A stretch of DNA of 64,000 nt from Thermalbibacter longus (lineage in GTDB: Bacteria; Chloroflexota; Chloroflexia; Thermomicrobiales; Thermomicrobiaceae). The stretch's first letter is position 1. The number at the start of each line of letters is the position of its first letter. The translations under genes were made by a program, and so were the position numbers. The stretch is taken from contig NZ_JAMSLR010000003.1 in the NCBI RefSeq assembly GCF_023806485.1, positions 1 through 64,000 on the forward strand. Reading direction: 5' to 3'. The notes beneath the pieces were generated by a model that searched no databases, was not told where the DNA came from, and saw only the letters and a list, made by a program, of their open reading frames with translations. Positions 1-64,000 of the stretch are shown one piece after another.

Positions 1-2
1 TC

Positions 3-900
3 GTTTCGACAGTACCTATGAGGGCTTGAAACGGGCGTCTCGGTCGCGTCGAGGACGATCACGACGGGTTTCGACAGTACCTATGAGGGCTTGAAACCGC
101 TTCCACGGGCATCCGAAGGTCTGGGGGCGCGGCTGTTTCGACAGTACCTATGAGGGCTTGAAACTCGCAGCTCGAAAACGGCCGGAGAGAACCATCCCTG
201 GAGTTTCGACAGTACCTATGAGGGCTTGAAACTGGCGATCTTGGTGAGCGTGTGGTAGGCTGGAGTCGCGTTTCGACAGTACCTATGAGGGCTTGAAACA
301 AGGAACGGGCCGGACGTCTTTCCGGAAGGTTTGCCCGTTTCGACAGTACCTATGAGGGCTTGAAACTTTTGAAGCATTCCTGGTCAGCGACTTATCGAAA
401 GACGTTTCGACAGTACCTATGAGGGCTTGAAACGGGCGTGGTCGTTAGCCAGAGCCGGTACACGTCCTTGTTTCGACAGTACCTATGAGGGCTTGAAACT
501 CGAATGCGCCGATCGGCGGCGCAGGGAAACTGGACGGTTTCGACAGTACCTATGAGGGCTTGAAACCCGATGCCGCTCGGGCTCGGGATTGACCCGGCGA
601 CGTTTCGACAGTACCTATGAGGGCTTGAAACTGTCGACCCGCTCGCCGAGACGCGCGCGAGGAATCGTGTTTCGACAGTACCTATGAGGGCTTGAAACGG
701 CCGTCCCGTCGCCCAGCCGCTGGCCGCCGATCACCGGTTTCGACAGTACCTATGAGGGCTTGAATCCTACCCACTCACACAAAGGTACGAATATGTCAGC
801 AGGTTTCGACCGCACCTATGAGGGCTTGAAACTCGATCCTGCAAGTACTGCTCAAACATTGCTAGATCGGGTTTCGACAGTACCTATGAAGGCTTGAAAC
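3..900 (+). CRISPR. CRISPR array, distal part (14 repeats)
   Basis: Fourteen copies of a 30-bp repeat that begins GTTTCGACAG and ends GGGCTTGAAAC start at 3, 68, 135, 203, 270, 337, 404, 470, 537, 602, 669, 737, 803 and 871. Spacers are 35-38 bp and all different. The first eleven repeats are identical. The last three carry substitutions (A to T near the end of the copy at 737, two changes in the copy at 803, one in the copy at 871). The 3' end TTGAAAC resembles the 5' handle of type I/III crRNAs, and repeat decay at the right end marks the leader-distal side. The array is therefore probably transcribed left to right, with leader and cas genes left of the window. The subtype cannot be set without cas genes. 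Confidence 0.98.
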
Positions 901-938
901 AACATGATGAAGGATGGGAACCATTGGGATCCGACTCT

Positions 939-1099
939 GTTTCGGCAGGACGGTGGAGGGCGTGGAGCTGACGAGGGAGACGGTTGCATCCAGCGCGAGT
1001 GGGGTTTCGCGAGTTCTCAGCAGGGCCCGTAACGCCGCCGTTCCAACCGTGAAAAGGGGCTGGCCATCGGTAGCGATCGTACCGATGCGGTCGTACAAC
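939..1099 (+). repeat. Decayed CRISPR repeats in register with the array
   Basis: Three strongly degenerated repeat copies continue the array past its last clear repeat. They lie at 939-968 (21 of 30 positions match the consensus), 1004-1033 (20 of 30) and 1070-1099 (20 of 30). Steps are 68, 65 and 66 bp, the same period as the intact array. Conserved blocks include GTTTCG at the start and AGGGC or AAC at the end. A further, weaker candidate (about 14 of 30) falls at 1137. The intervening 35-38 bp would be fossil spacers. Small reading frames across this stretch are judged spurious. Confidence 0.75.
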
Positions 1100-1286
1100 C
1101 TCTTGCGCCGCTCGGAAGGTCGGACACTGCGCGATCTGTTCGACGGTCTCTGATCGGCCGGCAGTGGGCGTGGGCGGCACGCGGGTCTGCGTTGGCGCGG
1201 CTGGCACAGGCGAACCTCAGACCCTGGCATGTGCGGTCTATCAGTCGGACGGTAGCAGCTCGTGCGCCGCTGAGGTGAGGTGCGTT

Positions 1287-1832
1287 GTGAGTGAGAAGAA
1301 TGCGTCAGTACCTCCGGTCAGCGTCTTCGCGGTTCTCGCAATCGTTTGCGGTCTTACGTTGTGGTGTGGAATCGATCCCATGCTCTTCGGGGCGCCGTCG
1401 CCGTTGACGTTCGTTGGCTTGGGTCTGATCGTGACCGGTGTCCTTGGTTGGAGACTCGCAGATCTGCGCGTTTGGGTGCGGTGGCTTATCGGTGTCTTGT
1501 GGTGTTCCTTCGGTCTCGGAGTGTTAATGCTTACCTATGCTGGTGAGTTAGCCGAATTATCCGTGCTCTCCTTGGTGCTCGCGGTCGTCTGGATCGTGCT
1601 TGGAGGACTTGTCTTCATCGGTCACGCAAAGGTGTTCTGGCTCGCGGTGATTTGGGCAGCACTGTCTCTAGGGGGTTCGGGAATCGCGCTGCTCGCGGGC
1701 GACCCTGAACGACTGGCGTCTGCGATGTATCGGTCTTTGATGCATGCTGCCGTCCTTCTCGGTTTGGTGTACAGTCGGCGAACGTTTGCGCGGACGTCGC
1801 CTGCACGTCCTTCTGAGCCCCCGAACCCATAG
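1287..1832 (+). CDS. Small multi-pass membrane protein, unknown function
   Basis: This encodes 181 residues with about six hydrophobic segments that fill most of the protein after a short polar N-terminus (VSEKNASVPP). It is predicted to sit in the cytoplasmic membrane. The reading frame is open further upstream, but the GTG at 1287 is preceded by GAGGTGAGG at 1272-1280 at good spacing, so that start is preferred. The C-terminus is basic and proline rich. No family is recognised. It stands alone between the CRISPR tail and a long gene-free stretch, with no visible operon partner. Confidence 0.6.
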   Translation: MSEKNASVPPVSVFAVLAIVCGLTLWCGIDPMLFGAPSPLTFVGLGLIVTGVLGWRLADLRVWVRWLIGVLWCSFGLGVLMLTYAGELAELSVLSLVLAVVWIVLGGLVFIGHAKVFWLAVIWAALSLGGSGIALLAGDPERLASAMYRSLMHAAVLLGLVYSRRTFARTSPARPSEPPNP

Positions 1833-2460
1833 TCGAGTGTGGTACGAGCAGCATTGATGTTTCGGTTTCGGCCAGTACTAGCAGTTCGCTCCATAGCCTT
1901 AGCCGAAATGCCGAGCTGCTCGGTTCGATAGAAACTGTGGCGCGTTGAGAGTGGGAAGTTTCTGGTTCACTGCATTTGCGATGTCAAGGGACTGCCTTCC
2001 CACTACTGACCTCGTCTACACCCTGCCCGCCGCTACCCGCTGCACTGTCGCACAGGAGTGCGGTCATCCTCTGACCCGGAAGCGGGCGGTGGTTGCTCGG
2101 CGCTTGACCTGCTCAATCTGCCCGGCTCGCGGCGTACACTGGCGTCACCGTACCGCCTCGCTCGCCGTCGCCTCGCTCATGAGCCCGGCCGTGATGGCTC
2201 CCGCCGTGGTTTGTGTCCTCTTGAGCCAAGAGAGGAGGTCTAGCCCTTGTCCCGTTTCTCGTTTTCGGTCGGCTTCTGAGCGAAGCCGTCACTGAGGTTA
2301 TCGCTCTGAACGCGTAGTGATCAGGATCTGGGGCGTGTCGCGGACTCGGGCGAGCGACGCACCTCGCGCGCCGGCATAGTCAAGCGTCTACCGAGAGTGC
2401 TATACTCTGCCTACGGGCCTCACGACGACAGCCTCGCTCGTGGCGAGTTCGTGGGTGCGC
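1833..2460. other. Gene-poor stretch with inverted repeats
   Basis: No convincing gene is seen in these 628 bases. Short reading frames have no ribosome binding site or recognisable family. Two structures stand out. One is a perfect 9-bp inverted repeat, AGTGGGAAG at 1950-1958 against CTTCCCACT at 1996-2004. The other is a compact hairpin, CGGCTTC/GAAGCCG, at 2270-2288. The base composition is less GC-rich around 1850-2000 than in the neighbouring genes. Confidence 0.5.
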
Positions 2461-2544
2461 GGAGAGGTGGCCGAGTGGTTGAAGGCGGCTGTCTTGAAAA
2501 CAGCAGGGCGATGAGCCCCGGGGGTTCGAATCCCTCCCTCTCCG
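2461..2544 (+). tRNA. tRNA-Ser(UGA)
   Basis: The acceptor stem GGAGAGG pairs with CCTCTCC at 2537-2543, followed by discriminator G. The anticodon loop CTTGAAA gives anticodon TGA, which reads UCA serine codons. There is a long variable arm typical of tRNA-Ser and a GGTTCGAATCC T-loop. CCA is not encoded. It is 17 bases upstream of a second tRNA-Ser. Confidence 0.95.
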
Positions 2545-2561
2545 CCGCGGTGGCCCAGCAC

Positions 2562-2654
2562 GGGAAGGTGCCTGAGAGGTCGAAAGGGGTCGCCTGCTAA
2601 GCGATTGGGGCTGGCGTAAACCGGCCCCCGTGGGTTCGAATCCCACCCTTCCCG
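2562..2654 (+). tRNA. tRNA-Ser(GCU)
   Basis: The acceptor stem GGGAAGG pairs with CCTTCCC at 2647-2653, followed by discriminator G. The anticodon loop CTGCTAA gives anticodon GCT, which reads AGC and AGU. There is a long variable arm and a GGGTTCGAATCCC T-arm. CCA is not encoded. It is probably co-transcribed with the preceding tRNA-Ser and ended by the hairpin at 2701. Confidence 0.95.
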
Positions 2655-2700
2655 CCCTCGATGCCCCACCGTGCCCGTGGGGCGCAATCCTGAGAAGGAC

Positions 2701-2740
2701 TCCCCCGCCAGCGATACTGCCAGCGGGGGAGATACCTTTT
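2701..2740 (+). terminator. Probable terminator of the tRNA-Ser pair
   Basis: The 8-bp stem TCCCCCGC (2701-2708) / GCGGGGGA (2723-2730) is followed by GATACCTTTTC, a short T-run. It sits 46 bases after the second tRNA on the same strand. Confidence 0.65.
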
Positions 2741-2938
2741 CTGGCCTGCCCTGCGTCGCGACTCTCCCGCTCCGGATCACGCAACGCCGCTGGCCTACGC
2801 TCACGCTCCGGTCGCGCGGAGTCCTGTCGAGGCTCCTGAGCAGCCAGCCGCGCCGTGAAGCGCCCCCTCGCGCTGGGTTTGAGCCCAGGCGCGGTGCCGG
2901 CTGGCAGCGGAACTCGCCGCGCCACTCCTCGTGCTGGC

Positions 2939-3472
2939 CTAGCGTCCCCTGGGCGCCTGCGCGCGGTCGACCCAGCACTCCGAGCACTCGTACGACACGA
3001 ACTCGAGCCAGCCCCGGATCTCCTCCGGATCCAGCAGCCGGTGTGCCTCGTCTGCTAAATCCACCTCGTAGACCGTGCCGGTGCGGTCGGCAATGACCAC
3101 TCCGGCCAGCGGGCGGCCGTCGCTCGCCGCCAGGCCGTAGCGCTCGTGGATCTCCACGTCGTCGGCCAACGCTACCGGGAACGGCAATGTCGCCAGGTTG
3201 CCCAGCGCCACCTCCGGCCCGAGCGGCAGCACCGCCACGACCTCCCCGGCCTCGGCGCGGATCGCCTCGATCCGCTCGGCGATCGCCCGGAGGTAGTCCT
3301 GGCAGGCCGCGCAGGGCCAGCGGTGAGTGAAGACCAGCGCCAGGATCCGCCGCAGGTAGTAGCGCCGCGTGCTGACTGTCTCACCGTCGGCTGCCGGTGC
3401 CGTGAAGTCCGGGATCCGGTCGCCACGCTCGATAGGCGGTCGCCTCCGCGTGCCGGTCGGCGTGCTGCTCAT
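2939..3472 (-). CDS. Redoxin (AhpC/TSA-like, thioredoxin fold)
   Basis: This encodes a 177-residue cytosolic protein without signal peptide. The N-terminal GDRIPDFTAPAADGE is typical of peroxiredoxin/TlpA-type redoxins. The redox motif is HRWPCAACQDYL, a CxxC about 55 residues in, so it is an ordinary cysteine version, unlike the two UGA-containing redoxins later in this window. A start at 3472 is supported by GAGGAG upstream. The likely role is thiol-dependent peroxide reduction or disulfide exchange; the substrate is not predictable. A second cysteine pair (ECSEC) near the C-terminus could act in resolving or metal binding. Confidence 0.75.
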   Translation of the reverse strand: MSSTPTGTRRRPPIERGDRIPDFTAPAADGETVSTRRYYLRRILALVFTHRWPCAACQDYLRAIAERIEAIRAEAGEVVAVLPLGPEVALGNLATLPFPVALADDVEIHERYGLAASDGRPLAGVVIADRTGTVYEVDLADEAHRLLDPEEIRGWLEFVSYECSECWVDRAQAPRGR

Positions 3473-3534
3473 GGCCTGCTCCTCGCCTCGTAGCGCGCTC
3501 CGCCGGGAGCGTCGCGCTGCGCTGCGTCGCCATC

Positions 3535-4362
3535 TCAGAACAAGGATGCCAGCGTCCTTACCGCGGCGGCAGAGAGCATCCAGGCGCCCACCAGAAAGCT
3601 CACGGTCGCGCTGGCCACGAGCAGGTACGATCTCTTCCAGAGATCCCTGGCCAACTCCTCTTCCGAGCGCGCGCTGATCAGGAATCGGCGCAGCCGGCTG
3701 CCTTCGGGCGGCGGCCCGATCGTCCCGTCGTCCTGGAGTACTCCCAGGACGTACACCGGCTGGTCGACTAGCACCGCGTGCTCCACCTTCCGGAACCCCA
3801 GTGTGCGACTGTCGCCACCGAACTCGATCGAGATGCCGCCGACCGTGATCGAGCCGGCCGGCACGCCAGCATACGGCTCGAACCGATCCACCAGCTTGCG
3901 GGCATCGATCTCCGCGTCGAAGGGGTTCACGGTGACCTGGCCGGTCGCGTCCTCGAGCTGGAAGGCGATGCGCTGCTCGTTCTCCGAAATCTTCTCGGAA
4001 CGGCGTTGCCGAAAGCTGCTCCCCTTTCCGTCCCCGCTGGCCGGCACGTATTCCCGCGTCGTCACCGAGTGGTAGTAGACGCAGGGGCGCCCGGTGATCT
4101 CGCTCGTCAGCGGCGTCGCGCAGCGGACGATCCCTTTCAGTTCGACGACCTCGCCAGGCAAGCGGTCGGCGAGCTCGGCGACGGTGCATGGGCTCACCAG
4201 TTTGACGAGCCCGATCGTCTGCCGGGTTCTCAGGTACTCCTTGACGCAGAGCGCTCCGATGGCCAGGGACAGAACGCCACCGAGCGCGAGTATGACGGCC
4301 ACCCTGCCCGACCCTCCCCGGACTCCGCTGGAGTCTCGGCGGGACGACTTGTCTGGCAGCAT
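3535..4362 (-). CDS. Membrane protein with GIDE-type domain
   Basis: This encodes 275 residues with one transmembrane segment near the N-terminus (VAVILALGGVLSLAIGAL) and one at the C-terminus (residues about 245-265). The segment between them resembles the GIDE domain first described in eukaryotic membrane ubiquitin ligases: LPGEVVELKGIVRC, then TGRPCVYYHSVTTREY, and a later GVLQDDG strand. Bacterial members lack the RING finger and have no known function. The ATG at 4362 has no good ribosome binding site; a GTG at 4302, just before the first membrane segment, is an alternative. It is 29 bases downstream of the GGDEF/EAL gene. Confidence 0.6.
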   Translation of the reverse strand: MLPDKSSRRDSSGVRGGSGRVAVILALGGVLSLAIGALCVKEYLRTRQTIGLVKLVSPCTVAELADRLPGEVVELKGIVRCATPLTSEITGRPCVYYHSVTTREYVPASGDGKGSSFRQRRSEKISENEQRIAFQLEDATGQVTVNPFDAEIDARKLVDRFEPYAGVPAGSITVGGISIEFGGDSRTLGFRKVEHAVLVDQPVYVLGVLQDDGTIGPPPEGSRLRRFLISARSEEELARDLWKRSYLLVASATVSFLVGAWMLSAAAVRTLASLF

Positions 4363-4391
4363 CCGGAGGATACGGTTCCCGGGCGGCGCCG

Positions 4392-7064
4392 TCAATCGGG
4401 CTGAACCAGCGGGAGCGGCCCGATCAGGTTTCGATGCTCGACGTCCTGCGCCAGGGCCAGGGCAGCCGCGCTGTCGGCGGTCGGGCCGAATAGCTCTCCC
4501 TGCGCCAGCCTGCAGCCGAACCGAGCGAGCGCCGCGCACTGCTCGCGCGTGCTCACGCCCTGGGCGAGCGTGGCGATCCCCAGCTCCTCAGCCAGCCGAA
4601 CCAGTGCCCGCACGATCGCGGGTACTAGCGGGCCCTCGTCGAGCGCGGAGACCAGCGCCGGGGCGATGGTGATGCCGCTCACTGGAAGCCCCGTCAGGAG
4701 GGCGAGCGGAGCGCCAGCGAGCTCGTACCCGCCGGCGAAGAGCGGCACCCCGCGTGCCTGGAGGGTCTGGAGGGTTTCGATGCCCCCCGCCGTCGCTGTC
4801 GAGAGCGCCGGCCCGTGCAGCGCGAGGATCAGGCGCTCGGGCGGGATCCCGGCGCCGCCGAGCAGCCGGTCGAGCTCGTCAGCCAGCTCGGGGCGAATCT
4901 GCTCGCTGCTGGCGAGTTCCAGCACCAGGGCAGGCATCGCGGGCAGGCGCGCGCCCGCTTCTGCCAGCCAGTCGATCGCCTCCCGGAGCGCCCACCGGGT
5001 GATCGGGACGACGATCCCGGCGTCCTCGGCCAGCGGGACGATCTCCTCGGCCGGGACGATGCGCGACCCCGCGCTCTCCCAGCCGATCTCCGTGCCGAAG
5101 CCGAAGAGCCGTCCCGAGGCCAGCTCGACGACTGGCCGGAAACGGAGCGAGAGCTGCTCCTGCTCGAAGGCCTCGCGGAGCTGCGCTTCCAGCCGCGCTC
5201 GGGTGACGGTCTCCCGGTACATCGAGGGCTCGAAGACGACTGCCCGGCCGCGCCCGAGCGCCTTCGCCCGGTAGAGCGCGATGTCGGCGTCGCGGAGCAG
5301 GGTGTCGGGATCGAAGTGACCCGGCTCGCCGATGGCGATACCGGTGCTCGGCCGGATCGTAGCGGCGTGCCCGTCGATCCGGATCGGCCGCTCTAGCTCG
5401 CGCGCGATCCGCTCGGCCAGGGCCAGGGCCGCGCGCTCATCGGCCCCCTGGGCGACGATCACGAACTCGTCACCTCCGAGCCGGGCGACCAGATCGGACG
5501 AGCGGAGGCTCCGGGACAGCCGGTGGCTCACTTCCACCAGCAGCCGGTCGCCGGCCGGGTGGCCGAACGTGTCGTTGACCTGCTTGAACCCATCGAGGTC
5601 GAGCAAGAGCAGCGCGAACGGCCGGGTCGAGCGGGGAGCGTCGCCCCCGGTGTCCGCGAGCCTGGCCAGGTGCTGGAGCAGGTAGGCCCGGTTGGGGAGG
5701 CCGGTGAGCGGATCGTGCAAAGCCAGGTGGCGGAGCTGGGACTCCATCTGCGTGCGCTCGGTGATGTCCAGGGCGATGCCGATGACGCCGGCGACCTCGC
5801 CGGCGAGGTCGCGCAGTGGCTCGAGACGCAAGGTGTAGTCGCGGCCGCCGTAGCTCAGCTCGAACTCTTGCGGCGTGCCAGCGAGCGCGAGCTGGTAGCG
5901 CTCGAGCAAGAACGCCCGCTCGGCGTCGTCCTCGGCGATGCTGACGACGGCCTTGCCCAGCAGCGACGAGTCGTCCATTCCCAGGGCGCTCAGGCCGGCA
6001 CCGCTGGCTGAGGTAAAGCGGAGGTCGCGGTCGGTCGTCCACACGATGGCGGGCACCTGTTCGAGGACGAGCCGCAAGCGCGCCTCGCGCTCAGCCAGCA
6101 TTGTTTGAACCTGACGGCGCTCGTCGATCTCGTCCTGGAGCTGGCGGTTGGCGAGCCTTGCCTGCTCGGCCGCCTCCGCCGCCCGGCGGGTCTGCCACAG
6201 CGCAACGGTAAGCAGCCCGGCGGTCGCCACTCCGAAGGCGAGCGCCATCTCGGGCAGTGGGGTCGATGCACCCGGGACGGCATCAGGCGCAAGACGGATT
6301 CGCGTGCTCTCTTCCTGCGCCCACAACGCGCCCGCGATCGCGATCGAGAGCCAGATGCCCAGCAGCAGAGTGACCGGGGGCAGCCAGCGTGGCCAGGGAT
6401 AGCCGGCCCGGCGCTCAGCATTCCAGGCCAGGAGCAGCAAGCCCAGGCCGGCCGCTGCCGCCCCTGCACAGCGGAGCGACAGGGCGAGATTGTCGCTGAA
6501 CTCTGCCACTAGCAGCCGTTGCTCCGCCGGAGCGAGCGCCAACGCCGCGAAGCTGCCGCCGATGACCCATTCCGGGAAGTCGAGCGCCAGCGCGAGGGCC
6601 AGGTTCGCCGGGATGAACGTCACGATGGCGCCACTGACGCACAGCAGCGCGAGCCGGAGCCTGCTCGTGGTGCGCTCCTCGGCCAGCAGGAGCCCGAGCC
6701 CAGCGAGGCCGACGACGGCTCGGGACTGGAGCGAGGGGGCCCAGAGCCAAGCCAGGCTGAACGGCGTCGGCGAGGCGACGGACAGGCTCCAGATCTCCGC
6801 TAGCACGGCGAGGCAGCCGAGAACTGCCGTGGCTATCCCGATCTTCCTGGCCTCCTGCCAGCGATCCCGGATGGCGTAGCTCAGCCCGATCGCGAAGAGC
6901 GCGAGTCCCAGCCCCGATGAGGGGAACATCGCCCAGCCGGCCTCGCCAGGCGCGTGCGTGACCCGCATAGCGAACAGCGTCACCCCGCTCGCGAAGGTGA
7001 CGAGGGCGAGGAAAGCGCCGAGTACCGCATGACCGCTCGGCCGGTGAGCAGTGGTGGTCGACAT
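4392..7064 (-). CDS. Membrane GGDEF protein with PAS and degenerate EAL domain
   Basis: This encodes about 890 residues. In order: about eight membrane segments (residues 10-290), a coiled-coil linker (RQLQDEIDERRQVQTMLAERE), a PAS domain (about 340-440), a GGDEF domain and an EAL-family domain. The GGDEF domain keeps the signature RLGGDEF and the RxxD inhibitory site (RSSD) five residues before it, so c-di-GMP synthesis with product inhibition is expected. In the EAL domain the catalytic EAL becomes GTE (GFGTEIGW) and the DDFGTG loop is lost (FAGGYELAG), so phosphodiesterase activity is unlikely. A start at 7064 has CGGAGA upstream; in-frame starts at 7100 and 7214 are possible. Confidence 0.88.
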   Translation of the reverse strand: MSTTTAHRPSGHAVLGAFLALVTFASGVTLFAMRVTHAPGEAGWAMFPSSGLGLALFAIGLSYAIRDRWQEARKIGIATAVLGCLAVLAEIWSLSVASPTPFSLAWLWAPSLQSRAVVGLAGLGLLLAEERTTSRLRLALLCVSGAIVTFIPANLALALALDFPEWVIGGSFAALALAPAEQRLLVAEFSDNLALSLRCAGAAAAGLGLLLLAWNAERRAGYPWPRWLPPVTLLLGIWLSIAIAGALWAQEESTRIRLAPDAVPGASTPLPEMALAFGVATAGLLTVALWQTRRAAEAAEQARLANRQLQDEIDERRQVQTMLAEREARLRLVLEQVPAIVWTTDRDLRFTSASGAGLSALGMDDSSLLGKAVVSIAEDDAERAFLLERYQLALAGTPQEFELSYGGRDYTLRLEPLRDLAGEVAGVIGIALDITERTQMESQLRHLALHDPLTGLPNRAYLLQHLARLADTGGDAPRSTRPFALLLLDLDGFKQVNDTFGHPAGDRLLVEVSHRLSRSLRSSDLVARLGGDEFVIVAQGADERAALALAERIARELERPIRIDGHAATIRPSTGIAIGEPGHFDPDTLLRDADIALYRAKALGRGRAVVFEPSMYRETVTRARLEAQLREAFEQEQLSLRFRPVVELASGRLFGFGTEIGWESAGSRIVPAEEIVPLAEDAGIVVPITRWALREAIDWLAEAGARLPAMPALVLELASSEQIRPELADELDRLLGGAGIPPERLILALHGPALSTATAGGIETLQTLQARGVPLFAGGYELAGAPLALLTGLPVSGITIAPALVSALDEGPLVPAIVRALVRLAEELGIATLAQGVSTREQCAALARFGCRLAQGELFGPTADSAAALALAQDVEHRNLIGPLPLVQPD

Positions 7065-7248
7065 AGGCGCTGGTCTCCGGGACGCGAGGCGCTCGCCCAT
7101 CGGACTGAGAGTCCCCACGCGTGTAACAGCAGCGTGTTTTACGCCGTCATCGAGCCTACGGAGACGCGCGCTTGCGGTCGATGGCCGAGAAGTACTGAAA
7201 CGGTCGAGGATCACGCAAGGACTACAGTCATGGCGACGGATAGGAGGG

Positions 7249-9549
7249 TCAGGGTATGAGCCCGCTTCGCACGGCCGCGTCGATGACCTGGCGGGCGATC
7301 GGCGCAGCCGTGCGTGAGCCCTCGCCGCCGTGCTCGACCATCACCGTGAGCGCCAGGCGGGCGCTGTCGACCGGGCTGAAGGCCGTGAACCAGGCGTGCG
7401 GCTGCTCCTGACCGGACTCGGCGGTGCCTGTCTTGCCGGCCACCGGTTGGGCTACACCCTGAAACGCGGCGGTGGCCGTGCCGTTGGGGGCGGACGTCAC
7501 GTCGCGCATGGCCGAGCGGATCGCTGCCTGGATCTCCGGCGAGATGGGGAGCGTGCCGCGCGACTTGGGTTCAGCAGTGTAGAGCTTCGTGCCGTCGATC
7601 GCTACTACTTCCTGCACCAGGTAGGGCTGCCACAGCGTGCCGCCGTTCGCCAGCGCCGCGTAGGCGTCGACCACTTGGAGCGGCGTGGCCAGGAAGAAGC
7701 CCTGGCCGATCGAGAGGTTGACCGCGTCGCCGCGAGCCCAGTAGTCCCCGTGCGTGCGGAGCTTCCACTCTGGGTCGGGCACGATCCCCGCGACCTCTGG
7801 GAGCTCCGGGACGCCGGTCTCCGAGCCGAAGCCGAAGGCGCGGGCCATCTGGGGCAGCAGGTTCGGTTCCCGGCTGTCGAGCTCGGCCCCGATCTGGAAG
7901 AAGACGGTATTGCAGGACTGCACCAGCGCGTTGTGCAGGCTCAGCCTCCCCTGCCCGCGGGGGTTCCAGTCGCGCCAGACCTGCGAGCTTCCCGGCAGCG
8001 AAAACGTCGCCGGGCAATCGAAAACGGACTGTGCCGTCAGCCCGAGGTGTTGCATCCCGGCAGCCATCGTGACGACTTTGAAGGTCGAGCCGATCGGGTA
8101 GCCGACCTGAGTAGCCCGGTTCAGCAGCGGCCGCCGCTGCTCGTCGTTGATCGCTGCCCAGCTCTCCTCGGTATGGCCGAGGATGAACTGGTTGGGGTCG
8201 AAGGTCGGGTTGCTCACCATCGCCAGGATGGCACCGCTGTTCGGGTCGAGGACGACGATGCTCCCGGTGCGGTCGCCGAGTGCCTGGTAGGCGGCCATCT
8301 GGAGGTCGAGGTCGATGGTGGTGACGACATCGGCTGCCGGCTCGCTGGGCACCTCGGCCAGCACTCTGCGCTCCTGGCCGTCGGGCCCGACGATGACCAG
8401 CCGGCCGCCGCGCTTGCCGCGCAGGTACTGCTCTCCCCAGGCCTCGATCCCGGCGCGGCCGATCCGGTCGCCCGGCTCGTAGCCGCGCTCGGCGAGTTGC
8501 TGCAGCTCGTCGCCGGTGATCTCGGTCAGGTAGCCGGTCACGTGCGCGGCTGCTGGCCCGGCCGGATAGACCCGCTCTGGCCACTGGCGGACGACCACGC
8601 CGGGGATGCCGGCCAGTTCCTGAAGCACGGCCGGATCGATCGGGTCGGGCAGGCTCTTGATCGGCATGAACCAGTCGGGCTGGCCGCCCTGGTAGCGCTG
8701 CTTGATCGTCTCCGGGGGCAGTTGGAGGAGCCGGCTCAACGTGTCGAGCAGGGCCTGCTCGTCCTGGATCTGGCCGGGGATGACGCCCACCTTGTTGACC
8801 GTGCCCAGGTGGGCCAGTGGCCGTCCCTTGCGGTCGAGGATGCGGCCTCGCTGGGGTACCGAAGGAATCCAGCGGACGAAGCCGTCGGCCAGGTCGGCGA
8901 CGATCACCGAGGGCGTCCAGTCGATCCAGTACTCCCCGTCTTGCTCGACGACCGGGATGGCGTTGTCTTCGGTGAGCGTCCCCACCCGGTCGGTCTGGCG
9001 CACGATGTGAACCGGGATGCGCGTGGCGCCCTCGGGGGCCTGGCCGATCGTCACCTCGATCGAGCGCTGGCCCATCTCCTCGGCGATCCCCTCGTAGCGC
9101 GCGACGAAGTCTTCCTCGCTGATGTGCGCTTTCGAGGCCTCGGAGAGCAGGTCGTACATGCTGGCGTAGTCGCCGCGCGTCCAGCGCTCGACGAAGGCCT
9201 CGACCACATCGCGAGGCGAGCGGAAGCTCGGCGTCGGGCTGGCGGTGGCCTGCGGGCCGGTGGTGGCCTCTGGCCCACTCGCTTGCTGGCTGGCCTGGCC
9301 GAGGCGATCGGCCAGCACGAAGAAGCCGATGGAGAGCACCACCAGGACGAGCGTGCCGATGAAGAGCGTGGAGACGGTATTACGTCGCTGCGGCCGCCGG
9401 GAATAGGGAGAGCGATACCCTGGCACCGGCCGGCGTCTCCTGTCCCTGAGCGATTCCGATCCGTCGGTCGACCCGTTCGTCAATCGGCGCGCGGCAGGGA
9501 TCTCGCGCTGGAGCCTCTCACCCGATCGCGCCGGCTCACCGTTGGGCAC
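7249..9549 (-). CDS. Penicillin-binding transpeptidase with MecA-type N-terminal domain
   Basis: This encodes 766 residues. A basic cytoplasmic N-terminus is followed by one membrane anchor (TLFIGTLVLVVLSIGFFVL), an NTF2-like MecA_N domain (about residues 105-215, RSPRDVVEAFVERWTRGDY), a PBP dimerisation domain and a transpeptidase domain. Active-site motifs are STFK (nucleophile Ser about 488), SCN and KTGTAESG. It should cross-link peptidoglycan in the periplasm or outer wall as a class B PBP. The MecA-type domain is known from PBP2a and PBP3 of Firmicutes; its presence here does not prove beta-lactam resistance. The GTG at 9549 lacks a clear ribosome binding site, so the true start may be further in. 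Confidence 0.9.
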   Translation of the reverse strand: MPNGEPARSGERLQREIPAARRLTNGSTDGSESLRDRRRRPVPGYRSPYSRRPQRRNTVSTLFIGTLVLVVLSIGFFVLADRLGQASQQASGPEATTGPQATASPTPSFRSPRDVVEAFVERWTRGDYASMYDLLSEASKAHISEEDFVARYEGIAEEMGQRSIEVTIGQAPEGATRIPVHIVRQTDRVGTLTEDNAIPVVEQDGEYWIDWTPSVIVADLADGFVRWIPSVPQRGRILDRKGRPLAHLGTVNKVGVIPGQIQDEQALLDTLSRLLQLPPETIKQRYQGGQPDWFMPIKSLPDPIDPAVLQELAGIPGVVVRQWPERVYPAGPAAAHVTGYLTEITGDELQQLAERGYEPGDRIGRAGIEAWGEQYLRGKRGGRLVIVGPDGQERRVLAEVPSEPAADVVTTIDLDLQMAAYQALGDRTGSIVVLDPNSGAILAMVSNPTFDPNQFILGHTEESWAAINDEQRRPLLNRATQVGYPIGSTFKVVTMAAGMQHLGLTAQSVFDCPATFSLPGSSQVWRDWNPRGQGRLSLHNALVQSCNTVFFQIGAELDSREPNLLPQMARAFGFGSETGVPELPEVAGIVPDPEWKLRTHGDYWARGDAVNLSIGQGFFLATPLQVVDAYAALANGGTLWQPYLVQEVVAIDGTKLYTAEPKSRGTLPISPEIQAAIRSAMRDVTSAPNGTATAAFQGVAQPVAGKTGTAESGQEQPHAWFTAFSPVDSARLALTVMVEHGGEGSRTAAPIARQVIDAAVRSGLIP

Positions 9550-9594
9550 AATGCTGGCACGCGGCTGGACGAAACGTCAAGCGCGGCGTGCCCC

Positions 9595-10566
9595 TCACCG
9601 CATCGGCAGCCGGCCGGCGCTGCGATACGCCAGGCTGACGCTGGCGCCGGTGTGGATCCGCTGGATCGACTCGCCGAGCAGCGGCGCCACCGAGAGGACG
9701 GTGATCTTGTCGATGCGCTTGTGGGGCGGCAGTGGGATGGTGTCGGTGACCACGACCTCCTGGATCGGGCTGGTAAGCAGGCGTTCGATGGCCGGGCCGC
9801 TGAGCACCGGGTGCGTGCAGGCGGCGTAGATCGCCCGTGCGCCCCGCGCCATGCAGAGCTGGGCCGCCTGGGTGATCGAGCTGGCGGTATCGATCTCGTC
9901 GTCGATCAGGATGACCGAGGCGTCTTCGACGCTGCCGATGAGGTTGAGCGTCTCGGTGCGCTCGTCGTTGCCGAGCCGGCGCTTCTCGATGATCGCCAGA
10001 GGAGCGTTCAGCTCCTCGGCGAAGTTCCGGGCACGCTTGGTGCTGCCGAGATCGGGCGAGACGACCACGGGGTTCTCCAGCGCCTTCTCCTGGAAGTAGC
10101 GGGCGAGAATGGGGAGAGCGGTCATCTCGTCGACCGGGATGTTGAAGAAGCCCTGGATCTGGCCGGCGTGGAGGTCGACGGTCAGGATCCGATCGGCGCC
10201 CGCGACGGTGATCATGTCGGCGATGAGCCGGGCGGTGATCGGTACCCGTGGCTGGTCTTTCTTGTCGGTGCGGCCGTAGCTGTAGTAGGGGATCACCGCG
10301 GTGATCCGCCCGGCCGAGGCGCGCTTCAGCGCGTCGATGATGATCAGGAGCTCCATGATGCTCTCGTTGACCGGGCTGGAGAACGACTGGATGACGAAGA
10401 CGTCGTTCTCCCGCACGCTCTCGCCGACGCGGACGAAGATGTTCTCGTTGGAGAACTTGAAGACCTCGATGCGACCAGGCGGGATATCGATGTAGGCGCA
10501 GATCGCGCGCGTGAGCTCCGGGTTGGAGTTCCCGCCGAAGATGGTGAGCTGATCATAGAGCCCCAT
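9595..10566 (-). CDS. prs: Ribose-phosphate pyrophosphokinase
   Basis: This encodes 323 residues, the usual family length, and makes PRPP from ribose 5-phosphate and ATP for nucleotide, His and Trp synthesis. Visible motifs are FSNENIFVRVGESVRENDVFVIQS, the ATP-loop segment YYSYGRTDKKD, VDLHAGQIQGFF and the PRPP loop VILIDDEIDTASS. The PRPP loop differs slightly from the usual DDMIDTGGT. The start ATG overlaps the end of rnc by 14 bases, with GGAGGGGG upstream, suggesting translational coupling. Confidence 0.97.
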   Translation of the reverse strand: MGLYDQLTIFGGNSNPELTRAICAYIDIPPGRIEVFKFSNENIFVRVGESVRENDVFVIQSFSSPVNESIMELLIIIDALKRASAGRITAVIPYYSYGRTDKKDQPRVPITARLIADMITVAGADRILTVDLHAGQIQGFFNIPVDEMTALPILARYFQEKALENPVVVSPDLGSTKRARNFAEELNAPLAIIEKRRLGNDERTETLNLIGSVEDASVILIDDEIDTASSITQAAQLCMARGARAIYAACTHPVLSGPAIERLLTSPIQEVVVTDTIPLPPHKRIDKITVLSVAPLLGESIQRIHTGASVSLAYRSAGRLPMR

Positions 10567-11332
10567 GATCTCGATCGACCCCCTCCGCCATCAACCGCTC
10601 GATCGCCCGGCGCGCCGCCTCCTGCTCGGCGGCACGCTTGCTCGGCCCGTGGCCGACACCCAAAGGCCGCTCGCCGATCAGAACCTCCGCCGTGAAGGTC
10701 CGCTGGTGAGCCGGTCCGGATACCGCAATGGTCCGATACACCGGTGTGATGTGCAAGCGCTCCTGGGTGAGCTCTTGTAACCGGCCCTTGTAGTTCGCTT
10801 CCTGGTGGACGCTGATTCGCTCGTCTGCCTCGGCTTCCAGCAGGCGAATCAGGAAGCGGCGAGCCACGCCGATCCCGCGATCCAGGTAGATCGCTCCCAG
10901 CACCGCCTCGAAGGCACCGGCCAGAATCCGCTCGCTGACCGGCCGGCCAGGCTCGGGCTGCTCACCGCGCCCGAGGTAGAGGACGTCGTCCAGGCCGAGC
11001 TGGCGGGCCCAGCGTGCCAGCGTCTGGGTGCGCACCAGTGCCGTGCGATAGGCAGTCAGCTCGCCTTCCGGCGCGTCCGGATAGCGACGAAAGAGGAACT
11101 CGGCGACGAGCAGGCTCAGCACGGCGTCGCCGAGGAACTCCAAGCGCTCGTTGGACTGTCGAACCGCATCGCGGAGGTGCGGGCTGAGCTCGTTGACGTA
11201 GGAGAGGTGTGTGAGCGACTGGCGGAGCAGCTCCAGGTTGCGGAACCGCACGCCGATCCGTCCTGCCGCTTGCTGGAGGCGAGTGTCTGGCTGCTGCCAG
11301 GCCTCTCGGGCTTTGGCCAGGGAGGTCATCAT
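10553..11332 (-). CDS. rnc: Ribonuclease III
   Basis: This encodes 259 residues. The N-terminal endonuclease domain carries the signature NERLEFLGDAVL and the second acidic site GAFEAVLGAIYLDRG. The C-terminal double-stranded RNA-binding domain spans about residues 180-250 (YKGRLQELTQE ... GPSKRAAEQEAARRA). It processes rRNA precursors and other duplex RNA. It lies four bases after the upstream hypothetical gene and overlaps prs downstream, so 11774-9595 reads as one operon. The start could be either of two adjacent ATG codons. Confidence 0.97.
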   Translation of the reverse strand: MMTSLAKAREAWQQPDTRLQQAAGRIGVRFRNLELLRQSLTHLSYVNELSPHLRDAVRQSNERLEFLGDAVLSLLVAEFLFRRYPDAPEGELTAYRTALVRTQTLARWARQLGLDDVLYLGRGEQPEPGRPVSERILAGAFEAVLGAIYLDRGIGVARRFLIRLLEAEADERISVHQEANYKGRLQELTQERLHITPVYRTIAVSGPAHQRTFTAEVLIGERPLGVGHGPSKRAAEQEAARRAIERLMAEGVDRDHGAL

Positions 11333-11336
11333 CTCG

Positions 11337-11774
11337 TCACGTCGTCGGCTTCAGCAGCGCGTCGAGATCGACGTTGGCCTCGTGCGCCAGCGCGGCCAGC
11401 CTGGCCCAGTTGATGGTTATGATGTAGGTATAGTGCATCGGTTCAGTCTCCCGGGTCATCGAGTGCGCCAGCCCTGGGCCGACCAGGAAGTGGATGAGCG
11501 CCTCGGCGATCTGGTTCTCTTCGGGATCTCGATCGTCCAGCGAGATGGCGTTCCCTCCAGCGCGGTAGGCGGCGTAGGCGCGGTGCAGGCCACGCTGGAA
11601 GGGGCGGGCCAGTCGATCGGCCAGCGCCCGCTCCTTGCGCATGACCCGCCGCTGCCCGGCAATGATCTCCTCAGCCGTCTCGGCAGCGGCGCTGCGCTCG
11701 ACGTCCTTAGCCTCCTCGAGCCCGGTGTAGTGCTCGGCGATGTAGTGCAGGAGTCGTTGCACCTCGTCAGCCAC
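11337..11774 (-). CDS. Hypothetical protein upstream of rnc
   Basis: This encodes 145 residues and no family is recognised. It is soluble and mainly helical, with a charged middle (GQRRVMRKERALADRLARPF) and an aromatic stretch MHYTYIITINWARLAALAHE near the C-terminus. The start is GTG at 11774 with GAGCGAGGA upstream. It is the first gene of a tightly packed minus-strand group with rnc and prs (gap of four bases to rnc), so an RNA- or nucleotide-linked role is possible but unproven. Confidence 0.6.
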   Translation of the reverse strand: MADEVQRLLHYIAEHYTGLEEAKDVERSAAAETAEEIIAGQRRVMRKERALADRLARPFQRGLHRAYAAYRAGGNAISLDDRDPEENQIAEALIHFLVGPGLAHSMTRETEPMHYTYIITINWARLAALAHEANVDLDALLKPTT

Positions 11775-11959
11775 GGGTATCCTCGCTCAGCTTTTCCGGA
11801 GCAACTCTTCCCGCTCCCGCTCTGCGACTGCCCTGTACTACCACGCTCCCAGCTTCACCTGTCGCCGGCGCTCGAGCCACAGGCATCTCGCCCGGGAGTC
11901 ACCGCTCCAGGCGACGCAATTGTCGCACAGCCGGGCGGGCACTGTCTGGCTCGACGGTC

Positions 11960-12694
11960 TCACCAGTGGACGATGCGGTGGAACTCCTCGGCGTACTCCA
12001 TGCCGTGCTTGACTCCGCGCTCGGCGGCCGCAGTGCGGATCATCCGCTCGATCTCGCCGAACCGGTCGCCGAGCTGGCTGCGGTGGGCGCGGAGCGCCTC
12101 GATCTTGCGGTCGAGCGTGCTGGTGATGTCCACGGCGTAGTTCAGGGTTGGTGCTCCGATGACGTAGATCTCTGAGACCCGGTGCGGCGCAAGCCCTTCC
12201 GCCAGCAGTTCCGGGAAGTCCCAGGGGTTTTGCGCTGCCGGGTAGAGCGCCGCCAGGGCGGCCTGCCCAGCGGCCAGGTGATCGGGGTGTTGCCGGCGCA
12301 GGACATAGCTGGGGACCCAGACGCGGTCGGGCGAGGGGATGATGACGCGAGCCGGGCGGTACTGCCGGACGACTCGCACGATGTCGCGCCGCAGTTCGAG
12401 GGTCGGCTGCAGTGATCCGTCGGGGTAGTCGAGGAAGAGCACCTCCTTCACTCCCAGCACGTCGGCAGCGGCTCGCTGCTCGGCCTTACGCTGCCGGCTG
12501 ATCGCCTGCCGGGCGGCCGGCCCGACGTCCATCGCGTCATCGGGGCCGCCGCCTGACCCGTCGGTGAGGATGACGTAGGTGACGTGCCAGCCCTCGTCTG
12601 ACCAGCGAGCGACCGTCCCGGCGCAGCCGAACTCCGCGTCGTCCGGATGCGCGACGATGACCATGGCTCGCTGAGTCTCCGGCTCCTGAGGCAT
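11960..12694 (-). CDS. PIG-L family deacetylase (LmbE-like)
   Basis: This encodes 244 residues. The zinc site is seen as AHPDDAE near residue 15 and RRQHPDHLAAG in the middle, both hallmarks of the PIG-L/LmbE family that removes N-acetyl groups from GlcNAc-type sugars. The substrate is unknown; relatives act on GlcNAc-inositol (mycothiol), diacetylchitobiose or bacillithiol precursors. There is an AAGGAG site upstream of the ATG. A second PIG-L gene at 42599-43303 has a different neighbourhood. Confidence 0.88.
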   Translation of the reverse strand: MPQEPETQRAMVIVAHPDDAEFGCAGTVARWSDEGWHVTYVILTDGSGGGPDDAMDVGPAARQAISRQRKAEQRAAADVLGVKEVLFLDYPDGSLQPTLELRRDIVRVVRQYRPARVIIPSPDRVWVPSYVLRRQHPDHLAAGQAALAALYPAAQNPWDFPELLAEGLAPHRVSEIYVIGAPTLNYAVDITSTLDRKIEALRAHRSQLGDRFGEIERMIRTAAAERGVKHGMEYAEEFHRIVHW

Positions 12695-12938
12695 CGTTCG
12701 CTCCTTCTCCGGTCGTCCTGACCCGGCGCTGGGCAGTATCCTACGGCGCGCAGCGTCCCGGCAGGAGCGCGGGTTGAGTGCGCGAGTGCCAGATGCTCGA
12801 TGCCAGTAGAGCGGGAACCGCTACCTTCCTGCCGTGCTGCCGATACTATACGAGGGGCGGCACCGCGCTGCACCGAGGGAAGGGAGGCCGGCGCCCAGCG
12901 AAGGCGCTGGCCGGTCTGGGATGTGAGAGGAGTCATCC

Positions 12939-14690
12939 GTGCGACAGACTGCCATGACGGGCCGGCGGCTCTCCTGGTGGCTGGCTATCCTTGCGCTCCT
13001 GCTGAGCGCGCTGGCTTCGACTGCCGAGCCTGGGGGCGTGCCGGCGGCCGCTTCGGGTGGTCCTGCGGCCGGCTTTGCCCCGGTCGCGCACCGTCCCGCG
13101 AACCAGGCAGGGGTGGCACCTCGACGACAGAGCGCGGCTGAGCCGGTGGCCGGCTACCAGCGCGTCTTTCCTCCCGATGACCGCGTCCAGCAGTCCCCGA
13201 CGACAGCCTTTCCCTCCTCGGCGGTGGTCCTCGTAGCCGGCCGGATCGTGGACGATCTTTGGGTTGTCTGTAGCGGCGCGCTGATCGGCCCGGACGTCGT
13301 CCTGACGGCAGCTCACTGTCTCTATGACCATGAGGAAGGAGGCTGGGTCGAAGAGCTCGCGGTCGTGCCGGGCGCTGACGGCGAGACCTGGCCCTACGGC
13401 TACGAGGTCGCGGCCAGCGTGGTCGTCCCAGCGGGATGGGTGGAGCTCGGGGGCCCCGAGTTCGACCTCGGGGTGGTCGCGCTCGCATCTCCGATCGGCG
13501 AGCAAGCCGGCTGGCTTCCGGTCGGGGCGCTCTCGAGCGAGGAGCTCGCGGACCCGGGCTTCTCCTATACGGTCGCCGGCTACCCCGGGGACAAGCCGGA
13601 GGGGACGCAGTGGTGGGCCGGTGGGACCGGATTTCTCCGCGTGACCGATGACTTCCTCTTCATGGATGCTGACGCCTACCAGGGAATGAGCGGCGGGCCC
13701 GTCTGGCGCTCCTCCGATCAAGTTATCGTCGGCGTGGTGTCGCACGAGCGCGCGGCGGCGAACGTCGCCCGGCGTATCGATGAAGACACGCTGGCCTTCC
13801 TCGAGGACGTCTGCGCCGACGCCGGCTGCACGATCGGCCGTGAGCGCGCAGAGGCTCCGCAACCGGAGCAACCCGGGCAGCCCGAGCAGCCGGAGCAGCC
13901 TGAGCCCGGCCAGCCGCCAGTGGCTGGCCCGCAGCCGGTCTTCACCGTCCTCGAACCTGCCCGGTACGGCCGCGTCGCTCCAGGGTCGGTGACGGTGCGC
14001 GCAGTCGCGGTATCGGACACGCCTGTCGTCGAACTGGTCGTCCGGGTAGCCGGGCAGGAGTTCGCGGCGCAGTCGGGCGAGCTCGCGGCGAGTCTTGCGC
14101 TCGGCCCCGGGTTGTACACTGTCGAGGCGCTTGCCCGCGATCAGCAGGGCGACACGCTCCGGATTCTCTGGGATTTCGTGGTGAGCGACGACCCAGGCGA
14201 GTCCGTCTGGTTCGACGGGAACGGGCAGCCGAAAGCCGAGCGGATCAACGCGACGCTGCGTGCCCTCGTAGAGGCCTTCCGCTGGCATCTCTACGGTATG
14301 AGCTGGGACGGCGTCGACCATCGGGCCGACATGCCCACTCATGCCGAGGAGATCGTCCCTGGCGAGCCAGTGCCGGTCTGGGTGAGCGAGGCCGGCTTCG
14401 ACCAGGCGGCTACCGAGGCGACGCTGCGCAGCCTCGTCGAGTCCTTCCGCTGGCACTTCTGGGGAATCTCCTGGGATGGCAACCCGCACGGCGACGTGCC
14501 GACCCATGCCGAACAGGTACTACCACCGGAGCCGGTCGGCCCCTGGTTCACGCCGGAGGGCCAGCCGATCCGCGAGAATATCGAGGCGACGCTGCGCGCG
14601 TTGAACGAGGCCTTCCGCTGGCATCTCTTCGGCGCTACCTGGGACGGTTACCCGCACGCTGAACTGCCGACGCATGCTGGCATGGAGTAG
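12939..14690 (+). CDS. Secreted trypsin-like serine protease with triple C-terminal repeat
   Basis: This encodes 583 residues. A signal peptide (SWWLAILALLLSALAST) is followed by a low-complexity segment and a chymotrypsin-fold protease domain with catalytic His126 (LTAAHC), Asp176 (EFDLGVVAL) and Ser251 (GMSGGPVW). A Pro/Glu/Gln linker and an Ig-like segment (about 335-420) come next. The C-terminus has three copies of a repeat of about 50 residues (about 424-475, 476-530, 532-580) with the core ATLRALxEAFRWHLxGxxWDG and ending PTHA. The GTG start has GAGAGGAG upstream. It is probably exported and may use the repeats to bind wall or substrate. Confidence 0.85.
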   Translation: MRQTAMTGRRLSWWLAILALLLSALASTAEPGGVPAAASGGPAAGFAPVAHRPANQAGVAPRRQSAAEPVAGYQRVFPPDDRVQQSPTTAFPSSAVVLVAGRIVDDLWVVCSGALIGPDVVLTAAHCLYDHEEGGWVEELAVVPGADGETWPYGYEVAASVVVPAGWVELGGPEFDLGVVALASPIGEQAGWLPVGALSSEELADPGFSYTVAGYPGDKPEGTQWWAGGTGFLRVTDDFLFMDADAYQGMSGGPVWRSSDQVIVGVVSHERAAANVARRIDEDTLAFLEDVCADAGCTIGRERAEAPQPEQPGQPEQPEQPEPGQPPVAGPQPVFTVLEPARYGRVAPGSVTVRAVAVSDTPVVELVVRVAGQEFAAQSGELAASLALGPGLYTVEALARDQQGDTLRILWDFVVSDDPGESVWFDGNGQPKAERINATLRALVEAFRWHLYGMSWDGVDHRADMPTHAEEIVPGEPVPVWVSEAGFDQAATEATLRSLVESFRWHFWGISWDGNPHGDVPTHAEQVLPPEPVGPWFTPEGQPIRENIEATLRALNEAFRWHLFGATWDGYPHAELPTHAGME

Positions 14691-14786
14691 CGCTGGCGGT
14701 ACCCGGCCAATTGAGCTCGACCCCGAGGGCGTTGTCCGGTTACCCTGGAAGCACTGTGCGGGCCGCCTCTGAACGGGAGGAAAGCG

Positions 14787-16292
14787 GTGAACGCAGCGGC
14801 ATACGACGCCATCGTCGTCGGCTCGGGCAACGCCGGCTTCTGCGCTGCCCACGCAGCCCGGGAGTGCGGTGCCAGGGTGCTCCTGGTCGAGAAGGCGCCG
14901 CGAGAGTGGGCCGGCGGCAACAGCGCCTTCACTGCCGGTGCCATCCGCACGACTTACCACAGCCTCGACGACCTCCGCCCCCTCCTTGCCGATCCTGGAG
15001 ATGAGCGCCTCGAGCGCACCGAGCTGCCGCCGTATACCCCGGACGACTTCCTGGCCGACCTGCGCCGAGTCACCGAGGGGCGCTGCGACCCCGAGCTGAG
15101 CGAGATTCTCGTGCACGACATCGCCGGGACGGTTCGCTGGCTCTACGATCTCGGCCTGCGCTACGTCCTGCTCTACGAGCGCCAGGCGTATCTCTCCGGC
15201 GGTCGGTACCGCTTCTGGGGCGGGCTGGTGCTCGGGGCTGCCGGCGAGGGTGTTGGACTTATCGAGGCGCACGCCAGGATCGCCGAGCGGAACGGGGTGG
15301 AGATCCGCTACGAGACGGCGGCAGTCGACCTGCTGCTCGAAGACGGGCACCCTGCGGGTCTCGTGTGTGTCACTCCTGCGGGGAGAGAGGAGATCCGAGC
15401 CGGCGCGGTGGTGCTGGCGGCCGGCGGCTTCGAAGCCGATCCACGGTTGCGGGCCATGTACCTCGGATCTGGCTGGGATCTGGCCAGGGTGCGGGGCACG
15501 CCCTACAACACCGGAGAGGCGCTCCAAGCAGCGCTCGCACTCGGGGCACAGCCGGCCGGGCACTGGAGCGGCTGCCACAGCATCGCCTGGGACGCCCAGT
15601 CGCCACCGCACGGCGACCGGACGGTGCGGCACCGCTACTCGCGACAGTCCTACCCGCTAGGGATCGTGGTGAACCGGCATGGCCAGCGCTTCCTCGACGA
15701 GGGAGCAGACTTCCGCAACTACACCTACGCCCGCTACGGGGCCGAGATCCTCAAGCAGCCAGGGGCCCTGGCCTGGCAGATCTTCGATGCCAAGACGGCG
15801 CCGCTCTTGCAGGCGGACTACCGGGGGCCAGAGGTCACGCGGGTCGAGGCTGGCAGCCTGCGCGAGCTGGCCGAGCGTGCCGGGATCGACCCCGAGGGGC
15901 TGGAGCGGACAGTGGAGGCGTTCAACGCGGCGGTGCAGCCCGGCGCGTTCGACCCGGCGGTGAAGGACGGCAAGCGGACAGCCGGGATCGTGCCGCCGAA
16001 GAGCAACTGGGCGCTGCCGCTCGACACGCCGCCCTACCTGGCGTTCCCGGTGACCTGCGGGATCACCTTCACGTACGGAGGTCTGCGGATCGACGGCGCG
16101 GCTCGGGTACTCGACCGGTCGGGCCGGCCGATCCCCGGGCTGTTCGCGGCGGGCGAGCTGGTAGGCGGGCTGTTCTACCACAACTACCCTGGTGGTAGCG
16201 GGCTGGCGGCCGGGGCGGTCTTCGGCCGCCAGGCCGGGCGGTCGGCGGCCGAGTTTGCTCGCCAGCGCGCGTATCGCCCAGCACGGGTCTGA
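14787..16292 (+). CDS. FAD-dependent dehydrogenase (TcuA / fumarate-reductase-like)
   Basis: This encodes 501 residues. The N-terminal dinucleotide fold is VVGSGNAGFCAAHAARECGARVLLVEK, and the fumarate-reductase-like flavoprotein body ends with FAAGELVGGLFYHNYPGGSGLAAGAVFGRQAG, the FAD-binding tail of the succinate dehydrogenase/fumarate reductase/TcuA superfamily. TcuA oxidises tricarballylate to aconitate; whether that is the substrate here is uncertain. The start is GTG with GGGAGGAAAG upstream. It is the last plus-strand gene before the minus-strand desulfhydrase/GGT cluster. Confidence 0.82.
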   Translation: MNAAAYDAIVVGSGNAGFCAAHAARECGARVLLVEKAPREWAGGNSAFTAGAIRTTYHSLDDLRPLLADPGDERLERTELPPYTPDDFLADLRRVTEGRCDPELSEILVHDIAGTVRWLYDLGLRYVLLYERQAYLSGGRYRFWGGLVLGAAGEGVGLIEAHARIAERNGVEIRYETAAVDLLLEDGHPAGLVCVTPAGREEIRAGAVVLAAGGFEADPRLRAMYLGSGWDLARVRGTPYNTGEALQAALALGAQPAGHWSGCHSIAWDAQSPPHGDRTVRHRYSRQSYPLGIVVNRHGQRFLDEGADFRNYTYARYGAEILKQPGALAWQIFDAKTAPLLQADYRGPEVTRVEAGSLRELAERAGIDPEGLERTVEAFNAAVQPGAFDPAVKDGKRTAGIVPPKSNWALPLDTPPYLAFPVTCGITFTYGGLRIDGAARVLDRSGRPIPGLFAAGELVGGLFYHNYPGGSGLAAGAVFGRQAGRSAAEFARQRAYRPARV

Positions 16293-16391
16293 GGAGGCCA
16301 GCTCGCGGGCGTCTCTTTCGAAGGCGGAATGGCATCGGTGCCAGCGCGGCCAGGAGCGGGCCACTACCGGACGGTTGCCTCGCTCGTCGGG

Positions 16392-16655
16392 CTAGCCGTC
16401 GTCACCCAGGACTGTACAAGTCGCCGCGTTGAAGCCGCCGTCGCCAAGCGTGAGCGGCGCGCTACCCACGTTGCGCGGGATCAGGCCGCTGATCGGCCCG
16501 CCGTTGGCTGCGGCGGCCGAGGTGCCGTTGGTCGCGTTGGCGCCGGTGAGAGCTCTATCGACCGGCACGCAGCGGAGCGGCATGATGCCGTGGTGATGGG
16601 CCGAAGCCGGCGCGGCCAGCGCGAGTGCCAGCAGCGGGGGGAGACATTTGCTCAT
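16392..16655 (-). CDS. Small secreted hypothetical protein
   Basis: This encodes 87 residues. It has a short signal peptide (MSKCLPPLLALALAAPASA), then HHHGIMPLRC and a small, glycine/asparagine-rich body (NATNGTSAAAANGG) with two cysteines after the signal. The ATG is preceded by GGGAGAGAG at about eight bases. No family is recognised. It lies just downstream of a truncated permease remnant on the same strand and could be misread debris, but the ribosome binding site and signal peptide favour a real gene. Confidence 0.45.
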   Translation of the reverse strand: MSKCLPPLLALALAAPASAHHHGIMPLRCVPVDRALTGANATNGTSAAAANGGPISGLIPRNVGSAPLTLGDGGFNAATCTVLGDDG

Positions 16656-16739
16656 TGTGGTCTCTCTCCCGGCGGAGATGGTCGACGCTCTTGGCCAACA
16701 GAACGCGTGGGGCAGGCTACCGGGCTGGGCGGGAGAGGG

Positions 16740-16913
16740 CTACTCGATGTTGCGCAGGTGCGGGTCGAGCGCGTCGCGGAGCCAGTCACCGATCATGTTG
16801 ATCGACAGCACGGTCAGCATGATGGCGAGGCCAGGGAAGGTAGCGAGCCACCACGCCGTCGCCACGTAGGCCCGCCCATCGGCCAGCATATTGCCCCACG
16901 TCGGCCGCGTCGG
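16740..16913 (-). pseudogene. C-terminal remnant of a DppC-type ABC permease
   Basis: Minus-strand translation just after the stop of the desulfhydrase gene gives [33 protein letters not shown], then SINMIGDWLRDALDP and LRNIE followed by TAG at 16742-16740. This matches the last 55-58 residues of peptide/nickel ABC permeases of the DppC family. The intact copy at 62318-63223 ends PEWGAMIREGQ ... [31 protein letters not shown]. There is no start codon or N-terminal 240 residues, so a deletion has joined the permease tail to the desulfhydrase gene. Confidence 0.8.
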
Positions 16914-16915
16914 TC

Positions 16916-17971
16916 TCAGGCGCCTGCCAGGCCGGCTAGGATCTCCTCGCTGTAGGCGAAGGTGATCGGGATACCGCCGGTGTGGACGAACACGACCGTC
17001 TCGTCCGGACCGATCGTTCCCCGCCGCACCTGGTCGATCAGCGCTGAGAACGCCTTGGCGGTGTGGACCGGATCCAGGATCAGCCCCTCAGTGCGGCCAG
17101 CGAGCCGGATCGCCTCCAGGCAGGCCGGCGTCGGCACGCCGTAGCGCTCGCCGACGTACTCGTCGTAGACGGAGATGTCCGCCGGCTCTAGCCGCGCATC
17201 CAGCCCTAGCCGCTCCGCGGCACCGTTGGCAGCGTCACAGACCAGCGCCGTGACCTGCTCGCGGCTCCCACCCACGCTCACCGCGTGCACCCGGTACGGC
17301 TCGCCGAGCACCTTGCCGGCCAGCGCCAGCCCGCCCGAGGACGTACCGGCCGCCAGGAAGAGGTGATCTGCCCGCAAGCCTCGCTCCTCGAGCTGCCCCA
17401 GCAGCTCCACTGCGGCGGCCAGGTAGGCGATGCTGCCGTCTGATTTGCAGGAGGGATGTTTGGGCACGTTGTAGACCCTTCGCCCCTCGTCCTCCAGCCG
17501 CGCCGCCAGCTCGTCGAGTTCCCGGTCGACCACTGCCGGGTCGGCGCTGGAGGCCTCGACGATCCGCGCGCCTACGATGTGGTCGAGCAGCAGGTTGCCG
17601 TTGACCGGAGTGTCCTTGTGGCTGGGGATCTTCAGGATATAGGTCGTCAGCCCGAAGCGGGCAGCCAGCGCCGCGTGCAGCCGCGCATGGTTCGACTGGG
17701 CCACGTTGGCCACGATGATGGTGTCGGCCCCTTGGGCCCGGATGTCGGCCAGCCGGTACTCCAGGTGGCGTACCTTGTTGCCGCCGAGCGCGAAGCCGGT
17801 CAGGTCGTCCCGCTTGACCAGGAGACGTGGCGCTCGTGGGCCGAGGGCCTCGCGGAGTCGAGGCATCTCCTCGAGCGGGGTGGGTAGGTGGGCAAAGGGG
17901 ACGCGCGGCAGCCGGTTGACCCGGTCGAGAAGCTCTTCCCGGCTGATGGCCGGTACCGTTCGCTGTGCCAT
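16916..17971 (-). CDS. D-cysteine desulfhydrase / ACC deaminase family PLP enzyme
   Basis: This encodes 351 residues, usual family length. The PLP lysine sits in FALGGNKVRHLEY; NVAQSNHARLHAALAARFGL and AAGTSSGGLALAGK are the serine and phosphate-binding loops. Family members convert D-cysteine to pyruvate, H2S and ammonia or open the ACC ring; DcyD-like activity is the better guess given the neighbouring gamma-glutamyltransferase. The start has GGAGGAGGGG upstream. The preserved tail of a peptide permease directly downstream suggests the gene once headed a transporter operon. Confidence 0.85.
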   Translation of the reverse strand: MAQRTVPAISREELLDRVNRLPRVPFAHLPTPLEEMPRLREALGPRAPRLLVKRDDLTGFALGGNKVRHLEYRLADIRAQGADTIIVANVAQSNHARLHAALAARFGLTTYILKIPSHKDTPVNGNLLLDHIVGARIVEASSADPAVVDRELDELAARLEDEGRRVYNVPKHPSCKSDGSIAYLAAAVELLGQLEERGLRADHLFLAAGTSSGGLALAGKVLGEPYRVHAVSVGGSREQVTALVCDAANGAAERLGLDARLEPADISVYDEYVGERYGVPTPACLEAIRLAGRTEGLILDPVHTAKAFSALIDQVRRGTIGPDETVVFVHTGGIPITFAYSEEILAGLAGA

Positions 17972-18008
17972 AGAACCCCTCCTCCGATGTTCTAGAAGGT
18001 CGCTCCTC

Positions 18009-19643
18009 TCAGAACGCCAGCGCGTAGCCGTCTCGGCGCGGATCGGCCCCGGCGAAGAACGCCCCCGTCTCCGGGTCGATCAGGATCCCCTGCCCGCCGC
18101 CGACGAACGGTGTCCAGGGCTCGAGGAGCTGGACGTCGTGCCCGCGGCGGCGCAGCTCCTCGACGACCGCCGGCTCGATCCGGCTCTCGATCGCGAGCTC
18201 CGTGCCGGTCAGCGTTCGGAAGCGCGGCGCCTCGATCGCGGCCTGGATGCTGAAGCCGTGGTCGAGCACGTTGATGATCATCTGGGGCGTGGTCTCCATG
18301 ATGCCGAACGAGCCCGGTGTGCCCACCATCAGGAAGAGCCTCCCGTCGCGCCACACCTGCGAAGGCGAGAGGCACATCTCGACCTTCTTGTTCGGCGCGA
18401 TCACGTTGGGGCTCGCGGGGTCGAGATCGAACCAGTGCGCGAAGTTGTTGAGCGCCAGCCCGGTGTTGCCGTGGACGATCCCGCAGCCGAACGGGCCGCC
18501 GAGCGTCTGGGTGCAGGCGACCGCGTTGCCGGCCGCGTCGATGGCGACGAAGTGGGTCGTGCTCTCGCGCAGGATCGACTCTGGGCTACCGGGCAGGATC
18601 TCCCGGGGATGCTTGGTCGAGGTGAAGCGCTCGCCGCCGCTGTAACCGGCCCGCTCGGGGTCGATCAGCCGGCGCCGGAGAGCGGCGTACTCCTTGGAGA
18701 GCAGGCCGGCGACCGGCGGGTTCGGCGCCGCGGCGTAGGTAGCGCGATCGGCGACGGCGAGCTTCATCGCCTCGGCCAGGTAGTGGATGTGGTCGGCCGA
18801 GCCCTGTCCCATGGCCGCCAGGTCGAAGCCCTCCAGAATGTTGAACGTGATCAGGTACTGGATCCCGCTGCACGGCGGTGGCGGGCAGAAGACCCGGTAG
18901 CCCCGGTAGTCGGTGGAGATCGGCTCCAGCCAGGCCGGCTCGTAGGTCGCCAGGTCTGCTTCGGTGAGGAGGCCGCCGTGGGCTTGCGAGAAGCGGGCGA
19001 TCTCGGCTCCGATCGGACCCCGGTAGAAGACTTCGGCCCCGCCCTCGACGATGAGCCGGAACGTGCGGGCCAGATCCGGCTGGCGCAGGATCGCGCCTGG
19101 CTGGGGCGCCTCGCCGTCGTGCAGGTAGGCCCGGCTGGAGGTTTCCCAGCGCCGCAGCCGCTCGACCCACTGGGAGAAGAACCAGTGGCCCTTGATGGTC
19201 ATGGGGAAGCCGTGCTCGGCGTAGTAGATCGCCGGGGCGAATACGGTCGCTCGATCCAGCGAGCCGTAGCGCTCGAGTGCCGCCAGCCAGCCGGCAACTG
19301 CACCGGGAACGAGCGGTGAGCGGATGCCGTCGTCCTTGCTTCCCTCTTCGGCGAAGGCGTCGGGGGTCGCGGCGGCCGGTGCCCGGCCGGTGTAGTCGAG
19401 CACCACCGGCGCTGTCGCTCCAGGCGTGGTGATGACCATGTACCCTACCCCGCCCGCCCCGGACATAAACGGCTCGACGACGTTGAGCGTCGCCGCGATC
19501 GCCACTGCGGCGTCGATCGCGTTGCCGCCCTGCTGGAGCATAGTGAGACCGGCCAGCGAGGCCAGCGGGTGAGCCGAGGCAACGGCCCCGCGGGCTCCGG
19601 TCACTGCGGGGCGGTGTGCGAGACCCAGGTTGGGCCAGGCCAT
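18009..19643 (-). CDS. ggt: Gamma-glutamyltransferase family protein
   Basis: This encodes 544 residues, an Ntn-hydrolase that is autocleaved into two subunits and hydrolyses or transfers gamma-glutamyl groups, as from glutathione. The expected nucleophile is the Thr of ESTTHFVAIDAAGNAVACTQT; GNTGLALNNFAHWFD and a PGSFG segment follow in the small subunit. The N-terminus has no clear signal peptide, so it may be cytosolic. The ATG at 19643 has GGGAAGGAG upstream and is preferred to an upstream in-frame start at 19691. It is followed by the D-cysteine desulfhydrase gene on the same strand, which suggests joint use of sulfur-containing gamma-glutamyl compounds. Confidence 0.9.
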   Translation of the reverse strand: MAWPNLGLAHRPAVTGARGAVASAHPLASLAGLTMLQQGGNAIDAAVAIAATLNVVEPFMSGAGGVGYMVITTPGATAPVVLDYTGRAPAAATPDAFAEEGSKDDGIRSPLVPGAVAGWLAALERYGSLDRATVFAPAIYYAEHGFPMTIKGHWFFSQWVERLRRWETSSRAYLHDGEAPQPGAILRQPDLARTFRLIVEGGAEVFYRGPIGAEIARFSQAHGGLLTEADLATYEPAWLEPISTDYRGYRVFCPPPPCSGIQYLITFNILEGFDLAAMGQGSADHIHYLAEAMKLAVADRATYAAAPNPPVAGLLSKEYAALRRRLIDPERAGYSGGERFTSTKHPREILPGSPESILRESTTHFVAIDAAGNAVACTQTLGGPFGCGIVHGNTGLALNNFAHWFDLDPASPNVIAPNKKVEMCLSPSQVWRDGRLFLMVGTPGSFGIMETTPQMIINVLDHGFSIQAAIEAPRFRTLTGTELAIESRIEPAVVEELRRRGHDVQLLEPWTPFVGGGQGILIDPETGAFFAGADPRRDGYALAF

Positions 19644-19658
19644 GAGCGCTCCTTCCCT

Positions 19659-19679
19659 ACGACCGAGAGCGGAGGTCGT
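19659..19679 (-). promoter_or_regulatory. Inverted repeat in the ggt leader
   Basis: A perfect 6-bp inverted repeat, ACGACC (19659-19664) and GGTCGT (19674-19679), separated by nine bases, lies 16-36 bases upstream of the ggt start. It could be an mRNA hairpin or an operator. It does not share the TAGCT/ACCGGT pattern found upstream of the LacI gene. Confidence 0.3.
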
Positions 19680-19781
19680 GCCGCCGACCATGCGCAGACA
19701 GTGCTGGTTCCAGAGCAGCGCGCCCCGCTCGATGATCTGAACAGATGTGCACGCTCAGACTCGCACGCCAGTACTAGGCGG

Positions 19782-20831
19782 CTACGGCTGCTCACCCACC
19801 TCCTTTCGACGTGGTTGGGGCGGGGCTGTCGTCTCGCGGATCAGGAGCTTCGGCTGCAGGACGCGGGTCTGCGCCGGCGCCTCGGGCTCGCCGATCCGCT
19901 CCAACAAGAGCTCCACGGCGATCGCGCCCGCCTCCGCGATCGGAAGATCCACGGTCGTGAGCGCCGGGGTAGAGTAGCGGATGTAGTCCGGGTTGCCGAA
20001 CGCGACCAGCGAGAGGTCGTGCGGTGCTTCACGCCCGGCGTCGCGCAGGGCACGCAGGGCGCCGGCAGCCATCGCGTCGCTGCCGACGAAGACGGCGCTC
20101 GGCTGTCGCTCGAGCAGGGAACGCGTTGCCTCGTAGCCGCTCTCGAAGCTGTAGTCGCCGGAGACTACGAGTGAGGGGTCGTGCTCGAGGCCAGCCTCGG
20201 CGAGCGCAGCGGTGTAACCGGCCCGCCGGCTGATCGCGGTAAACCGGTTCAGCGGGTGGGTGATGTGCGCGATCCGGCGGTGTCCGAGCTCGATCAGGTG
20301 CTTGGTGGCGAGATAGGCGCCGCGGAAGTTGTCGAACTGGATCTGGGAGATCGGCGCCTCGGCCGGCAGATCGCGGTTGATGACGACCACCGGGGTGCCC
20401 TCGGCCTGGGCGCGGAACAGGTGCTCGTTGGCGATCCCGATCAGCGAGATCGAGAAGAGGATGAGGCCATCGACCTGCTTGCGACGCATCAAATCGACGG
20501 CCCGGCGCTCGGACTCCACATCGGGAGCGTCGGCGAGAAGCAGGCTGTACTCGGCCCGGCGACACGCGGCCTCGGCGCCCAGGATCACCAGCGGGTAGAG
20601 CGAGTTGGTCAGGCTGCTGATGATCAGCCCGATGGTGGCGGTACGGCGGCGGGCCAGGCTGCGCGCCAGCTCGTTCGGGCGATAGCCCAGCCGCTCGATG
20701 GTCGCCTGGACGCGCTCGCGGGTGGCCGCGCTCATCTCCGAGTAGCGGCCGTTGAGGTAGTGGGAGACGGTGGCGACCGATACCCCCGCTTCGCGGGCGA
20801 CCTGCCGGACGGTGACGTGCCTGCCCTTCAT
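19782..20831 (-). CDS. LacI family transcriptional regulator
   Basis: This encodes 349 residues. The N-terminal helix-turn-helix VRQVAREAGVSVATVSHYLNG and hinge helix (RPNELARSLARRRT) are classic LacI family. The periplasmic-binding-like effector domain follows (TIGLIISSLTNSLYPLVILG ... VFVGSDAMAAGALRALRDAG). It lies upstream of and in the same direction as ggt and the D-cysteine desulfhydrase gene, so it may control them and itself. A palindrome with central CG lies 23-42 bases upstream of the start. The ligand is unknown. Confidence 0.93.
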   Translation of the reverse strand: MKGRHVTVRQVAREAGVSVATVSHYLNGRYSEMSAATRERVQATIERLGYRPNELARSLARRRTATIGLIISSLTNSLYPLVILGAEAACRRAEYSLLLADAPDVESERRAVDLMRRKQVDGLILFSISLIGIANEHLFRAQAEGTPVVVINRDLPAEAPISQIQFDNFRGAYLATKHLIELGHRRIAHITHPLNRFTAISRRAGYTAALAEAGLEHDPSLVVSGDYSFESGYEATRSLLERQPSAVFVGSDAMAAGALRALRDAGREAPHDLSLVAFGNPDYIRYSTPALTTVDLPIAEAGAIAVELLLERIGEPEAPAQTRVLQPKLLIRETTAPPQPRRKEVGEQP

Positions 20832-20853
20832 CGTCGCCGAAGCCCGTTCCGCG

Positions 20854-20873
20854 TAGCTGAACCGGTATAGCTA
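20854..20873 (-). promoter_or_regulatory. Probable LacI-family operator
   Basis: A 20-bp imperfect palindrome TAGCT-GA-ACCGGT-AT-AGCTA has 16 of 20 positions symmetric and a central CG, the usual form of LacI-family operators. It is centred 32 bases upstream of the LacI gene start, in the gap between that gene and the divergent gltX. Autoregulation is the likely role. Confidence 0.6.
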
Positions 20874-21012
20874 TCGTAGAAGAAGGTTAGGGCTGTGTCA
20901 ATCCCTGGCCCGGCTCGCTCGCACAGCCGTCACCCTCGCGTGCCATACTTGAGCGACGGTCGAGGCGAGCGTGCCTTCGGGCCCTCGGGGCCGGGGTTGC
21001 CGGGAGAGGTCG

Positions 21013-22536
21013 ATGACGGATCAGGTACGCGTGCGCTTCGCGCCCAGCCCGACCGGAGACCTGCACGTCGGCGGGGCGCGCACGGCGCTGTTCAACTGGC
21101 TGTTTGCCCGCCAGCACGGCGGGGCGTTTATCCTACGCATCGAGGACACCGACCAGGCGCGGCTGGTTGGCCAGAGCATCGCCGGGATCATCGAGTCGCT
21201 GCGCTGGCTGGGCCTGTACTGGGACGAGGGGCCGGACGTCGGCGGGCCGTACGGGCCCTATGTCCAGAGCCAGCGGCTCCACCTCTACCGCGAGCACGCC
21301 CAGCGGCTGGTGCTGGCGGGGCATGCCTACTACTGCTTCTGCACGCCCGAGCGGCTAGAGCGGGTGCGCCAGGGGCAGCGCGCTCGCGGCGAGCCGCCCG
21401 GCTACGACCGCCACTGCCGCAACCTGCCGCCGGCCGAGGTCGAGGAGCGGCTGGCCCGCGGCGAGCCGGCGGTGATCCGCTTCAAGATGCCGCTCGAGGG
21501 CGAGACGACGATCGTCGATCTCTTGCGCGGTGAGATCACCTACGAGAACCGGCTGCTGCAGGATCTAGTGCTGCTCAAGTCCGACGGCTTCCCCACCTAT
21601 CACCTGGCCAACGTGGTGGACGACCACTACATGCGCATCAGCCACATCCTGCGCGCCGAGGAGTGGATCCCCAGCGCGCCGCTGCACTACCAGCTCTACC
21701 GTGCCTTCGGGTGGGAGATGCCGGTGCTCTGCCACCTGCCGCTGATCCTCAGCCCGGACGGCAAGGGCAAGCTGAGCAAGCGCCACGGCGCCACCGGCGT
21801 GCTGGAGTTCAAGCGCCAGGGCTACCTGCCGGAGGCGATGATCAACTACCTGGCGCTCCTCGGCTGGGCCTACGACGCCGAGCAGGAGATCTTCTCGCGC
21901 GAGGAGCTGCTCGAGAAGTTCCGGCTGGAGGAAGTCAACCCGCACCCGGCCCGCTTCAACTTCGAGAAGCTTCTCTGGATGAACCAGTACTATATCAACC
22001 ACATTCTCTCGCTCGACGATCTGGCCCGGCGCTGCGTGCCGCTGCTCCAGGAGGCCGGGTTGGTGCCGCCCGAGGCCGGTGACCCGTCTACCCCGGCCTA
22101 TGCCTACGTCCGCGAGGTGGTGGCGCTGGTCAAAGACCGCCTCAAGCTGCTGACCGAGGTCGTCGATTTGACCCGCTTCTTCTTCACCGAGGTCGAGGAC
22201 TACGACCCCGAGCTGCTGCTGGCCCGCAAGGTGGAGCCGGCCACGGTGCTCCACGCGCTGGAGCGCGTGATCGAGACGCTGCGCGAGGCCGACTTCAGCG
22301 ACGAGGGCGATCTCGAGCGGCGGCTGCGGGGGCTGGCAGAGGAGCTCGGGCTGAAGACTGGCCAGCTCTTCATGCCCATCCGGGTGGCGGTGACCGGCCG
22401 CATGGTCTCGCCGGGGCTGTTCGAGACGCTGCGCGTGCTCGGCCGGGAGCGGTCGCTCGCGCGGCTGGCCGCGGCGCGGGAGAAGCTGGCAGCGTATCTC
22501 CAGGCCACGGCAGGGAGCACCCCGTCTCGCGAGTGA
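21013..22536 (+). CDS. gltX: Glutamyl-tRNA synthetase
   Basis: This encodes 507 residues, a class I aminoacyl-tRNA synthetase. Its HIGH-type motif is FAPSPTGDLHVGGARTALFNW at residues about 8-28 and its KMSKS-type motif is KLSKRHG. Other landmarks are RIEDTDQARL and the anticodon-binding C-terminal half. It charges tRNA-Glu, and perhaps tRNA-Gln if an amidotransferase is present. The ATG at 21013 has GGGAGAGG at 21002-21009; an in-frame GTG at 20971 is less likely. It is divergent from the LacI gene. Confidence 0.98.
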   Translation: MTDQVRVRFAPSPTGDLHVGGARTALFNWLFARQHGGAFILRIEDTDQARLVGQSIAGIIESLRWLGLYWDEGPDVGGPYGPYVQSQRLHLYREHAQRLVLAGHAYYCFCTPERLERVRQGQRARGEPPGYDRHCRNLPPAEVEERLARGEPAVIRFKMPLEGETTIVDLLRGEITYENRLLQDLVLLKSDGFPTYHLANVVDDHYMRISHILRAEEWIPSAPLHYQLYRAFGWEMPVLCHLPLILSPDGKGKLSKRHGATGVLEFKRQGYLPEAMINYLALLGWAYDAEQEIFSREELLEKFRLEEVNPHPARFNFEKLLWMNQYYINHILSLDDLARRCVPLLQEAGLVPPEAGDPSTPAYAYVREVVALVKDRLKLLTEVVDLTRFFFTEVEDYDPELLLARKVEPATVLHALERVIETLREADFSDEGDLERRLRGLAEELGLKTGQLFMPIRVAVTGRMVSPGLFETLRVLGRERSLARLAAAREKLAAYLQATAGSTPSRE

Positions 22537-22593
22537 GCGGCGAGGCTCAGCGAGCGCGAAGTGACCGGGGCCGCCGATCACCGGCTGCCGGCC

Positions 22594-22773
22594 TTAGGGT
22601 GTCGGGGTAGCCGGGGCGATCGTCGGGACAGGCGGGGGTGTGCTGCTCTCGCTCCCATCCCCCACAAGATCCCAGCTGACGAAGAAGACGCTCGTGAAGA
22701 CGATGAAGGCCAGCAGAACGGCGACGAGTCCGAGAATCAGCCGGCGTGAGGTAGACCGGGCTCGCCCGCGCAT
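22594..22773 (-). CDS. Small single-pass membrane protein
   Basis: This encodes 59 residues. It has a basic N-terminus (MRGRARSTSRR), one strong membrane segment of about 22 residues (LILGLVAVLLAFIVFTSVFF), then a short Ser/Pro/Thr-rich outer tail ending PATPTP. The ATG at 22773 has GAGGAAAGGA upstream at good spacing, and TAA is at 22596-22594. Its start overlaps the end of the AraC gene by 37 bases in another frame. The function is unknown. Confidence 0.65.
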   Translation of the reverse strand: MRGRARSTSRRLILGLVAVLLAFIVFTSVFFVSWDLVGDGSESSTPPPVPTIAPATPTP

Positions 22774-23684
22774 TCGCTCGATCCTTTCCTCACGTCATCC
22801 GTGCCATTATGTGCCCGCTCCCCGAGCGCGGGCGGCAGGCGTTCGCGACGGTACTGGCCAGGCGTCACGCCGAACATGCGCTTGAAATGGCGCGTCAGAT
22901 GGGCCTGATCCGAGAATCCGGCCTCTACCGCGACCTGCGCGATGGGGATGTCTCGTGCAAGGAGCGCCTTCGCCAGGCGCACACGCACGAGTATCTGATA
23001 GGCATGCGGCGACAATCCGGTCTCGTTACGGAACACGCGACAGAGGTGGAATGGCCCGATGCCTGCCACACGCGCCAACGTGTCGAGTGACACGTTCTCG
23101 GTTGCAAACGCGTCTAAATACTCCTTCGCCAGGATCACCGCTCGATGCTCGTGGCCGACCCGCTGCACCGGCGCTGTGCCCACGGCATGACGCGCAACCA
23201 GCCCCGCAAGCGCCTCCATGAGAGACGCTTCGTGCGCCAGGGTCGTACCTGGCTGCTCGAGTACCGCGTGTGCCCGCCGGAGCATGACTGCGGTGGCCGG
23301 GTCGTGGATCACCTCCTCAGGAAACCGTGGGGCACCTCGGTCCACTCCGGTGACCTCCTGGAGAACCTGTTGCATAAGGGCGGCGGGTAGATAGAAGGAG
23401 CGGTAGCGCCAGATCGACCCGCTCGCAGGGCCACCGGCGTGAACTTCACAAGGGTCGAGGACGAACACGTCACCCGGGCCGACATGCTGCGCGGCGCCCC
23501 ACAACCTGGGCAGCGCAGCGCCCTCTTCGGTCACCACGATCATGAACTCGTCGTGGGCATGTGGCGAGAAGGTAAATGCGACGAAGTGCGCACGCAGCAG
23601 CTCTAGCCCACCGAAAGCGTCGGTCTGCCAGAGTCGAGCGCGGTCCTGCTGGGCTGACGCTGAGCATCTCGCGCTGGCATCCAT
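22737..23684 (-). CDS. AraC family transcriptional regulator
   Basis: This encodes about 315 residues. The N-terminal cupin-like AraC ligand domain (HAHDEFMIVVTEEGAA ... GPGDVFVLDPCEVHAG) and the C-terminal double helix-turn-helix (SLDTLARVAGIGPFHLCRVFRNETGLSPHAY ... IAQVAVEAGFSDQAHLTRHFKR) are clear. It is divergent from an EamA exporter gene, a common arrangement for AraC regulators of amino-acid or metabolite efflux. The start is taken as ATG 23684; no strong ribosome binding site is seen and a longer form is possible. Confidence 0.9.
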   Translation of the reverse strand: MDASARCSASAQQDRARLWQTDAFGGLELLRAHFVAFTFSPHAHDEFMIVVTEEGAALPRLWGAAQHVGPGDVFVLDPCEVHAGGPASGSIWRYRSFYLPAALMQQVLQEVTGVDRGAPRFPEEVIHDPATAVMLRRAHAVLEQPGTTLAHEASLMEALAGLVARHAVGTAPVQRVGHEHRAVILAKEYLDAFATENVSLDTLARVAGIGPFHLCRVFRNETGLSPHAYQILVRVRLAKALLARDIPIAQVAVEAGFSDQAHLTRHFKRMFGVTPGQYRRERLPPALGERAHNGTDDVRKGSSECAGEPGLPHAG

Positions 23685-23749
23685 AGCCTGTAGTGTAGCG
23701 ACCCGCCGCAAGAACATACAAGACGCCTCGACTCCTCCTCCCGACAATG

Positions 23750-23766
23750 ACATCGCGACATCGCGA
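23750..23766. promoter_or_regulatory. Tandem ACATCGCG repeat in the araC-eamA gap
   Basis: Two adjacent copies of ACATCGCG (23750-23757 and 23758-23765) create two TCGCGA palindromes two bases apart. They lie 20-36 bases upstream of the EamA start and 66 or more from the AraC start. AraC-family proteins bind direct repeats, so this is a candidate site. Confidence 0.35.
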
Positions 23767-23785
23767 GCAGGAGGGAGCACGAGCC

Positions 23786-24751
23786 ATGGCAGTCGCCGTT
23801 CGCACGAGCTCGTCGCGGGGCAAGCGGGTCAAGATCGTCGTGGCGTTTCTCACCATTTACCTCGTCTGGGGAACGACGTTTCTCGCTATCCGGATCGCCG
23901 TCGAGACGCTTCCGGCGTTCATGATGGCTGGCCTGCGCTTCTTCCTGGCCGGGAGCGTGATGCTGGTGATCTGGCTGGCGCGCGGAGGATATTTCCCCAG
24001 CCTGCGCCACTGGCGCTCCGCGGCTATTGCCGGTGGGCTGATGCTGACCGGCGGGATCGGCCTGGTGAGCTTCGCCGAGCAGCGCGTCTCGTCCGGGTTG
24101 GCCGCGCTCATGGTAGCGACCATCCCCATATGGATCACTCTCTTCGGATGGCTCGGCTTCGGAGGGAAACGGCCCGGTACCAGGACTGTTGTTGGCTTAG
24201 TTCTCGGCCTTGCCGGGGTGGCGCTGCTCTTCGTGTCCACCGGCGATATTGGTGTGGGCGTAGATAACCTGACGGGAATGGCGATCGTGCTGCTCGGGGC
24301 ACTCCTGTTCGCGATCGGAAGCCTCTACTCGCGGCGTGCTGCGCTCCCGGAAGACACGCGGCTCAGCACGGCGAGCGAGATGCTGGCGGCTGGGCTGCTC
24401 CTGCTGCTGGTCAGCCTGCTGGCTGGCGAGTTCGGGCGTCTCGATGCCGCGACGATCTCGACGCGCTCGATCCTGGCGCTGGTCTATCTCGTTGTCTTCG
24501 GCTCCATCATCGGCTACACGGCTTATCTCTGGCTGTTGAAGACGGTCGAGCCAGCGATGGTGAGTACCAACTTCTACGTGAACCCGGTCATCGCAGTGCT
24601 CGTGGGCTGGCTTCTCGCAGGCGAGACAGTGACGTTGACGATGACCGTTGCCGCTGCGGTGATCTTGCTCGGCGTGGTGACGATCAACGGCACGTTGCCG
24701 CGTTTGACCCGGCGTCGAGAGCCTGGCTCTGCTCAGCCAGAGGCGCGGTGA
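23786..24751 (+). CDS. EamA (DMT) family transporter
   Basis: This encodes 321 residues with ten hydrophobic segments and two EamA domains, as in YedA/RhaT-type drug/metabolite exporters. Landmarks are FLTIYLVWGTTFLAIRIAVETLPAF in the first helices and VEPAMVSTNFYVNPVIAVLVGWLLAGE in the second repeat. It probably exports an amino acid or related metabolite across the cytoplasmic membrane. The ATG at 23786 has AGGAGGGAG upstream. Divergent from the AraC regulator, its probable controller. Confidence 0.9.
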   Translation: MAVAVRTSSSRGKRVKIVVAFLTIYLVWGTTFLAIRIAVETLPAFMMAGLRFFLAGSVMLVIWLARGGYFPSLRHWRSAAIAGGLMLTGGIGLVSFAEQRVSSGLAALMVATIPIWITLFGWLGFGGKRPGTRTVVGLVLGLAGVALLFVSTGDIGVGVDNLTGMAIVLLGALLFAIGSLYSRRAALPEDTRLSTASEMLAAGLLLLLVSLLAGEFGRLDAATISTRSILALVYLVVFGSIIGYTAYLWLLKTVEPAMVSTNFYVNPVIAVLVGWLLAGETVTLTMTVAAAVILLGVVTINGTLPRLTRRREPGSAQPEAR

Positions 24752-24830
24752 GTGGCGATGGACGCTGCTGCGGCACTCATTTGCCAGCCCCTCTGTCGCA
24801 TGCGCCTTACCACGGCTGAGCAGCCGCCGC

Positions 24831-25514
24831 TCAAGCTGCGCCCAGGTGCTGGCGGAAAAACGCCAGCGTGCGGCGCCAGGCGTCGATGGCCGCCTCCGGC
24901 CGGTAGCTGGCACGGGTATCGTTGAAGAATGCGTGCGGGGCGTTCGGGTAGATGTGGAGCTCGAACTGCTTGCCGGCCTCGCTCAGCGCCTGGCGCAGCC
25001 GCTCCACCTCCGAGGGTGGGATGCCCTGGTCCGCCTCCCCGTAGAGGCCGAGCAGCGGGCAGGAGAGGTTCCGCACCTGCTCGATCGGGTTCGGGTTGCG
25101 GCCGTAGAAGACCACCGCCGCGCCCACCTGGCTGCTCCGGCAGGCGGTCAGCAGCGAGAGGCCGCCGCCCATGCAGAAGCCGACCACCCCCACCTTCGGA
25201 CCGCGAACCTCCGGTCGGCTCAGCAAGTAGCGCGCGGCCGCGTCGATCTCGGCCACCGCCCGGTCATGCTCCAGCTCCATCGCCAGCTTGCGGGCCTCGT
25301 CAGGCTCGCTCGCGATCTTGCCGTGGTACAGATCGGGCGCTATGGCCACGAAGCCCTCGGCTGCGAAGCGGTCGACCACGTCTTTGATATGCGGCTCCAG
25401 CCCCCACCACTCCTGGATCACGACGATGCCCGGCGCCGGGACCGTGCCCGGGAGCGAGAGGTAGCCGGGTACCTGCCCGCCGTTGCCAGGGAATTCGACC
25501 ATCGTACCTGCCAT
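24831..25514 (-). CDS. Dienelactone hydrolase family protein
   Basis: This encodes 227 residues with an alpha/beta-hydrolase fold. The nucleophile is cysteine in VGVVGFCMGGGLSLL, as in true dienelactone hydrolases; the acid is in LYGEADQGIPP and the histidine in YPNAPHAFFND. The N-terminal VIQEWWGLEPHIKDVVDRFA is typical. It hydrolyses lactone or ester bonds; without a chlorocatechol cluster nearby the natural substrate is unclear. Cytosolic, single gene. Confidence 0.92.
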   Translation of the reverse strand: MAGTMVEFPGNGGQVPGYLSLPGTVPAPGIVVIQEWWGLEPHIKDVVDRFAAEGFVAIAPDLYHGKIASEPDEARKLAMELEHDRAVAEIDAAARYLLSRPEVRGPKVGVVGFCMGGGLSLLTACRSSQVGAAVVFYGRNPNPIEQVRNLSCPLLGLYGEADQGIPPSEVERLRQALSEAGKQFELHIYPNAPHAFFNDTRASYRPEAAIDAWRRTLAFFRQHLGAA

Positions 25515-25714
25515 CGACGCACCTCCCTCGACTCGCGTCGACCCGCGAGAGATGCCGCACCTCCCTCGCCGGCTTCCCCACGCTAGCTGAGCCGGCCGGC
25601 GGCGTCAACCGGTCGCTGCTGGGGACTCGGTGAACTCTCTCCCGCGTGAGCTGCCCGCTCGTTCTCGCCCGGGCTGGTGACCGCGGTCCCCCGGGCTTCG
25701 GGCGCCTCCGGGGC

Positions 25715-26716
25715 TCAGCTCACGAAGGCGACCGACTCCACCCTGGCGGAGATCCCGTCCGGCACAGCCGATCGCCAGTGCCATTCCCCGGGCTCGGCCC
25801 GCAGCAGGCGGCCGCCGGAGCAGATGGCCCAGATCGACCCATCCGGCGCGGCCACGAACAGCTCGACCATGTCCTCCATCGGCGTCTCGATCCCAGCGTC
25901 GGCCGGTTCCCAGCTCTCACCGCCGTCGACTGAGACGAGGATCCGGCCCATCCGCCCGACGTGGGGCGCCGGCCCGGCCAGCACCAGGTGCGGGTGTGCC
26001 GGTGGGACGATGGTCGCGCGAGTGTAGTCGGTGAGTACCTTCGTCCAGCTCGACCCGGCGTCGCGCGAGCGCGCCACCCCACCCAGCCTCGGCCCGCCCT
26101 CGCCCCGCGGCTGCGAGCGCAGCGCTGCGTAGCCGAGCGAGACGTAGAGCAGGCTCGCGTCCGACGGGTGGCCGGTGATGTGGTGCACGTCGTGGTCCGG
26201 ACCGACATCGATGTAGGACCACGACTGGCCGCCGTCGCGGCTCTCGATCAGCCCGCCGACCTCGACCGAGGCGAGCAGCCGCTGTGGCTGGGCGGGCGGC
26301 GAGTAGACGTTGCGCACCGCGCCAGCGCGCGGCGAGTAGGGGAGGTACCACTCGTCGCAGCCGGGCAACCGGCGGACACCCTCGAGCTCCTGCCAGCTCC
26401 GCCCCCGGTCGAGGCTTCGGAAGATGCGTCCCGGCTCGGTACCGCAGAGCAGCGCGCCGGGGAAGGCCGGGTCGGGGGCGATGGTCCGCAGCACCGGCGT
26501 GGTCAGGCCATCGTTGGCGGGCGACCAGGTGCGCCCGCCGTCCTCACTGCGGAAGATACCGTGGCCGTAGGTGCCGGCGAGGAGGAGGGTATCGCCGCTG
26601 GCCGCGCGCTCGGCGTAGAGGGCGCTCACGCGCCGTCCCTCGAGGCCTAGCGGCTCCAGCCGGTCGCCAGCGAGGCGGAAGACTCCGGAGTCCGTGCCCA
26701 GGTAAGTCTCGAACAT
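25715..26716 (-). CDS. BNR/sialidase-like beta-propeller protein
   Basis: This encodes 333 residues built from Asp-box repeats: FRSEDGGRTWSPAND, FRSLDRGRSWQELEG, IESRDGGQSWSYIDV, ARSRDAGSSWTKVLT and LVSVDGGESWEPADA. This is a beta-propeller of the VPS10/BNR/YCF48 type with no signal peptide. Such proteins occur widely in Chloroflexota and their functions are mostly unknown; no sialidase catalytic set is obvious. The ATG at 26716 follows AAAAGGAG. No partner genes. Confidence 0.75.
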   Translation of the reverse strand: MFETYLGTDSGVFRLAGDRLEPLGLEGRRVSALYAERAASGDTLLLAGTYGHGIFRSEDGGRTWSPANDGLTTPVLRTIAPDPAFPGALLCGTEPGRIFRSLDRGRSWQELEGVRRLPGCDEWYLPYSPRAGAVRNVYSPPAQPQRLLASVEVGGLIESRDGGQSWSYIDVGPDHDVHHITGHPSDASLLYVSLGYAALRSQPRGEGGPRLGGVARSRDAGSSWTKVLTDYTRATIVPPAHPHLVLAGPAPHVGRMGRILVSVDGGESWEPADAGIETPMEDMVELFVAAPDGSIWAICSGGRLLRAEPGEWHWRSAVPDGISARVESVAFVS

Positions 26717-27077
26717 AGCCTGCTCCTTTTGGTTGGTACTCCCAGCATACTCCAAACGCGAGTGGAGGGCCAGGCCACGGTCGCGTAGTCGGAAACCCTC
26801 GCCCCTCGAGCGCCCCGGTGCTCTCCCGCGCGGCGCGATGAGGGGCCGCCGGCCGCGAGCCGCTGTTCTTCTTGCGCGGCTGCCGCGCTGGCATTCGTCT
26901 CCTCCCCCGAGGGGATGGGGATGGGACAGGAGATGACGGATAGCAGAAGGCGATCGATGTCCGGGCTCCGTGACCATTGACGCGGGTGCTGGCGGGGCTA
27001 CAATGCGCTCTGCAACTCCCTCGCATGGTCGAACTTTCGCGCACGGTCGGATCGGCGGGCCGTTTCGGAGGCAGGCC
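26717..27077. other. Divergent intergenic region
   Basis: This 361-base gap separates the minus-strand propeller gene from the plus-strand GGCT-like gene and should carry both promoters. I see no strong -35/-10 pair, RNA gene or repeat in it. A long minus-strand reading frame crossing it is judged spurious. Confidence 0.4.
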
Positions 27078-27515
27078 ATGTCGCGCAGGTACTACTTCGC
27101 CTACGGGTCGAACATGGACGAGAAGCAGATGGACTTCCGGTGTCCGAACGCTGAGCTGGTGGGGAGAGCCAGGCTGCCGGGGTGGAAGTTCAGGATCAAC
27201 ACCCGTGGAGTGGCCACCGTCGTTCCCGACGAGGAGAGCACAGTCCACGGCGTGCTCTGGATCATCGGCGAGAGCGACGAGGAGACACTGGATTACTACG
27301 AGGGCGTGAGCTCGGGCTTCTACGTGAAGCGCACGGAGACGGTCTACCGCGAGGACGGAGATGCAGTGGAAGCCCTGCTCTACGTCGCTTCGGATGACGG
27401 GCCTGGCTCCCCGAGACCGGGATACCTGGAGCGGATCGTGGCTGCCGCCCGGCGCCACGGGCTGCCGCGCCACTACATCGAGGAGCTGCAGGGATGGTCG
27501 AAGGCCGGCACCTGA
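27078..27515 (+). CDS. Gamma-glutamylcyclotransferase-like protein
   Basis: This encodes 145 residues. The N-terminal YYFAYGSNMDEKQMDFRCPNA is the substrate loop of the GGCT/AIG2 family, and the acidic residue in IIGESDEETLDYYEG fits the catalytic Glu region. Members release 5-oxoproline from gamma-glutamyl amines or peptides. The ATG at 27078 is preferred to upstream in-frame starts because homologous sequence begins there and GGAG lies 9 bases upstream. A distant functional link to the GGT gene is possible. Confidence 0.82.
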   Translation: MSRRYYFAYGSNMDEKQMDFRCPNAELVGRARLPGWKFRINTRGVATVVPDEESTVHGVLWIIGESDEETLDYYEGVSSGFYVKRTETVYREDGDAVEALLYVASDDGPGSPRPGYLERIVAAARRHGLPRHYIEELQGWSKAGT

Positions 27516-27555
27516 ACTCCGAGCAGAAGAGTAGCGGCGTGAAAGGTTCATCGTG

Positions 27556-27746
27556 ATGCAATCGAGACCTGAGATGACCGCGCCTGCACTGCCCGAGCTG
27601 CTGCGGCTGCTCGAGGAGGTTGGAATCGCTGCCTGTCGCCCACGGCGCAGCTCCTGTGCCATGCTTAGGGACACGTGCCTGCCGAGAGAGACTATCGCGA
27701 TATAGAGCCCCTGGCTGAGCGCTTCGGCCTGGAGTTGCCTCCGCAG
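27556..27746 (+). pseudogene. Debris of a nucleotidyltransferase-like gene
   Basis: One frame from ATG 27556 reads MTAPALPELLRLLEEVGI, like the start of small nucleotidyltransferases. A different frame then reads LSPTAQLLCHA, a TAG stop at 27666, and GHVPAERDYRDIEPLAERFGLELPPQF. That pattern (QLL.H..GY ... D..DI..L...FGL..P) resembles the C-terminus of the same family. The middle with the catalytic GS/DxD site is missing. This is best explained by an internal deletion with frameshift and a stop codon. The family assignment is from memory of motifs and is tentative. Confidence 0.4.
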
Positions 27747-28374
27747 TTCCGGCGGTCGATGCCCGGTGACACAGGCACCCGACGGCGCCTTCAGCCGGCG
27801 ATCTCTCTTTGCCGATCCGGCATCACCTTGTGTATCGGGGTCGACCGGGCGTATGCTAACGTCAGCGAGGGAACAAGCGAGACCCTGCCGTGCCCCGGCC
27901 CTGGGACGAAGCGCGCCGATCCCTGGGGCACACTGATGAGGCGGCCTGCTCTCAGCATCGCCTCGCGGACGAACCGGGTGATATCGGTGACATTGTCCGT
28001 CGCCTGATGCCAGCACATGGCCGCCATATCTGATCCGGGCATAGCAGGTCTTGCGCCGCTTCCACCTCAACGAGCGATCGTGGATCACAAGGTAGCGCCA
28101 GGGCAGGTGAGGAGACGCCCTGCTCGGTTGCCGGGCCTGGTGTCTCCCTTGTCCAGGTTGCGGGCCAGCTCGCCGGGCAGGCGCCGTGGTGGGCTCCGCG
28201 ACCGTGCCTGGAGCGCTTGGCCTACCTTGTTCTGTGCGCTCGCAGGCGGGAGCGAATTCCCTGCGCATCCAGGCCAGTCGAGACTCGCGGCGAAAGGAGG
28301 TGAGCAGGGACGGGATCATCGCGCACCAGGAAGCGGTTTCCAGCCATTCCGCGTATCGGAGGGAGATAACTACG
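27747..28374. other. Stretch without a supportable gene
   Basis: No open frame with a ribosome binding site and family resemblance is found in these 628 bases. The minus strand contains a short PWRYLVIHD segment at about 28077-28103 reminiscent of nitroreductases, but flanking frames are broken. It may be more gene debris next to the nucleotidyltransferase remnant. Confidence 0.4.
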
Positions 28375-28758
28375 ATGGAAGGAAGCGTCGTGGTTCCGCC
28401 AGGGAAGGTGACCATCGCGGAGAAGTTCGCCCTGTTCGATGAATACTGGAGCCCCAAGATCATCGGGGAGATCAACGACTCTTACGTCGAAGCGGTCAAG
28501 GTCAAGGGCGAGTTCGTCTGGCACCGTCACGAGCTCGAAGACGAGATGTTTCTCGTCGTCCGGGGCAGCCTGCGGATGCAGTTTCGCGACCGCGAGATAC
28601 AGCTCGGTGAGGGTGAGTTCATTATCGTCCCGCGCGGGATCGAACACCGGCCGGTGGCCGACGAGGAGGCGCATATTCTGCTGTTTGAGCCGAAGACGAC
28701 GCTGAATACTGGCAACGTGCGGAACGAGCGCACGCGCGAGCAGCTCGAGCGACTCTAA
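28375..28758 (+). CDS. Cupin-domain protein
   Basis: This encodes 127 residues with a single cupin barrel. Motif 1 is FVWHRHELEDEMFLVVRG with the two His and Glu metal ligands, and motif 2 is FIIVPRGIEHRPVADEEAHILLFEP with the third His. Such small cupins bind metal and act in oxygenase, isomerase or small-molecule sensing roles; nothing nearby fixes the role. The ATG has GGAGGGAGA upstream. A strong hairpin ends the gene region at 28983-29017. Confidence 0.85.
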   Translation: MEGSVVVPPGKVTIAEKFALFDEYWSPKIIGEINDSYVEAVKVKGEFVWHRHELEDEMFLVVRGSLRMQFRDREIQLGEGEFIIVPRGIEHRPVADEEAHILLFEPKTTLNTGNVRNERTREQLERL

Positions 28759-28982
28759 CGGCACCTGACCGCCCGAGCGCGGGGAAGCCGCGAGTCTCCG
28801 CCGGCGTAGCGTCAAGCAGAGCGCAGGTGGAGATCGGGGCGATCGCTGGCGGGGCGATCGGGTACGGCACGCACTGTGCTCCTGTCTCTCTGGCGCGTCT
28901 CTGATATCCCTGGCCGGCCCCGGCAAACCGTGGTCGTCGAGTCGATCGCCCAGGCTCACAGGCGCGGTTCGGCGAGAGCAAC

Positions 28983-29017
28983 ACAGGCGGGGTGGCTATC
29001 AAAGTCGCCCCGCCTGT
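28983..29017. terminator. Bidirectional terminator-like hairpin
   Basis: Stem ACAGGCGGGG (28983-28992) pairs with CCCCGCCTGT (29008-29017) and can extend by four more pairs into the loop, leaving TATCAAA. It lies between the convergent cupin and L,D-transpeptidase genes. There is only a short T-run after it. The rest of 28759-29081 shows nothing else. Confidence 0.65.
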
Positions 29018-29081
29018 TCTCCTGACGATACCTCAGCCGCTCCGCGCGCCGAAGCGCGCTCGCCGGGGCAGCCTGGCCACG

Positions 29082-30458
29082 CTAATAGTGGATGCTCACC
29101 ACCGAGCCGACGTTCAGGAAGTTCCAGAACCACTCGGCGTCCGGGTTCTGCAAGCCCACGCAGCCATTGCTGGTAAACCCGCCGAACTGGGAGGGCGGTG
29201 TCCAGTAGTTGCCGTGGATAGCGTAGCCGCCGTACTTGAAGTACTGGGTGAATTGCACGTTCTCCAGGTAGTAGTAGCCCGGTGCTCCCCGCGGGATGCC
29301 GACCGTCGCCGCGTCCATCGTCTCGTTGCGGACGCGGTAGAGCACCTGGAACACGCCGGTGGGCGTCTTCCCGTCGCGCCCAGCGGTAATGATCGCCACA
29401 TAGACTGGCCGGTAGCCGTCGTAGGCGACCGCGTAGAAGCTGCTCAGGCTCACGTCGACCCAGTGGCCAGCGTAGATCGCCGGCGGCTCGTGCGGCACCA
29501 GCGGCTCGATCCAGGCAGAGGAGACGTACCGCCCCGGCCCCAGCTCGTACCAGATCGACGTTCCGTACATCTCTTGGCCCTGCACTATGCCGCGGATGGC
29601 CACCGGATGGCGACGCCAGGTGGTGCCGACGACCGGCGCGTCGGCACGCGGAGCCGAGCGGATCAAGAGCTCATCGGCGGTGACGGCACCGAAGACGGCA
29701 CCGTCGTCGCTGCCGACCGCGCGCGACCAGCGCGGGTCGACCAGTCCTGGCGGGACGGGCATCGCATCGGCCGCCTGCGGCACGGAAGCGGTGTTTACTC
29801 GCCGGGCCTGGGCATACTGCGCGCCCAACCGGCCGAGCAGCACTTCGTACTCCGTGCCGGCGTACTCCGGGTGGTACTCGAAGCGCGCCCGCTCGAAGTA
29901 CTGCACGGTATAGACCTGCCCGGTGTCGGGGTTGACCTCGCTGAACTCCTCCGATATCGGGTAGCCGAACGTGTAGAGCCCGCCGTGCTGCTCCCAGTAA
30001 CGCTTGAAGCCGTAGGCCAGCGTGTGGCCGGTCTCGGGAAAGAACACCCGGTCTGGATCATTCTTGACCCACTCGGCCGTCTGTGGGGGCAGCGGGCGGA
30101 AGGCAGGCTCGTGCCGGCGCTCCTCCGTGATCCAGTTGCCCAGCAGGGTCACCAGCACTTCATACGGCGTGCCGGCGTACTCCGGGTGGTGCTCGAAACG
30201 CGCGCGTTCGAAGTACTGGACCACGAGGCCATCTTGCGTGAACGGCTCGCTGATCGGATAACCGAAGACCATCAAGCCGCCTCGCGTCAGCCAGGCTTGG
30301 AGAAACTCGCCACCGAGATGATGGCCGGTCTCGGGGAAGTAGAGCTTCAACGCTGTCCAGGGCGCCGCGGCGGCAGGACGGGGGGCATAAAACCCCGATG
30401 CCCCGATGGCGAGCGCGAGCACGATGATCACCAGGCCCCACCGCCGGAGGAGTCTCAT
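29082..30458 (-). CDS. L,D-transpeptidase (YkuD) with N-terminal tandem repeats
   Basis: This encodes 458 residues. A signal peptide (residues 1-32) is followed by two tandem repeats of about 85-90 residues, each with YFPETGHxL, GGLxxFGYPISExF, VQYFERARFExHPEYAGTxYEVLL. An SH3-like segment (about 245-305) precedes a C-terminal YkuD domain with His415 (HGN) and the nucleophile Cys433 (SNGCVGL, where most relatives have GCxR). It should form 3-3 peptidoglycan cross-links or anchor proteins outside the membrane. AAGGGAAG precedes the ATG. Confidence 0.9.
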   Translation of the reverse strand: MRLLRRWGLVIIVLALAIGASGFYAPRPAAAAPWTALKLYFPETGHHLGGEFLQAWLTRGGLMVFGYPISEPFTQDGLVVQYFERARFEHHPEYAGTPYEVLVTLLGNWITEERRHEPAFRPLPPQTAEWVKNDPDRVFFPETGHTLAYGFKRYWEQHGGLYTFGYPISEEFSEVNPDTGQVYTVQYFERARFEYHPEYAGTEYEVLLGRLGAQYAQARRVNTASVPQAADAMPVPPGLVDPRWSRAVGSDDGAVFGAVTADELLIRSAPRADAPVVGTTWRRHPVAIRGIVQGQEMYGTSIWYELGPGRYVSSAWIEPLVPHEPPAIYAGHWVDVSLSSFYAVAYDGYRPVYVAIITAGRDGKTPTGVFQVLYRVRNETMDAATVGIPRGAPGYYYLENVQFTQYFKYGGYAIHGNYWTPPSQFGGFTSNGCVGLQNPDAEWFWNFLNVGSVVSIHY

Positions 30459-30641
30459 GGCTGTGCTTCCCTTCCTCTTCTGAGGGTCAAAAAAACCTAC
30501 CCAACCCAGGGATCAGGCAGTCCTCGTTCTCCAGGGATCTGGGATTGTTCGCGCTCGCCGGCCGGACGAAGCGTTCCCGCGATCGCCTCCCTACCCATAT
30601 AGGTAAACGGCCGGAGGTGGACGGAAGTTTCACCGTCTCCC

Positions 30642-32174
30642 TCACTGCTGCAGCGCCGTAACCGCCTTGAGCTGTGCGGCGTATCCATCGCCGATCCACT
30701 GCACGATGCCGAGACCCGGGCTGAACCAGATGAGCGCAGTGTCGACATCACTGTCCGGATTGCCTCGCTCGGTCACGACGATCTGCCAGGCCGGGACGAT
30801 CCCGTAGGTGGTGCTGACGAGTTGCGCTTCCCGTACCATCACCTCGACCGTCACACGCCGGGACGGGGATCGGGTCGAGAGCACCCTGCTCTCGGTCGAC
30901 CAAGTTACCCCCTCGTTCAAATTGGCGGCCGCCAGCAACTGGACCGGGGGCCAGAGCAGGACGGTCTCGACCACGTTTCCGTCCCGGTCGAGCTCATCGC
31001 TGCCGTAGAGATAGACCCCGCTGGGGGTGATCGCCCAGTAGGTGATGCGCGTGCCGAGAGGGCCGCGCTCCCGCCGCGGTATCAAGGTCGAACCGGCGAC
31101 GAAGCTCTCGGTCGGCCGTCCGGTTTCCCAGACCTCGTCGCTGCCCAGGTTAGTGCCGTAGACCCAGCGGGTCTCCGGCTTGAGCCCGTAGTAGCTCGCT
31201 CCGTCGCCCAATGGGGTCGGTGGGGTAAAGTGGTACCGCCAGCGATAGTAGTGCAGGCCGATGTTTCCCATCTCTACCTGCCAGCCGGGGGGATTCGACG
31301 GGGTATACGTCAACAGGCGGCGCTCGAACGGCTGGATCAGCACCCAGGTCGGCATCCCGTTGAGCCGGACTTGAGCCCAGAATGGATCGGCGATCGGATA
31401 GCCGAGCACGAAGACCCAATCGAAGAGGGGGGCAGCCGGCTCGAGCTGGCCATCGCGCCAGGCCTGGCCGCTCTGGGTCATGAAGTCCCAGAACGCCCGA
31501 GGGATGTTATAGCCGACCGTCTGCCCCAGTGGGCCGAGATACTGCACATACTGGACAAGCTGGGCATTCGGGTCCCCGGCAGCCTCGAGATGGGCCCCCG
31601 ATCCCTCCGGCGAGAGCATGGCCGTGGCGAACTCGCCTGTCCGGTCGGGTTGCGACTGGTCGATCAGCCGGCCGAGGTCGGCGTAGGTGGGGAACAGGTT
31701 ATCTGGATCGCCGGCGATCGGGATCGAGGCGCCGCTCCCGGTGTCGAGGAACTCGTTATCTCCGACCTGTATCCGCCCGCTGACCAGCTCGCGGGTGAGC
31801 AGGCCGCCTGTCACGTACCAGAGGTCGTTCGGATCGCCGGCGGGATCGGTGATCTCCATCCGACCCTTATCGAAGTACTGGACCAGCCGCGCCTGCCCGG
31901 GCGACTCCCGGTACCGCTCGCGCAGCGCTGGGGTGGAAGGCGATGGGCCCCAGAACCATGTCCGGACCACGAGTCCGAGAGCGACCGGCTGGTCGGTCGA
32001 CTCCCAGCGCCGGGCGAAGGCGACGCTGGCGAATTGGTGCTCCTGTGCCCTCGCCGGCTCCGCTGTCAGTGCCGGCCACAGTGACAGGGCCAGCACCAGG
32101 CCCAGCAGCGCCGGTCCGACCTGCCTGTTCGGTGTGGAGGGCAGCCGTCGTCTTCTCTGGCGCGAGACCGTCAT
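30642..32174 (-). CDS. Secreted protein with FGYPI/FERR-type repeats
   Basis: This encodes 510 residues with an N-terminal signal (GPALLGLVLALSLWPALTAEPARA). The N-terminal half has VQYFDKGRMEI and NIPRAFWDFM; the middle has VLGYPIADPFWAQV, PFERRLLTYTPSNPPGWQVEMGNIG and HYYRWRY. These are related in pattern to the repeats of the neighbouring L,D-transpeptidase and common in secreted Chloroflexota proteins of unknown function. The C-terminal 180 residues are beta-rich. AGAGGAG lies upstream of the ATG. It is upstream of the transpeptidase gene on the same strand with a 183-base gap. Confidence 0.7.
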   Translation of the reverse strand: MTVSRQRRRRLPSTPNRQVGPALLGLVLALSLWPALTAEPARAQEHQFASVAFARRWESTDQPVALGLVVRTWFWGPSPSTPALRERYRESPGQARLVQYFDKGRMEITDPAGDPNDLWYVTGGLLTRELVSGRIQVGDNEFLDTGSGASIPIAGDPDNLFPTYADLGRLIDQSQPDRTGEFATAMLSPEGSGAHLEAAGDPNAQLVQYVQYLGPLGQTVGYNIPRAFWDFMTQSGQAWRDGQLEPAAPLFDWVFVLGYPIADPFWAQVRLNGMPTWVLIQPFERRLLTYTPSNPPGWQVEMGNIGLHYYRWRYHFTPPTPLGDGASYYGLKPETRWVYGTNLGSDEVWETGRPTESFVAGSTLIPRRERGPLGTRITYWAITPSGVYLYGSDELDRDGNVVETVLLWPPVQLLAAANLNEGVTWSTESRVLSTRSPSRRVTVEVMVREAQLVSTTYGIVPAWQIVVTERGNPDSDVDTALIWFSPGLGIVQWIGDGYAAQLKAVTALQQ

Positions 32175-32237
32175 CGAAGACTCCTCTTGTCGCTCAGTGC
32201 CAGCAGTGGCCCCTACCCACCGGGCAGCGTGGGTAGA

Positions 32238-33020
32238 TCAGCGAGCGCTGGCCTTGCCGGCACAGATGGTCAACCCATCGTAGGCGAGCTCGACCCCCTG
32301 CGGCAAGCGTGCGCTCGTGGCGGCGTGGGCCACTTCGTGGCTGATGTGGGTGAAGTAGGCACGCTGTGGCCGGATCCGCTCGACAATCGCCAGCGCTTCG
32401 GCCAGGCTCAAGTGCGTGGGGTGCGGTCGCTCGCGCAAGGCATTGAGCACCAGCACATCGACCCCCGCCAGGAGCTCGAACGACTCAGGCGGGATCTCCT
32501 TGGCATCGGTGACGTAGGCCAGCGGGCCGAAGCGGAACCCGAGCACGGTCCAGCGGCCGTGGCGCACCGGGATCGGGACGATCTCCTCGCCAAAGAGGCG
32601 AAAGGGCCCGGTGATCTCGTAGAGCCACAGATCGGGCTTGCCGCCGTAAAATGGGAAGTGATCGACGAAGGCGTAGCCGAAGCGAGCCCGCAGCTCCGTC
32701 GCTGTCTCGGGATCGGCGTAAACCGGCAGGTGCGACTGGGCCAGGTAATTGAACTGGCGCAGGTCGTCGAACCCGCCGACGTGGTCTGCGTGAGCATGAG
32801 TGAAGAGGACAGCATCGACCCGCGTGAGGCCGGTCGCGAGCGCCTGCAGGCGAAGCTCGGGGGCAGTGTCGACCAGGATGTTATGCCCGGCCAGATGGAC
32901 GACCGCCGAGCTGCGCGTGCGCCGATCTCGTGGATCGTCGGACGCGCAGACCGGGCACTCGCAGCCGATCACCGGGATGCCGTTGGAGGTTCCGGTTCCC
33001 AGGAATGTTAGACGAATCAT
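32238..33020 (-). CDS. PhnP-like metallo-beta-lactamase-fold hydrolase
   Basis: This encodes 260 residues. The N-terminal TFLGTGTSNGIPVIGCECPVC, with a Cys pair that binds an extra metal in PhnP, and the zinc motif FTHAHADHVGGFDDLR identify a cyclic-phosphodiesterase-like MBL protein. PVRHGR and FTHISHE supply other ligands. It may hydrolyse cyclic ribose phosphates or similar phosphodiesters in the cytosol. No phn operon is nearby, so the pathway is unknown. Confidence 0.88.
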   Translation of the reverse strand: MIRLTFLGTGTSNGIPVIGCECPVCASDDPRDRRTRSSAVVHLAGHNILVDTAPELRLQALATGLTRVDAVLFTHAHADHVGGFDDLRQFNYLAQSHLPVYADPETATELRARFGYAFVDHFPFYGGKPDLWLYEITGPFRLFGEEIVPIPVRHGRWTVLGFRFGPLAYVTDAKEIPPESFELLAGVDVLVLNALRERPHPTHLSLAEALAIVERIRPQRAYFTHISHEVAHAATSARLPQGVELAYDGLTICAGKASAR

Positions 33021-33189
33021 CGCGCCCCTCGGGTTCCAGTGCCGGCCGGTTGCCGGATAGCGATTCTACCCCGTACCGGGTCTCTCCGGCTGAGCAATCA
33101 GGACTTCTGGCCGGTTGCCGGTCGAGAGGCGATCGTCGATAGTCTTCCTGGAGTGGGCGTGACCTCGACGCTTGGAGCAGTCGCCGGAG

Positions 33190-35505
33190 ATGGATGCCTC
33201 ATCGACCCGCCAGCCAGGAGGTAGAGGCTGGTTTCACCGGCGAGCGCCGGCCAAACCGGCGGAGCCGCAGCCGGCGAGCGACCGGCGTGGCAGCCTGCTC
33301 CCCGCCCTCGAGACGATGGCCCAGCTCCTGCAAGCGGGCGACTCCACGACTGAGCTTCTGGAAAAGCTAGCCGAACAGGCCAGGCAAGCGATGGAGGCCG
33401 ACCTGGTCGTTGTCCGTCGCTTCCTGCCCGACCAGCAGAGCCTGCTCACCGAGGCCGTCGCCGGAGTCGCGCCGGAGCAGTTGGCCGGCCTCCGGGGAGC
33501 GGTCGTGCCGGCACCGCCAGGGTTCAGCGAGGTGCCCCCAGGCACGTTCGCGATGGTCGATCTGGCCGGGGAGGCGCCGGGAGCCTATCTCGGTCGGAGT
33601 GACGCGAAGGAGCTGGCCGAGCTGGGCGTAAAGCACGCGCTCGTGCTGCCGCTCTGCGCGCGCGGCGTGGTAGCCGGGCGGTTGGAGTTCGGCCGGCGCA
33701 TCGACCTGCCGTTTACGCTCGAGAAGCGAGCGATCGCCCCGCTGATCGCCTACCTGCTCGCGGGAGTGCTGCTTCCTCCGGCTGGACCTGCTGAAGAGCG
33801 TGAGATGGCCGCGCTCCGGGCCCGCGCCGCCGTGGTCGAGGCGATCGACCCGGCCGGCAACTTGGATCAGACGCTGGCACGATTCGGTGAGGCGGCGCGC
33901 GCGCTCACCTCGGCGGATCTGGTCCTGAGCGTACGCTGGCAACCTGAAGAGGCCACCTTCGTCCCGGTGGGCGTCGCCGGCGGCGCGCCGTATCTGATCG
34001 AAATGCTGAAGACGATCTCGTTCCAACCGGCCGTTGTCCCGGCGTTACAGCTCGTAGCCCAGCAGACGGAGCCGGTGATCGTCCTGAGCCAGGACGCAGC
34101 ACAGAAGCTCGGACCGGCGCTGGTGCAGCAGCTCGGCGCGCGAGCGGCTCTGCTCGCCCCTTTGCGCGACCCACAAGGGCGCTTGCAGGGCGCACTTATC
34201 GTGCTGGCGACCCGAGCCGGAGTGGAGTTCGACCAGCACGATGCCGTGGCGCTTGCCGAGCTGGTTCGGGTGAGTGGCCCGGCGCTGGCGCTTGCGGCGA
34301 AGGTGGAAGAGCTGCACCGCCAGGTCGACCGGTTGTGGCTGATCGAACGGCTTGCTCGTGACCTGGCCAAAGCCGAGGATGAGGTCGCGGTCACCCGCCA
34401 TATCTGTGAGTACCTCGGCTCCTTCCTCGATACCTCCGCCTGTTGTCTCGGGGTGCTGGTGAACGGCCACGCTAGCCTGACCTGGTCTGGGTGGTCGTCG
34501 GGTCGGCCACTGGGGCCGGTGACGACCGGCGTGGGAGACGATGCTGCTGGTCGGGCACTGCGGATCCAGGCACCCGTTCGCCTCACCCAGCGCGAGGCGC
34601 CCGATCCAGCTCGCTGGCTCCCCTCAGCGCTCGGTCTGCCGCCCGGGCAATCGGCGCTGATCGTGCCGGCGATGGCCAACGGCCGGGTCGTCGGAGTCCT
34701 CGCGCTACAGAGTCCAGCGGCCGACGCCTACCGGGCATCGGACGAGGAGCTGGCGCTCGAAGCAGCGCGCTGGGCAGCGCACGCGGTCGTCCGGTTGCAG
34801 CAACTCCGGATGGCCCGCGAGGCCGGCGAGCGCCGGGCGTCGCTGCTCGGCCAGTTGCTGGCCCGGCAGGAGGCCGAGCGCAAGCGGCTGGTCGATGCGG
34901 TGCACAATGCGACACTACAGGGGCTGGCGAGCTGTCTTTACCGTGTCGAGCTGACGGCCCGCCGGGCCGATCAGCAGCCGATCGAGGCCACCGTGGATGA
35001 ACTCCATCACATCCGCGACCTCCTGGCCCAGCAGGTCGCCGAGCTCCGGGAGATCGTGTTCCGGCTCCGCCCGGCGACGCTGGATCACCTGGGACTTGAG
35101 GCGGCCTTGCGGGAGTACCTGCTCCATCTCAAGCACCAGGCCAGGGTCGAGGCCGCCCTCGATGCCGAACTGCCAGAGCGCTTGCCACCCGAGCTGGAGA
35201 CCACGATCTACCGGGTCGTGCAAGAGGCGATCGACACGGTGCGGCTGAAGGCCGGGATCACCCGCGCGCTGGTACGCATCCGCCAGCGGGCGGACGGGAC
35301 GGTCGTGGTAACGATCGCGGACGACGGCAAGGACTACGGCGTGCCGCCGGAGCTGGCAGGCGCTGAGGAGAAACAGCCGATCGACCTGAGCCTGCTGGCG
35401 CTGCGCGAGCGGATTGCGCTGGCCGGCGGGGCGGTGCGTTTTGCCGGGTTGCCGCAGGGTGGCGCGGTGATGCAGATCGTGTTGCCCAGGCGGGATGATC
35501 CCTGA
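33190..35505 (+). CDS. GAF-domain sensor histidine kinase, HisKA_3 type, degenerate ATPase
   Basis: This encodes about 771 residues with no membrane segments. It has two or three GAF-like domains (about residues 40-190, 215-370 and 390-540), then a DHp helix pair and an HATPase-like C-terminus. The H-box is ERKRLVDAVHNATLQGL (His kept, usual Asp replaced by Asn). The N-box reads QEAIDTVRLKA where family members have EAxxN, and the G2 glycine motif is lost (DLSLLALRERI); DDG of G1 remains. ATP binding may thus be weak or absent. TTG 33172 is an alternative start. It is upstream of a NarL regulator. Confidence 0.85.
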   Translation: MDASSTRQPGGRGWFHRRAPAKPAEPQPASDRRGSLLPALETMAQLLQAGDSTTELLEKLAEQARQAMEADLVVVRRFLPDQQSLLTEAVAGVAPEQLAGLRGAVVPAPPGFSEVPPGTFAMVDLAGEAPGAYLGRSDAKELAELGVKHALVLPLCARGVVAGRLEFGRRIDLPFTLEKRAIAPLIAYLLAGVLLPPAGPAEEREMAALRARAAVVEAIDPAGNLDQTLARFGEAARALTSADLVLSVRWQPEEATFVPVGVAGGAPYLIEMLKTISFQPAVVPALQLVAQQTEPVIVLSQDAAQKLGPALVQQLGARAALLAPLRDPQGRLQGALIVLATRAGVEFDQHDAVALAELVRVSGPALALAAKVEELHRQVDRLWLIERLARDLAKAEDEVAVTRHICEYLGSFLDTSACCLGVLVNGHASLTWSGWSSGRPLGPVTTGVGDDAAGRALRIQAPVRLTQREAPDPARWLPSALGLPPGQSALIVPAMANGRVVGVLALQSPAADAYRASDEELALEAARWAAHAVVRLQQLRMAREAGERRASLLGQLLARQEAERKRLVDAVHNATLQGLASCLYRVELTARRADQQPIEATVDELHHIRDLLAQQVAELREIVFRLRPATLDHLGLEAALREYLLHLKHQARVEAALDAELPERLPPELETTIYRVVQEAIDTVRLKAGITRALVRIRQRADGTVVVTIADDGKDYGVPPELAGAEEKQPIDLSLLALRERIALAGGAVRFAGLPQGGAVMQIVLPRRDDP

Positions 35506-35742
35506 GCCGCCGGTCGCCCGGGACGGGGGCTGGCCCGAGCCGCTCGCCGCCGGCCCCGAGGGACATGGCGGTACCGTGGTCTAGGACTCCTGGGGGATTG
35601 AGCGCGCGTCTGCTGCTGGGATAGCTATTCGGGAGATGCGTCCACTTCGGTATTCGGCCTGAACGCCCGTACAATGGAGGGAGCAGGGAGACGAGGATCA
35701 CTTTCTCCTATCGACCCACGGTGAAGCAGGAGTGGAGTCGCT

Positions 35743-36420
35743 GTGGTGACGAGCCGACCGATCCGTGTCCTCATCGTCGATGACCATGATCTGTTCCGCG
35801 AGGGTTTGCGCCAGCTCATCGAGACTGACGACGCTATCGAGGTCGTCGGCGAGGCTGCCGATGGCCAGCAGGCGATCGAGCGGGTCAGAGCGCTCAACCC
35901 CGATGTGGTGTTGATGGACATCAGCATGCCGGGGTTGGACGGGATCCGCGCGACCGAGTACATCGTCCGTCACCATCCGAACACGCACGTGATCATGCTG
36001 ACGATGTACCAGGACGACGAGTACGTGATCCATGCGATCCGCGCCGGCGCCAAGAGCTACCTGGTGAAGAGCAGCAAGCCCGAGGAGCTGCTGCGCGCGA
36101 TCCGCGTGGCAGCCGAGGGCGGGGCGAGCATCGATCCAGCGCTGGCGCCCGTCCTGATGCGCGAGTACCAGCGCCTGCTGACGAAGGCCCCCTCCCGCAC
36201 CCAGCAGCAGCTCAGCGAGCGCGAGCTGACGATGCTCCGGCTGCTGGCGCAGGGCTACAACAACAAGCAGATCGCCGATCAGCTCCAACTCGCCGAGAGC
36301 ACGGTCAAGAACAACCTGTCCGCGCTGTTCCAGAAGCTCGGAGTCCGCGACCGTACCCAGGCGGTGATCTACGCCATCTCACACGGCCTCGTCCCGCGTC
36401 CGACCGACCAGCGCGTCTGA
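35743..36420 (+). CDS. NarL/FixJ family response regulator
   Basis: This encodes 225 residues. The receiver domain has the acidic pair in VLIVDDHDLFREG, phospho-acceptor Asp59 in VVLMDISMPGLDG, and Lys in KSYLVKSS. The C-terminal LuxR-type helix-turn-helix is LSERELTMLRLLAQGYNNKQIADQLQLAESTVKNNLSALFQKL. The start is GTG 35743 or the next GTG codon, both after AGGAG. It is the likely partner of the preceding sensor-like protein (237-base gap). Targets are unknown. Confidence 0.95.
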   Translation: MVTSRPIRVLIVDDHDLFREGLRQLIETDDAIEVVGEAADGQQAIERVRALNPDVVLMDISMPGLDGIRATEYIVRHHPNTHVIMLTMYQDDEYVIHAIRAGAKSYLVKSSKPEELLRAIRVAAEGGASIDPALAPVLMREYQRLLTKAPSRTQQQLSERELTMLRLLAQGYNNKQIADQLQLAESTVKNNLSALFQKLGVRDRTQAVIYAISHGLVPRPTDQRV

Positions 36421-36639
36421 GGTTCCGGCCGGGCGCTCCGTGCCTGCCGCGTTCGTTAGACGCGCGTCCTCGCTGCCTGGCACGGGGGCTGGCCGGGCCA
36501 CGGACTCTCGCTGTGCCCCCTCGGCTGGGGCGTCGGCAGTTCGCCGAGGTCTCGCCTCGTGCCGGCCGGCTATGGCAGAGTACGCCTGACGGGCTGGCAT
36601 GCCGGCCTCGGCACGGGCTGAGCGAGGTGAGGAGAGGCG

Positions 36640-37830
36640 ATGAGCACGCAGGCGCTTTCCGGGATTCGGGTCGTCGATCTCACGCGGGTCATGGCGGGCC
36701 CGTACTGTACCATGCTGCTGGGCGACCTAGGTGCCGATGTCGTCAAGATCGAGCGCCCGGGCGCCGGCGACGATACCCGCTCCTGGGGGCCGCCGTTCAT
36801 CGACGGTATCAGCGCCTACTATCTCTGCGTCAACCGGAACAAGCGGAGTATCACTCTCGATCTCAAGCACCCGGCCGGCCAGGAGATCCTCTGGCGACTC
36901 ATCGAGCAGGCCGATGTGCTGGTCGAGAACTTCAGCCCGGGAACGGTCGAGCGGCTGGGCTTCGGCTACGAGGCGGTGCGCGGCCGGCGTCCCCAGATCG
37001 TCTACTGCTCGATCTCCGGCTTCGGCCAGACCGGGCCGGGCAAGGATCGCACGGCCTACGACCAGATCGTCCAGGGCATGTCCGGCCTGATGAGCGTGAC
37101 GGGCTTCCCGGACGGCGTACCGACCCGCTTCGGCGTCCCGATCGCCGACATCGCGGCCGGGATGTTCGCCGCCTACGCGATCGTGGCCGCCCTGTTCCAC
37201 CGCCAGCGTACCGGGGAGGGCCAGTACATCGATACCTCGATGCTCGGTGGGCAGGTGGCGCTGCTGACATATCAGGCCGGGATCTACTTCGCGACCGGAG
37301 AGACGCCAAAACGCACCGGCAATGCGCACCCGATCGTCGCGCCGTACCAGACGTTCAGCACGGCCGACGGCTACGTCAACATCGCGGCCGGCAACGATGC
37401 GATCTTCGCCCGTCTCTGCCGGGCGCTAGGGCTCGAGCGCTTGCTCGAGGACCCGCGTTTCCAGACCAACGCCGGCCGGATCACCAACCTGCCGGCGCTC
37501 GTCGAGTCGCTCGAAGCCGTGCTGAAGACCTACCGGACGTCCGAAGTGGTCGCCATGCTCGACGCGGCCGACGTGCCGTGCGGGCCGATCTACACCGTCC
37601 CTGAGGTCTTCGCGGATCCGCAGGTGCAGCACCTCGAGCTGCGCCAGCGCGTGCCCCACCCGGCGCTCGGCGAGGTAGACCAGCTCGGCTTCCCCTACCG
37701 TTTCTCTGCATCGCCGGCCGCGATTCGGCGGCATCCGCCGCTGCTCGGCGAGCATACCGAGGAGGTGCTGGCCGAGGTGGGCTACAGCCCGGCTGAGATC
37801 GCCCGGCTGCGCGAGGCCGGGGCCGTCTGA
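36640..37830 (+). CDS. CaiB/BaiF family CoA-transferase
   Basis: This encodes 396 residues, a class III CoA-transferase. The N-terminus GIRVVDLTRVMAGPYCTMLLGDLGADVVKIERPGAGDDTR and catalytic Asp170 in GVPIADIAAGMFAAY are clear, with NRNKRSITLDLK between. It moves CoA between carboxylic acids; the substrate is unknown. The start has GAGGAGAGG upstream. No acyl-CoA genes adjoin it. Confidence 0.93.
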   Translation: MSTQALSGIRVVDLTRVMAGPYCTMLLGDLGADVVKIERPGAGDDTRSWGPPFIDGISAYYLCVNRNKRSITLDLKHPAGQEILWRLIEQADVLVENFSPGTVERLGFGYEAVRGRRPQIVYCSISGFGQTGPGKDRTAYDQIVQGMSGLMSVTGFPDGVPTRFGVPIADIAAGMFAAYAIVAALFHRQRTGEGQYIDTSMLGGQVALLTYQAGIYFATGETPKRTGNAHPIVAPYQTFSTADGYVNIAAGNDAIFARLCRALGLERLLEDPRFQTNAGRITNLPALVESLEAVLKTYRTSEVVAMLDAADVPCGPIYTVPEVFADPQVQHLELRQRVPHPALGEVDQLGFPYRFSASPAAIRRHPPLLGEHTEEVLAEVGYSPAEIARLREAGAV

Positions 37831-37842
37831 GTCGCTCGGCGC

Positions 37843-38697
37843 TCAGCCAGTGTTGCTCGGCCGCTCCCGCTCCGGAGCCTGGAGGGGCGGTGAGCCCAGA
37901 GGAACCCAAGGCTGCCAGGTGAAGCGCTCGCGGTAGCGGTCGAGCACGGCGATCACCGGGCGCCCCAGGAAGAGCACGAGCGCGGCGTTGCCCAGCGCGC
38001 GCGTCCCATCGAAGGCCAGCGAGGTGGCGAGATAGAAGCGCGCGTACGTCCACACGGCCTCCCCGGGCGACATGCCGGGATGCCAGTAGAGCCCGACCGG
38101 CTGCTCGATCCCCGGCGCGGCGAAAGGCCAGAACCAGAGGTTCATCAGAGCGCCGAAGAGAAAGCCCCAACCAGCCCCGAACGCGGCGAGCAGCGCTACT
38201 TCCCACCGGCCCCGCAGGCGCGGCAGCCAGCCGGCGGTCATCCCGACCCAGCCGGCTGCCAGCATCTGGTAAGGAAGCCAAGGGCCGACCCCGCCGGTGA
38301 TCAGGGCCGAGAGCAGCAGGGTGAGCGATCCCATCAGGAAGCCGAACTCGGCCCCATAGCAGTAGCCGGCCAGGATGATCAGCAGGAAGATCGGCGAGGC
38401 GCCGAGCAGGCTGGGGATCAGTCGAAGCGCCGCGTCGAAGGCCACCAGCACGCCGAGCAGCGCGACGAGGCGCGAGCGCGAAGGGCCCAGCGCCCGCCAC
38501 TGCAGCTCGAAGAGCAGAACCAGCAGGCACGCGCCCGCCAGCGCGGCGAACAGCAATGGGACGACGACACCCCGGTCGCGCTCGTCAAGCGGTTGATTGA
38601 CGTAAGGCAAGAGAAAAGGATAGAGGAACGCCAGGATGCCGACTGCGCTCGCCAGCGCGAGCACCAGCGTGCTGGCGCGCTGCTTGCCCCAGCTCAT
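37843..38697 (-). CDS. ECF-type transporter substrate-binding membrane protein
   Basis: This encodes 284 residues with about eight hydrophobic segments. The stretch RLIPSLLGASPIFLLIILAGYCYGAEFGFLMGSLTLLLSALITGGVGPWLPYQMLAAGWVG is typical of ECF transporter S components, the membrane proteins that bind vitamins. The ATG overlaps the stop of the BtuF-like gene as ATGA (38697-38694), implying translational coupling. That partner suggests a cobalamin-type ligand. No A, A' or T components are seen in the window. Confidence 0.75.
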   Translation of the reverse strand: MSWGKQRASTLVLALASAVGILAFLYPFLLPYVNQPLDERDRGVVVPLLFAALAGACLLVLLFELQWRALGPSRSRLVALLGVLVAFDAALRLIPSLLGASPIFLLIILAGYCYGAEFGFLMGSLTLLLSALITGGVGPWLPYQMLAAGWVGMTAGWLPRLRGRWEVALLAAFGAGWGFLFGALMNLWFWPFAAPGIEQPVGLYWHPGMSPGEAVWTYARFYLATSLAFDGTRALGNAALVLFLGRPVIAVLDRYRERFTWQPWVPLGSPPLQAPERERPSNTG

Positions 38698-39629
38698 CCG
38701 ACGGGCTCCGGCGCGGCGAAGCGGATGGGGGACGCGCTCTCCGGCGGGCCGAAGCGGGCGAACGCGGCCGGGTGGAGGATGCCGGCGAGGATCTCTAACC
38801 CGGTCACCAGCCGCGGCCCCGGGCGGCTGAAGTAGCTGGAAGCATCGACGGCGTAGATCTGGCCGCTCGCCACCGCCGGGGTGTCCAGCAGGCCGGGCAC
38901 CTGGCCCAAGTCGGTGGCCACCGCGCGAGCGCCAGCGAGATTGTAGCCACACGGCATCAGCACCAGTACCTCGGGCGAGGCGGCCAGGACGTCCTCCCAG
39001 GTCACCGTGAACGACGGAGCGCCCGGCTGGCCGAGCAGGTCACGCCCACCCGCGAGCCTGACCATCTCCGGTACCCAGTGCCCAGCGACCATCGGCGGAT
39101 CGAGCCATTCGAGACAGACCACACCGGGTTCTCGCTCGACCTCCTCCAGCCGCTGCCGCACGGAACCGATCCGGTGCTCCAGGCTCGCGACGACCGCCGC
39201 GGCCGTCGCGCTCCGGCCGGTGTGCTCGCCGATGAGCAGGATCGAGTCGAGCACCTCGCGCAGCGTGTGCGGCTCCACCGAGAGCACCTCGGGCCGCTGG
39301 GGAAGTGCTCGCGCGATCCCTACGACGTCCTCGTAGGAGACGGCGCAGACCGGGCAGAGCGCCTGGGTGAGGATCAGGTGAGGGCGGAGCTGGGCCAGGC
39401 GCTCGATGTCGAGCTGGTAGAGCGGTTGGCCGGATCGCACGAGCTCGCGGACGGCGCGATCGATCTCGGCCTGGCGCAGACCGGGTGGCAAAACGCTGCG
39501 CGTGATCTTCGGCTTGGCGCGTACCGGCGGTGGGTAGTCGCATTCGTGGGTCACCGCGACCAGCTCGTCGACCAAACCTAGAGCGTAGCAGATCTCGGTC
39601 AGGCTGGGCAAAAGCGAGACGATGCGCAT
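38694..39629 (-). CDS. BtuF-like cobalamin-binding protein
   Basis: This encodes 311 residues of the periplasmic-binding fold seen in BtuF/FepB-type proteins: MRIVSLLPSLTEICYALGLVDELVAVTHECDYP at the N-terminus, ALCPVCAVSYEDV, and IYAVDASSYFSRPGPRLVTGLEILAGILHP at the C-terminus. There is no signal peptide, so it would be cytosolic as predicted, unlike BtuF of Gram-negative bacteria. It overlaps the ECF S-component gene by four bases. I found no B12-box-like riboswitch upstream. Confidence 0.82.
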   Translation of the reverse strand: MRIVSLLPSLTEICYALGLVDELVAVTHECDYPPPVRAKPKITRSVLPPGLRQAEIDRAVRELVRSGQPLYQLDIERLAQLRPHLILTQALCPVCAVSYEDVVGIARALPQRPEVLSVEPHTLREVLDSILLIGEHTGRSATAAAVVASLEHRIGSVRQRLEEVEREPGVVCLEWLDPPMVAGHWVPEMVRLAGGRDLLGQPGAPSFTVTWEDVLAASPEVLVLMPCGYNLAGARAVATDLGQVPGLLDTPAVASGQIYAVDASSYFSRPGPRLVTGLEILAGILHPAAFARFGPPESASPIRFAAPEPVG

Positions 39630-39806
39630 CGAGCGTCTTCTCCGATCGCGAGCACGCTGGCTGGCACCGCGCCAGCAAGTATGGCACCGATCGCTCTCAT
39701 CGTCCGTAGCGTACAGGTCGAGCGAGGCCCAGCGCGTTCGCGATCGGCTGAGGTACCCTTCCGTTGCGCGGCCTCGACCCGGGGCGATAGTGTCGACCAG
39801 GAAAGA

Positions 39807-40388
39807 ATGGGCGTGAGCGCGGAGCTAGGAGAAGTGATCCGCTGCGGCTGGGCCAGCACTCCGCTCTCCATCGCCTACCACGACCAGGAATGGGGTGTCC
39901 CGGTCCATGACGACCGTAGCCTCTTCGAGATGCTCGTCCTGGAGGGCGCCCAGGCGGGGTTGAGCTGGCTGACCATCCTGGCCAAGCGGGAGGCCTATCG
40001 TGCCGCGTTCGACTTCTTCGACCCCGAGCTCGTCGCGCGCTACGACGACCGGAAAGTGGTCCAGCTCCTCGCCAATCCTGGCATTGTGCGCAACCGGCAG
40101 AAGATCGAGGCCGCGATCCAGAATGCCCGTGCTTTCCTGGCGGTGCAGCAGGAGTTCGGCAGCTTCGATGCCTACGTCTGGCGCTTCGTCGATGGCCGGC
40201 CCAAGCGGAATGCCTGGCGGAGACTCGATGAGCTGCCGGGCAGCACGCCGGAATCCGAGGCGCTGAGCCAAGACCTGCGCCGGCGCGGCTTCCGGTTCGT
40301 CGGCCCGACGATCTGCTACGCCTTCATGCAGGCGGTCGGCATGGTCAACGACCACCTGGTGGACTGCTTTCGGTACCGCGAGCTCTAA
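39807..40388 (+). CDS. tag: DNA-3-methyladenine glycosylase I
   Basis: This encodes 193 residues. Family landmarks are RCGWAST with the zinc Cys, AYHDQEWGVPVHDDRSLFEMLVLEGAQAGLSW, FVGPTICYAFMQAVGMVNDHLVDCFRY with the C-terminal zinc His and Cys. It removes 3-methyladenine from alkylated DNA. An ATG at 39807 and a GTG at 39813 both follow AGGAAAG; either could be the start. It is divergent from the BtuF-like gene. Confidence 0.95.
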   Translation: MGVSAELGEVIRCGWASTPLSIAYHDQEWGVPVHDDRSLFEMLVLEGAQAGLSWLTILAKREAYRAAFDFFDPELVARYDDRKVVQLLANPGIVRNRQKIEAAIQNARAFLAVQQEFGSFDAYVWRFVDGRPKRNAWRRLDELPGSTPESEALSQDLRRRGFRFVGPTICYAFMQAVGMVNDHLVDCFRYREL

Positions 40389-40415
40389 CCGGCCGGCGTG
40401 GCCAGTACAGGCTGC

Positions 40416-40796
40416 TCACTCGCACGGTTCGACGGGGAGGGCGTCCTCGTCGGGCTGGAGGGCAGGCTCGGGCACGGCAGCGAGCCAGATCTCGCCGAAC
40501 TGCCTGAGCTGCTCGACCAGCGGCAGCGCTGCCAGTCCCATCTCGGTCAGGGTGTACTCGACCCGGGGCGGGACCTCGGCAAACTGCCGGCGCGTGATCA
40601 TCCCCGCGCTCTCGAGGTGGCGCAGGCGGTTGGAGAGCACCGCTGGGCTCATGCCGGTCGAATGGAGCAGTTCCTGGAAGCGCCGGCTGCCGTGGCCGAG
40701 ATCGCGCAACAGGAGCAATGTCCAGTGATCCCCGAGCAACTGCGCTGCCCGGGCGATCGGACAGGCTTCCTTCTGCAATGTGTCGCTCCGTCGCAT
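40416..40796 (-). CDS. HxlR family transcriptional regulator
   Basis: This encodes 126 residues with a winged helix: CPIARAAQLLGDHWTLLLLRDLGHGSRRFQELLHSTGMSPAVLSNRLRHLESAGMITRR. The conserved N-terminal cysteine (KEACPIA) is the one used for thiol or electrophile sensing in HypR/QorR-type members, so redox control is plausible. It is divergent from YceI-DoxX-DsbA, and TACAAT (40822-40817) is a likely -10 for its own promoter. The C-terminal tail is acidic. Confidence 0.92.
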   Translation of the reverse strand: MRRSDTLQKEACPIARAAQLLGDHWTLLLLRDLGHGSRRFQELLHSTGMSPAVLSNRLRHLESAGMITRRQFAEVPPRVEYTLTEMGLAALPLVEQLRQFGEIWLAAVPEPALQPDEDALPVEPCE

Positions 40797-40836
40797 GGCT
40801 GGCTCCTCGTACCTGCATTGTAGCGCAAATTCGGAG

Positions 40837-40865
40837 TTGACATGGCGACCCCGGTTCAGTATTAT
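40837..40865 (+). promoter_or_regulatory. Sigma-70-type promoter of the yceI operon
   Basis: TTGACA (40837-40842), a 17-base spacer and TATTAT (40860-40865) form a near-consensus promoter 47 bases upstream of the YceI start. It is the best -35/-10 pair I found in the window. Confidence 0.8.
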
Positions 40866-40877
40866 ATCAGTAGTTGA

Positions 40878-40890
40878 TACGTTTTACGTA
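40878..40890. promoter_or_regulatory. Candidate HxlR operator
   Basis: The inverted repeat TACGT-TTT-ACGTA lies just downstream of the yceI -10 box, where a bound repressor would block initiation. HxlR regulators bind short inverted repeats, so it is a reasonable site for the divergent HxlR protein. Confidence 0.45.
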
Positions 40891-40911
40891 GTAATGGGAG
40901 GGTTCGAGGCA

Positions 40912-41481
40912 ATGCAGCAGAGGACGGTCGCTCCTGAGGTAACCGGCGTCGCCCGCTGGGAGATCGACCCGGTCCACAGCGAGATCGCATTCTCGGTGCG
41001 CCACATGATGGTGGCGACCGTTCGTGGCCGGTTCAATCAGTTCCAGGGGGTCATCGAGTTCGACCCGGCTCACCCGGAGAGCGGTCGAGTCGAGGTGACC
41101 ATCGACGCGGCGAGCATCGATACCCGCAACGAGCAGCGGGACAACCACCTGCGCTCGCCGGATTTCCTCAACGTGGAACAGTATCCGACGATCACCTTCG
41201 TCAGCAAGCGTATCGAGCCGCTGGGGGACAACCGGTTCCGGGTCGTCGGTGACCTGACGCTTCGCGGGGTGACCAGGGAGGTTGCGCTCGACGCTGAGTT
41301 CCTGGGAGTCGGCAAGGATCCCTGGGGCGGCGAGCGGGCTGGCTTCACCGCCCGCACGAAGCTGAACCGGCACGACTTCGGCGCGAGCTGGAATGTGGCG
41401 CTCGAGGCCGGCGGCTTCCTGGTGGGCGACACGCTTGACCTAACGCTCGACATCGAGGCCGTGCGCAAAGAAATAGCGTGA
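40912..41481 (+). CDS. YceI family protein
   Basis: This encodes 189 residues of a lipocalin-like fold that binds isoprenoids or other lipids. Landmarks are WEIDPVHSEIAFSVRHMMVATVRGRFNQFQGVIEFD, IDTRNEQRDNHLRSPDFLNVEQYPTITF and LTLRGVTREVALDAEF. No signal peptide, so it is cytosolic here. The ATG at 40912 follows GGGAGG; earlier in-frame starts lie inside the promoter. It is the first gene of a likely operon with DoxX and the UGA-containing DsbA protein. Confidence 0.93.
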   Translation: MQQRTVAPEVTGVARWEIDPVHSEIAFSVRHMMVATVRGRFNQFQGVIEFDPAHPESGRVEVTIDAASIDTRNEQRDNHLRSPDFLNVEQYPTITFVSKRIEPLGDNRFRVVGDLTLRGVTREVALDAEFLGVGKDPWGGERAGFTARTKLNRHDFGASWNVALEAGGFLVGDTLDLTLDIEAVRKEIA

Positions 41482-41489
41482 ACGAACAG

Positions 41490-41513
41490 GGGGCTGGGGA
41501 ATTCCCCAGCCCC
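41490..41513. terminator. Perfect 24-bp palindrome after yceI
   Basis: GGGGCTGGGGAA followed by its exact reverse complement TTCCCCAGCCCC lies between the YceI stop and the DoxX ribosome binding site. As RNA it makes a very stable hairpin without a U-run. It could attenuate transcription, protect the upstream mRNA, or be a protein-binding site. Confidence 0.55.
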
Positions 41514-41534
41514 TCTGCGCGGGGGAGGTGGCGC

Positions 41535-41921
41535 ATGGATTGGGTCTTCTTGATCGGCCGTCTCGTCTTCGGATTGTTCTTCGTCCTCAACGGGATCAAC
41601 CACTTCGCGCAACTCCGAGGGATGAGCGCCTACGCTGCGTCGAAGGGCGTCCCGGCGCCGCAAGCTGCGGTCATCGTGACCGGGTTGCTCCTTCTTCTCG
41701 GCGGGCTGAGCATCGCGACTGGCTACCAACCGGTGGTCGGTGCGGTGCTGCTCGTCGTCTTCCTGGTACCGGTCGCCTTCATTATGCACAATTTCTGGGC
41801 CGAGACAGATCCCATGTCGCGCGCCAACCAGATGGCCCACTTTTTAAAGAACCTGGCCCTCGCCGGCGCGGCGCTCGCGCTGATGTATGTGCCGACACCG
41901 TGGCCGCTCAGCCTTGGTTGA
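41535..41921 (+). CDS. DoxX family membrane protein
   Basis: This encodes 128 residues with four membrane segments: VFLIGRLVFGLFFVLNGINHF, AVIVTGLLLLLGGLSIATGY, VGAVLLVVFLVPVAFIMHNFW and a last helix near the C-terminus. The pattern NGINHFAQ and HNFWAETDP fits the DoxX family, often linked to quinone or thiol oxidation stress. The ATG at 41535 has GGGGGAGG upstream; an earlier GTG at 41478 would overlap the palindrome. Second gene of the yceI operon. Confidence 0.88.
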   Translation: MDWVFLIGRLVFGLFFVLNGINHFAQLRGMSAYAASKGVPAPQAAVIVTGLLLLLGGLSIATGYQPVVGAVLLVVFLVPVAFIMHNFWAETDPMSRANQMAHFLKNLALAGAALALMYVPTPWPLSLG

Positions 41922-41957
41922 TCGGCATGCTACGGGTAAGACCTCAGGGAGGGGGCG

Positions 41958-42587
41958 ATGCGCATTGAGTTCTTCCACGACGCGCTCTGAGCGTGGTGCT
42001 ACGTGCTGTCGCCCCGTGTGCGGCGACTCGTCACCGAGCACCCGGGTCTCGAGATCGTTCACCGTTGCTTCGCGCTAGCGCCGACACCGGACGCGATCGT
42101 CGCGATCTTCGGCTCCCGCGAGCGTGGCAAACGGGAGATTCTCGAGCACTGGCGGGCAGCCAATCGCCATGACGATGAGCGGCGTATCCAGCCGGATCTG
42201 ATGGCCGCGCGTCCCTTCGATTACCCGTACTCGATGCCCGCGCTCCGGGCCTGTAAGGCGGCCGAGTTCCTCGGGGGTCAGCCGGCGCACTGGGACATGT
42301 TCGATCGAGTGCAGGCCGCGCATCTCACCGAGTGCCGCAACATCGCCGATGACGCTGTGCTCCGCGACTGCGCCGTCGACATCGGGCTCGATCCGGTCGC
42401 GTGGGAACGGTACTACCGGAGCGAGGCCGTGGCCCGTGCCGTTCAGGACGACTTGCTGCGGGCCCGCCAGCTCGGTGTCCACGCGGTGCCGACGCTGGTC
42501 GCCGAGGGACGTGCTGTTCTCTCTGGCGCCCAGCCGTACCCGATCCTGGAACGCTGGGTGAGTGAACTACGCCGCCTGCGGGTGTGA
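41958..42587 (+). CDS. DsbA/FrnE family oxidoreductase, predicted selenoprotein (UGA = Sec11)
   Basis: This encodes 209 residues if the in-frame TGA at 41988-41990 is read. ATG 41958 follows GGGAGGGGG and gives MRIEFFHDAL-U-AWCYVLSPRVRRL; family members have Cys at U in the CxWC active site. The frame after TGA is open for 198 codons and has all DsbA-family features, including the cis-proline loop GVHAVPTLV. Without readthrough the remaining frame would start inside the thioredoxin fold and lack the active site. A hairpin at 42008-42027 follows the TGA. Selenocysteine is the best explanation; a nonsense mutation or sequencing error is the alternative. It is the third gene after YceI and DoxX. 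Confidence 0.8.
42008..42027 (+). promoter_or_regulatory. Candidate SECIS hairpin of the DsbA-like gene
   Basis: GTCGCC (42008-42013) pairs with GGCGAC (42022-42027), loop CCGTGTGC. The loop begins 24 bases after the UGA, inside the range for bacterial SECIS elements. GTG (42003-42005) and CAC (42032-42034) could extend it. The loop lacks G at its first two positions unless one more C-G pair closes, so support is moderate. Confidence 0.45.
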
Positions 42588-42598
42588 GCGGCGCGGGC

Positions 42599-43303
42599 TC
42601 ACTCCAGGTCGACCGCGAGGAACGCTTCGGCCAGCGCCAGGCCGGCCGGGCGCCCTGCCTCCTCCGCCCGCCGGCGTAGCCGCGTTTCCAGGCCGCCGGG
42701 GAACGCGCCGACCTGGGTGGCGTGGAGCCGCAGCGCGGCCAGCTTGCGCTCGAAGACCGGCGCGATGTCGACGAATGTATCTGGTCGATCGGTACCGAAG
42801 AGGAGCACGCGCGGGACCACGTGCGGGCGCAGGCCCTGCGCGAGGTGCTGGGGGAAGAAGGTGGCTAGCCGGCAGGACGGAAAAGCGGCAGCGAGCGCTG
42901 CCGCGCCGACGGCCCGGTGATCTGGGTGCTGGCGGTAGAGCCGGGTCAGCGGGTCGTGGGTCAGCAGCAGATCGGGCCGGAAGCGCCGGATCTCAGCGGT
43001 CAGCCGCTCGCGCAGCTCGAGCGTGTCGAACACCTCGCCGTCAGTGAAGCGAAGGAAGGTGACGCCCTCGACGCCGAGCAGGCGCGCCGAGGCTTCCTGC
43101 TCTGCCTCGCGCACCTGGGTGAAGCCTTCGGGCCGGTCCCACTCCGGCGGTTGCCCCTTGTCGCCGGAGGTCACGACAACGTAGCGGACGACGACGCCAG
43201 CGTCGGTCCAGCGGGCAACCGTGCCGGCGCAGAAGAAGTCGGGGTCGTCGGGGTGAGCGCCGACGATCAGCACGCGCCGGGCGTCCGGCAGGGATCCGCT
43301 CAT
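42599..43303 (-). CDS. PIG-L family deacetylase (second copy)
   Basis: This encodes 234 residues with AHPDDPDFFCAGTVARW near the N-terminus and YRQHPDHRAVG later, the zinc-binding motifs of LmbE-like deacetylases. It differs clearly from the PIG-L protein at 11960-12694. The start overlaps the stop of the beta-lactamase-like gene as TAATG, so the two are translationally coupled. A thiol-cofactor or cell-wall sugar substrate is possible but unproven. Confidence 0.88.
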   Translation of the reverse strand: MSGSLPDARRVLIVGAHPDDPDFFCAGTVARWTDAGVVVRYVVVTSGDKGQPPEWDRPEGFTQVREAEQEASARLLGVEGVTFLRFTDGEVFDTLELRERLTAEIRRFRPDLLLTHDPLTRLYRQHPDHRAVGAAALAAAFPSCRLATFFPQHLAQGLRPHVVPRVLLFGTDRPDTFVDIAPVFERKLAALRLHATQVGAFPGGLETRLRRRAEEAGRPAGLALAEAFLAVDLE

Positions 43304-44124
43304 TACTCTCCCTTTCGCTTCGCTGATCCTACCTGGCTTACCCAGGTCTGGTAGCAGGCCAGCGCGAGATCACAGAGCGCGCGCCGGCCCAGTTCCTGGT
43401 CGACGAGGCCGCGTGAAAGCAGGACCATGACGAGCCGGCCAGCGGGCGCCCAGATGATGGCGGCATCGTGGGTGTGGCCGGGGAGGCTTCCGGTCTTGTT
43501 CCCGACCACGGCTTCCTCGGGGAGTCTCCCAGGGATGAGATCCCGGAACTGCTGCGCCTTCAGGATCTGGCGCAGATCCTGGAGCAGCGGCCCCTCAGGC
43601 ACGATGTGGCCGAGTTCGAGAGCCGCGAGCAGCGTGGCCATATCGCGGGCGCTGATCAGGTTCTCTGGCTCGTCGCCCTGCGCTGCCCGCCCGAGGAACT
43701 TGCGGGCGAGAACTGTCTGCGCCAGCCCGAGCCGTCGTGCCAGGCCGTTGATGCGCTCGAAGCTGAGCCGGTCGATCAGCAGGTTCGAGGCAGTGTTGTC
43801 GCTGACGATGACCATCAACACCGCCAGGTCGCGCAGAGTGAGCGGGAGGCCCGGCCGCAGCCAGCGCAGGACGCCGCTGCCGCCCACCCAGCTCTCCGGC
43901 TCGACCCGCACCGGCTCGCCAGGATGAGCCTCCCCGGTCTCGAACTGCCGGTAGGCCTCGGCCAGGATCAGCAGCTTGATCACGCTGGCGGCAGTGACCG
44001 GTACCTCGGCTCGGTAGCTGAGCTCCCAATCGCGATCGAGATCGCGGGCCAGCAGGCTCACCCGCCCGGGGACGTGCTCGATCGCTTCCCTGACCGGCGT
44101 AGGCATCGTCTCCGGCATGCGCAC
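43303..44124 (-). CDS. Class A beta-lactamase-like serine hydrolase
   Basis: This encodes 273 residues. Motifs are TAASVIKLLILAEAYRQ (SxxK), VSDNTASNLLIDRL (SDN) and VGNKTGSLPGHTHDAAIIWAPAGR (KTG). The usual omega-loop ExxLN is not evident (the region reads DEPENLISARDM), so deacylation may be poor, and there is no signal peptide. These suggest a non-resistance role such as a penicillin-binding hydrolase or esterase, or export by another route. It is coupled to the PIG-L gene downstream. Confidence 0.82.
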   Translation of the reverse strand: MRMPETMPTPVREAIEHVPGRVSLLARDLDRDWELSYRAEVPVTAASVIKLLILAEAYRQFETGEAHPGEPVRVEPESWVGGSGVLRWLRPGLPLTLRDLAVLMVIVSDNTASNLLIDRLSFERINGLARRLGLAQTVLARKFLGRAAQGDEPENLISARDMATLLAALELGHIVPEGPLLQDLRQILKAQQFRDLIPGRLPEEAVVGNKTGSLPGHTHDAAIIWAPAGRLVMVLLSRGLVDQELGRRALCDLALACYQTWVSQVGSAKRKGE

Positions 44125-44292
44125 CTCCCGGGCGGCAGTATAGGCCCACCGTGCCGCCGGCGGGAGTATGGCAGAATGCCGACCTGTCCCGGTCGTCCGA
44201 GTGTCGCCGCATCATCTTTTCTGGATGCCTGCTACCCGCGGATCACGTCAGGGTAGATGAAGACTTCATGGCCCTACAGAAGCGGAAGGCAA

Positions 44293-44712
44293 TCAGGGTT
44301 CGTATCTCGCGATGCCGTCGATGCCATCGTAATCGTTATCGTAGCTGTAGATCAATGGCGGTCCAGCATGCCGCATGAGCCCGATCAGGAGCGCATCGGT
44401 GAAGTCCAGTACCGGGTTCGCGCTTTAGAGGAGAAGTGCTGTCAGCACCGCGCGCCGATTCGGGACTCGGAAACCGGGGAGGGATACAAGAGGGAGCAAG
44501 AGCTCCGCGATTTCACTTCTAGGCTTGTTGTAAAGCCGCTTTGATGAGAGAACGTAGACGACATCGGCGAGAACAACGTGAGGCACGCGGACTACAAGGT
44601 TCCCCTGCTCAACCCGCTCAAACAGAGATTTCGCAGCCCCTTGCTTGATGGGGTCATCACCAGTAAGTAGGCGGATAATCACGTCAGCGTCAACATAAGG
44701 AGCGTCCATCAT
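44293..44712 (-). pseudogene. vapC: vapC-like PIN toxin with internal stop codon
   Basis: The first 95 codons give a PIN domain start (YVDADVIIRLLTGDD ... LTALLL), then TAA at 44427-44425. The same frame continues for 43 more sense codons as SANPVLDFTDALLIGLM ... IYSYDNDYDGIDGI to TGA at 44293. FTDALL and SYDNDYD contain the catalytic aspartates, which lie after the stop. A single change from a tyrosine codon would explain it (relatives read LLLYR or similar). The truncated product should be inactive. It overlaps its antitoxin gene by ATGA. Confidence 0.8.
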
Positions 44713-44972
44713 TCATTACGGAACTTTCTTTCCAACGCGTCTTCTCGGGCTATTTGAAGCATCTCCTCGATATCTCGCGGTTCAGCGAGTCTTCCGGCCG
44801 CCCCAGCGAGGGAAGCAACCGTGGGATATTTCAGTGCTTTGAGTTCGACCCTACCCTGATCCATCAAGACGAACAAAACCCGGTCACCCTCCTTGAGCCC
44901 GAGATGCGATCGCACCTCAGCGGGGATCGTCACTTGGCCCTTGCTCGTGATTGTCGAAAGGATCTCTTTCAT
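44709..44972 (-). CDS. vapB: AbrB/MazE-type antitoxin
   Basis: This encodes 87 residues with a SpoVT-AbrB swapped-hairpin DNA-binding domain at the N-terminus (ILSTITSKGQVTIPAEVRSHLGLKEGDRVLFVLMDQGRVELK) and a C-terminal tail (LAEPRDIEEMLQIAREDALERKF) that would bind the toxin. The stop overlaps the start of the broken vapC gene. ATG 44972 with GGGAAG upstream is chosen over a longer frame. It may persist as an orphan antitoxin. Confidence 0.85.
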   Translation of the reverse strand: MKEILSTITSKGQVTIPAEVRSHLGLKEGDRVLFVLMDQGRVELKALKYPTVASLAGAAGRLAEPRDIEEMLQIAREDALERKFRNE

Positions 44973-45098
44973 GGCACTTCCCGAAGATAAAGCGATGATG
45001 CCCGCGTACGTGACGGTAACAAAGGTGTTGCCCAGCGTCAAGGACTCCGTGCCGTGACTCGCAGTATGCTGGAGGTGAAGATGAGGGGAGGCGCGGCG

Positions 45099-46295
45099 AT
45101 GCAGGTTCGGGCAATCACCGTAGGTGCGGAGGTCACTCTTGCCGACGGCACGATCCGGCTGGACGAGCGGCTCATCGATTTCGGCGAGCGAGCACGCCGG
45201 CACTTCAGCGCTGCCGGCCTCGCGGTGCAGACGTTCCGGCTAGCCAGCCAGCCCTTCCCCGAGGTCGTGCCGGCCGAGCCGGCGGCGGTGCTGGCTCTTG
45301 CCCGGGGGCTGGAGCAGGCCGGGATGGAAACTGGCTACGAATACGTCTCGCTCGGGCCGGCCGGCCCGCAGCAGCTCGACTGGGTATCCCCGCTGGCCGA
45401 GGCGCTGGTGGCCACCGAGCGCGTCTTCGGCACGGTTGCGGTGGCAGACCAGCCCTGGGGAATCTCGCTGCCGGCCGTCGTCGCCGCCGCTTCGGTCATC
45501 CGGACGCTGGCCGAGCGGACGCCGGGCGGGTTCGGCAACCTGCGCTTCGCCGCGCTGGCCAACTGCCCGCCAGCTATCCCCTTCTTCCCCGCTGGCTATC
45601 ACCGCGGGCCGCAGCCGGCCTTCGGCGTGGCCTGGGAAGCGGCCGACCTGGCGGTCGAGGCGTTCACCGGTGCCGGGACGCTGGCGGAAGCAGAGACGCG
45701 CCTGCTGGAGCTCGTCACTCGCGAGGCGCGCCGGGTAGCGGAGGTCGCCAGCCAGGTCGCGGAGGAGACCGGCTTCCGCTTCGCTGGGATCGATCTGTCG
45801 CTCGCGCCGTTTCCGGAGGATGCCCGCAGCATCGGCGAGGCGGTCGAGCGGCTGGGCGTCGATTCTTTCGGCGCGCCCGGCACGCTCTTCGCCGCGGCGA
45901 TGATTACCCGCGCGCTCCAGCGGGCCGAGGTGCCGAAGACCGGGTTCTGTGGCCTGATGCTGCCGGTGCTGGAGGATTCAGTCCTCGGCCGGCGCGCAGC
46001 CGAGGGCACCTATGCGGTGAACGATCTCCTGCTCTGGTCGGCCGTCTGCGGGCTGGGGCTGGACGTGGTGCCGCTACCTGGGGATGTGAGCTTGGACGAG
46101 CTGCGCGGCTTGATCCTGGACGTCGCGACGCTGGCTGTTCGGCTACAGAAGCCGCTCACCGCGCGCTTGATGCCGCTGCCGGGCAAGCGGGCCGGAGACC
46201 CGACCGACTTCGACTTTCCCTACTTCGCAAATACGGTGGCGATGCCCACGCGAGGCGCCGGAGCGGCACGGCTCTTTGCCCGCGAAGGGCTGTAG
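45099..46295 (+). CDS. DUF711 family protein
   Basis: This encodes 398 residues. The N-terminal VRAITVGAEV and the later GIDLSLAPFPEDARSIGEAVERLGVDSFGAPGTLFAAAMITRALQ are characteristic of DUF711 (UPF0210), a family related to pyruvate-formate-lyase-like folds whose function is not established. The ATG at 45099 has GGGGAGG upstream; earlier in-frame starts to 45054 are possible. No operon partner. Confidence 0.85.
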   Translation: MQVRAITVGAEVTLADGTIRLDERLIDFGERARRHFSAAGLAVQTFRLASQPFPEVVPAEPAAVLALARGLEQAGMETGYEYVSLGPAGPQQLDWVSPLAEALVATERVFGTVAVADQPWGISLPAVVAAASVIRTLAERTPGGFGNLRFAALANCPPAIPFFPAGYHRGPQPAFGVAWEAADLAVEAFTGAGTLAEAETRLLELVTREARRVAEVASQVAEETGFRFAGIDLSLAPFPEDARSIGEAVERLGVDSFGAPGTLFAAAMITRALQRAEVPKTGFCGLMLPVLEDSVLGRRAAEGTYAVNDLLLWSAVCGLGLDVVPLPGDVSLDELRGLILDVATLAVRLQKPLTARLMPLPGKRAGDPTDFDFPYFANTVAMPTRGAGAARLFAREGL

Positions 46296-46513
46296 CCGAG
46301 CGAGGGTGTGGTCTAGTCTCCCTGTCCAGGCCGCCGGCTGTCCGGTAGCCGGCAGGAGCCTCGGCATTGATTCATGAGTGCCAAACGACACGGGTAGGAT
46401 TCTTGTGGAGAGTCAAAAGTCCTGGGTTTAATATGGATGGTGGGCGCTGTATACTTCTTAAGTGAGTGTCGGAAAGTGGTGGCAAGTAATCTGTATAGGG
46501 AGGAGACAGGCCG

Positions 46514-47014
46514 GTGGCTCGTATCACGATCACGATCGAGGGCGAATCGCAAGAGATCGAGGCGATCCAGTCCGTGCTGCAGCGACTTGCCGGCGCCACG
46601 ATGGTGGCCGGAGCCGAGGAGGCGGTGGCGGGCGAAGCTGGGTGGCCCGGGGGCGAACGGCAGAGCTGGACGTTCGAAGAGTTCCAGCAATTCTGGAGCC
46701 GGCTCAAGGAGGGTGCTCGGCAGATTCTGGCCGAGATCGCGAAGCGGCCAGAGGGGTATCCGATGGCCGAGCTCGAGCGGGCGCTCGGCCTGCCGGCGCG
46801 GGTGATCGGTGGGCGACTGAGCTCGGTCGGCCATGCGATGCGGCGGTTCGAGCATAAGGAGGAACCAGTCGAGTTCCGCACCGGTGGCGATCAGGAAGCG
46901 CGGCGCGTCTACTTTATGAAGCCGGACATCGCCCGGATGATCCGTCGCCTGTCGGAGGGTGAGCGCGCGCTCGGAACGGAGAGCAATCAAGCCGTAGGGA
47001 GCCCGGCTGAGTAG
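46514..47014 (+). CDS. Hypothetical protein, possibly winged-helix
   Basis: This encodes 166 residues. A short beta N-terminus (ARITITIEGESQEIEAIQSVLQRLAG) is followed by a helical segment (FQQFWSRLKEGARQILAEIAKRPEGYPMAELERALGLPARVIGGRLSSVGHAMRRF) that looks like a helix-turn-helix/winged-helix fold. I do not recognise a family. The GTG start has GGAGGAGAC upstream, and TATACT at 46450-46455 could be its -10 box in an AT-richer leader. EF-P-like follows 86 bases later on the same strand. Confidence 0.65.
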   Translation: MARITITIEGESQEIEAIQSVLQRLAGATMVAGAEEAVAGEAGWPGGERQSWTFEEFQQFWSRLKEGARQILAEIAKRPEGYPMAELERALGLPARVIGGRLSSVGHAMRRFEHKEEPVEFRTGGDQEARRVYFMKPDIARMIRRLSEGERALGTESNQAVGSPAE

Positions 47015-47100
47015 CCGCTTCGCTGTCGAAGCCGGGGCTTTCTCGCGCTGCCGGCCTGCTAGCGCTGCCTGATCGAGCTGACACGGAGGAGGAGGCAGCG

Positions 47101-47667
47101 ATGCTGGTTGCACGCGACGTGCGGGAAGGTCAAGTCCTCCGCCTCGATGGGGATCTCTACCGGGTAATCTCAGTGACAGTCCACACGGGCACTGCCCAGT
47201 TGACTGGCGCTGTGCGCGCTACTGTACGCAACCTCCGCACCGGCACCGTGACCGAGCTCCGCTGGCCGCTCGACACGCGCCTGGAAGACGTGCCGCTCGA
47301 GCGCGTCGAGCTCCAGTTCCTCTATGCCGACCCGGAAGAGGTCGTCCTGATGCATCCGGAGACCTTCGAGCAGTTCACTGTCCCTCGGGCTGCGCTGGAG
47401 CGCTACCTCCCCTTCTTGAAGGAAGGCTCATCCGTGTATGCCTGGCTCTACGAGGGGCGACCGGTCGACCTCGATCTGCCCAAGCAGGTGCCGCTCGTCG
47501 TCGCCTCCTGCGGGGCGGGGATCCGTGGCCGGGCCGAGCACACGATGAAGGAGGCGGTGCTCGAGAACGGGATGACGGTCATGGTGCCCCAGTTCATCCA
47601 GCCCGGCGACACGATCCTGGTCGATGTCGAGACGGGCAGCTACATCGAGCGCCTATGGCGGAAGTGA
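47101..47667 (+). CDS. Divergent EF-P-like protein
   Basis: This encodes 188 residues, the length of elongation factor P, with the three-domain pattern (KOW-like N-terminus GQVLRLDGDLYRVISV; middle FLYADPEEVVLMHPETFEQFTVP; C-terminus GMTVMVPQFIQPGDTILVDVETGSYIER). True EF-P has a modified Lys or Arg in PGKGxAF; here the loop reads HTGTAQLTGAVRATVRN with no Lys or Arg at the tip. It may be a paralogue that acts without modification or not on polyproline stalls. GGAGGAGGAGG precedes the ATG. Confidence 0.85.
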   Translation: MLVARDVREGQVLRLDGDLYRVISVTVHTGTAQLTGAVRATVRNLRTGTVTELRWPLDTRLEDVPLERVELQFLYADPEEVVLMHPETFEQFTVPRAALERYLPFLKEGSSVYAWLYEGRPVDLDLPKQVPLVVASCGAGIRGRAEHTMKEAVLENGMTVMVPQFIQPGDTILVDVETGSYIERLWRK

Positions 47668-47805
47668 GACCAGGTCGAGGCACCCGCCGGTGGCCGCGCG
47701 TGGAGCGCCATCTTCGCTCGGCATGCGCTCTCGTGCCGTCCGCGGTGTCCAGTGCGGGTGGGCGCATCTGCTATGCTTCGCCTCGCTGATGAGGAGGGGG
47801 TGGAC

Positions 47806-48666
47806 ATGCGCCGCGATTTGCACGAGGCCAACCGCTGGTCGTGGAACGCCGCGACGGCGGCCCACAATACGCATAAGGGCGACCAGGCTCACTTCTTCCG
47901 CGAGGGTGGCAGCACCTTGCACCGTGAAGAGCTGGAGCTGCTCGGCGATCTGCCCGCCCGATCCGTACTCCACCTCCAGTGCAACAGTGGCCAGGATACG
48001 TTGAGTCTCGCCCGGTTGGGAGCGACCGTCACCGGCGTGGACATCAGCGACACGGCCATCGAGTTCGCTCGCCAGCTCTCGGCTGAGGCCGGGATTCCGG
48101 CCACTTTCCACCGCGCCGACGTCTACGACTGGCTGGCCGAGGCGGCGGAGCGGCCGGAGCGGTACGACGTCGTCTTCTCGTCCTACGGCGCCCTCTGCTG
48201 GCTCTCTGACCTCAAGCGCTGGGCTGCTGGCATCGCCGCGGTGCTCGCGCCGGGCGGCCGGCTCGTCGTGGTGGACTTCCACCCGGTTTGGATGATGTTC
48301 GACGACGATTGGGCCCTGCGCTATCCCTATTCGGGGTTCGATGAAGACAACGTGCTGCTCGCTGACGAAGGGGTCGGCGACTACGTGGCCTTCGAGCTGC
48401 GAGCGCGAGTGCCCGGCCAGCCCGTACCCGGAGTGGAGAGCTTCCAGAATCCGCATCCCGCCTATGAGTTCTGCTGGGGGCTCGGCGATATCGTGACGGC
48501 GATCCTCGATGCCGGGCTCCGCCTGGAGGCGCTGCGCGAGTATCCGGCGAGCCCGTACACGCTGCGGCCCGGCATGCGGCTGGTCGGCGACCGCTGGTAC
48601 CCGCCGGAAGCCTTCCCGCCGATGCCGCTGCTGTTCGGGATCCGGGCAGTGCGCCTACCTCAGTGA
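47806..48666 (+). CDS. SAM-dependent methyltransferase
   Basis: This encodes 286 residues. The class I methyltransferase motif I is VLHLQCNSGQDTLSLARLGATVTGVDIS, with the acidic end of strand 2 in VDIS; YDVVFSSYGALCWLSDLKRWAAGIAAVLAPGGRLVVVDFHP covers motifs II-III. The C-terminus is longer than in small family members. The substrate is unknown. GAGGAGGGGG precedes the ATG at 47806; longer in-frame starts lack one. Confidence 0.88.
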   Translation: MRRDLHEANRWSWNAATAAHNTHKGDQAHFFREGGSTLHREELELLGDLPARSVLHLQCNSGQDTLSLARLGATVTGVDISDTAIEFARQLSAEAGIPATFHRADVYDWLAEAAERPERYDVVFSSYGALCWLSDLKRWAAGIAAVLAPGGRLVVVDFHPVWMMFDDDWALRYPYSGFDEDNVLLADEGVGDYVAFELRARVPGQPVPGVESFQNPHPAYEFCWGLGDIVTAILDAGLRLEALREYPASPYTLRPGMRLVGDRWYPPEAFPPMPLLFGIRAVRLPQ

Positions 48667-48769
48667 GCGAGGTGGGCGCACCGGTTCTCCGGAGACTCCG
48701 TGACCGCTACGCGCGTCCTCGGTCGTGTCTCCTCGGGCGCGCGGATGAGTGTCGCCTGGGACGAACCGC

Positions 48770-49756
48770 TCAGCGCAGCTCGATCTCCAGCCCATCGGCT
48801 ACTCGCCGTGCCTCCGTGCCCAGTTGCCGGCAGAGCGAGCCCATCTTGTCGCAGATGCTGTCCCGGCGCGTCCCTCGCGCTAGCCGGGCCTGGAACTCCT
48901 CGATGACTGTCGGGATGAGCGAGAGCCGCGTCAGCTCTCGGCCCGAGAGGTAGGCTTGGAAGATGAACGACTCATCGTTCCGCTCCACCTGATCGATCGC
49001 GTAGTCGTCTACGAAGTCGCCGCAACTGTAGAAGATCGGCCGGCCGCGGTAGACCTCGATGCCGCGGACGATGTGCGCGCTGTGGCCGAAGATGATGTCG
49101 GCTCCACTCTCGATCAGCAGGCGAGCGGCCGGTGGGTGCTCCGGCGGTGGCTGGTAGCCCCAGTTCGGCCCCCAGTGGAGGGAGACCACCACGAGGTCAG
49201 CCGCTCGCTTCGCCGCGCGCACGAGTGTTACGAGTCGCTGGAACCGCTCATCGGCGGGATCGATCGGGATATAGAAGACCCCTGGCCTGTCCGCTGTCGC
49301 CTCCCAGTCAGGCTGGTTGTCGGTCGCCGCGAGGAACGCGATCCGTAGGCCATCGATGGCGAGCCAGGCCGGCTGCTGGGCTTCGAGCGCGGTCAGCCCT
49401 GCCCCAGCGTGCCGGATGCCGGACGCGTCCAGGTTCCGAAGCGTCTCCCGCAGGCCCGGCTCCCCGTAGTCGAGCACGTGGTTGTTGGCGAGCGACACCG
49501 CGTCGATGCGGGCCACCTCGAGCACCTCGACGTTTCTGGCATCGGTGCGGAAGCAGAAGACCTTGCCAGGCTCGGGCTCGCCCCAGTCGGTGATGGCGCA
49601 CTCGAGGTTGACGAAGCGCGCGCTGGCACGCTGCAGCAGCGGTAGCGTGTCTCCCCAGGGATACGCGGGCGGCAGGCGCTTCAGCGCGAGGTTGACCAGC
49701 CGGCCGAGCATCACGTCGCCGAGGAAGATCAGGGTTCGCTCGCCTCCGCTTGTCAT
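48770..49756 (-). CDS. CapA family protein
   Basis: This encodes 328 residues of the CapA/PgsA calcineurin-like fold: LIFLGDVMLGRLVNLALK, FVNLECAITD, DAVSLANNHVLDYGEPGLRETL, VVSLHWGPNWGYQPPPEH and IIFGHSAHIVRGIEVYRGRPIFYSCGDFVDDY. Family members are linked to poly-gamma-glutamate capsules or act as metallophosphatases. There is no signal peptide or anchor and no capsule genes, so the role is open. Confidence 0.9.
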   Translation of the reverse strand: MTSGGERTLIFLGDVMLGRLVNLALKRLPPAYPWGDTLPLLQRASARFVNLECAITDWGEPEPGKVFCFRTDARNVEVLEVARIDAVSLANNHVLDYGEPGLRETLRNLDASGIRHAGAGLTALEAQQPAWLAIDGLRIAFLAATDNQPDWEATADRPGVFYIPIDPADERFQRLVTLVRAAKRAADLVVVSLHWGPNWGYQPPPEHPPAARLLIESGADIIFGHSAHIVRGIEVYRGRPIFYSCGDFVDDYAIDQVERNDESFIFQAYLSGRELTRLSLIPTVIEEFQARLARGTRRDSICDKMGSLCRQLGTEARRVADGLEIELR

Positions 49757-49880
49757 GGCAGTGTGCCTCGAGTCTCGAGGGGGACTGTCTCCGGAGTCCT
49801 CGCAATGATAGCTTCCAGGGGCGATGCCCGGCAGGGGAGAGGGGCTCGGCTGAACGGGCGCGCTGCTGCCCGGAGATCCC

Positions 49881-51377
49881 TCAGGACAGCGCGAGCGCCA
49901 GCGTGGTGACTACGCCGGATTGGAGGTCGACCACGCGCACGGCGTGGTTATTGGTGTCGGCCACGTAGAGCACGCCGTCCCCGGCCGAGACGCCGCCCGG
50001 CTCGTAGAAACGGGCCTCCGGGCCGCTCCCGTCCCGCAGGCCCGGCTCGCCGTCGCCCAGCCAGCTCTCGCACCGCCGGGTAGCCGGGTCGAGCCGCTTG
50101 ATCTTGTGGTTGTAGCTGTCGGCGACGTAGAGCATACCGTCGTGCCAGGCCACGTCGAGCGGGTGCTGGAGCCGTGCCTGATCCCCGACCCCATCCACGT
50201 CACCGAAGTCGAACAGCCCGACGCCGACGAGCCGGTGCACCCGGAGATCGTCGCCCGGCGGCAGGTCGACGACGCGGATGGCGCTTGTCTCGCTGTCGGC
50301 GACGTAGAGCACGGTGTCGTCGGTGCTGAGGCCGCTCGGCTGGGCGAACCAGGCCCGGTCGAGCCGTCCGCCCTGGATGCCCTCCATGCCGGAGCCGGCA
50401 TAGGGCGCGAGCCAGCCCTGGTTCAGGTCGAGCGTCCAGATCTGGTGCATGCCGGCCATCGCGATGAAGAGCACGCCGCCGTGGAGCGTGAGTGCCCAAG
50501 GCGAGCGGAGGTCGACCTGGCGGGCCGGCCCTGGCCCAGCGTAGCTCATCCCGAGCCGGCCGGTTCCAGCGATCGTCGTGACCTGCCCGCTCATCAGATC
50601 GACCTGCCGGATGGCGTGATTGCCGGTGTCCGCTACGTAGAGCGTGTCGCCGGCCAGCGCCATCCCCTGAGGATGTCGAAACGCTGCGCTCTCCGCTGGC
50701 CCGTCGGCCAGGTCAGGCTGGCCGCTGCCGATGACCCGGGCCTCGCTCCCGTCTGGCCGGGCGACGACCAGCCGGTGGTGGCCGGAGTCGGCGATGACCA
50801 GCCGGCGGCCGGCGGGGTCGGCCAGCACTTTGCCGGGAAAGGCGAGCGCGCTGTCCGGTCGTGGCAGGGGCCGGAGCGCGGCCACCGGGGAGCGGTCGAT
50901 CAGCCCCTTCGCCTCGTACTCTTCTACCAGCCGGCGGATGACGGCGGCGAGCCCGGCAGCGCTGGCTTCTCCCTCGTGGACGCCCGCGATTCTCCCCTCC
51001 GGATCGATGAAGACCAGGGTGGGCCAGGCGCGCACCGCATAGGTTCGCCAGGTGATCAGTTCGGGGTCATTGACGACCGGGTGCTCGATCTCGTAGCGCA
51101 GGACGGCCTGGCGCACGTTTGCATCGACGCGCTCGGCCGTGAACTTCGGCGAGTGGACGCCGATGGTCACCAGCACGTCGGGGAACTGCCGCTCGACCTC
51201 CCCCAACTGGGAGAGCAGGTGCAGGCAGTTGATTCAGCAATACGTCCAGAAATCGAGAAGGACGACCTTTCCCCGCAGCTCGGCGAGCGTGAGGGGCTGC
51301 TCGGTGTTGAACCAGGCGAGGCCAGGCGGGAACTCAGGCGCCCGTACCTTGCCCAAGCCGGTCAGTCGCTCCCACAT
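49881..51377 (-). CDS. Thioredoxin-NHL repeat protein, predicted selenoprotein (UGA = Sec48)
   Basis: This encodes 498 residues if TGA at 51236-51234 is read. ATG 51377 follows GAGGAG. The sequence is a TlpA-like domain (residues 1-170: [12 protein letters not shown] ... [22 protein letters not shown]), where the NHLRC2-like family has CCINC; UGA replaces the first Cys of CxxC. Other thioredoxin features follow (cis-Pro in [18 protein letters not shown]). From about residue 185 come six NHL propeller repeats ([41 protein letters not shown] and others). A standard caller would start at 51206, after the active site. A good SECIS-like hairpin follows the UGA. Confidence 0.85.
51198..51215 (-). 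promoter_or_regulatory. SECIS-like hairpin of the thioredoxin-NHL gene
   Basis: On the minus strand CTCTCCC (51215-51209) pairs with GGGGGAG (51204-51198) over seven pairs (one G-T), with loop AGTT. The loop starts 25 bases after the UGA and has G at its second position. Distance, stem and loop G all fit the general bacterial SECIS model. Confidence 0.65.
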
Positions 51378-51515
51378 CGTGCACGCTCCTCGCGGTCGGG
51401 GCCAGTGGCCCGGTATGTCCCAATGCTACCTGATCTCGGCGGGCGTGGTGCCAGTTGCCCTAGAGGGACGAATGGTTGACTGGAGTGCCTCGAAAGGGGG
51501 TGCGCCGCCGCCTGG

Positions 51516-52079
51516 CTAGCGTGGCAGCCGTCCCCGCCACTCTTGGATCAAACGAACGAAATCCTGAACCTGCGCCTGTAGGCGCGTGAGCACGTCATCG
51601 ACCGACATCGGTGGAGCAGTAAGAGCCGCTGCCTGTTCCTCGATGACGCGATTCATCGTCTCAGGAGAGTGCCCAAATAGGGAGCAGAGGAACTGATCCG
51701 GAGAATACGCCTCGATGCCGTACGGATCCAGTGCGTCTGCGGGGAAGTCACGGAGATTGAATGTCACGATGGCTTGAGCACCTGATGCCACAGCAACCGC
51801 GAGCACATGGTGGTCATCCGGTGCGTTCTGCATAAGATCTATTAGGTGTTCATACTGTTCGATTTCGGCTTCGGGGAAGACCTCTCTCATCTTCTCAATG
51901 ACTTTGCGAGCGCCGTCCTGGCTAGTCATTCCCCGGCTGATCAGTGTGCGTTCTACCTCTGCGAGGATGTGCTTGCTCCAGTACGGTCGATAGAACTCTT
52001 CCAGCGCGGCTCGAAGCAAGGTGTCGCGGACTGGGGCAGGGACGAGGACACAGGCATCGAGGACAGCGGAAAGGAGCAT
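51516..52079 (-). CDS. PIN domain toxin
   Basis: This encodes 187 residues with a complete PIN-type nuclease site: VLDACVLVPAPVRDTLL, HILAEVERTL and DDHHVLAVAVASGAQAIVTFNLRDFP. It has a C-terminal extension of about 50 residues. It probably cleaves RNA and is held inactive by the antitoxin encoded just upstream (14-base gap). Unlike the vapC copy at 44293 it appears intact. Confidence 0.88.
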   Translation of the reverse strand: MLLSAVLDACVLVPAPVRDTLLRAALEEFYRPYWSKHILAEVERTLISRGMTSQDGARKVIEKMREVFPEAEIEQYEHLIDLMQNAPDDHHVLAVAVASGAQAIVTFNLRDFPADALDPYGIEAYSPDQFLCSLFGHSPETMNRVIEEQAAALTAPPMSVDDVLTRLQAQVQDFVRLIQEWRGRLPR

Positions 52080-52093
52080 CTTGGTAGCTCAAC

Positions 52094-52534
52094 TCAGTAC
52101 AGACCCATCTCCTGGCTCATTCTTGTGAGCTCGTCCAGTCCCCGGCGTCGTTCCTCGTAACGCCGGCGCTTGTAGTCCATCAGATCGTCAAGGGCAATAC
52201 GGCGGTGCGTGCCTACCATGCGGTAAGGGATCTCTCCCTTCTGGAGCAGGCGGATGAGATACTGGCGCGAGACGTTCAGTAGATCTGCCGCTTCCTGGGT
52301 AGTCAGCTCCTGGTGTACCGGCACAACCGCTACCCCGTCTCCCCTTGCCAGGATGCGAACGATCTCCCGGAAGAGCGCGTTCAGCGATTCAGGCAGCTCG
52401 ATCTCCTGCCCTTCTGGGCCGACGAGTCTGAATCGCTGTCCCTGCGATCTCCGGTAGAGCCGTTCGATTTCGCCGATCCTCGACCGCTCTCGCTCATCGA
52501 CACTGATCGCTTCCCGCTCCGACACCGCCGGCAT
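52094..52534 (-). CDS. Excisionase-type helix-turn-helix antitoxin
   Basis: This encodes 146 residues. An N-terminal charged part is followed by LTTQEAADLLNVSRQYLIRLLQKGEIPYRMVGTHRRIALDDLMDYKRRRYEER, an excisionase/MerR-like DNA-binding domain known in antitoxins paired with PIN toxins. A palindrome upstream of its start (52572-52590) is a likely operator for autoregulation. Confidence 0.85.
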   Translation of the reverse strand: MPAVSEREAISVDERERSRIGEIERLYRRSQGQRFRLVGPEGQEIELPESLNALFREIVRILARGDGVAVVPVHQELTTQEAADLLNVSRQYLIRLLQKGEIPYRMVGTHRRIALDDLMDYKRRRYEERRRGLDELTRMSQEMGLY

Positions 52535-52571
52535 GGCAGTTTCCTTTCTCTAGCTATGGGCGCTACATCCC

Positions 52572-52590
52572 AGCGTAACATGTAAACGCT
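52572..52590. promoter_or_regulatory. Candidate operator of the PIN toxin-antitoxin pair
   Basis: AGCGT (52572-52576) and ACGCT (52586-52590) flank ACATGT, a near-symmetric 19-bp site 38-56 bases upstream of the antitoxin start. CGCTACA also occurs twice (52561-52567, 52587-52593). On the minus strand TTGCAT, 17 bases, TACGCT may be the promoter it overlaps. The rest of the 52535-52878 gap shows only TATACT at 52810-52815 as a -10 candidate for the aminotransferase. Confidence 0.45.
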
Positions 52591-52878
52591 ACAAATGCAA
52601 CAGCTTTTTTTAGATTAGATCGTCCGGTCGGCAAGGTTGCAGTGGCCTGCCATCGAACCCCTCTGCCGTTTCTCGATGCGGCGAACGCAGTGGAGACGAG
52701 CGGCGGTCGAGCGGTGGAGCCGCTGTTACCCGAGGAATGGGAGAGAGTGCCGATCGCCTCGGCTCCTACGTTGCTCGGAAACCACTTCCCGGCGTGTGGG
52801 GGGCGCGCGTATACTGGCATCGACGGGCTCGGCCACCCCCGTGACTGTGTGGCCATCCGGCTTACCGAAGGAGGATGT

Positions 52879-54300
52879 ATGAGTACCTCGGACGACGAGG
52901 GTGACGGAGCTTTCACTCGCAGCCAGGCGCTGTTCGAGCGCGTAGCGCGCACGATTGCCGGTGGCGAGAGTTCCTACGCCCGTCTGAAGAAGGGTCTCGA
53001 GCTCTGCTTCGACCACGGCGAGGGTTCCCACTTCTGGGACATCGACGGCAACGAGTACATCGACTATAGCCTCGGCTACGGTCCTCTCATCTTCGGCCAC
53101 CGTCCGAAGAAGATCATCGAAGCGGTCTTCGAGGCGGTGAACCGCTACGGCACGGTCGCGACCTTCCCGTACGACCTCGATGCCGAAGTCGGCGAGCTGA
53201 TCACTGAGCTGGTCCCTGGGGTCGACCTGCTCCGGTTCGCCAACTCCGGCACTGAGGCGACGATGGCCGCCGCGCGGCTGGCGCGGGCCTATACGGGCCG
53301 CAGCAAGATCGTCCAGATGGAGGGCGGCTACCACGGGTGGGCCGATACGCACTTCTGGTCGAGCCACCCCGATGTCTGGCGACCCGAAGTCAGCCCCTAT
53401 TCGCCCGTTCCTCGGCCGGGCTCGCGCGGCATCCCGGCCTGCTACGGCGAGGCGCTGCTGATCGCCCAGTACAATGACCGCGAGGGGCTCGCGCAGCTCT
53501 TCGAGCGCTACGGCGACGACATCGCCGCGGTGCTCGTCGAGCCGGTGCAGTGCAACACCGGCGTCATCCTGCCAGAGCCGGGTTACCTGGAGTTCCTGCG
53601 CGAGATCACCCGGGCCTATGGCGCGCTCCTGATCTTCGACGAGGTGATCACCGGCTTTCGCCTCGCCCCGGGTGGCGCGCAGGAGCGGCTGGGCGTCGTC
53701 CCGGACATCAGCACCTTCGCCAAGGCGCTAGGCGGCGGCTTCCCGATCGCTGCCTTCGGTGGCTCGTTCGAGGTAATGCAGCTCGAGGCGACTAACCAGG
53801 TCATGCACGGTGGCACCTATACCGCCAACGTCGTGGCACTGGCAGCCGCGAGAGCTGTCCTCACCGAGATGAAGACACGCCGCCAGGAAATCTGGTCGGT
53901 GCTCGACGGTTACGGCGAGCGACTGCGCGAGGGGCTGGCCGAGGCCTGCCGCTCCGCCGGGCTGCGGTGTCTCGTCCAGGGGATCGGGCCGGTCTGGCAC
54001 ATCTTCTTCGCCAAGCCGGACGCGCCCGACCTCGAGCGGATCCGGAACTACCGCGAAGCCCACGCCTACGCGAGCATCGAGCTCTTCGACCGGTTCCACC
54101 GGGCCATGCTCGCGCGCGGAGTGTATTTCCATCCCTACCACTTCGAGCGCTGGTTCGTCTCGGCCGTGCATACCGAGGACGACGTGCGGCGGACGCTCGA
54201 GGCAGCCGCCGAGGCTGCTCAGGAGGTGGTTGCCTCGCTGCAGGAGCGGCCGCTCGCTGGAATGGCCGAGCCGGCCATGCCTGGGATCGCGCCTGCCTAG
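52879..54300 (+). CDS. Class III aminotransferase (glutamate-1-semialdehyde aminotransferase-like)
   Basis: This encodes 473 residues. PLP features are ANSGTEATMAAARLARAYTGRSKIVQMEGGYHGW, LLIFDEVITGFRLAPGGAQ and the PLP lysine in ISTFAKALGGGFPIAAFGG. It resembles GSA aminomutase (HemL), but such paralogues often act on other amino acids, and no heme genes adjoin it; the substrate is uncertain. The ATG at 52879 follows GAAGGAGGA. A longer frame to 52642 lacks a ribosome binding site. Confidence 0.9.
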   Translation: MSTSDDEGDGAFTRSQALFERVARTIAGGESSYARLKKGLELCFDHGEGSHFWDIDGNEYIDYSLGYGPLIFGHRPKKIIEAVFEAVNRYGTVATFPYDLDAEVGELITELVPGVDLLRFANSGTEATMAAARLARAYTGRSKIVQMEGGYHGWADTHFWSSHPDVWRPEVSPYSPVPRPGSRGIPACYGEALLIAQYNDREGLAQLFERYGDDIAAVLVEPVQCNTGVILPEPGYLEFLREITRAYGALLIFDEVITGFRLAPGGAQERLGVVPDISTFAKALGGGFPIAAFGGSFEVMQLEATNQVMHGGTYTANVVALAAARAVLTEMKTRRQEIWSVLDGYGERLREGLAEACRSAGLRCLVQGIGPVWHIFFAKPDAPDLERIRNYREAHAYASIELFDRFHRAMLARGVYFHPYHFERWFVSAVHTEDDVRRTLEAAAEAAQEVVASLQERPLAGMAEPAMPGIAPA

Positions 54301-54313
54301 CGCTGGCGTGCGG

Positions 54314-54344
54314 GCCCCTGCTCCTGCTTGCCGGGAGCAGGGGC
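54314..54344. terminator. Bidirectional terminator-like hairpin
   Basis: GCCCCTGCTCC (54314-54324) pairs perfectly with GGAGCAGGGGC (54334-54344), loop TGCTTGCCG. It lies between the convergent aminotransferase and MFS genes. There is no long T-run. Confidence 0.7.
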
Positions 54345-54349
54345 TGCCC

Positions 54350-55588
54350 TTACCGCTCCCCGGAGATGCCGCGCCAGGTTATAAGCCCGCCGCCCACCAG
54401 GAACGCGGCGTAGGCGATGGCCAATGCCGGGAAGCCCCAGCGCTCCAGTAGCGCGCCACCGAAGAGGCCGCCGAAGACGTAGCCGAGCTGGACGACCGAG
54501 GCGCGTAGCGCCATCATCGTGCCGCGGTGGGCCTCACCCAACCGCAGCCCGAGCGCGCTCGAGGTCGCGCCCCGCACGCCGTGGATCAGACCGTAGCCAC
54601 AGAGCAGCGCGACGGCCATACCGAGCGGCAGGCGGATCGTGAGCGCCAGCGAGAGGAGCCCCGCGGCCGCGATCGCGCTGCCGAACACCACGACTGGCGC
54701 TCGCCAGCGTGCCAATCGGTGGGCGAGTAGGCTCCCGAGGGAGAACGCGAGCGCGACCGCTGCCAGCAAGGGGCTAGCCTGGCCCGCGCTCAACTGGAAG
54801 ACCTGGATGTAGTAGGCGCCGAGGAACGTCAGGCTGCCGGCCCAGCCTGAGTAGATGAGGAGCTCGGCCAGCACCCAGAACCGCGCCGCGCGGTCAGCGA
54901 GCGCCTGGCGAACGGCTCGCGACGTCGTGATACCGGAACGCGGCCGGCGATCCTGGTACCTGCCTGGCGGTAGCCGCCAGGCGAGCGCCAGGCCGGCGAT
55001 GCTGAACAGGAACGGGACGCCGAGATAGCTCCAGCGCCAGCCCCAGGTGTCAGCCAGCAAGCCGATCAGCGGCAGGCCGATGACCCAGGCCAGCGGCTGC
55101 CCCGTCGTGACCAATCCCACCGCCCAGGCGCGCCGTTCGGGTGGCACGTAGTCGCCGATCGCTGCTAGGCCGGTGGAGAGCAGCGCCGCGATCCCCAGCC
55201 CGCTGAGCGCCTGGATGACGAGCAGCCAGCCGAATCCCGGCGCCAGGGCACTGGCGAGCGCCGAGATCCCGACGACCACGAGTCCGGCGAGTATCACCGG
55301 CTTCCGCCCAGCGCGGTCGGAGAGCGCGCCCAGCCAGGGAGCCGCCAGGCCCGAGACGAGCGCGCCGGCGGTGCGGAGCTGCCCTGCCAGGCCGACAGGA
55401 ACCTGGAACGTGGACGCGATCTCAACGACCAGCGGGCTGATGATCACGACCCCGGTTTGATTGACGACCATGACGACCACGAGTGTGGCCAGCACGCGCC
55501 GGAGCTGGGACTCGGAGACCGTGAGCTGCCTCTCCACCGGTCGTTCCCACCTATCCCGGTGGCGGATCTCCGGCGCCGGCCGTCTCAT
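54350..55588 (-). CDS. MFS transporter
   Basis: This encodes 412 residues with 12 predicted membrane segments. The loop between helices 2 and 3 reads GALSDRAGRKPVIL, the major-facilitator signature of drug:H+ antiporters. It probably exports small molecules. The basic N-terminal 30 residues precede the first helix, so the true start may be a little later than 55588. No regulator is adjacent. Confidence 0.88.
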   Translation of the reverse strand: MRRPAPEIRHRDRWERPVERQLTVSESQLRRVLATLVVVMVVNQTGVVIISPLVVEIASTFQVPVGLAGQLRTAGALVSGLAAPWLGALSDRAGRKPVILAGLVVVGISALASALAPGFGWLLVIQALSGLGIAALLSTGLAAIGDYVPPERRAWAVGLVTTGQPLAWVIGLPLIGLLADTWGWRWSYLGVPFLFSIAGLALAWRLPPGRYQDRRPRSGITTSRAVRQALADRAARFWVLAELLIYSGWAGSLTFLGAYYIQVFQLSAGQASPLLAAVALAFSLGSLLAHRLARWRAPVVVFGSAIAAAGLLSLALTIRLPLGMAVALLCGYGLIHGVRGATSSALGLRLGEAHRGTMMALRASVVQLGYVFGGLFGGALLERWGFPALAIAYAAFLVGGGLITWRGISGER

Positions 55589-55742
55589 GGAGCTGTTGTC
55601 GGTGACCCTGCTCGGAGTATCTGGTGAGGCATGCCCCTCCGAGCCAGGGGAAGCGACCGCCTTACCGGCGCTGGGCCTGGCCAGGCAACGTTCCGGTGTG
55701 GGCTTCGATGCACGCGTTTCCGGTGTGCGTAAGCGGGAGCGA

Positions 55743-55775
55743 GCCGCGCGACGTCCTTCGAGTGGGACGCGCGGC
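55743..55775 (-). terminator. Hairpin downstream of the ferredoxin gene
   Basis: GCCGCG/CGCGGC with an inner CGTCC/GGACG stem and a three-base bulge forms a GC-rich hairpin 40 bases after the ferredoxin stop on the minus strand. It is a likely terminator without T-run. Confidence 0.45.
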
Positions 55776-55814
55776 CGGGTAGCGCGAGGGGAGGTATACC
55801 CCCCTCACCGCTGC

Positions 55815-56063
55815 TCAACCGCGGTTCTCGAAGTACTCGCGGTTCTTGATCAGGTACGATGCCCACTTCTCCGGCAGGTCGTCTTCGAAGAAGATGGCCT
55901 CGACCGGGCAGACCTCGGCGCAGACGCCGCAGTCGATGCACTCGTTGGGGTCGATGAAGTACTGGTCGGCCTCGTCGTCCGAGTGAATGCAGTCAACCGG
56001 ACAGACCTCCACGCAGGAGGCATCCTTCACCCCGATGCAGGGTTCGGCAATGACATAGGTCAT
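55815..56063 (-). CDS. Ferredoxin, 3Fe-4S/4Fe-4S or two-cluster type
   Basis: This encodes 82 residues. The first cluster motif is CIGVKDASCVEVCPVDCI, with the longer spacing typical of seven-iron ferredoxins (FdxA), and the second is CIDCGVCAEVCPVEAI. It carries electrons in the cytosol. C-terminal tail of about 20 residues, WASYLIKNREYFENRG. Single gene. Confidence 0.95.
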   Translation of the reverse strand: MTYVIAEPCIGVKDASCVEVCPVDCIHSDDEADQYFIDPNECIDCGVCAEVCPVEAIFFEDDLPEKWASYLIKNREYFENRG

Positions 56064-56161
56064 GGGCCGATGTCCTTTCCACCACCATCCCGGCCAGCGA
56101 CCACCTGAGCAAGTTTACTCACCGAAGGGTAGCATCGGCTACGGCATCCTGCACAAACGGT

Positions 56162-56188
56162 GAGGGCGCCGGGCTGTTCGGCGCCCTC
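56162..56188 (-). terminator. Terminator-like hairpin
   Basis: GAGGGCGCCG (56162-56171) pairs with CGGCGCCCTC (56179-56188), loop GGCTGTT. It lies 25 bases after the stop of the small minus-strand gene at 56213; ACCGTTTGTG follows on that strand. Confidence 0.65.
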
Positions 56189-56212
56189 GACGATCGATAT
56201 CTGTTTCTGGTG

Positions 56213-56419
56213 CTAGCGGGGGATCTCGCCGCGAGCGTAGAGCCACTTGACGAAGCGAAGCCGGTGCCACTGCCTCCGCGAGTCCATGTACTCGATGTAG
56301 GGGTACATGTCTCGCAGCTCACGTAGCCGGGCGATCTGCTCCTTAGTGAACCCGGCCTGCTCCAGCGACCATTCGGCCTGGTCTTCTGGGCGCGGCGACA
56401 CAGACTTCGGTCCGGTCAC
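56213..56419 (-). CDS. Small hypothetical protein
   Basis: This encodes 68 residues: a polar N-terminus with SPRPEDQAEWSLEQAGFTKEQIARLRELRDMYPYIEYMDSR and a basic C-terminus RQWHRLRFVKWLYARGEIPR. It is soluble, helical and of no recognised family. The start is GTG 56419 with GGGAGGAGAG upstream; a longer frame begins at 56518. It lies downstream of the ribosomal protein operon with its own hairpin terminator. Confidence 0.6.
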   Translation of the reverse strand: MTGPKSVSPRPEDQAEWSLEQAGFTKEQIARLRELRDMYPYIEYMDSRRQWHRLRFVKWLYARGEIPR

Positions 56420-56546
56420 GGCTCTCTCCTCCCTGTGATCGCGCCCCTGGGCGGGAGCCGGTGCCAGTAGACCGGGCTGGCTTCCTGCTCCACCTCCAGT
56501 ATAGCGCATCGCGCTCATGCGCGCTGGGAGCAGGGCGAGCGCGATC

Positions 56547-56894
56547 TCAGGACTGCTCCTCGTTGCTCTCTTCGTCGGTCGCGCCGCGCTCAGTCTCGCT
56601 CACCAGAAGCTGCGACTCCTGCTCGACGAGCTGAGCTCGCTGCTCCAGTCGCCGGCGACGCCGCTCCGCCTTCTTCTTGCGCGGCGCCTCCTGCGCCCGC
56701 TCCAGTCGCCGCATGAACCGCTCGACCTGGCCAGCCGTGTCGACGATACGCTGCTCACCGGTGAAGAACGGGTGGCAGCGTGGGCACAGGTCGATCCGGA
56801 GCATCGGCTTGGTCGAGCCGGTTGTCCAGGTGTTCCCGCAGGAGCAGATCACCGTCGCCTGCGGGTAGTACTGCGGGTGAATCCCCTTCTTCAT
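56547..56894 (-). CDS. rpmE: Ribosomal protein bL31 with long C-terminal extension
   Basis: This encodes 115 residues. The bL31 core is [23 protein letters not shown] ... [32 protein letters not shown], with the zinc Cys pairs CSC and CPRC, so it is the zinc-containing form. A charged tail of about 45 residues ([14 protein letters not shown] ... [10 protein letters not shown]) exceeds the usual length of about 70. It is the last of three large-subunit genes and starts seven bases after rpmA. Confidence 0.95.
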
Positions 56895-56900
56895 CAGCCA

Positions 56901-57188
56901 TCAACTCCCCGATGCCGCCGGCTGCGGCACGACACGCTCGGGATAGACGCTGACCCGTCGCTTGTCGCGGCTGATCGGCTCGAACTTGACGTAGCCGTCG
57001 ATCAGCGCGAAGAGCGTGAAGTCGCGCCCCATGCCGACGTTGTTGCCCGGCCGGATCCGGGTGCCGTGCTGGCGCACCAGGATGTTACCGGCACGGACGA
57101 AGTGTCCATCGTAGCGCTTGACGCCCAGCCGCTTTGACTGGCTATCGCGCCCGTTGCGCGAGCTGCCGGCGCCCTTCTTGTGAGCCAT
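56901..57188 (-). CDS. rpmA: Ribosomal protein bL27
   Basis: This encodes 95 residues: [65 protein letters not shown] is a standard bL27 sequence. Its N-terminus needs no cleavage, unlike in Firmicutes. Lies between rplU and rpmE on the minus strand. Confidence 0.98.
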
Positions 57189-57267
57189 CTTCCGCCTCCG
57201 TTCGCTGCGGCCGCGCGGCTCGATCGATGCGGCCGGCTATGATCTCGGATCTATCACCCCGCGATGG

Positions 57268-57579
57268 TCAGGCGACGATCTCCTTGATCGTCAACCGGGT
57301 GAGCTTCTGCCGGTGGCCGGTCTTCCGGCGATAGCGCTTCTTCGGCTTCATCTTGAAGACGATCAGCTTCGGCCCCTTGACCTGGTCGACGACCTCCGCC
57401 ACCACCTTCGCGCCCTCAACCAGGGGCCGGCCGATCAGCACCTCGCCGTCCCGGACGACCATCAGGACGCGATCGAGCGCGACCTCGCCACCCGGCTCGG
57501 CATCCAGCCGCTCGACGTCGATCGTGTCGCCGACTGCGACCCGGTACTGCTTGCCTCCGGTCTGCACGACCGCGTACAC
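57268..57579 (-). CDS. rplU: Ribosomal protein bL21
   Basis: This encodes 103 residues: [40 protein letters not shown] and the basic C-terminal [26 protein letters not shown]. The GTG at 57579 is chosen because AAGGAG lies seven bases before it and homologues begin at [10 protein letters not shown]. First gene of rplU-rpmA-rpmE, with a promoter and a leader hairpin upstream. Confidence 0.97.
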
Positions 57580-57613
57580 GACTGTCTCCTTCTTCCTGAG
57601 GACAGGAGCACGC

Positions 57614-57637
57614 AAAAAGGTGGACGCGTGCGTCCAC
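57614..57637 (-). promoter_or_regulatory. Hairpin plus T-run in the rplU leader
   Basis: On the minus strand GTGGACG-CACG-CGTCCAC is followed by CTTTTTG, the form of an intrinsic terminator, 35 bases upstream of rplU. It could be an attenuator for the ribosomal operon or, because it lies right at the predicted transcript start, a 5' stabilising hairpin. Confidence 0.55.
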
Positions 57638-57645
57638 GAGCCTCA

Positions 57646-57674
57646 AGCCTACCAAGTACGGGCCTCCTTGTCAA
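57646..57674 (-). promoter_or_regulatory. Probable promoter of rplU-rpmA-rpmE
   Basis: On the minus strand TTGACA (57674-57669), 17 bases, TAGGCT (57651-57646). Transcription would start near 57639. Confidence 0.6.
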
Positions 57675-57801
57675 CGCTGGCTGAGCCGAGACAGACACGC
57701 CACCACCCTTCGTGTTTTACCTGACCGGTGCGTAAACCGGAGCGCCTCGGGGAGGCTGGCTGCTATACTCGACTGGCTGGTCGGTTGACGAGGACCGCCC
57801 G

Positions 57802-58035
57802 ATGAGCGACGAGGTACGTGTGAACGACGTGGTACGCCTGCGAAAACCACACCCGTGCGGATCGACCGATTGGGTCGTCGTCCGCACCGGTGCGGATATC
57901 GGTCTGCGGTGCCTCGGCTGCGGCCGCCGCATCCTGATCCCTCGCCCGACCTTCCGCAAGCGGTTGAAGGTGATTGTTCGTCGCTATGAGCCTCCCACTG
58001 CGCAAGCGCCTTCCGCCGATGCTCCCACGAGCTGA
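57802..58035 (+). CDS. DUF951 family protein
   Basis: This encodes 77 residues: [53 protein letters not shown] is the DUF951 pattern, with three conserved cysteines (HPCG, CLGC) that probably bind metal. Function is unknown; family members are small, soluble and possibly nucleic-acid associated. TATACT at 57764-57769 may be its -10 box. It overlaps the start of the MFS gene. Confidence 0.88.
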
Positions 58036-59359
58036 GATGCAGGCGGTCGAGCCACCCCGAGAACTCGATGGCCCGCCCGGCAACCCGCTCGATCTCCTCC
58101 GTCACCGGCCGTTCCTCCTCCTCTGGCTCGTCCAGACCCTCTCGCAGACCGGTCAGAACATGGTGAACTTCTCGCTGCTCATCCTGGTCCGGGGTATCGT
58201 CGAGCGGCACGCGATCGGGCAGCTCAATACCGCCATCGGCCTGACCGTGCTCAGCTTTACGCTCCCGGCTGTCCTCTTCAGCCCGCTGGCCGGCGTCGTC
58301 GCCGACCGGTTCAACCGCCGTACCATCCTGGTGCTGACGAACGCGCTGCGCGGCGTGGCGGTAGGCGGGCTGCTGCTGATCGAGGCGCGCTGGTCGGCGT
58401 ATCTCGCCCTGGCGGTCCTCTACGCGATCACCTTCGTCTCAGGCGCGGTCGGCCAGTTCTTCGGCCCGGCCCTGGCTTCCACCCTGCCCGATGTCGCGCC
58501 GCGACGCCAGATCATCCAGGCGAATGCCCTGTTCAACCTCACGTTCACCGCTTCGCAGCTCGTCGGGTTCGCCGCCGCCGGGCCGCTGCTGGTCAAGCTC
58601 TTCGGCATTCACACCGTACTGAGCGGCATCATCGTCATCTTCGCGCTCTGCGCCCTGGTCAGCCTGGCCCTGCCGCCGAGCTGTCCCCCGGCGCGCGCGT
58701 TTCCCAACGCCCGGAGGCTGGTGGCACAGGTTCTCGGCGAGATCCGCGAAGGCGTCCACTTCATTCTCGCCTCGCCGCACCTGGCCAAAGCGATCGCGTA
58801 CCTGACCATCGCAATGGCGACGTACCTGATGGTAGCGGTGCTCGGCCCCGGCTACGTGACCGTGGTGCTGGGGCTGCCGGCCGAGGATATCGCCTATCTG
58901 GTGGCGCCTGCCGGCATTGGGGTCGTGCTGGGGACGGTCCTGGTGCCGCATGTGGCCGGCCGGCTCGGCAGCGTGCGCACGACCGACTGCGCGCTGGCAC
59001 TCGGCGGGGCGCTACTGCTGGGGCTCGCCCTGGTCGGCTGGAGCGCTGAAGGCGGGCCGAACGGGGTGGGCTCCGCCGAGACCCTGGTGGCGGCCGGGTT
59101 GACCGGGCTGCTGGGGATCGTCAACGGCATGATCCTGGCACCGGGCCAGTCGCTCCTGCAGGCGGGCTCGCCCGAGCATGTCCGCGGCCGCGTCTATGCC
59201 ACCTTCTTCACCGTCTCCAACAGCGTGGCGTTCGTCCCGGTCTTCTTCTCCGGAGCTCTGGCCGACCTCTTCGGCATCAGCGAAGTGCTCGGCGGGATCG
59301 GTCTGCTGCTCCTCGTGATCGGTTGCTGGCAGCTCCTGGCCGGTCTGCGCCGCGGCTGA
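57986..59359 (+). CDS. MFS transporter (MFS_3-like)
   Basis: This encodes about 457 residues with 12 membrane segments. The pattern FLLLWLVQTLSQTGQNMVNFSLLILV and GVVADRFNRRTILVLTNALRG fits the MFS_3/enterobactin-exporter-like group. Several starts are possible (57986, 58019, or 58037 directly after the DUF951 stop in TGAGATG); only 57986 has an AAGGTG nearby. The overlap with DUF951 suggests coupling. The substrate is unknown. Confidence 0.87.
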   Translation: MSLPLRKRLPPMLPRAEMQAVEPPRELDGPPGNPLDLLRHRPFLLLWLVQTLSQTGQNMVNFSLLILVRGIVERHAIGQLNTAIGLTVLSFTLPAVLFSPLAGVVADRFNRRTILVLTNALRGVAVGGLLLIEARWSAYLALAVLYAITFVSGAVGQFFGPALASTLPDVAPRRQIIQANALFNLTFTASQLVGFAAAGPLLVKLFGIHTVLSGIIVIFALCALVSLALPPSCPPARAFPNARRLVAQVLGEIREGVHFILASPHLAKAIAYLTIAMATYLMVAVLGPGYVTVVLGLPAEDIAYLVAPAGIGVVLGTVLVPHVAGRLGSVRTTDCALALGGALLLGLALVGWSAEGGPNGVGSAETLVAAGLTGLLGIVNGMILAPGQSLLQAGSPEHVRGRVYATFFTVSNSVAFVPVFFSGALADLFGISEVLGGIGLLLLVIGCWQLLAGLRRG

Positions 59360-59383
59360 AACCGCTCTGGTGCTGGCGCGGGC

Positions 59384-59689
59384 TCACCCGCGGCGCTCGG
59401 AGAGCTCGGCCCGCACCCGCTCGACCAGCGGTAACAGGTAGTGCCGAAGCTGATACAGGTTGATCGTCCAGCCGACTCCCCAGACGTGTGGCGTGAAGAT
59501 CCGCGGGTCGTCCGGGTTCCAGAGCCGTTCCCGGAGACGCTCGACCGTCGGTGGGCGGAAGTCGTACGGGACGAAGCCGATCCTCCCATGCCACGTACGC
59601 TCCGCGGCCGGCCGTCGAAGCTGGTCGTAAATCGCGGCCCCAACCAGGACGAGCACCGCCCAGCGCAGCAGCCTGCTCAGCCCTCGCAT
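59384..59689 (-). CDS. DUF5808 domain protein
   Basis: This encodes 101 residues. One membrane segment at the N-terminus (LLRWAVLVLVGAAIYDQL) is followed by WHGRIGFVPYDFRPPTVERLRERLWNPDDPRIFTPHVWGVGWTINLYQLRHYL, the DUF5808 pattern. Function unknown. The ATG has GGGAGAGAG upstream. Convergent with the MFS gene. Confidence 0.8.
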   Translation of the reverse strand: MRGLSRLLRWAVLVLVGAAIYDQLRRPAAERTWHGRIGFVPYDFRPPTVERLRERLWNPDDPRIFTPHVWGVGWTINLYQLRHYLLPLVERVRAELSERRG

Positions 59690-59753
59690 CGCTCTCTCCC
59701 TGTGTCGCTTCCGGCGAACGCCTGGCGGTCTGGCGTCTGGATCTCGCCCTCCA

Positions 59754-61403
59754 TTACGCCGGGCTTGCCTCGTAGACCCAAGCGCCGCCGAGCATCGTAC
59801 GGAGGACCCGTGTCTCCTTCAAGGATTGCTCATCGACCGCCAGCGGATCACGGTCGACCACGATCAGGTCGGCCAGCTTCCCCGGCTCGATCGAGCCCCG
59901 CACTCCTTCCTGGCCGAGCGCGTAGGCGCCGCCGACCGTGTAGCTGCGCAGCGCCTCCTTCCGGCTGATCCGCTCGCTTTGGTCGAGCTCGCGGCCCAGC
60001 ACGGTCCGCCGGGTGACAGCCGCGTAGATGCCGACGAAGGGGTTGAAGTCGGTGATCGGCGCGTCCGAGGTTCCGGCGAGCGGGACGCCGGCCGACAGGT
60101 AGGTCGCCATCGGCATAGCGCGCGCCGCCCGCTCTAGACCTAGGCTCGCGATAAAGCTGTCGCCGAGGTGCAGCAGGAACGGGGTGCTGACCAGAGCCGG
60201 GATGCGGTGCTTGGCCATCGACTGCACGGCCTCCTGGCTGGGGAAATAGGCATGATGTACCCGGTGCCGGAGCCGCGGGTTCGGTGCCGCCGCTTGCGCC
60301 TCGATGTAGGCCTTGACGGCCAGATCCTGGGCTGCCGTCCCGCAGGTATGGGTGTCGATCGACCATCCGCGCTCGTGCACCCAGCGAACCAGCCGTGGAT
60401 ATTCCTCCGGATCGACCACCCACTGGCCGATATTGTCCGGCTCGTCGAGGTACGGCTCGTAGAAGCGAGCCGTCCGGTCGCCGACTCCCCCGTCGAGCAG
60501 GAACTTGACACCGGCCAGCCGCAGCAGATCATCGCCGAAGCCGCCGTAGACCGGCATCGCGGCGATCCAGCCTTCGAGTTCCGGCTCGCGCTCCGCGGGC
60601 ACGTAGCCCCAGGCCCCGAGCAGGAGGTCGGCGCGCACGGTCAACTGGCCGTCGTCCCGCAACCGCTGGTAGGCGCGGATCTCTGGGACGTCGAGCCCTG
60701 GCTCGGCGACGCCGACGAGGCCGGCGGCGTTATAGGCACGGCAACCGTACCGCAGCGCCTCCGCGAGCTGTGCCTCTGACGGCTCAGGGATGGCGTCCAG
60801 GACGAGCTCTTTCGCGCGGTCCCAGAAGAGGCCGGTCGGTTCTCCCGTCTCGGGGTCGCGCTCGAAGCCGCCGGCGTAGCGCGTATCGGCCGGGGGATCA
60901 GGGGTTGCCCGCGTGATGCCGGCCATCGCGAGCGCCGCGCTGTTCGCGACGAGCTTATTCCAGACTCGGTGGAGCACGACTGGGTGGTCGGGGGCAGCAC
61001 GATCGAGCTCCCAGCGCGTCGGGTGGCGCCGCTCGGCCAGCAGTGCCTCGTCCCAGCCTCGCCCGACGATCCACTGGCCGGGTGGAGTCTGGGCTGCTCG
61101 CTGGCGTACCCGGTCGAGGATCTCCGGGATCGAGCGGCAATCGTAGAGCTGGACTTCTCGCAGCACGAGGCTAGTGGAGAGCAGGTGCGTGTGCGCGTCG
61201 ATCAGACCGGGGAGGACGACCGCGCCGGCAAGATCCTCGATCTGGGTGCCAGCCTCGGCGAGTTCCCGCATCTCGCTGGTAGTCCCCACTGCGACGAACC
61301 GGCCGTCGCGGATCGCGACCGCCTCAGCGACCTGAAACTGGGCGTCGAGCGTGTATATCCGAGCGTTGAGCAAAACCCGGTCGACCCGCGGCACCCACAC
61401 CAT
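59754..61403 (-). CDS. Amidohydrolase family 3 protein (YtcJ-like)
   Basis: This encodes 549 residues. Metal-site motifs are VVLPGLIDAHTHLLSTSL near residue 65, IDTHTCGTAAQDLAVKAY, HRVHHAYFPSQEAVQ and GTSDAPITDFNPF near the C-terminus, with GSIEPGKLADLIVVDRDPL closing the fold. It is a YtcJ-type metal-dependent hydrolase of unknown substrate. It lies 48 bases upstream of nothing coding on its strand and 49 bases before pcm ends. Confidence 0.92.
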   Translation of the reverse strand: MVWVPRVDRVLLNARIYTLDAQFQVAEAVAIRDGRFVAVGTTSEMRELAEAGTQIEDLAGAVVLPGLIDAHTHLLSTSLVLREVQLYDCRSIPEILDRVRQRAAQTPPGQWIVGRGWDEALLAERRHPTRWELDRAAPDHPVVLHRVWNKLVANSAALAMAGITRATPDPPADTRYAGGFERDPETGEPTGLFWDRAKELVLDAIPEPSEAQLAEALRYGCRAYNAAGLVGVAEPGLDVPEIRAYQRLRDDGQLTVRADLLLGAWGYVPAEREPELEGWIAAMPVYGGFGDDLLRLAGVKFLLDGGVGDRTARFYEPYLDEPDNIGQWVVDPEEYPRLVRWVHERGWSIDTHTCGTAAQDLAVKAYIEAQAAAPNPRLRHRVHHAYFPSQEAVQSMAKHRIPALVSTPFLLHLGDSFIASLGLERAARAMPMATYLSAGVPLAGTSDAPITDFNPFVGIYAAVTRRTVLGRELDQSERISRKEALRSYTVGGAYALGQEGVRGSIEPGKLADLIVVDRDPLAVDEQSLKETRVLRTMLGGAWVYEASPA

Positions 61404-61450
61404 TGCCTTGCCCCCTTCCCTGCTTGCCTGCCGCGCACTATCGTACCGGC

Positions 61451-62152
61451 TCAGACGTCCGGCGTGGAGCCTGGAGAAGTGCGCTCACCGTCCTCTCCGG
61501 GACCGTCCTCCCCTTCGACTAGCGGGACGAAGCGCACCGGGCCCAGGTCGATCTGGTGCAGGGTTCCACCGCGACGCTCGAACAGGTAGAGCTCCTGGTG
61601 CTCGCTGTCGCCGATCGGGATGACGAGCCGGGCTCCGTCGGCGGGGCTGAGCTGCTCCAGCAGAGCCGGCGGAACCCGGGTGGCCGCGGCTGTCACGATG
61701 ATCCGATCGTACGGCGCTCCGGCTGGCCAACCTTTCGACCCATCACCGACGTGGACTTCGGCGTTCTGGTAGCCTAACTGGCGGAGTCGCTCGGCTGCGC
61801 TCTGTGCCAGAAGTGGATCGCGCTCGATACTGATCACTGACCTGGCCAGTTCGGCCAGGATGGCTGCCTGGTAGCCTGAGCCGGTGCCGATCTCCAGCAC
61901 CCGCTCGTCACCGTCGAGCTGGAGCGCCTGGGTCATCAGCCCCACGATCAACGGCTGCGAGATGGTCTGCCCGGCTCCGATCGGCAGTGGACGGTTCTCC
62001 CAGGCCCGCTCGCGTAGCTCCAGTGGGACGAACCGTTCACGGGGCACTTTAGCGATCGCCAGGAGGACGCGCTGGTCGCGCACGCCGTTCCGGTGCAGCT
62101 CGCGCAGCAAGTCCTTGATCTGGCGAGTTCGAGGTGATTCACGAGCATTCAT
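61451..62152 (-). CDS. pcm: Protein-L-isoaspartate O-methyltransferase
   Basis: This encodes 233 residues: VRDQRVLLAIAKVPRERFVPLELRERAWENRPLPIGAGQTISQPLIVGLMTQAL, then motif I VLEIGTGSGYQAAILAELA and YDRIIVTAAATRVPPALLEQL. It methylates isoaspartyl residues to repair aged proteins, useful in a thermophile. A C-terminal acidic tail of about 25 residues is extra. ATG 62152 is preferred; a longer frame to 62257 exists. Confidence 0.95.
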   Translation of the reverse strand: MNARESPRTRQIKDLLRELHRNGVRDQRVLLAIAKVPRERFVPLELRERAWENRPLPIGAGQTISQPLIVGLMTQALQLDGDERVLEIGTGSGYQAAILAELARSVISIERDPLLAQSAAERLRQLGYQNAEVHVGDGSKGWPAGAPYDRIIVTAAATRVPPALLEQLSPADGARLVIPIGDSEHQELYLFERRGGTLHQIDLGPVRFVPLVEGEDGPGEDGERTSPGSTPDV

Positions 62153-62317
62153 CGGGGAGGACCTTTCACGCAGGTTGCCTCTCGAGGTCGCTGCTGGCGA
62201 GCCGGTAGAGGGCGCGAGGGAGCGACGTCGCAGCGCAGCCAACCAGCGATCGGGCACTCGCCTGCCGGCCCGCGCCGCTGCCTGGACTGAACCAGCAGGG
62301 TTGAGGGTACTACGGGA

Positions 62318-63223
62318 TCAGGCCCAGCGGCCACGGCGACGCGGGTCGAGCGCGTCGCGCAGCCCGTCGCCGAGGAAGTTGAGTGCCATGACCACGCTGA
62401 AGATCGCTAGCCCGGGGAAGGTGGCCATCCACCACTGGCTGAAGCGCCGCTGCCCTTCGCGGATCATCGCTCCCCACTCGGGATCTGGGGGAACCGCCCC
62501 TAACCCGATGAACGAGAGCCCGGCGGTGAGCACGATCGCGGCGCCGACGTCGAGCGTCGCCTTGACGACGATAGGCGCTTGGGTATTGGGCAGGATATGC
62601 CGGATCAGGAGCCTGCTGCGCCTGGCTCCTAGGGCCTCGGCTGCGGTCACGTACTCGTGCGCCTTCACGGCGAGCACCTGTCCCCGCATGAGCCGGGCGT
62701 ACTCCGGCCAGAGAACCACGACGATCGCGATCAACGCGTTTTTGAGCCCCGGCCCCAGTGCTGCGGCGATGGCCATCGCTAGCACGATCGAGGGGAACGC
62801 CAGCACCATATCGGCGACCCGCATCAGCGCGTTGTCGATCCAGCCACCGGCATAGCCGGCCACCGCGCCGACGATGCAGCCGATCAGCAGGGCTGCCAGC
62901 ACGGTCAGAAAGCCGGCCGGGATCGAGTAGCGCGAGCCGAAGAGCACGCGCTTGAACACGTCGCGCCCCAGATCGTCGGTACCGAACCAGTGGCTCGCGC
63001 TCGGGGGCGACAGCCGGTTGCTCACGTCGGTCTTCAACGGGTCGAAGGGCACGATGAACGAGACGGTAAAAGCGACGAGGATCCAGAACACGAGGATTCC
63101 GAGGCCGGCCATCGCCGCGCGGTTACGCGCGAGCTCCCGCGCGGCTTGCCCGAGCGGCGACTCCCAGAAGGGGCGGCGCGCTGCCAGTGGCGTGGTCGAT
63201 ACCCTGGTCGTCGTCGCGGTCAT
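62318..63223 (-). CDS. dppC: Dipeptide ABC transporter permease, DppC-like
   Basis: This encodes 301 residues with six membrane segments. N-terminal OppC_N region (LARNRAAMAGLGILVFWILVAF), HWFGTDDLGRDVFKRVLFG, and the EAA loop AAEALGARRSRLLIRHILPN. It is the inner-membrane permease of a peptide/nickel-type importer, paired with the DppB-like gene upstream. Its C-terminus matches the orphan fragment at 16740-16913. Confidence 0.95.
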   Translation of the reverse strand: MTATTTRVSTTPLAARRPFWESPLGQAARELARNRAAMAGLGILVFWILVAFTVSFIVPFDPLKTDVSNRLSPPSASHWFGTDDLGRDVFKRVLFGSRYSIPAGFLTVLAALLIGCIVGAVAGYAGGWIDNALMRVADMVLAFPSIVLAMAIAAALGPGLKNALIAIVVVLWPEYARLMRGQVLAVKAHEYVTAAEALGARRSRLLIRHILPNTQAPIVVKATLDVGAAIVLTAGLSFIGLGAVPPDPEWGAMIREGQRRFSQWWMATFPGLAIFSVVMALNFLGDGLRDALDPRRRGRWA

Positions 63224-63257
63224 CCGGTGTCCGTCCTCAATCGCCTGCCCCTGCCTG

Positions 63258-64000
63258 TCAGCCGACCCGGATCCGGGGGTCGAGAATCCCGTAGAGGATA
63301 TCGGTGATCAGGTTGACGATGACGTAGACGACGGCGATCAGCAGTGTCACGCCCAGGATCGCTGGCAGGTCGAGCTTGGTCGCGGCGTCTACCGCGTAGC
63401 GGCCGATGCCGGGCCAGGAGAAGATCGTCTCGGTCAGCACGGCACCGGCTAGCAGGCTGCCGAAGGTGAGCCCGACGACGGTCACGGTGGGGATCAGCGC
63501 GTTGCGCAGCGCGTGGCCGATCACGACGCGCTGCTCGGCGAGCCCCTTGGCCCTGGCGGTTCGGATGTAGTCGAGGCTGAGCACCTCCAGCAGCGAGGAG
63601 CGCGTCATCCGGGCGATGATCCCCATGGCGTAGCTGCCGAGGACGATGCCGGGCAGGATCAGGTGGTAGAGCGTGTTGAGGAAGACGTCGAACTGGCCAG
63701 CCAGGAGGCTGTCGATCGTATAGAAGCCGGTGCGAGTCGGCGGGGCGACGAGCCGCGTGTCGATTCGCCCTGGCCCGGGCAGGAGGCCGAGATTGGCATA
63801 GAAGACCTGCAGGGCCAGGAGCCCGAGCCAGAAGACCGGCAGCGAGACGCCGACCAGCGCGATCAGCCGCGCGAGGTGATCAGCCAGCCGGTTGCTCCAG
63901 ACAGCCGAGACCACGCCCAGCGCTATGCCGACAGTCACCGCGTAGAGCATCGCCGCGGCCGCGAGCTCGATCGTGGCTGGGAAGAACAGCCGGAGATCCG
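63258..64000 (-). CDS. dppB: Dipeptide ABC transporter permease, DppB-like (5' end outside window)
   Basis: The frame is open to the right edge (LFFPATIELAAAAMLYAVTVG), so the N-terminus lies outside. Seen are at least five membrane segments, VGVSLPVFWLGLLALQVFYANLGLLPGPGRID, the EAA loop RTARAKGLAEQRVVIGHALRN and the C-terminal LIADILYGILDPRI-type ending. It is the first permease of the pair; it ends 34 bases before dppC starts. Confidence 0.93.
   Translation of the reverse strand, partial: DLRLFFPATIELAAAAMLYAVTVGIALGVVSAVWSNRLADHLARLIALVGVSLPVFWLGLLALQVFYANLGLLPGPGRIDTRLVAPPTRTGFYTIDSLLAGQFDVFLNTLYHLILPGIVLGSYAMGIIARMTRSSLLEVLSLDYIRTARAKGLAEQRVVIGHALRNALIPTVTVVGLTFGSLLAGAVLTETIFSWPGIGRYAVDAATKLDLPAILGVTLLIAVVYVIVNLITDILYGILDPRIRVG

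Follow-up and report, generated by a model that had tools for sequence, protein, structure and literature searches.

Because a CRISPR array gains its new units at the leader, the trailer end holds the oldest ones, and these are not renewed. Decay of the repeats at this end and past it has been described before. The CRISPRDetect description allows that repeats past the array end may degenerate unrecognised, and the program can extend arrays at low identity (identity threshold 67% by default, adjustable to as low as 35%) for the study of CRISPR decay (PMC4869251). In CRISPR1 of Streptococcus agalactiae, the trailer-end repeat is given as 50-70% identical to the typical repeat, kept across strains and lineage-specific (PMC4466440), and in Escherichia and Salmonella arrays the terminal repeat is reported to be nearly always degenerate at its 3' end (PMC2886076). 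Studies of trailer-end 'anchor' spacers describe these as conserved and spacer deletion as a result of repeat misalignment (PMC6617893, PMC8047081, PMC11472070), and the SpacerPlacer study proposes that a mutated last repeat misaligns less and is deleted less (PMC11472070).

The locus analysed here is a clear and well-supported example of such decay, with good controls. Its decayed repeats, at 67-70% identity, sit at the default threshold stated for CRISPRDetect (PMC4869251); in contrast to that approach, we assessed the significance of the phase against genomic nulls and leader controls and followed the tail across species. Whereas S. agalactiae CRISPR1 is described with one terminal repeat, decayed mainly at the 3' end (PMC4466440), the window holds three or more units decayed over their whole length. 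Likewise, the Escherichia and Salmonella cases as reported concern a single unit with a 3' bias (PMC2886076), while the tail studied here is multi-unit and without significant positional bias. Old trailer units persist here as in the 'anchor' spacer studies, where mutated repeats are, in one proposal, less often involved in deletion, but the comparisons in those studies are of recognisable spacers and the window units have decayed past ordinary recognition. Our literature search found nothing specific on multi-unit tails in Thermomicrobiaceae. New here are the phase-anchored test with leader-side controls and the multi-unit tails at orthologous loci.

The window, that is, the whole stretch of 64,000 nucleotides that was analysed, covers positions 1-64000 of contig C23 of genome G000 (assembly of 3.63 Mb in 80 contigs). 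The contig begins partway through a CRISPR array whose repeat is 30 nt long, and the array's own leader lies off the contig. Perfect repeats start at 3, 68, 135, 203, 270, 337, 404, 470, 537, 602, and 669, and are followed by the features listed in Table 1.

Table 1. Layout of the window array, its decayed tail and the downstream flank.
Feature	Positions	Strand	Detail
Visible CRISPR array	3..698	+	11 perfect repeats (30/30)
Clear repeat, 1 mismatch	737..766	+	29/30
Clear repeat, 2 mismatches	803..832	+	28/30
Last clear repeat, 1 mismatch	871..900	+	29/30
Spacer between last clear repeat and decayed repeat 1	901..938	+	38 nt
Decayed repeat 1	939..968	+	21/30, step 68
Decayed spacer between decayed repeats 1 and 2	969..1003	+	35 nt
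Decayed repeat 2	1004..1033	+	20/30, step 65
Decayed spacer between decayed repeats 2 and 3	1034..1069	+	36 nt
Decayed repeat 3	1070..1099	+	20/30, step 66
Possible fourth decayed repeat, uncertain	1137..1166	+	1137 placed by eye
Flank in common with G003's orthologous array	1272..1848	+	77% identical
Small putative membrane-protein ORF in the flank	1287-1832	 	intact in the window

The original prediction had placed three fossil repeats with 20-21 of 30 matches at 939-1099, and these coordinates and counts proved exact: the repeats start at 939 (21/30), 1004 (20/30), and 1070 (20/30). The steps of the tail (68, 65, 66) continue the period of 65-68 within the clear array. Further in-phase units add only 14/30 (fourth) and 10/30 (fifth) in the phase-chain test, so the recognisable window tail amounts to three units, with a possible fourth near 1137. 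The last clear repeats had also been described as progressively mutated and the decay as gradual. They are indeed mutated, with 1, 2, and 1 mismatches, and decay has taken place, but neither is progressive or gradual in this array: the match counts are stepped, running 29, 28, 29 and then 21, 20, 20, with a jump to nine mismatches at 939.

The array G000 C1, which has the same repeat, adjoins a cas6b-8b-5-3-4-1-2 operon (PADLOC matches), and on these cas genes we assign the repeat shared by the window array to a predicted type I-B CRISPR-Cas system. The repeat ends in TTGAAAC, which we take to be a I-B type handle. In G000 C1 the cas operon ends some 200 bases ahead of the first repeat, on the opposite side from the mutated repeats. 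The window tail would thus lie on the leader-distal side, as judged from the TTGAAAC end, the clustering of mutated repeats, and the lack of tails at all ten leader ends surveyed.

The three in-phase decayed repeats at 939-1099 were confirmed as a real observation. None of the 334,194 positions scored as background in the G000 genome (both strands) matched at 20/30 or more, the best being 19, and the gapped score of decayed repeat 1 was matched by 2.3 × 10−6 of background positions. In a chain test, in which three repeat matches anchored at steps of 63-72 were taken and their match counts summed, the best background chain from 331,156 anchors in the same genome scored 45 versus 61 in the window. 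The shuffled controls proposed in the original prediction did not reproduce the in-phase scores: none of 2,000 dinucleotide shuffles of 901-1400 reached 61 (best chain 43, mean 34.3). Its central claim of decayed CRISPR repeats beyond the array end is supported; they lie at the leader-distal end, with gaps of spacer size between them.

Of 61 genomes from the order, 8 carry the repeat. Our survey comprised 12 trailer ends from six Thermomicrobiaceae genomes, arrays ending at contig edges being excluded, and 10 leader ends; G014 and G018 hold the repeat and lie outside the survey, and G017, with 573 repeat matches, contributed one surveyed array, its leader lying outside the leader set. As the phase statistic, we added up the gapped scores at the first three places in phase and compared the sum with 138,010 null anchors. 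Eight of the 12 trailer ends (G000 C23, G000 C1, G003 C49, G003 C21, G002 C15, G013 a, G015, and G017 a) beat all null anchors, while none of the 10 leader ends did, the best being reached by 21,542 of the 138,010. The trailer ends of G002 C24 and C42 were weak, each being reached by 2,417 null anchors, and that of G000 C7 gave no tail signal by this statistic. G013 b failed the statistic because an insertion of about 240 bases between the array and its decayed repeats breaks the phase. A simpler measure, which asked for any match of 20/30 or better in the first 1 kb, a level reached at most once in 426,568 background positions, again gave 8 of 12 trailer ends versus 0 of 10 leader ends. The two sets differ, as G013 b is picked only by the 1-kb match and G003 C21 only by phase. 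The tail of the window is therefore not unique, and most of the surveyed trailer ends in Thermomicrobiaceae carry one: the tail repeats are real, in phase, found on the trailer side only, and recurrent in related arrays. The grading is smoother at other ends, for example G000 C1 (29, 29, 28, 28, 25, 20), and the signal of G015 comes mostly from one 26/30 repeat with an altered 3' end.

Several of these loci show additional features. In G017 (L050 1969-2866), several hundred repeat-free bases separate the decayed repeats at +63, +140, and +208 from well-kept repeats at +796 (27/30), +865, and +932; the middle part of this tail may represent inserted DNA. In G013 a (L047 8246-8773), an ORF with a CxGGxGRTG motif lies between the decayed repeats at +266 and +905 and scores below threshold against a DSP/PTP phosphatase domain (PF22784, 26.7 bits at a cut-off of 27). 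In G013 b (L048 14517-14759), an 80-aa ORF without a convincing Pfam match separates the last clear repeat from the decayed ones. A lone inverted copy of the repeat is found in G015 (C1:659560; L046 ~2561-2590), some 500 bases ahead of the array's first repeat, and in G002 C42 (L039) what appears by eye to be the C-terminal end of a protein directly follows the last repeat.

Grouping by downstream genes revealed four sets of orthologous loci: {G000 C23, G003 C49, G002 C24}, {G000 C1, G002 C42, G003 C21}, {G000 C7, G002 C15}, and {G013 b, G015}. In G003, a Thermomicrobiaceae metagenome assembly, the array orthologous to that of the window is on CALKCJ010000049.1, where the clear repeats end at 838 and in-phase decayed repeats follow at 903, 969, and 1037. 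The membrane-protein ORF in the shared flank had no Pfam match; its G003 counterpart (L035 ~1125-1663) is 70% identical and has, by eye, an in-frame stop near L035 1374. A scan of the named genomes returned only the contig of G003 itself. The two tails align poorly. The G003 tail is also decayed, and its spacers are not clearly homologous to those of the window. Homology between G000 and G003 may reach left to about 1168, through a would-be decayed spacer (P ~0.002, picked post hoc). Among many spacer pairs tested, window 969 with G003 933 (P 0.023) and window 1168 with G003 1002 (P 0.001) are suggestive of orthology of single decayed spacers. A pairing of the window repeat at 939 with that of G003 at 969, whose first 13 bases match, was rejected, as only two changes are shared, which is too few, and 939 aligns best with G003 903. 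The presence of a tail is common to G000 and G003, while unit-by-unit identity is not established.

Very probably, 939-1099 represents the oldest leader-distal type I-B units of the array, which have lost constraint and drifted by point mutation. Since new units would enter only at the leader, the trailer units would be the oldest and would never have been renewed, and their spacers are probably obsolete. A repeat that has diverged too far would drop out of misalignment between repeats and thus be neither deleted nor homogenised, leaving a frozen remnant while the clear array turns over. The SpacerPlacer proposal on mutated last repeats (PMC11472070) agrees with this. The step from 29/30 to 21/30 could then arise if the in-between units were removed by misalignment among still-similar repeats and the diverged ones spared. 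We infer the cause of the tail's persistence, its age and its lack of function.

The composition of the repeats is consistent with this account. The three decayed repeats of the window carry 18 AT-to-GC versus 4 GC-to-AT changes, and their G+C content has risen from 14/30 in the intact repeat to 21, 18, and 17/30, in a genome of 68% G+C. Mismatch positions showed no significant concentration among 13 decayed repeats (permutation P = 0.11), a pattern that the selection for at least 20/30 biases toward changes that are still recognisable. The shift toward the genomic G+C content and the unbiased positions are consistent with unconstrained neutral drift. Several points speak against the decay account. 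Identity falls from 29/30 to 21/30 in a single step, which implies either deletion of intermediate units or a stepwise change in constraint; the three window repeats differ at about a third of their positions yet contain no indel, which is slightly tidy for neutral decay; and 4 of the 12 trailer ends (G000 C7, G013 b, G002 C24, and G002 C42) are within the null by phase. The selection bias just noted and the lack of established spacer-level orthology with G003 also weigh against it.

It is very unlikely that the decayed repeats are functional, for example as a CreA-like RNA (a small RNA, crRNA-like or antitoxin-like, that carries pseudo-repeats) or as a terminator or insulator of the array transcript. 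The first six repeat bases are unchanged in two of the three window repeats and decayed tails occur at orthologous loci of other species, both in favour of a function, but outside the repeats the tails of G000 and G003 have no recognisable conservation next to a flank that is 77% identical, the mismatches lack a significant positional pattern, and the extent of decay differs in every array surveyed. In addition, an Rfam scan of positions 1-3000 of the window returned nothing besides two tRNAs. We give hardly any credence to a tail made of a second, older array with a related but distinct repeat that was joined to the current one. The abrupt 29/30 to 21/30 step would suit such a junction; however, the spacing is in phase with the current array, and pairwise comparison of the three decayed repeats (18, 16, and 14 of 30 matches, at most two shared derived bases) reveals no common alternative repeat, and on this comparison the origin was rejected. 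That the units are coincidental similarities picked for their nearness to the array is next to impossible: single matches of 17-19/30 do exist in background DNA (37 of the 334,194 positions of the G000 genome at 17/30 or more), but the background positions and chains and the shuffles presented above rule out a chance origin, and the pattern is repeated at other trailer ends and at none of the leader ends.

With the tail read as drifted trailer units, its age can be approached only roughly. The pooled divergence of the three decayed repeats is 29 of 90 sites, or 0.42 substitutions per site (95% range 0.27-0.64), and the split between G000 and G003 corresponds to 0.24-0.80 per lineage at four-fold sites of four nearby genes, depending on the gene. 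As these ranges overlap, the tail would be about as old as the species split, and no finer date is obtainable. The dating of spacer loss envisaged in the original prediction is impractical with divergence ranges this wide. The old spacers it hoped to recover are readable; a phage-match search of the decayed spacers found nothing, but as the spacers of the intact array were also matchless, the search says nothing on the recovery of old spacers. The tail alone gives neither usable ancient spacers nor dates.

More speculatively, and on balance doubtfully, decayed multi-unit tails could be a standing feature of Thermomicrobiaceae loci: recombination-inert, kept at one chromosomal position in the different species since about the time of their separation, anchoring the array, protecting its last spacers from deletion, and collecting small genes. 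Because real decayed units follow most of the surveyed trailer ends, ordinary tools probably report arrays in Thermomicrobiaceae as too short and place their trailer ends too early. If the finding is general, phase-anchored scoring would add several units to CRISPR histories, and it would become possible to test directly whether diverged repeats leave the process of spacer deletion.

Follow-up and report, generated by a model that had tools for sequence, protein, structure and literature searches.

The gene at 41958-42587 of the window (the whole 64,000-nucleotide stretch of Thermalbibacter longus DNA that was analysed) very probably encodes a cytosolic DsbA/FrnE-like thiol:disulfide oxidoreductase, in which selenocysteine (Sec) at residue 11 replaces the nucleophilic Cys of CAWC and the UGA is decoded by SelB and tRNA-Sec via a downstream stem-loop. 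The UGA itself almost certainly encodes Sec at the catalytic position of this DsbA/FrnE-type thiol enzyme, because the genome contains the Sec machinery, two related species share the same UGA and relatives from many other phyla have Cys in its place.

ATG 41958 opens a frame of 209 codons that runs to the final TGA at 42585-42587, with TGA 41988-41990 as codon 11 and, according to sequence and translation, no other in-frame stop in between. With the UGA read as a residue, the product matched Pfam DSBA over residues 3-198 (2.6e-19; 70.2 bits against a cut-off of 25.6). A preliminary description of this DNA had reported a strong ribosome binding site ahead of ATG 41958, a UGA exactly at the first Cys of CxWC and a DsbA-family domain beyond it; these claims were borne out by the Shine-Dalgarno-like tract preceding the ATG, by the alignment of the UGA with an invariant Cys in the homologues and by the Pfam match, respectively. 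In the AlphaFold structure model (mean pLDDT 96), strand beta-1 comprises residues 2-7, Sec11 lies just before helix 12-27 and residues 11-14 (U-A-W-C) stand at the start of this helix, and Pro178 of the cis-Pro loop is invariant in an alignment of 30 homologues. Beta-1 starts at residue 2, too early for a signal peptide to precede it, which points to a location in the cytosol; the enzyme is most likely a cytosolic selenium-dependent thiol:disulfide oxidoreductase.

Table 1. Features of the predicted selenoprotein gene and its upstream neighbours, in positions of the window.
Feature	Position	Strand	Basis or remark
YceI-like protein, first gene of the conserved cluster	40780..41481	+	Pfam YceI 3.8e-55
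DoxX-family membrane protein, conserved upstream neighbour	41535..41921	+	Pfam DoxX 2.4e-12
Shine-Dalgarno-like tract AGGGAGGGGG, 5' of ATG 41958	41946..41955	+	direct sequence reading
Predicted DsbA/FrnE-like selenoprotein gene, 209 aa, Sec11, motif UAWC	41958..42587, stop included	+	
In-frame UGA, candidate Sec codon, at the first (nucleophilic) Cys position of CxWC	41988..41990	+	
Candidate SECIS, region aligned to the 16-bp hairpin of the orthologues	41992..42027	+	11/16 pairs kept, apex GUC invariant; window alone not significant
6-bp hairpin of the preliminary description, GTCGCC - CCGTGTGC - GGCGAC, alternative local fold	42008..42027	+	no G in the first two loop positions

The genome (3.6 Mb, 99.9% complete) encodes a complete Sec machinery. 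The selC gene scored 75.3 bits against an Rfam cut-off of 47 and was called by ARAGORN as tRNA-SeC(tca), anticodon UCA, and matches over the cut-off were also obtained for selA (531 bits, cut-off 268), selB (346 bits, cut-off 242) and selD (376 bits, cut-off 125). The selD gene has an in-frame UGA of its own, within SCAGUAGK, which we take to be the catalytic site of SelD itself. With selC, selA, selB and selD found and a UGA in selD, the genome therefore has the Sec trait and already uses it, and the missing machinery that the preliminary description had named as fatal to a selenoprotein reading is not the case here. Across most of the order and class, selA occurs. A second selenoprotein gene lies in the window at 49881-51377 on the minus strand and encodes a Thioredoxin_8 (thioredoxin-like) and NHL-repeat protein with the motif CUINC; in the order, almost every genome with a match has a single in-frame UGA in this gene, CUINC was present in the seven loci read and in several cases a short hairpin with an xGUU-type loop follows the UGA.

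Among 80 relatives, orthologues with 66-68% identity were found in two genomes, G011 and G019, from a different genus within the family; each orthologue has a single in-frame UGA, which falls on the same codon as in the window gene and lies within FFHDVLUAWC. Bacterium HR27 (L059) carries the G019 gene and is apparently the same genome as G019. Comparison of substitution rates, which had been proposed beforehand as a check across the TGA, gave a dN of about 0.28 and a dS of 1.2-1.4 downstream of the UGA between the window gene and either orthologue, and a dN of 0.10 and a dS of 0.55 between the two orthologues, so that dN/dS was about 0.2 in all three pairwise comparisons; dN lies far below dS and the frame past the UGA is therefore under purifying selection. 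The position of the UGA, kept in two diverged orthologues and aligned with an invariant Cys, is far beyond chance. When 400 sampled genomes of the phylum were searched for the DNA pattern FHD[x]L-UGA-x-W, only the window genome and G011 matched, and the reversed control of the pattern gave no matches in the same sample; the Sec form is therefore rare and not widespread.

A scan of 84,980 species genomes yielded 36 loci with close homologues, those in other phyla of bacteria and archaea having 43-65% identity. By record title and tree label, they were assigned to Bacteroidota, Ignavibacteriota, Kryptoniota, Bacillota, Coprothermobacterota, Thermotogota, Spirochaetota, Calescibacteriota and several archaeal groups. 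Every site-covering locus outside Thermomicrobiales, i.e. all but HR27, has Cys at the UGA position of the window gene, in the 36-locus scan as in the alignment of 30; one locus that ends before the active site (L091) was left out of the Cys/Sec comparison. Alignment at residue 11, which the preliminary description had also suggested, thus gives Cys in the homologues and UGA in G011 and G019. The second Cys is absent in two homologues (CAWA in L064 and CAWS in L075) that keep the first one, and the Sec position is therefore the less dispensable of the two. Upstream of the UGA, the stretch EFFHD[VA]L is conserved from archaea to Bacteroidota. In the maximum-likelihood tree the three Sec forms make up one clade with a support of 97/98, which is consistent with a single Cys-to-Sec change in the window lineage. 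Judged from the sequences, the gene and its homologues represent a Sec/Cys pair at the nucleophile and we reject a pseudogene, because the UGA is kept in orthologues, the frame is constrained past the UGA and homologues in other phyla have Cys. No NCBIfam family is specific to this subgroup; a scan of 30 homologues gave matches to generic models only, or to models whose cut-off the homologues are not known to reach. In one Cys homologue, from the archaeon Candidatus Pelearchaeum (L081:4001-4606), a TAG replaces the Trp codon of CAWC (CA-TAG-C) in a frame that is otherwise open, and this TAG may stem from a point nonsense mutation or an error in sequencing, or it may be an amber codon that is translated as an amino acid. 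More distant DsbA-family genes of the same class also have a UGA at the first Cys (UPWC in L031:1501, UPYC in L032:1501 and UPYC in L038, minus strand), which suggests that Sec may have been recruited several separate times among the DsbA-like enzymes of the class.

The bacterial SECIS model places the element 16-37 nt from the UGA, with a G within the first two loop positions (PMC13188914), and our search rule asked for these two features together with a loop of 3-9 nt and a stem of at least 4 bp. Both orthologues agree with the published model through a 16-bp stem with one bulge, an 8-bp upper stem and, 17 nt downstream of the UGA, an apex of GUC, and pairing is kept at every difference between the two stems. 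The 45 nt from the UGA of G011 fold at -35.5 kcal/mol, better than 1000 of 1000 synonymous recodings, and the fold from the UGA in G019 is marginal by the same kind of recoding (p ~0.05). In the window, the fold 3' of the UGA is ordinary (p = 0.13-0.18, synonymous-codon shuffles); two of the orthologue stem pairs that it keeps are kept through changes on both sides, and the covariation over the three sequences is not significant, being reached by 65 of 500 shuffles. The hairpin that the preliminary description had put forward as a possible SECIS does exist where it was placed (GTCGCC 42008-42013, loop 42014-42021, GGCGAC 42022-42027), with the loop 23-24 nt after the UGA, but it does not stand out as a SECIS, given the ordinary fold of the region and the finding that hairpins at least as good as the best of the window under the loose rule follow 47% of the codons sampled from window ORFs. 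A SECIS homologous to the hairpin of the orthologues is plausible in the window, unproven and the weakest link of the case.

It is extremely improbable that a Cys codon (TGC/TGT) has mutated to TGA in a gene that is decaying. A decayed copy is found at the same place in G018, a congener of the orthologue-bearing species, and the gene is patchy among relatives: three congeners of the window species, each with selA, gave no match. It is therefore an accessory gene, and one that can be lost. However, real decay looks different, since in G018 the frames are shifted and scrambled and the UGA and its flanks are no longer recognisable, with the YceI-DoxX neighbourhood kept, whereas in the two orthologues, at a dS above 1 from the window gene, the TGA is retained, dN is much lower than dS and there is no further lesion. 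The preliminary description had counted the single TGA in an otherwise intact frame against a pseudogene, and disabling mutations downstream in relatives would have spoken for one; the frames of G011 and G019 are intact and constrained, and the decayed G018 copy is a loss in another species with no bearing on the intact genes. The copies of the window, G011 and G019 appear nothing like decay.

Nor does the UGA seem to end translation. A shorter protein could begin at GTG 42003, where an ORF of 194 aa is present, or the UGA could be a regulatory stop, but we regard a true stop as very improbable, as the product from GTG 42003 would lack beta-1 and the whole active site, the ribosome-binding site belongs to ATG 41958 and the conserved stretch upstream of the UGA would be left outside the protein. 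The weak SECIS of the window would fit near-cognate readthrough that inserts Cys or Trp rather than Sec, a reading that is hardly credible in a genome with a complete Sec machinery and other UGA genes (selD and the NHL-repeat protein), in which UGA is the normal stop of both the DsbA-like gene and DoxX, and at a site that is the redox nucleophile.

Read as a selenoprotein, the product has its closest solved structures in YjbH (6gho/6ghb) and Deinococcus radiodurans FrnE (DR_0659; 5cnw/5xwh), with DsbM (5hfg) close behind. YjbH and DsbM, the best and near-best structural matches, belong to the same fold class at about 25% identity, and unlike the window protein neither is known to be a selenoprotein. 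YjbH is an Spx adaptor and DsbM a glutathione-linked reductase; among the papers searched, none was found on DsbM with glutathione. FrnE likewise has a cytosolic DsbA-like fold without signal peptide and a CxWC site, and matched the window protein both by profile (1.5e-20) and by structure (4.2e-10). However, the window protein is shorter and only about 23% identical to FrnE, has Sec and Ala in place of the Cys and Pro of CPWC, and its translation does not contain the C-terminal CxxxxC extension of many FrnE proteins, a motif that some FrnE proteins also lack (PMC8945050). FrnE is cytosolic, has disulfide isomerase and insulin reduction activity and, in the presence of NADPH and thioredoxin reductase, is able to reduce DTNB; an frnE mutant shows sensitivity to both cadmium and diamide (PMC8945050). 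By analogy, the window protein would be expected to use a selenolate nucleophile in reducing or rearranging disulfides, and Cys14 to act as the resolving residue. Membership of the Rcas_1661 family of thioredoxin-like (seleno)lipoproteins (NF041057) was rejected: it is also a UxxC selenoprotein family with weak profile similarity, but the window protein reached 27.9 bits, far under the 190-bit cut-off, and has no signal peptide, in contrast to a lipoprotein.

The gene follows that for DoxX by 36 nt, and the DoxX ORF is open from GTG 41478, with GGGGAGG preceding ATG 41535. The order YceI-DoxX-DsbA is common to the window, G011, G019 and G018 (in the last with the decayed DsbA copy), and the DoxX neighbour is 75-80% identical in these three genomes. 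DoxX also adjoins three Cys forms, all from Bacteroidota or Ignavibacteriota, directly upstream in L073 and L085 and about 0.7 kb upstream in L063. On the strength of gene order only, DoxX may therefore be functionally linked to the DsbA-like protein. In mycobacteria, DoxX is reportedly part of a membrane-associated oxidoreductase complex. In the Bacteroidetes genome of L063 (2327-5021), two Cys-form copies with 60% and 44% identity flank the DoxX gene, and a DoxX_2 gene comes after. A second conserved context was seen in L068, L069 and L070 (mostly Bacteroidota), where the Cys form lies between genes for a LigB-type extradiol dioxygenase and a 2-hydroxyacid dehydrogenase. Downstream in the window, a PIG-L/BshB-like deacetylase is encoded on the minus strand (42599-43303), with proteins about 75% identical near the cluster in G011, G019 and G018. 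Bacillithiol as the reductant, an idea prompted by this adjacent gene, was rejected, since the PIG-L protein is well under the BshB cut-offs and in the window genome BshA gave no match over the cut-off and BshC no match.

In the mechanism that we propose, SelB and tRNA-Sec would decode the UGA, directed by the stem-loop directly 3' of it, the selenolate of Sec11 would attack a substrate disulfide, Cys14 would resolve the selenenylsulfide and the thioredoxin pool would reduce the enzyme, which may be functionally coupled, in thiol or oxidative-stress defence, with the membrane protein of the adjacent DoxX gene. A more far-reaching and doubtful idea is that YceI-DoxX-DsbA forms a redox module, in which the cytosolic (seleno)DsbA would connect thiols of proteins or small molecules with the membrane by electron transfer through DoxX, perhaps as far as quinone, and through a YceI protein that binds isoprenoids, with the nucleophile upgraded to selenium in this lineage.

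DsbA-like UxxC selenoproteins (COG2761) were reported from the Sargasso Sea in 2005 (PMC1088965) and again in 2006 (PMC1794560), and a review of 2026 lists a "DsbA-like protein form 1" with PF01323 and UxxC (PMC13188914). The window protein shares with them the PF01323 domain, Sec as the first residue of CxxC, a bacterial Sec machinery and Cys homologues. As far as the descriptions go, it is set apart by UAWC in a tight subfamily (EFFHDVLCAWC) in which the other members found are Cys forms, by a Chloroflexota-type lineage of the Bacterium HR27 group and by the YceI-DoxX neighbourhood. The apparently new points are the occurrence of UAWC within this subfamily, the lineage, DoxX as a conserved neighbour and the wide range of Cys counterparts. 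Standard annotation would miss such a gene or label it as truncated, because the entire active site is lost when the UGA is taken as a stop. The gene offers a clear replacement of Cys by Sec at the nucleophile of a widespread and uncharacterised cytosolic DsbA subfamily of bacteria and archaea, an enzyme tied to DoxX by gene order in several phyla, and the matched Sec/Cys enzyme pair could be used to test the contribution of selenium.
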